Shown here: piece by piece, positions 1-14,230 of the stretch
How positions within the stretch are numbered: the stretch's first letter is position 1
Layout: each line of letters starts with the position of its first letter
NCBI RefSeq assembly: GCF_003437035.1
Contig: NZ_QSRL01000022.1
Location: forward strand, 1-14,230
Length of the DNA stretch: 14,230 nt
Direction: 5' to 3'
DNA from: Collinsella sp. TF08-11AT
Lineage (GTDB): Bacteria; Actinomycetota; Coriobacteriia; Coriobacteriales; Coriobacteriaceae
Notes under the pieces: generated by a model
What the model was told of the DNA's origin: nothing
Databases searched by the model: none
The model's input: only the letters and a program-made list of their open reading frames with translations
Position numbers and translations under genes: made by a program

Positions 1-41
1 CTTCCTCTGAGAAGTTCGCGAAGCCCACTTCTCAGAGGAAG
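1..41 (-). terminator. Hairpin downstream of xfp, probable terminator
   Basis: Bases 1-15 and 27-41 form a perfect 15-bp inverted repeat around an 11-base loop. It lies 44 bases past the xfp stop codon in the direction of xfp transcription, where a rho-independent terminator would sit. The T-tract that should follow on the minus strand falls outside the window, so terminator function is inferred from the stem and its position only. Confidence 0.5.
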
Positions 42-84
42 GCGCCCGCCCGGAGGCGGCCCCAGCGCGAGACCGTCCCGGATG

Positions 85-2613
85 CTATTCGTTGTCGCCG
101 GCAGTTAGCTGCGTTGCGGAGAGCGCGCCGTCGGCTGCGGTTGCGGCAGCGGCGTCGGGCCAGACCCAGTCGGTAAAGGCCGGGTGATCGAAGCCCTCGT
201 CGCACGCGAACTCAAAGGCGTCGGTGCGGAAGGCCTCCCACTCATCAATCTGCTCGGCAAACTTATCGGCGTCGACCATGCGCAGCACGTCGGCGGCCAA
301 AGCCCAACGGTCCATGTTGTTCAGGCGCAGCATGTCGAACGGCGTGGTCGTGGAGCCCTTCTCCTCGTAGCCGTGGACGCGGAACGCGTCGTGTCCGGGG
401 CGGTTCCAGATCAGGCGGCGAATCGTGCCGGCATAGGCGTGGAACACGAAGAGCACGGGCTTCTCGCCGCAGCCAAACAGCTCAGCCCAGCGCTCGTCGC
501 TGATGGCTTGGTCGTTCTCGCAGACGTTCTGAATCTTGAGCAGATCGACCACGTTGACGAACCATACCTTGATGCCCAACTCGCGCAGCATATCGGTTGC
601 AGCCAGAGCCTCGAGCGTCGGCACGTCGCCACAGGTGGCGACCACGACGTCGGCCTCGGTGAGTGAGTCAGCGGTCGATGCCCACTTCCAGGTTGCGGCG
701 CCCTCGGCGAGCTCGGCCTTTGCCTCGTCGACCGTCTGGAAGGTCGGGGCGGGCTGCTTGCCGCAGAAGATCGCGTTGACGCAGTCGGTGGACTGGTAGA
801 CGCGCTCGGCCACGGCGAGAGCCATGTTGGCGTCGGCCGGATAGTAGGCGTTCACGATGTGCGTGTCGTTGGCCTTGTTGAGTAGCAGGTCGATAAAGCC
901 GGGGTCCTGGTGCGAGAAGCCGTTGTGGTCCTGACGCCAAACATGGCTCGACAGCAAAATGTTGAGGCCGCTGATGGGGGCACGCCACGGAATCTCGCGC
1001 TTGGTAGCCTCGAGCCACTTGCAGTGCTGGTTGACCATGGAGTCGACCACATGGACAAAGCTCTCGTAGGAGCTCCACACGCCGGAGCGGCCGGTGAGCA
1101 CATAGGCCTCGAGGAAACCCTCGCACTGGTGCTCGGACAGCTGCTCGACAACCTTGCCGGAGCCAGCGAGCAGCTCGTCGTTGGCCTCGTCCTCGTAGAA
1201 GCCGGCATCCCACTGCTTCTTGGTCACCTTATAAGCGGCCTGCAGGCGGTTGGACGCGGTCTCGTCGGGACCGAAGATGCGGAAGTCGTCCATGTTCTTG
1301 GCCAGAACGTCGGCAGTGTACTCACCAAAGACGCGGGCAGCCTCGGTGGAGCCCCAACCATGGCCCTTCTCGGCGACGGGAATCTCGTGGGCGTGGATAT
1401 CGGGCAGCTCGAGCTCGCGACGCACCTTGCCGCCGTTCGCGTTGGGGTTGGCGCCAATACGCAGCTCGCCGGTCGGCATAAAGGCCGTTACCTCGGGGCG
1501 CACCTGGCCCTCGGGCGTAAAGAGCTCCTCGGGCTTGTAGGAGCGCAGCCACTCGCGCAGCACGCGGAAGTGCTCGTGAGTGTCCTTGGCGCTTGCCAGC
1601 GGCACCTGATGGGCGCGCCAGGAGTCCTCGGTCTTCTTGCCGTCGATCTGCTTGGGGCAGGTCCAGCCCTTGGGCGTACGGAACACAATCATGGGGTAGG
1701 CCGGGCGGACCACGGTCTCGCCCGCGGCAGCCTGGGCCTGCGCGGTGGCCTTGATGTCACAAATCTCGTCAAAGACCTGCTCAAACAGGGCGGCAAAGCG
1801 CTCATGGATGCTTGCGTGGCTCTCGTCGTCAAAGCCGGCGATAAAGAAGTGCGGCTTATAGCCCATACCCTCAAAGAACTTGGTGAGCTCTTCGTCGGAC
1901 ACGCGGGCGAGGATGGTGGGGTTGGCGATCTTGTAGCCGTTGAGGTGCAGGATCGGCAGGACGATACCGTCGGTTGCCGGGTTCACGAGCTTGTTGGACT
2001 GCCAAGAAGTCGCGAGCGGGCCGGTCTCGGACTCGCCGTCGCCCACCACGGCCACGGCCAGCAGGCTCGGGTTGTCCATGACGGCACCGTAAGCGTGGCT
2101 GAGCGTGTAGCCGAGCTCGCCGCCCTCGTGGATGGAGCCGGGCGTCTCGGGCGCAAAGTGGCTCGGGATGCCGCCGGGATAGGAGAACTGGCGGAAGAAC
2201 TTCTGCAGGCCGGCCTCGTCATTGGTGATGTCGGGGCGGATCTCGCGGTAAGTACCGTCGAGCAGCGACTGGGCGGTGCCGGCGGGGCCACCGTGACCCG
2301 GGCCCATCAAGAAAATGGCGTTCTGGTTGTGATCGGCAATAAGGCGGTTGACGTGGCCGAACAGGAAGTTGATGCCAGGCGTGGTGCCCCAGTGACCAAC
2401 CAGGCGATGCTTGACGTCCGGACGACCGAAGTCGCGCGCCTCGCCAGTCTTATCGTCGACAAAGTCAGCGCGCATCAGCGGGTTGGAGCGAAGGTAGATC
2501 TGACCGACGGACAGGTAGTTCGAAGCGCGCCAATACAGATCGACACCCTCGAGCTCGGAAGCCGGCACCTCGTGCCCCAGCTTTTGCCACGGCGTCCCCA
2601 GTGTTTTAGCCAT
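85..2613 (-). CDS. xfp: Xylulose-5-phosphate/fructose-6-phosphate phosphoketolase
   Basis: This thiamine-diphosphate enzyme splits xylulose 5-phosphate, and often fructose 6-phosphate, with inorganic phosphate to give acetyl phosphate plus glyceraldehyde 3-phosphate or erythrose 4-phosphate. It is the key cytosolic step of the phosphoketolase (bifid) pathway. The 842-residue length is slightly above the usual 790-825, and the excess appears to be an Ala-rich C-terminal tail. Visible family signatures are [15 protein letters not shown] near residue 27, [10 protein letters not shown] at 74-83, GPGHGGPA at 104-111, the TPP/Mg motif GDGESETG at 191-198 followed by [11 protein letters not shown] at 223-233, [15 protein letters not shown] in the middle, and SHQDPGF. 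The ATG at 2613 is preceded by AAGGGA at good spacing. The LacI-type gene upstream on the same strand and the twin operators between them suggest carbohydrate-responsive control. The identification is secure. Substrate preference cannot be read from the sequence. Confidence 0.97.
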
Positions 2614-2671
2614 TGTTTATGTCCCTTCGCTGCGCGGTCACCCTCCGATACGGCAACCATTCGTTGGGACT

Positions 2672-2677
2672 AGTATA
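2672..2677 (-). promoter_or_regulatory. Putative -10 element of xfp promoter
   Basis: On the minus strand this reads TATACT, about 58 bases upstream of the xfp ATG. No good -35 hexamer is present at 16-18 bp spacing, and the first operator palindrome (2683-2694) lies in the spacer. A promoter whose core is covered by an operator fits repression by a LacI-family protein. Confidence 0.5.
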
Positions 2678-2682
2678 TTTGC

Positions 2683-2715
2683 TAAAACGTTTTATCATGG
2701 TGAAAAAACGTTTTA
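2683..2715. promoter_or_regulatory. Twin LacI-family operators in the xfp promoter
   Basis: TAAAACGTTTTA at 2683-2694 is a perfect 12-bp palindrome. AAAACGTTTT at 2705-2714 is a perfect 10-bp palindrome with further symmetric bases outside it. Each has the central CpG typical of LacI/GalR-family operators. Their centres (2688.5 and 2709.5) are 21 bp apart, two helical turns, so two dimers would bind the same face of the DNA. A weaker half-site, GGCAAAACGC, begins at 2740. The likely ligand is the product of the adjacent LacI-family gene, but this is inferred from proximity and motif type. Confidence 0.7.
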
Positions 2716-2817
2716 CCATCTCTATCAAACACACCAATTGGCAAAACGCAACATTCACCTGCGGCATTACCTGTCACAGATGCTCCACATTCGATCTTCT
2801 CGAATTGATAAACATGT

Positions 2818-3846
2818 TTAGTTGTATTTAGTAAGTTCTAGAACGCTGCCCTTCACAATGAGAGCAGGCTCCAGAACCACTTCTTCGGCACGCCTGCCGC
2901 CCTTGCCGGCAAGACGTTTGGACATGCAACCAAAGGCATGCTCGGCAAGCACGCCCGGATCCTGCTCGATCGCGGTCAGCGCCGGCTCAAAGAGAACGTC
3001 GGCAGCCGAGTTGTCATAGCTCACCACCGAGATATCGCCCGGGATGCTCTTCCCCATCTCGTGCAAGCGCTTGAGCAAACCGAGGGCGATGTTGTCCGAA
3101 CTTGCGAACACGGCGGTGGCATCGGTTGCGAGCACCGCCTCCGAGGCCTCGTAGGCACTCGGAATGTAGTACTCGCTCTCGAACTCCAAGCGCGCGTCGA
3201 TGGGCAGGCCAACCTCGCGCAGCGCGCGTTCATAGCCGGCAAGTCGCTTGCGGCCCGTATTGGAGCGGCGCGCGTTAACCAGGCAGGCGATGCGACGGTG
3301 GCCCTGCTCAATCAGATATCGGGTAGCCATGTAGCCACCCATCTCGTGGTCGAACATCACCTTGTCGCACTCGAGCCCCTCAATGGCACGGTCGACCATT
3401 ACGGCCGGGATGGGCAGGTGGCTGACTTCTTCGCGCAGGGCGCGGTCGTCGGAGAACTCGTCACCTACCACCAGGAAGACGCCATCAACGCCGCGCGTCA
3501 CCAGCTGGCGCAGCAGCTCCAGATCGTCATCGGCGCTTCCGCCCGAGCTGGTAATAAAAAGCGCGTAGCCGTCCTCGCGGCAGCGCTTTTCCAAGCTGCC
3601 GGCGAGCGAGGCGAAAAAGCGGCTCTCGATGTTGGGGACGATAAGGCCCAGGGTGCGCGACTCGCGCATGACCAGGCTGCGCGCGATCTGGTTGGGAACA
3701 TAGTGATTGCGCGCCGCAACCTCCTTGATGAGTTTGCGGTTTTCTTCCGAGATGCGACAGGGCCGATTATTGAGAACAAGCGAGACCGACGAAGGGGAAA
3801 GCCCCACCTCTTGGGCAATCTGCTTGAGGGTGACTTTGTTGGCCAT
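2818..3846 (-). CDS. LacI/GalR-family transcriptional regulator
   Basis: A 342-residue regulator of standard family length. The N-terminal helix-turn-helix is classic (VTLKQIAQEVGLSPSSVSLV, residues 5-24). It is followed by the hinge region around YVPNQIARSL and then a periplasmic-binding-like effector domain (LGLIVPNIESRFFASL; VMVDRAIEG; DISVVSYDNS near the C-terminus). I chose the ATG at 3846 because a strong GGAAGGAG ribosome-binding site precedes it and the HTH begins a few residues later. The open frame continues far upstream, but only as the antisense of murB. The gene is divergent from murB and immediately upstream of xfp on the same strand. Twin AAAACGTTTT palindromes lie just past its stop in the xfp promoter, and another palindrome overlaps its own promoter. 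The effector is unknown and is plausibly a sugar or sugar phosphate. Confidence 0.93.
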   Translation of the reverse strand: MANKVTLKQIAQEVGLSPSSVSLVLNNRPCRISEENRKLIKEVAARNHYVPNQIARSLVMRESRTLGLIVPNIESRFFASLAGSLEKRCREDGYALFITSSGGSADDDLELLRQLVTRGVDGVFLVVGDEFSDDRALREEVSHLPIPAVMVDRAIEGLECDKVMFDHEMGGYMATRYLIEQGHRRIACLVNARRSNTGRKRLAGYERALREVGLPIDARLEFESEYYIPSAYEASEAVLATDATAVFASSDNIALGLLKRLHEMGKSIPGDISVVSYDNSAADVLFEPALTAIEQDPGVLAEHAFGCMSKRLAGKGGRRAEEVVLEPALIVKGSVLELTKYN

Positions 3847-3881
3847 CTCGCTCCTTCCGGGTTTACGCGCAATCTCTTGAA

Positions 3882-3925
3882 AGTATAGCGACTGCCCCTC
3901 TACCTCGATGATAAACACTTTATCA
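3882..3925 (-). promoter_or_regulatory. lacI-type promoter with overlapping palindrome
   Basis: On the minus strand TATACT (3882-3887) is a plausible -10 for the regulator gene, 36 bases before its ATG. Just upstream, TGATAAACACTTTATCA (3909-3925) is a perfect 7+3+7 palindrome covering the -35 region. It shares the GATAAA half-site edge with the xfp operators but has a different centre, so it may be an autoregulatory site or the target of another regulator. Confidence 0.4.
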
Positions 3926-3980
3926 ATCCGGTGGACGGCAGTTTTATCGCCGCCAGCGCACCAAATACATCTGGGTGGGG

Positions 3981-3986
3981 TATATT
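3981..3986 (+). promoter_or_regulatory. Possible murB -10 element
   Basis: TATATT lies 43 bases upstream of the murB ATG in the 183-base gap between the divergent lacI-type gene and murB. No convincing -35 hexamer precedes it, so this is a tentative promoter call. Confidence 0.3.
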
Positions 3987-4029
3987 GCAATCGATTGATG
4001 AGAACGACCACCAAAAGGCGGATATTCGT

Positions 4030-4992
4030 ATGCACGAGAACGACTTTTTTAACGAGGACCTGCTGTGCGCGCTCGCTGGCGTTGCCGGCGAGGACAACGT
4101 GTTGATGAGCGAGCCCATGCGCGAGCACACCACGTTTAAGATCGGTGGCCCGGCCGATGTCTTTGTCACGCCCGATACCGAGCAGGGCCTCGTCGCCACG
4201 CTTGACACCTGCTATCGCTGTGATCTGCCGCTCACCATCGTGGGCAACGGCTCGGACCTGCTCGTCGGAGACAAGGGCATCCGCGGCGTCGTCGTGGCGC
4301 TGGGCGAGGGCCTCTCCGACATTACGGTCGACGGCACGCACGTCACGGCGGCAGCCGGCGCCTTGCTTTCCGATGTCGCAGCCGCGGCAGCCGAGGCCGG
4401 CCTTACCGGCATGGAGCCCATCTCGGGCATTCCCGGATCGGTCGGCGGTGCCTGCTACATGAACGCCGGAGCATACGGCGCTTGCATGGCCGATGTGCTG
4501 GAGTCCGTGCGCGTCTACAAGCCCGCCCGCATGCTCGACGACGGCACCCGCGGTAGCGGCAGCATTATTGAGTTCGATGTCGATGAGCTCAACCTGGGCT
4601 ATCGCAAGAGCCGCATTGCCGACGACGGTTTCGTCGTGCTTTCGGCCACTTTCAATCTCGCCCCGGGCAACGCCGCGACGATCAAGGCCGACATGGACGA
4701 CTACCGCCAGCGCCGCGAGGACAAGCAGCCGCTCGACATGCCGAGTGCCGGCTCCACCTTCAAGCGCCCCGAGGGCTACTTTGCCGGCAAGCTCATCATG
4801 GACGCCGGCCTGCGAGGACACGCCATCGGCGGCGCGCAGGTGAGCGAAAAGCACTGCGGCTTCATCGTCAACGCCGACCACGCCACCGCCGCCGATGTCG
4901 ACGAACTCATCCGCCACATCCAAACAACCGTCAAAGACCAATTCGACGTAGACCTCGAACCCGAAGTCCACCGAGTCGGCGAATTCCTCTAA
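4030..4992 (+). CDS. murB: UDP-N-acetylenolpyruvoylglucosamine reductase MurB
   Basis: This cytosolic FAD/NADPH enzyme reduces UDP-GlcNAc-enolpyruvate to UDP-MurNAc, the second step of peptidoglycan precursor synthesis. The 320-residue product shows the FAD-binding signatures TTFKIGGPADVF (34-45), GNGSDLLVGDKG (72-83) and EPISGIPGSVGGACYMNAGA (129-148). The C-terminal substrate domain follows, with PSAGSTFKRP (238-247) containing the conserved catalytic serine (Ser242), VSEKHCGFIVN (271-281), and LEPEVHRVGEF near the end with the conserved acidic residue. The compact type II form, lacking the extra tyrosine loop of the E. coli enzyme, fits a Gram-positive host. The frame is open upstream to 3931, but the ATG at 4030 is preferred: AAGG precedes it and the earlier residues do not look like MurB. 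It ends in a clear terminator. Confidence 0.96.
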   Translation: MHENDFFNEDLLCALAGVAGEDNVLMSEPMREHTTFKIGGPADVFVTPDTEQGLVATLDTCYRCDLPLTIVGNGSDLLVGDKGIRGVVVALGEGLSDITVDGTHVTAAAGALLSDVAAAAAEAGLTGMEPISGIPGSVGGACYMNAGAYGACMADVLESVRVYKPARMLDDGTRGSGSIIEFDVDELNLGYRKSRIADDGFVVLSATFNLAPGNAATIKADMDDYRQRREDKQPLDMPSAGSTFKRPEGYFAGKLIMDAGLRGHAIGGAQVSEKHCGFIVNADHATAADVDELIRHIQTTVKDQFDVDLEPEVHRVGEFL

Positions 4993-4996
4993 AAAA

Positions 4997-5028
4997 GAAG
5001 GCCCCGAAAGGGGCCTTCACTTTCTTTT
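4997..5028 (+). terminator. Rho-independent terminator of murB
   Basis: GAAGGCCCC (4997-5005), a GAAA tetraloop and GGGGCCTTC (5010-5018) form a perfect 9-bp stem, followed by a T-rich stretch (ACTTTCTTTT). It begins four bases after the murB stop. A-rich sequence on the left side means it could also act on transcripts from the opposite strand. Confidence 0.9.
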
Positions 5029-5070
5029 ATTCAGACAACCAATCCGGTGCGTAGCGCCCCGAACCCGAGA

Positions 5071-5206
5071 GGGCCGCGTGCCCGCCCGCAATATATTTGA
5101 TTGATCGCGAGTTCCGCACGCAAAGAAGGCCACTTAATGTGGCCTTCGTCTTGCGCAGGACTGCCCGAGCAGGCAATCAAATATATTGCGGGCGGGCACG
5201 CGGCCC
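5071..5206. repeat. Perfect 33-bp inverted repeat around a hairpin
   Basis: Bases 5071-5103 and 5174-5206 are exact reverse complements over all 33 positions and enclose 70 bases. Each arm has a very GC-rich outer part (with GCGTGCCCGCCCGC) and an AT-rich inner part (AATATATTTGATT). The enclosed segment carries its own 9-bp hairpin. The whole fills the gap between the convergent murB and the PcsB-like gene. I see no target-site duplication at the outer ends and no coding capacity, so it may be a miniature element, a long bidirectional terminator, or a product of inverted duplication. Confidence 0.9.
5119..5155 (-). terminator. Probable terminator of the PcsB-like gene
   Basis: GAAGGCCAC (5125-5133), loop TTAAT and GTGGCCTTC (5139-5147) form a perfect 9-bp stem, with a secondary CGCAA/TTGCG stem outside it. 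On the minus strand the stem is followed by a short T-rich run (CTTCTTT). It lies about 70 bases past the stop of the gene at 5215-6420 and is nested inside the 33-bp inverted repeat. Confidence 0.6.
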
Positions 5207-5214
5207 AGTCGGCT

Positions 5215-6420
5215 TTACGACAGCGCAATACCGCCAAGCCAGCCCCAACGCACGCCAGAGCCAGTACCATAAAAGCTAATGAACGAATCAAGCGACTTAG
5301 ACGTAATGGCGCCCTCGTTGCTCATTACGATGCCGCCGCCAACGTAGATACCCACATGACCGTAGATAAGGCCCGGAGCACCCGTGCCGCTGTGCGAGGA
5401 ATCGGCCACGATCATGCCCACCTGCAGCGCCGAGCGGTCGGAGCTATAGCACCAGGCGTTGAACATGTCACACGCGTTGCCGCCAAAATAGCCCACGCCG
5501 GCATTGCGGAAGACATTGGTAACCCACGCCGCGCACCAGTTCTGACCCGGCGAAGGCGTGGAGTAGCACGCGTTGACGACGGCCTGCTGCTTGCCCGAGC
5601 CGGCATTCTGCTGCGGAGTTCCGGGCGCATACGATCCACCGCCCGAGCTCGAACCACCCGAGTAGGAATTGTTCTTGTTCGCGGCGGCCGCGGCAGCGGC
5701 GGCCTTCCTAGCGGCCTCCTCGGCCTGGGCGGCAGCGAGAATCTCGGAATCGCGCTGAGCCATGAGCTCCTTGACGTCGTCGGAAAGACCGTTCAGCACG
5801 GTCTGGACTTCTTGCTGCTTGGCCTGCATATCCTGCATCTGAGCCGTCTGCTGGTCCTTGAGTTTCTCCAGGTTGGCCTTTTGTGCTTCGAGCTCGGTCT
5901 TCTGCGCGTCGAGCTCAGCCTGAATCGTCTGGATATCCTCGATGGCATCGCGGTCGCTCTTGTTGATCTTCTCAACGTAATGCGCGTTGGCGACGAGTTC
6001 CTCAAACGAGCCAGAGGCCAGCAGCAGCGACAGGATGTTCGTACCGCCGGACTTGTAGCTGGCGGCCACGCGATCGGAAAGGTCGTTGCGCTTCTTCTTG
6101 AGCTCGGCCTTCTTTTCATCGATCTGGGCCTGCGTGTCGTCAATCTTGCCCTGGACATTCTCGATGTCGTTGAGGGTCTGGGCATTCTTGTTGGCCAGCG
6201 CCGCATACTCATTTGCGATGCTGTCGAGCTGGGCCTGAACCTCGTCGAGTTGGGCCTGGGCGGCATTCAGTTTGTCGGTGGTTTCTTGACTGGCCTCAGC
6301 CGCATGGGCGCGGGCGGGCAGGCCAAAAAGAACAGCCGCAGAAGCGGCGCCGAAAAGAGCCTTAAGGGCAGTGCGGCGCGAAAGCTCCTGCGTAAAGATG
6401 GAATCGTTGTTTGGTGACAT
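5215..6420 (-). CDS. Secreted PcsB-like coiled-coil peptidoglycan hydrolase
   Basis: This is a predicted exported cell-wall hydrolase, probably acting in cell separation. The 401-residue product starts with a twin-arginine-like signal (SRRTALKAL at 14-22, hydrophobic stretch, AHA cleavage site near residue 40). A long coiled coil follows (about 45-230). It contains the PcsB-type segment TNILSLLLASGSFEELVANA (127-146). Next comes an Ala- and Gly/Ser-rich linker (225-275). The C-terminal NlpC/P60- or CHAP-like cysteine peptidase/amidase domain has candidate nucleophile Cys296 in NWCAAWVTNVF and catalytic His355 in GHVGIYVGGG. The ATG at 6420 has GGAG just upstream. It is divergent from galE and convergent with murB. 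NlpC/P60 (endopeptidase) and CHAP (amidase) cannot be separated with certainty by eye. Confidence 0.88.
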   Translation of the reverse strand: MSPNNDSIFTQELSRRTALKALFGAASAAVLFGLPARAHAAEASQETTDKLNAAQAQLDEVQAQLDSIANEYAALANKNAQTLNDIENVQGKIDDTQAQIDEKKAELKKKRNDLSDRVAASYKSGGTNILSLLLASGSFEELVANAHYVEKINKSDRDAIEDIQTIQAELDAQKTELEAQKANLEKLKDQQTAQMQDMQAKQQEVQTVLNGLSDDVKELMAQRDSEILAAAQAEEAARKAAAAAAAANKNNSYSGGSSSGGGSYAPGTPQQNAGSGKQQAVVNACYSTPSPGQNWCAAWVTNVFRNAGVGYFGGNACDMFNAWCYSSDRSALQVGMIVADSSHSGTGAPGLIYGHVGIYVGGGIVMSNEGAITSKSLDSFISFYGTGSGVRWGWLGGIALS

Positions 6421-6688
6421 ATGTACTCCGTTACATGCTTATTTATATGTCGCTCAACTCAAACATATTAACGCACATCGCGCTTGTCCCAACTATTTCC
6501 ACGAACGGCTGGAAAAGCATGGTCAGCGGCTCGCAAATACGTCCCACACCAAAGGTAAGGATTATGCAAATAACACCCTATGAGTACGTTAACATCAATC
6601 CTCTGGTTTTCCTGCCCCGCGTGTTTTGGGCGCCCCCAGCTGCGCTATACTCCCCTCAAGAAGTGTTCCTGATTCGATAGGAGACTAC
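6421..6688. other. Divergent promoter region, PcsB-like gene / galE
   Basis: This 268-base AT-richer gap contains no convincing gene. For galE, TATACT at 6646-6651 is a plausible -10, with only a weak TTTTGG-like -35 about 16 bp upstream. For the hydrolase gene on the minus strand, a TTGGGA / TAATAT pair with 16-bp spacing is possible, as is a TATAAA closer to the ATG. All are weak matches. I saw no riboswitch-like structure. Confidence 0.4.
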
Positions 6689-7750
6689 ATGTCCAAAGCA
6701 CTCGACCCCAAAGACACCTGCGTCCTCGTTACCGGCGGCGCCGGCTTTATCGGCTCGCACACCGTCGTTCAGCTGCTCGAGGGTGGCTACCAGGTTGTCG
6801 TCGTCGATGACCTCTCCAACTCCAGCGCCGTTGCCATCGACCGCGTCAAGACCATCGTGGGCGACGAGGCCGCCAAGAACCTCACCTTCTACGAGGCCAA
6901 CGTGCTCGACCGCGATGCGATGAACAAGATCTTCGATACCCACCAGATCGACCGCGTCATCCACTTCGCCGGCTTTAAGGCCGTTGGCGAGTCGGTGAGC
7001 AAGCCCGTCGAGTACTACCACAACAATATCGAGAACACCCTGGTGCTCATCGATGTCATGCGCAACCACGGCTGTAAGTCCATCATCTTCTCGAGCTCTT
7101 CGACCGTCTACGGCGATCCGGACAATCCGCCCGTCACCGAGGAAGACCCCAAGAAGCCCGCGACCAACCCCTATGGTTGGACCAAGTGGATGATTGAGCA
7201 GATCCTCATGGACGTCCACACCGCCGACCCCGAGTGGGACGTCGTGCTGCTCCGTTATTTCAATCCCATCGGTGCCCATCCGTCGGGCCTGATCGGCGAG
7301 GACCCCAAGGGCATCCCCAACAACCTGGTGCCCTACGTCGCCCAGGTCGCCGTCGGTAAGCTCGAGGCCGTTCAGGTCTTTGGCAACGACTACCCCACCC
7401 CCGACGGCACCGGCGTGCGCGACTACATCCACGTGTGCGACCTGGCATCCGGTCACGTTGCCGCCCTCAACTGGATGAACGGCAAGACCGGCGTCGAGAT
7501 CTTTAACCTGGGCACCGGCACCGGCACCTCGGTACTCGAGGTCGTCGCCGCCTTCTCCAAGGCCTGCGGCAAGGAGCTGCCCTACGTGATTCGCGAGCGC
7601 CGTGCCGGCGATATCGCCGCCAACTGGTGCGATGCCTCCAAGGCCGAACGCATGATGGGCTGGAAGGCCCAGTACGACATCGCGGACATGTGCCGCGACA
7701 GCTGGAATTGGCAGAGCCATAACCCCAACGGCTTCGCCGACGCCGAGTAG
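6689..7750 (+). CDS. galE: UDP-glucose 4-epimerase
   Basis: This NAD-dependent cytosolic enzyme interconverts UDP-galactose and UDP-glucose, serving the Leloir pathway and cell-envelope sugar supply. The 353-residue product is an extended short-chain dehydrogenase/reductase. It has TGGAGFIGS (15-23, the NAD-binding glycine motif), FSSSSTVYG (134-142, catalytic Ser/Thr region), YGWTK (162-166, the YxxxK catalytic motif), RYFNPIGAHPSGLIGEDPKG, and TGVRDYIHVCDLASGHV. The length is slightly above the usual 330-340. The frame is open to 6626, but the ATG at 6689 is chosen because AGGAG lies 5-6 bases before it and the Rossmann motif then sits at the normal distance. It appears monocistronic, with a terminator at 7864-7896. 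Confidence 0.96.
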   Translation: MSKALDPKDTCVLVTGGAGFIGSHTVVQLLEGGYQVVVVDDLSNSSAVAIDRVKTIVGDEAAKNLTFYEANVLDRDAMNKIFDTHQIDRVIHFAGFKAVGESVSKPVEYYHNNIENTLVLIDVMRNHGCKSIIFSSSSTVYGDPDNPPVTEEDPKKPATNPYGWTKWMIEQILMDVHTADPEWDVVLLRYFNPIGAHPSGLIGEDPKGIPNNLVPYVAQVAVGKLEAVQVFGNDYPTPDGTGVRDYIHVCDLASGHVAALNWMNGKTGVEIFNLGTGTGTSVLEVVAAFSKACGKELPYVIRERRAGDIAANWCDASKAERMMGWKAQYDIADMCRDSWNWQSHNPNGFADAE

Positions 7751-7759
7751 CCACTCCCC

Positions 7760-7797
7760 CGTGCTAGGTTTTGTGGCATGCCTCAAAACCTAGCACG
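7760..7797. repeat. 14-bp perfect hairpin with a GGCATGCC loop
   Basis: CGTGCTAGGTTTTG (7760-7773) and CAAAACCTAGCACG (7784-7797) pair perfectly. The 10-base loop contains the self-complementary GGCATGCC. No T-tract follows, so it is not a standard terminator. It lies 9 bases past the galE stop and has the same plan as the next hairpin. Confidence 0.85.
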
Positions 7798-7830
7798 CGA
7801 CATGCTCGGCACATGCCGCTTCCTGCATGG

Positions 7831-7861
7831 GTAGATTTCTAGACATGTCCCAAAAATCTAC
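7831..7861. repeat. Second CATG-centred hairpin
   Basis: GTAGATTT (7831-7838) pairs with AAATCTAC (7854-7861). The loop contains the palindrome GACATGTC. Like the preceding hairpin it places a purine-CATG-pyrimidine palindrome at the loop centre and A/T-runs at the inner stem ends. It lies immediately upstream of the terminator stem at 7864. Confidence 0.7.
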
Positions 7862-7863
7862 TG

Positions 7864-7896
7864 GCCCCGGCCTCCAATGTGAGGTCGGGGCTTTTT
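7864..7896 (+). terminator. Rho-independent terminator downstream of galE
   Basis: GCCCCGGCCTC (7864-7874) pairs with GAGGTCGGGGC (7881-7891) over 11 positions, with one G-T pair and a 6-base loop, and is followed by five T residues. It is the strongest terminator in the window and is the likely end of the galE transcript. The accessory DNA begins right at its T-tract. Confidence 0.88.
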
Positions 7897-8113
7897 AGGA
7901 ACTCGTTCTCGAGCTCGAGCTCGCGCATGCACTTGCGGCCGCCGCGACCGGGTGGTTGGTCAGCTCCTTCTTCCTGACCGTCACCCATCTTCCCAGGGTC
8001 TTCTCGTTGATGCCGAGGTCGGCTGCCACTTGGGCGATGGGCTTCCCCGACGCGGCGGCGAAGTCTGCGGCCTCGGCGCGGTACCCCGCTGTGTAGGAGG
8101 GCCCGTCTGCCAT
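7893..8113 (-). pseudogene. IS3-family orfA transposase remnant, frameshifted and truncated
   Basis: From the ATG at 8113 (GGAG just upstream) the product carries the classic helix-turn-helix of IS3-type OrfA proteins (GKPIAQVAADLGINEKTLGR, then WVTVRKKEL). After about residue 50 this frame becomes low-complexity. A different frame resumes the expected OrfA leucine-zipper segment, RELELENEFLK, around 7895-7928. The reading frame was therefore lost between about 7930 and 7970. The remnant stops abruptly at the galE terminator T-tract, where the usual continuation and all of orfB are missing. It is a dead fragment and marks an old insertion and deletion event. Confidence 0.82.
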
Positions 8114-8406
8114 GACTGACACTCCTTTCTTTTTGGCGCTGAAACGATTATCGCCGCTCAACGCCATTCCTCTAAGTCAAGTGTCCTTGAATACGATACA
8201 GTTCAAATGGACGAGGAGAATCTGGCGCTCCTCTCGATGAGCCCGGAGAGGTCCCTGGTCGTCACCTTCCCCCGCGCGAACGCGAAGCGGACGGCGGCGA
8301 GCCATGTCCTCACCGCGCGTTCCATTTAGGGAGTCCTCGAGAAGTCGATCTCTCTGTGCGATAATCGAGCTATTGAGTCTCGCGAGTTTAGAGCTGGTGA
8401 TATGCA
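8114..8406. other. Gap upstream of the ATPase gene, possible orphan ORF
   Basis: This gap probably holds one end of the IS3-type element. On the minus strand GGACACTTGAC (near 8176-8186) resembles an IS3 terminus, but I cannot define it. On the plus strand a 40-codon frame starts at ATG 8207 and ends at TAG 8329. It is open upstream without a stop through the presumed IS end and contains VVTFPRANAKRTAASHV. I do not recognise it. It could be the tail of a gene cut by the insertion, or chance. The promoter of the ATPase gene lies at the right end. Confidence 0.3.
8337..8365 (+). promoter_or_regulatory. Putative extended -10 promoter of the ATPase-nuclease operon
   Basis: TGCGATAAT (8357-8365) matches an extended -10 element, TGn followed by GATAAT. 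A TCGAGA hexamer (8337-8342, four of six matches to TTGACA) lies 17 bp upstream. It sits 42 bases before the TTG start of the ATPase gene. Confidence 0.5.
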
Positions 8407-9705
8407 TTGAAAATCAAGATGAAAAACATCGGCAGGGTCGCTGAGGCCGATATCGAGATTAATGGTATTGCCGTGATCGCCGGGGAGAACGGGACGGGGA
8501 AAAGCACGGTTGGAAAAGCGCTTTATGCGGCCTTCAACAGCATGTCCGATTCGGAGAACAAAATCGACCGCATGAGGCGCAATAGTGTTGAGCGCGCCAT
8601 CAGGAAGGCATATGTGGGAAGCCCTCTCGACTCCACGTCTCGCCACAGGCGAACTGCTGGAAGAATGAATAGTTTCATCGACAGGGTTTTTTCGGGCGAG
8701 TGCACGAGGGACGAGCTTATTGATGAGATAAAGGAGTATTACGGGGAGGAGATCTCCCGTGAGATCGAATCCGATTTCACGAATGGCGTAGCAGGAGTTG
8801 CCGATCAGATTATCGAGATCATGGATATCTCCGATGATGAGGTATTTCGTGCGATTGCGACAAACAGGTTCCGAAGCGAGTTCAACGGCCAGATCAATTC
8901 GGTTTTCGGCGAAGAGCCCGGGAAGGTCGAACTCCAGATAAAGGACGCATCTACGGTTTTCTCGGTTGCAAGTGACGAGGTGGCGGAGGTGCACGATAGG
9001 AGGGTTTTGCGATTCAGGGCGCATTATCTGGACGACCCGTTCCTGATCGATTCTCTCGGAGGACCCTACGGCCCCGCTTTTCGGTTCAAGCCCCTCCTTG
9101 GACACCAGGAGGAGCTGCGGCAAGATTTGATTCAGGCGACCATCCGTAACGATGACAGCGAGTCCTCGCTGTTCGAAGAGATCGCGAAGGAGCGACACCT
9201 GAAGGTTCTCATGGACAAGGTTTCCTCCTTATGTCCGGGGCATTTCGAGAGGAGCGAAAGTCGCGGTCACCTTACGTATCTCGAAGAGGGCTTCGCTCGG
9301 GGGTTGGAGCCTGGGAACCTTTCTGCTGGCTTGAAGACGTTCGCCATCATGAAGGTGCTCTTGAAGTCCGGCGCGCTAGATGCCGGAGGGACTATTATCC
9401 TCGATGAACCCGAGATTCATCTTCATCCTGCATGGCAGCTGGCCTTCGCCGAGATAATCGTGCTGCTCCAGAAAGAGCTCGGGATGCACGTCTTAATGAG
9501 CACCCATAGTCCATATTTCCTGAATGCGATCGAAGTGTATTCTAAGAAGCACGCTGTTGATGGATTGTGCTCATATTATCTTGCGGAGACCTGCACTGAT
9601 GGACGCTCTCGCTTTGCCGATATAACCGGCTCGACTGAGGTCGCCTACGAGAAGCTGGCGGCTCCTTTTGATACGCTTGAGAGGGAGGAGTACGGCCTTG
9701 AGTAG
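8407..9705 (+). CDS. OLD/RecF-like AAA ATPase, first gene of a putative defence operon
   Basis: A 432-residue ABC/SMC-type ATPase. Walker A is GENGTGKS at 26-33. A long helical insert follows. A signature-like LSAG lies at 305-308. Walker B is TIILDEPEIHLHP, with Asp333 and Glu334. The H-loop is STHSPYFL at 365-372. This order is that of the AAA_15/AAA_21 (OLD-nuclease ATPase) group, but there is no C-terminal TOPRIM domain, so any nuclease activity must come from a partner. That partner is probably the next gene, which overlaps by 8 bases. The TTG at 8407 is taken as the start because GGTGA lies 6 bases upstream and the beta-strand KIKMKNIG begins there; an ATG at 8419 is the alternative. 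GC is lower than in the core genes. A role in anti-phage defence is inferred from architecture and from the flanking IS debris. Confidence 0.85.
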   Translation: MKIKMKNIGRVAEADIEINGIAVIAGENGTGKSTVGKALYAAFNSMSDSENKIDRMRRNSVERAIRKAYVGSPLDSTSRHRRTAGRMNSFIDRVFSGECTRDELIDEIKEYYGEEISREIESDFTNGVAGVADQIIEIMDISDDEVFRAIATNRFRSEFNGQINSVFGEEPGKVELQIKDASTVFSVASDEVAEVHDRRVLRFRAHYLDDPFLIDSLGGPYGPAFRFKPLLGHQEELRQDLIQATIRNDDSESSLFEEIAKERHLKVLMDKVSSLCPGHFERSESRGHLTYLEEGFARGLEPGNLSAGLKTFAIMKVLLKSGALDAGGTIILDEPEIHLHPAWQLAFAEIIVLLQKELGMHVLMSTHSPYFLNAIEVYSKKHAVDGLCSYYLAETCTDGRSRFADITGSTEVAYEKLAAPFDTLEREEYGLE

Positions 9706-10366
9706 CGACCTGTGCGCCTCCTGCCCTCATCCGAACTCTCCCGCGGTGCCAGATGGCAGCGATGGTTGCTCCCGTTGCAGGACCTGTATCCTAAGGGACT
9801 GCACGTCGACCATCTCCAAAACATCCAGAGACGGGAGCGTCTCTCTTGTGGATGACGATTTGCCTGTTGTCAATTTTGACTCTGTTAAAGAATGCTACTG
9901 CAAGAAGGTCAATAGGTGGATGCAACTCCCGCGCTCCGCCGATGCGCTGTATTGCGATCGGGAAACGTTATATCTAGTCGAATTTAAAAACGGCAGTCTG
10001 AAGGAGACGCTGGGGAAGAGGCTCAATCCCAAGGATGACGAAGAGCTTGGTATCAATCTTGGCCAAAGGGACGCCCTCATCGAGAAGTGCAAGGACAGCG
10101 TTTTGATCTGCTCGGACCTGTGGGGAAAGAGGACGAGATGGTTTCGCGAGCACTGCGTCTTTGTTTTGGTATACAACGAGGACAAGAACAAGACCGCGTT
10201 GAAGCGGGTTGCCAGCTCGATTAGGAAAAAAGCGCGTTTTGGGCTTCCTGACAAATTGAAAGGTTTTTGCGTGAAGGATGTCTTGACGCTAACCGAAAAG
10301 GAGTTTTCGACATCGCTCCTTTCAACTTGGCGAGACGCAGAAGAAATCGCGGAGGTCGACGCGTAG
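9698..10366 (+). CDS. Cys-cluster protein with PD-(D/E)XK nuclease-like core
   Basis: A 222-residue protein of no family I can name. The N-terminus has six cysteines at residues 6, 9, 24, 27, 30 and 35 (CX2C-X14-CX2CX2C-X4-C), suggesting a zinc or Fe-S site. Then comes a helix (NFDSVKECYCKKV, with Glu65) and the segment SADALY...LYLVEFKNG. Its Asp82, Glu95 and Lys97 match the D-(X)n-E-X-K core of PD-(D/E)XK nucleases. A basic helical half follows, with a strand VFVLVYNEDKN. The TTG at 9698 is chosen because GGGAGGAG lies 7 bases before it, inside the ATPase gene, giving TTGAGTAG overlap with the ATPase stop. The frame is open upstream to 9668. Tight coupling implies the two proteins are made together and probably form a complex. 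Nuclease activity is inferred from the motif only. Confidence 0.78.
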   Translation: MSSDLCASCPHPNSPAVPDGSDGCSRCRTCILRDCTSTISKTSRDGSVSLVDDDLPVVNFDSVKECYCKKVNRWMQLPRSADALYCDRETLYLVEFKNGSLKETLGKRLNPKDDEELGINLGQRDALIEKCKDSVLICSDLWGKRTRWFREHCVFVLVYNEDKNKTALKRVASSIRKKARFGLPDKLKGFCVKDVLTLTEKEFSTSLLSTWRDAEEIAEVDA

Positions 10367-10479
10367 GAGACCGAAAAGCATCCGGTGGCTATTTGCTCCC
10401 GATATCGATCGTTCGTCTGCAGTCGGTTTTCTTTCCGCTGCGCCCGCCAGTTTGCGATGAGTCGCGCACCGTGTGAAGC
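10367..10479. other. Gap after the nuclease gene, no terminator seen
   Basis: I see no gene and no stable hairpin with a T-tract here. A small CCGTGT/ACACGG stem at 10469-10488 is too weak to call. Together with the transposase remnant and the stretch after it, nearly 900 bases between 10366 and 11265 contain no intact gene. Confidence 0.5.
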
Positions 10480-11064
10480 TCAACACGGATGAAATACAAA
10501 TATAATCCCCCCCTTGCACTGTGTTGATAAATATTGCTCGTCGAACTCATCTGAACTGGGCTTTCTTGCATAGAACTGCCTGAACCTGAGCGTTTTCGGG
10601 TATCGCATTGCCCGATCGAGCACCATCGCGACCTTCTCAAGCTTGTCCTCGGGCGGACTCATAGCCACAGCCCCGCATGTCGTCCCGGTTGGAGCCGGGA
10701 TGAGCCCTCAGGAAGCACTGCATGAAGTAGCGCATCCGGTTCACGGGCCCCAGCGGGTTCTGGCCGTCGGGAACGCCCTTGAGCAGCTTCGCGTTGTAGT
10801 GCTGGCTCTTCAGTGACAGATTGTTGACGGGAGCCGTGTGGCGCCCGGCTCCATGTCGTGGATGAGCGTGGAGCCGGGCGCCACACGGCTCCCGAACGTC
10901 GCCAAGGTCTTCGCCCTGCTTGTCTTGCCAAGGCCCTCCCGGATGAAGATTGAATTGCCTGGCTCATCGCAGCCGAGCGCGACACGGCCTCTACCCGAGA
11001 CCATCATCTCTACACATAGCCCATCATTCGACAAGAACGCGCAGTTTGTCCTGCATAGGCGCAT
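10480..11064 (-). pseudogene. Decayed DDE transposase (IS1595-like?), several frameshifts
   Basis: Three minus-strand frames together give one protein. From 11064 the first carries CDEPG and, after GSRVAPGS, IHDME, both with candidate catalytic aspartates. From about 10840 a second carries QHYNAKLLKGVPDGQNPL and NRMRYFMQCFLRAHPG. From about 10668 a third carries PPEDKLEKVAMVLDRAM and KTLRFRQFYARKPSSDEF. The order HDME, then VNRM..., then the C-terminal RAM/FRDFY-type segment resembles transposases of the IS1595/ISXO2 type that I associate with Coriobacteriia, but the family name is uncertain. At least two frameshifts and a stop make it inactive. The N-terminal zinc-ribbon part is not recognisable upstream. 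One frameshift lies inside a perfect inverted repeat at 10827-10894. Confidence 0.72.
10827..10894. repeat. 26-bp perfect inverted repeat inside the transposase remnant
   Basis: Bases 10827-10852 and 10869-10894 are exact reverse complements over 26 positions, with a 16-base loop. The right arm encodes the expected GSRVAPGS part of the transposase on the minus strand. The left arm sits exactly where the reading frame is lost after IHDME. This suggests the left arm was rewritten by copying from the right. Confidence 0.9.
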
Positions 11065-11096
11065 GGTGTCCCCCTCCGCCGCAAGAGGTGAGCAAA

Positions 11097-11138
11097 AGAG
11101 AGGCTCCCCTCGCCACTACCGGACAAAGGGACCTCTCT
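11097..11138 (-). terminator. Weak hairpin downstream of the ABC transporter gene
   Basis: On the minus strand AGAGAGG (11138-11132) and CCTCTCT (11103-11097) can pair, with partial pairing inside, and a short T-run follows. It is about 130 bases past the ABC transporter stop and could terminate the maturase-transporter operon. It could equally be part of the end of the decayed insertion sequence. The stretch 11139-11264 shows no gene I can support. Confidence 0.3.
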
Positions 11139-11264
11139 GGGGAAACACGCTATAAAACCTTCTTGCCGGGCGGTCGAGTACAGCACCGACGGCGTACCCG
11201 TGGAGACCTACCCAGAGCCCACGCCATTTCAAGTTTCTTGGTCTTCAACGCCACAATCCGATAA

Positions 11265-12899
11265 TCATCCAGCCGTCGAAATGACCTCGTCACAGGCGGC
11301 AAGCATCTCCTCGTCATGAGTGACAACGATTACAATATGGTCTCTCTTAATTTCATGAAGCAATTTGATCAGCGCGCCTCGACTCTTCGCATCAAGTGCT
11401 GAGGTCGGTTCATCAAAAAGCATAACGTCCGGCGATTTCAACAGCTGTCTCACAATTGCAATCTTTTGCTTCTCGCCGCCGGACACCCCTCCTTTCCCGC
11501 CGTCAAGCATCGCCGTTGCCCCGTTCTCCACAGAAGCAACCATTTCGTCTAGCCCCAATATGACAAGCATCCGATTCAGCTTATCCATCTCGTAATCATC
11601 AGAAAGCAGCGTAAGATTATCGAGAATCGTCCCCTCAACGATAGGGGGTTCTTGCTCCGTAATGCTGACTCGACACCGCCGCAATGCATATCGATCGATG
11701 CAACGCTGTGACACCCCGTTGTAGCGAACGGCCCCTTCTGTGTCATCTGGATATAGCCCCAATATCACTGACAGCAGCGAGCTCTTCCCCGAACCATTCG
11801 GCCCCGAGATTCCATATAGCCGACCCCTGGAAAACGCGAGCCCCTCAATGCTTAACGCGACCCTTTCCGCCCCTGGATAACGTAGCTTGATGTTCTCTAG
11901 ACGGATTTCCTCAATCGGACCAAGCGCCAATTTGCCATTCGCTTCCACCGGGACATCCCAAATTCTTTTCAGCCGCTCATAGCATACGCGATTAGTCTGG
12001 TAATCCCTTCCCCAGCCCAACAAATACTGTACCGCTGAGCTTAAGTTCGAATAATATCCAACAGCAGTCACGAGAAAACCAGGCAACAGTCTCCCGCCCA
12101 TCACTTCAACCGCGCCCACAGCAAGAAGACATCCTTGAGCGGCGGAAGCGACCAACGCGTTGCCAAAGGTAAATCTAGACCCTACTTCCTGATTTGCTCT
12201 CATCGTTGGATAGAGCCCATTAAAAGCTTCGACCAGTACAGCGCGGGACCTATCGAACAAAGCATGTTTGCGGATGAAATCAACTTTCTCCAACTGATCT
12301 TGTAGACAGGAAAAAAACCTCGCGCTCTGCTCTTGTACGTCAAAACTTCTCTCAAACAGCCTTGCGCGTGAAACCGCATAAAAAGCGGCACTCGCTGCCG
12401 CAAGAACAAGGCAGACCACACTCAACTTGATATTCAGGCTACCGAGAACAAACAGGGCGGACAAAAGGGTGATAACGTTGCTTGAAACCCCCACAACCGA
12501 GTTGATTACGAAGATGACAAGGTCATTAGCGTCGTGATTGATTTGCTGGTTATAATACGACGCGTTGAAGCCCTCGAAGAATGCCTGGGGAAGGTGCTTC
12601 ACGTGCTCAAGCGTATCCGCATTTAAGCCGAACCCCGCATGCGACTGAAGGTTGATGTACAGCATCTCTGAGCAATACACTAGTCCCGCTCGAACCGCTT
12701 GGACCGCAACCAAAATAAGGCAACAAACGAGAACGGCGGCAAGATCGGCGCTGGCCGGCATCGCCAATCGGTTTACCACTATGCCGGTAAGAAAGGGACC
12801 CGCAAGCGCAAGCAGCCCGACCAAAACTGTTACGACAAGATAGGCGTAGAATCGACCGCCCAGTATATATTTTCTACAGAGATTAAGCATCAGCCTCAT
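11265..12899 (-). CDS. ABC half-transporter (membrane domain fused to ATPase)
   Basis: A 544-residue exporter-type ABC protein, likely a homodimer in the cytoplasmic membrane. The first 300 residues hold about six hydrophobic segments (for example YLVVTVLVGLLALAGPFLTG at 20-39). The ATPase domain has Walker A GPNGSGKS (366-373), a Q-loop at TEQEPPIVEG (Gln416), signature VSGGEKQ (472-478), Walker B VMLFDEPTSALD (492-503) and the H-loop VTHDEE (His528). There is no N-terminal C39 peptidase domain, so it would not cleave a leader peptide itself. The ATG at 12899 has GGGG just upstream and overlaps the end of the upstream maturase gene by 17 bases; a GTG at 12911 is possible. Position suggests export of the maturase product, or self-protection. 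This is inferred from context. Confidence 0.9.
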   Translation of the reverse strand: MRLMLNLCRKYILGGRFYAYLVVTVLVGLLALAGPFLTGIVVNRLAMPASADLAAVLVCCLILVAVQAVRAGLVYCSEMLYINLQSHAGFGLNADTLEHVKHLPQAFFEGFNASYYNQQINHDANDLVIFVINSVVGVSSNVITLLSALFVLGSLNIKLSVVCLVLAAASAAFYAVSRARLFERSFDVQEQSARFFSCLQDQLEKVDFIRKHALFDRSRAVLVEAFNGLYPTMRANQEVGSRFTFGNALVASAAQGCLLAVGAVEVMGGRLLPGFLVTAVGYYSNLSSAVQYLLGWGRDYQTNRVCYERLKRIWDVPVEANGKLALGPIEEIRLENIKLRYPGAERVALSIEGLAFSRGRLYGISGPNGSGKSSLLSVILGLYPDDTEGAVRYNGVSQRCIDRYALRRCRVSITEQEPPIVEGTILDNLTLLSDDYEMDKLNRMLVILGLDEMVASVENGATAMLDGGKGGVSGGEKQKIAIVRQLLKSPDVMLFDEPTSALDAKSRGALIKLLHEIKRDHIVIVVTHDEEMLAACDEVISTAG

Positions 12900-14160
12900 T
12901 TTGCCCCGCACCCCGTTTTGCCGTATTCATCATCTGGGAGAGCAGCATTTTTTGCTCGGCATCATACCGGAAGGAAACGCAACGTTTCCCCTCACCGTTT
13001 AAGGCGTGGTTGGGGCACCCTCCCATGCACATGGGAAAAGCAAAGCACTCTTGGCATTCCGGGTCATCCGGCTCATATGCCATCCAGTTAATCATGTTCT
13101 TGCTCAACATTGGCGGCTCGAAAATAGTTCCGACCCTCCGCTCCTTCATTCCAATGTCATCCCAGCACTTATACAAATCTCCGACGGGATCAACCACGTA
13201 CGAGTTGATTCCAACGGCGCAACATATCCCGAAATTCGTCCCACCAAAAGGTTGAACTTTGAAGCCCCGCGCAATTGCCCTTTTATAAAACTCAGTCTCC
13301 TCATACGAGAACTCTTTTACAGTAAAGCAGTGGCTGTCGTTCGCACATACCTGATTGATATCGTCAACAGGGGCTAAATAGAAGTGAACCTTATTCATCA
13401 GGCCATTTAGCTCGAGATAATCCAATAGCTCTTGAGCGGCCTCGATGTTGGTCTTGTCGACGTTGCTCCTTATCGAAATATCGATGATGTCGGCACACTC
13501 TTTGACGTTCTTGAGAATACGTTCGTATGTAGGGCTTCCGTCGTGAAGAATCCTTCTCGAATCGTGATCCGACTTCGATCCATCTATAGTCACTTGCGCG
13601 CTCGTCACACCACATGCCGCGAGCCTCCTTGCAACATCAGGCGTCAGCAGATAGCCATTTGTCACTATCGATGCGGAATATTCACACGTTGGCCCCACGA
13701 CATCTTTCAGATCCGACGTAATCCGTTCGATCATCTTCATTCCGAGCAGAGGCTCGCCGCCGTACCATCCAACTGAGAGACTTGCGATACCAGGATAGTA
13801 ATCTTTCACGAACTTGGAGAGCTGTGTCAAAACCTCCTCGCCCATCGTCGTGTACGCCTGTCCCTTTTCATAGCAGTAGGGACAGCAAAAGTTGCAAGCC
13901 ATCGTTGGCGCAATGGTAAGGGACAGAGCAGTATTCGCAAAGCGCGCGGCGCGACTTTGCAACCTGATCTCCCCAAGCTCGTCCCTCTCCTCATTGACTA
14001 GGATGCCTCCCCTTATCAGCTCCGCGACAAGATCATCGGCATCCCGAACGTCCCCTTCTTGAATCCTTTTGAATTTCTGCGCGTATTCCGGATTTAACGA
14101 CAGGATGCCGCCGGTTCGCGCATTCATGATAAGAAGACTTCCGTTATGTTCATGCACCAC
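12883..14160 (-). CDS. Radical SAM/SPASM peptide-maturase-like enzyme
   Basis: A 425-residue enzyme expected to bind S-adenosylmethionine and several 4Fe-4S clusters and to modify a ribosomal peptide. An N-terminal strand region (HEHNGSLLIMNARTGGILSL) resembles the peptide-recognition part of such maturases. The radical SAM core has CX3CX2C at Cys89, Cys93 and Cys96 (CNFCCPYC) and GGEP at 134-137. The C-terminal SPASM domain has Cys313 or 314, Cys332, then CQECFAFPMCMGGCP (369-383) and Cys394. Start choice is uncertain. GTG at 14160 follows the stop of an upstream frame by one base, without a clear ribosome-binding site, which fits translational coupling. The codons before it (SQFNV) look homologous too, so a CTG at 14175 or a frameshift is possible. 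Members of this group also include enzymes acting on proteins rather than RiPP precursors. Confidence 0.88.
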   Translation of the reverse strand: MVHEHNGSLLIMNARTGGILSLNPEYAQKFKRIQEGDVRDADDLVAELIRGGILVNEERDELGEIRLQSRAARFANTALSLTIAPTMACNFCCPYCYEKGQAYTTMGEEVLTQLSKFVKDYYPGIASLSVGWYGGEPLLGMKMIERITSDLKDVVGPTCEYSASIVTNGYLLTPDVARRLAACGVTSAQVTIDGSKSDHDSRRILHDGSPTYERILKNVKECADIIDISIRSNVDKTNIEAAQELLDYLELNGLMNKVHFYLAPVDDINQVCANDSHCFTVKEFSYEETEFYKRAIARGFKVQPFGGTNFGICCAVGINSYVVDPVGDLYKCWDDIGMKERRVGTIFEPPMLSKNMINWMAYEPDDPECQECFAFPMCMGGCPNHALNGEGKRCVSFRYDAEQKMLLSQMMNTAKRGAGQNEADA

Positions 14161-14161
14161 A

Positions 14162-14230
14162 TTAAATTGCGACAGTTTGGTTGATTTTCAATCTCAACGC
14201 AACAGCCTGAACGGACCCCGCGTTTCCGCA
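14162..14230 (-). CDS. 3' end of a possible upstream gene (partial)
   Basis: A minus-strand frame enters at the window edge and ends with TAA at 14162-14164, one base before the GTG start of the radical SAM gene. The visible C-terminus ends in ALRLKINQTVAI. The one-base spacing would allow translational coupling. Only 22 codons are visible, and another frame here is also open (with several cysteines, ending at 14124), so this call is tentative. It could be the tail of a precursor peptide or of an unrelated gene. Confidence 0.3.
   Translation of the reverse strand, partial: CGNAGSVQAVALRLKINQTVAI

Follow-up and report, generated by a model that had tools for sequence, protein, structure and literature searches.

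An OLD-type ABC ATPase gene paired with a candidate PD-(D/E)XK nuclease gene in a strain-specific island of Collinsella: a putative phage-defence module

What do two overlapping genes, one for an ATPase (gene A) and one for a small nuclease-like protein (gene B), do together in a gut Collinsella? They lie in a stretch of 14,230 nucleotides from Collinsella sp. TF08-11AT (contig NZ_QSRL01000022.1), hereafter the window. An earlier note, made from the letters alone, had proposed them as a defence system in which the ATPase controls a nuclease partner. We regard a phage-triggered growth-shutdown (abortive) two-gene module, of the kind that joins an OLD-ABC ATPase with a PD-(D/E)XK nuclease, as the most probable reading (roughly 0.6). 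It is based on the gene order and overlap, the ATPase motifs and fold, the D/E/K site of B, the strict pairing of both genes, their co-evolution, and their strain-specific location, from which we infer a defence activity. The features are collected in Table 1.

Table 1. Positions of the gene pair, its motifs and its surroundings in the window
Feature	Position	Strand	Basis
Left part of strain-specific island, from the end of the galE-like gene to beyond the window	7751..14230	.	Collinsella comparison
Transposase fragment (HTH) on the left side of the pair	7895..8167	-	HTH_Tnp_1 1.6e-5
Gene A, OLD/SMC/PtuA-type ABC ATPase without TOPRIM, 432 aa, TTG start	8407..9705	+	motifs, Pfam
Gene A, Walker A GENGTGKS (K32)	8482..8505	+	G31, K32, S33 conserved in 30/30 aligned A proteins
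Gene A, ABC signature LSAG, residues 305-308	9319..9330	+	S306, G308 conserved in 30/30 aligned A proteins
Gene A, Walker B DEPEIHLHP, residues 333-341	9403..9429	+	D333, E334, P335, E336, H338, H340, P341 conserved in 30/30 aligned A proteins
Gene A, H-loop STHSP (H367)	9499..9513	+	H367, S368 conserved in 30/30 aligned A proteins
Probable ribosome-binding site of gene B, purine-rich stretch GGGAGGAG, 7 nt before the B start	9683..9690	+	sequence reading, inference
Gene B, predicted PD-(D/E)XK nuclease, 222 aa, TTG start	9698..10366	+	conserved site, predicted structure
Gene B, N-terminal extension with six Cys (C6, C9, C24, C27, C30, C35)	9713..9802	+	alignment of homologues
Gene B, predicted catalytic core from D82 to E95-F96-K97	9941..9988	+	conservation in homologues
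Export-type ABC transporter	11265-12911	-	
Radical SAM/SPASM maturase	12883-14160	-	best NCBIfam match TIGR04463 1.7e-90, below curated cut-off

The product of gene A is an OLD-type ATPase with four motifs and without a TOPRIM domain, exactly as the earlier note had described it. It matches the Pfam families AAA_21 (8.3e-21) and AAA_15 (3.8e-14), and no TOPRIM family occurs among the 17 Pfam families listed up to E 1. The best NCBIfam match is retron PtuA, at 43.9 bits against a cut-off of 500. In PHROGs the protein matches a family without an assigned function (3e-40), and in PADLOC the PD-T4-4_A model (2.5e-22). Foldseek places PtuA/Septu chains nearest to it in the PDB, which gives the pair a likeness to Septu and retron PtuAB. 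Septu itself was rejected, as PtuB is an HNH nuclease and B has no HNH match in Pfam at E <= 1, nor does HNH occur among the 24 families listed for 34 members. PARIS was rejected because its DUF4435/TOPRIM partner is absent from the Pfam matches of the pair and of the 34 members, and Gabija because the TOPRIM of its ATPase is missing, A ending 65 residues past the H-loop histidine.

Gene B likewise carries what had been read from it: the 8-base overlap with gene A (9698-9705), a length of 222 residues, six N-terminal cysteines, and a D82...E95-x-K97 core. Homologue searches returned 26, 131 (the best 120 of 131 being listed), and 57 proteins. Conservation was counted over 177 homologous proteins aligned to the window's B with gaps left out, about 20 of them being close relatives of that B. 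The nuclease assignment hung on homologues keeping the D/E/K residues, and all three are present in 174 of the 176 homologues covering the site (E and K in 176/176). Individually, E95, F96 and K97 are kept in 176/176, D82 in 175/177, D61 in 175/175, and K130 in 174/175. Two proteins, P0022 and P0110, are without D82 at the aligned position, which may be a matter of truncation or alignment. Judged from these alignments, the conservation of the site is far beyond chance.

Sequence libraries give little to name this protein by. Pfam and NCBIfam yield zero matches to B at E <= 1, the best match in PHROGs stands at E 0.018 and in PADLOC at 0.0053, a PDB sequence search returns a single match at E 0.65, and a PDB search with the B profile returns nothing at E <= 5. 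The predicted model contains a PD-(D/E)XK-like core, each single fold match being weak. The PDB fold-match list includes many DNA-cutting restriction enzymes (BstEII, PspGI, EcoO109I, FokI) and an McrBC entry, and a Cas4 model is weakly matched by 4 of 34 diverse B proteins (best 1.1e-4). Such matches would suit a sensor-effector pair of the same design in which B acts as a DNase on the DNA of phage or host. That version is rather unlikely, as no domain for recognising DNA was identified in B, and the best-tested analogue, WonAB, is reported to spare genomic DNA and apparently to stop translation (PMC12137116).

The cysteines belong to a narrower group than the catalytic site. At least three of the six occur in only 20 of the 177 homologues; within these 20, C6, C9, C30 and C35 are present in 20/20, C27 in 19/20 and C24 in 18/20. 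The other aligned homologues begin downstream of most of this stretch. Thus, the cluster is a real but lineage-specific addition, and it would lie outside the core mechanism of the pair. In the Collinsella clade it probably binds zinc and tunes the binding of a substrate or partner.

The pairing of the two genes extends far beyond Collinsella. Scanning one genome per species turned up 32 loci with B, and viral contigs gave 3 more. The hosts include Lachnospiraceae and other Clostridia, Oscillibacter, Selenomonads, Desulfovibrio, Treponema, Fibrobacter, Aminicenantes, and Coriobacteria. Failure of the two genes to co-occur would have refuted the earlier proposal; in 34 of the 35 loci, B is immediately preceded on its own strand by an A homologue. 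Among these 34 are two Collinsella copies almost identical to the pair in the window (L028, L029), and in the single exception (L022) B lies at a contig edge. A hidden Markov model sample added 14 loci, some repeating earlier ones; B was detected in 13, with A upstream in 13/13, and the remaining locus (L058) is a partial hit near a contig start with neither gene. The two reading frames overlap in 28 of 34 tabulated pairs and the other 6 gaps measure at most 7 nt, in a table that leaves out two loci of other families (L039, L051) and is biased to short distances by choosing the B start nearest to the stop of A. Moreover, across 32 pairs the pairwise distances of A and B correlate (r 0.871), and the highest value in 2000 permutations is 0.497; shared host ancestry could contribute to this correlation.

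Presence within taxa is patchy. The pair occurs in 3/197 genomes of the order and in 5/101 and 7/200 genomes of two other families, each count including one genome picked for having the pair. The family with 5/101 is that of a Selenomonadaceae MAG (G077), to which Anaerovibrio, the genus of a published exemplar considered below, presumably also belongs. This distribution bears on a reading outside defence, in which the pair would be a RecF/SMC-like accessory of mobile elements for DNA repair or replication. The fold of A is common to the heads of Rad50, SMC and RecN and would fit such a role. The patchy presence, and the occurrence of the pair in a chromosomal island as well as in mobile elements, make it highly improbable.

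An enterobacterial plasmid encodes a B of the same family as the window's (hhalign 3.3e-22). A family member is carried by a 5.9-kb mobilisable Klebsiella plasmid (L049, 3001-4966), where the ATPase gene begins directly at the end of the replication protein gene. Additionally, the phage-collection record MT835532.1 (L003, 3286-4452) holds the same pair, with A 36% identical, beside a MobL relaxase; because the relaxase adjoins the pair, this record labelled as a bacteriophage is maybe a conjugative or mobilisable element. A scan of viral sequences with the single protein B found no relative, tblastn of plasmids with B gave no match, and E. coli genomes searched with the Klebsiella-plasmid pair gave none. 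A location on a small mobilisable plasmid and beside a relaxase is what an addiction module would lead one to expect, that is, a toxin-antitoxin pair stabilising mobile elements in which A neutralises B. We consider this improbable on two grounds. A is only a fragment in L006 and is split over two frames in L008 and L021, with B open in all three, so B is apparently tolerated without an intact A, sequencing errors being possible in these loci. Furthermore, the toxicity of WonB depends on WonA (PMC12137116).

In the window itself, the pair lies in a strain-specific island. The gene to its left, which we take to be galE-like, is matched in 43/43 genomes of the genus, strongly in 41 (G016 and G039 giving a short weak match), and B is found in 2 of 65 genomes of the family. 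These are G001, corresponding to L029 (Collinsella sp. 4_8_47FAA), and G035, corresponding to L028 (uncultured Collinsella). The comparison covered 13 of the 43 genus genomes, namely 11 without the pair and the two carriers; the closest genome in the whole collection has 64% of the window's sampled words in common. In 11/11 loci without the pair, similarity to the window ends at 7750/7751 and gives way to a sequence common to those loci. Both carriers match the window up to 14178, and the displaced common sequence resumes about 14 kb (G001) or 15 kb (G035) past the galE-like gene, in G001 adjoining a 4-alpha-glucanotransferase gene. The break and the resumption together place the pair in an island, for which we infer, from these sequence comparisons, a length of roughly 14-15 kb in the window's own genome. 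The same island holds, on the minus strand at 11265-14160, a radical-SAM/ABC-transporter pair that is a probable modified-peptide cluster. Bracketing by insertion sequence remnants, as put forward in the earlier note, is borne out on the left side only (HTH_Tnp_1 fragment); on the right, the open reading frames 10810-11064 and 10659-10985 have no Pfam match at E <= 0.001. To the right of the pair lies an inverted repeat of 26 nt without mismatches, its arms 15 nt apart (10828-10894), at a place where the G001 copy has a longer open frame; it may be what is left of a rearranged transposon, or may stem from the assembly. Promoter-like sites number 2 vs 1.3 expected, and terminator-like sites 1 vs 3.1 expected.

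Comparison with the literature contradicts, at the level of kind, the view that such a partner is absent from known systems. WonAB, from the WASA-1 prophage of Vibrio cholerae, is described as an operon of an OLD-ABC ATPase and a PD-(D/E)xK nuclease tested with phages (PMC12137116). As reported there, protection needs both genes and is lost in ATPase-motif mutants and in WonB K71A, and excess WonB is toxic only with active WonA, translation apparently being halted with DNA intact (PMC12137116). The same source links WonAB to PD-T4-4 and to the 'OLD-ABC ATPase + Novel REase' operon, an in-silico class of Krishnan et al. 2020 with Anaerovibrio lipolyticus as exemplar (cited in PMC12137116). PD-T4-4 is described as an ATPase with a PD-(D/E)XK partner (PMC10952713), and pairs of an OLD-ABC ATPase with a PD-(D/E)XK nuclease appear in a 2026 BREX survey as well (PMC12839542). 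Thus, the kind is already in print, and by architecture the A-B pair belongs to it. A match to a named system, which the earlier note would have taken as a refutation, exists for the kind; the exact family may lie inside WonAB or beside it. No paper naming this family was found in the open-licence literature.

Points of likeness to WonAB, matched by published description and not by sequence, are the operon order of ATPase then nuclease (34/35 loci here), the Walker, signature and H-loop motifs of the ATPase (invariant in 30 A sequences here), and the PD-(D/E)xK residues (174/176 B homologues here), the nuclease lysine being essential in WonB. The spacing from E to H is 33 residues in both ATPases (E300-H333 in WonA, E334-H367 in A). 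The Novel REase operon, compared by description only, has the same architecture. WonAB differs in the position of the catalytic lysine (71 in WonB vs 97 in B), and its homologues are reported mainly in Gram-negatives (PMC12137116). Among relatives of B without the Cys extension in which an EFK match was found, this lysine stands at 72-90, and in the Coriobacterial locus L034 at 97. The listings of B relatives contain no Vibrio-named entry, most of the 57 proteins in one of them bearing no name.

On the growth-shutdown reading, A would dimerise on ATP through its conserved motifs, and its C-terminal region would carry B. After sensing an infection product, A would license B, which would then cut nucleic acid, most likely RNA of the translation machinery, possibly tRNA or rRNA, a target also proposed for WonB, and the cell would stop. 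Control of the nuclease by the ATPase, as the earlier note had it, agrees with what is reported for WonAB and would apply here by analogy. An RNA target is suggested by analogy with WonAB, PARIS and Septu as these are described. If confirmed, it would add the A-B pair to those three as translation-stopping OLD-ATPase systems, and it would suggest a general sensing role for the ATPase, combined with nucleases that can be exchanged. More tentatively, the family may be a separate clade of PD-(D/E)XK effectors gated by an ATPase, widespread (Clostridia, Selenomonads, Coriobacteria, Desulfovibrio, Treponema, Fibrobacter, Enterobacterales) and so far without a name, whose trigger and RNA target would be its own. 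In this clade, a zinc-binding Cys module gained by the Collinsella lineage would redirect the nuclease to a new substrate, e.g. one tRNA.

Among library models, the PADLOC candidate HEC-02 resembles the pair in being an operon of an ATPase and a small nuclease with an EYK motif. HEC-02B models are the nearest in PADLOC for B, 13 of 34 diverse B proteins matching one at E <= 0.1 (best 1.5e-6), and the B profile aligns with an HEC-02B protein at hhalign probability 72% and E 3.3e-5, catalytic residues aligned. Membership was rejected, since the pair scores 78 and 14.8 bits vs 418 and 227 for a strong HEC-02 pair (L039), whose ATPase is 90 residues shorter. As far as these profiles tell, HEC-02 is a remote relative; the sole paper found with this string concerns nano-silver. 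PD-T4-4 was also rejected: in PADLOC, which may lack a PD-T4-4_B model, no model so named matches B at E <= 1 or the 34 members at E <= 0.1. On an L. salivarius megaplasmid (L051, 3008-4946), a PD-T4-4_A-like ATPase (4.3e-36) is paired with a protein that has an EVK motif and by hhalign is not related to B.

What is new here is a family without a name in the libraries searched, the kind itself being known. Pfam and NCBIfam do not recognise B, and PADLOC and PHROGs give only weak cross-matches, yet it is strictly paired with A over several phyla. Annotation pipelines based on these four libraries would overlook a probable defence module of common gut bacteria.

For a possible defence-island context, 107 genes adjoining the pair were surveyed at 29 loci, no more than two per side, with open reading frames of <90 or >1000 residues excluded; L028, L025 and L018 were left out as a host copy or near-duplicates, and L026 yielded none. 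Pfam matches include AAA_21 (6), Methylase_S (3) and N6_Mtase (2) among the first 25 of 128 families, and PADLOC matches at E <= 1e-20 include Specificity_I, mad3 and mad5 (3 each) among the first 25 of 96 families; both counts stand without a control set and are not counted as support. Coriobacterial B proteins of 290 aa occur in L034 (3075-3947) and in L061 and L062 (G520), and the L034 protein has a long insertion behind its EFKNG motif, the insertion at that place in the window's B being shorter.
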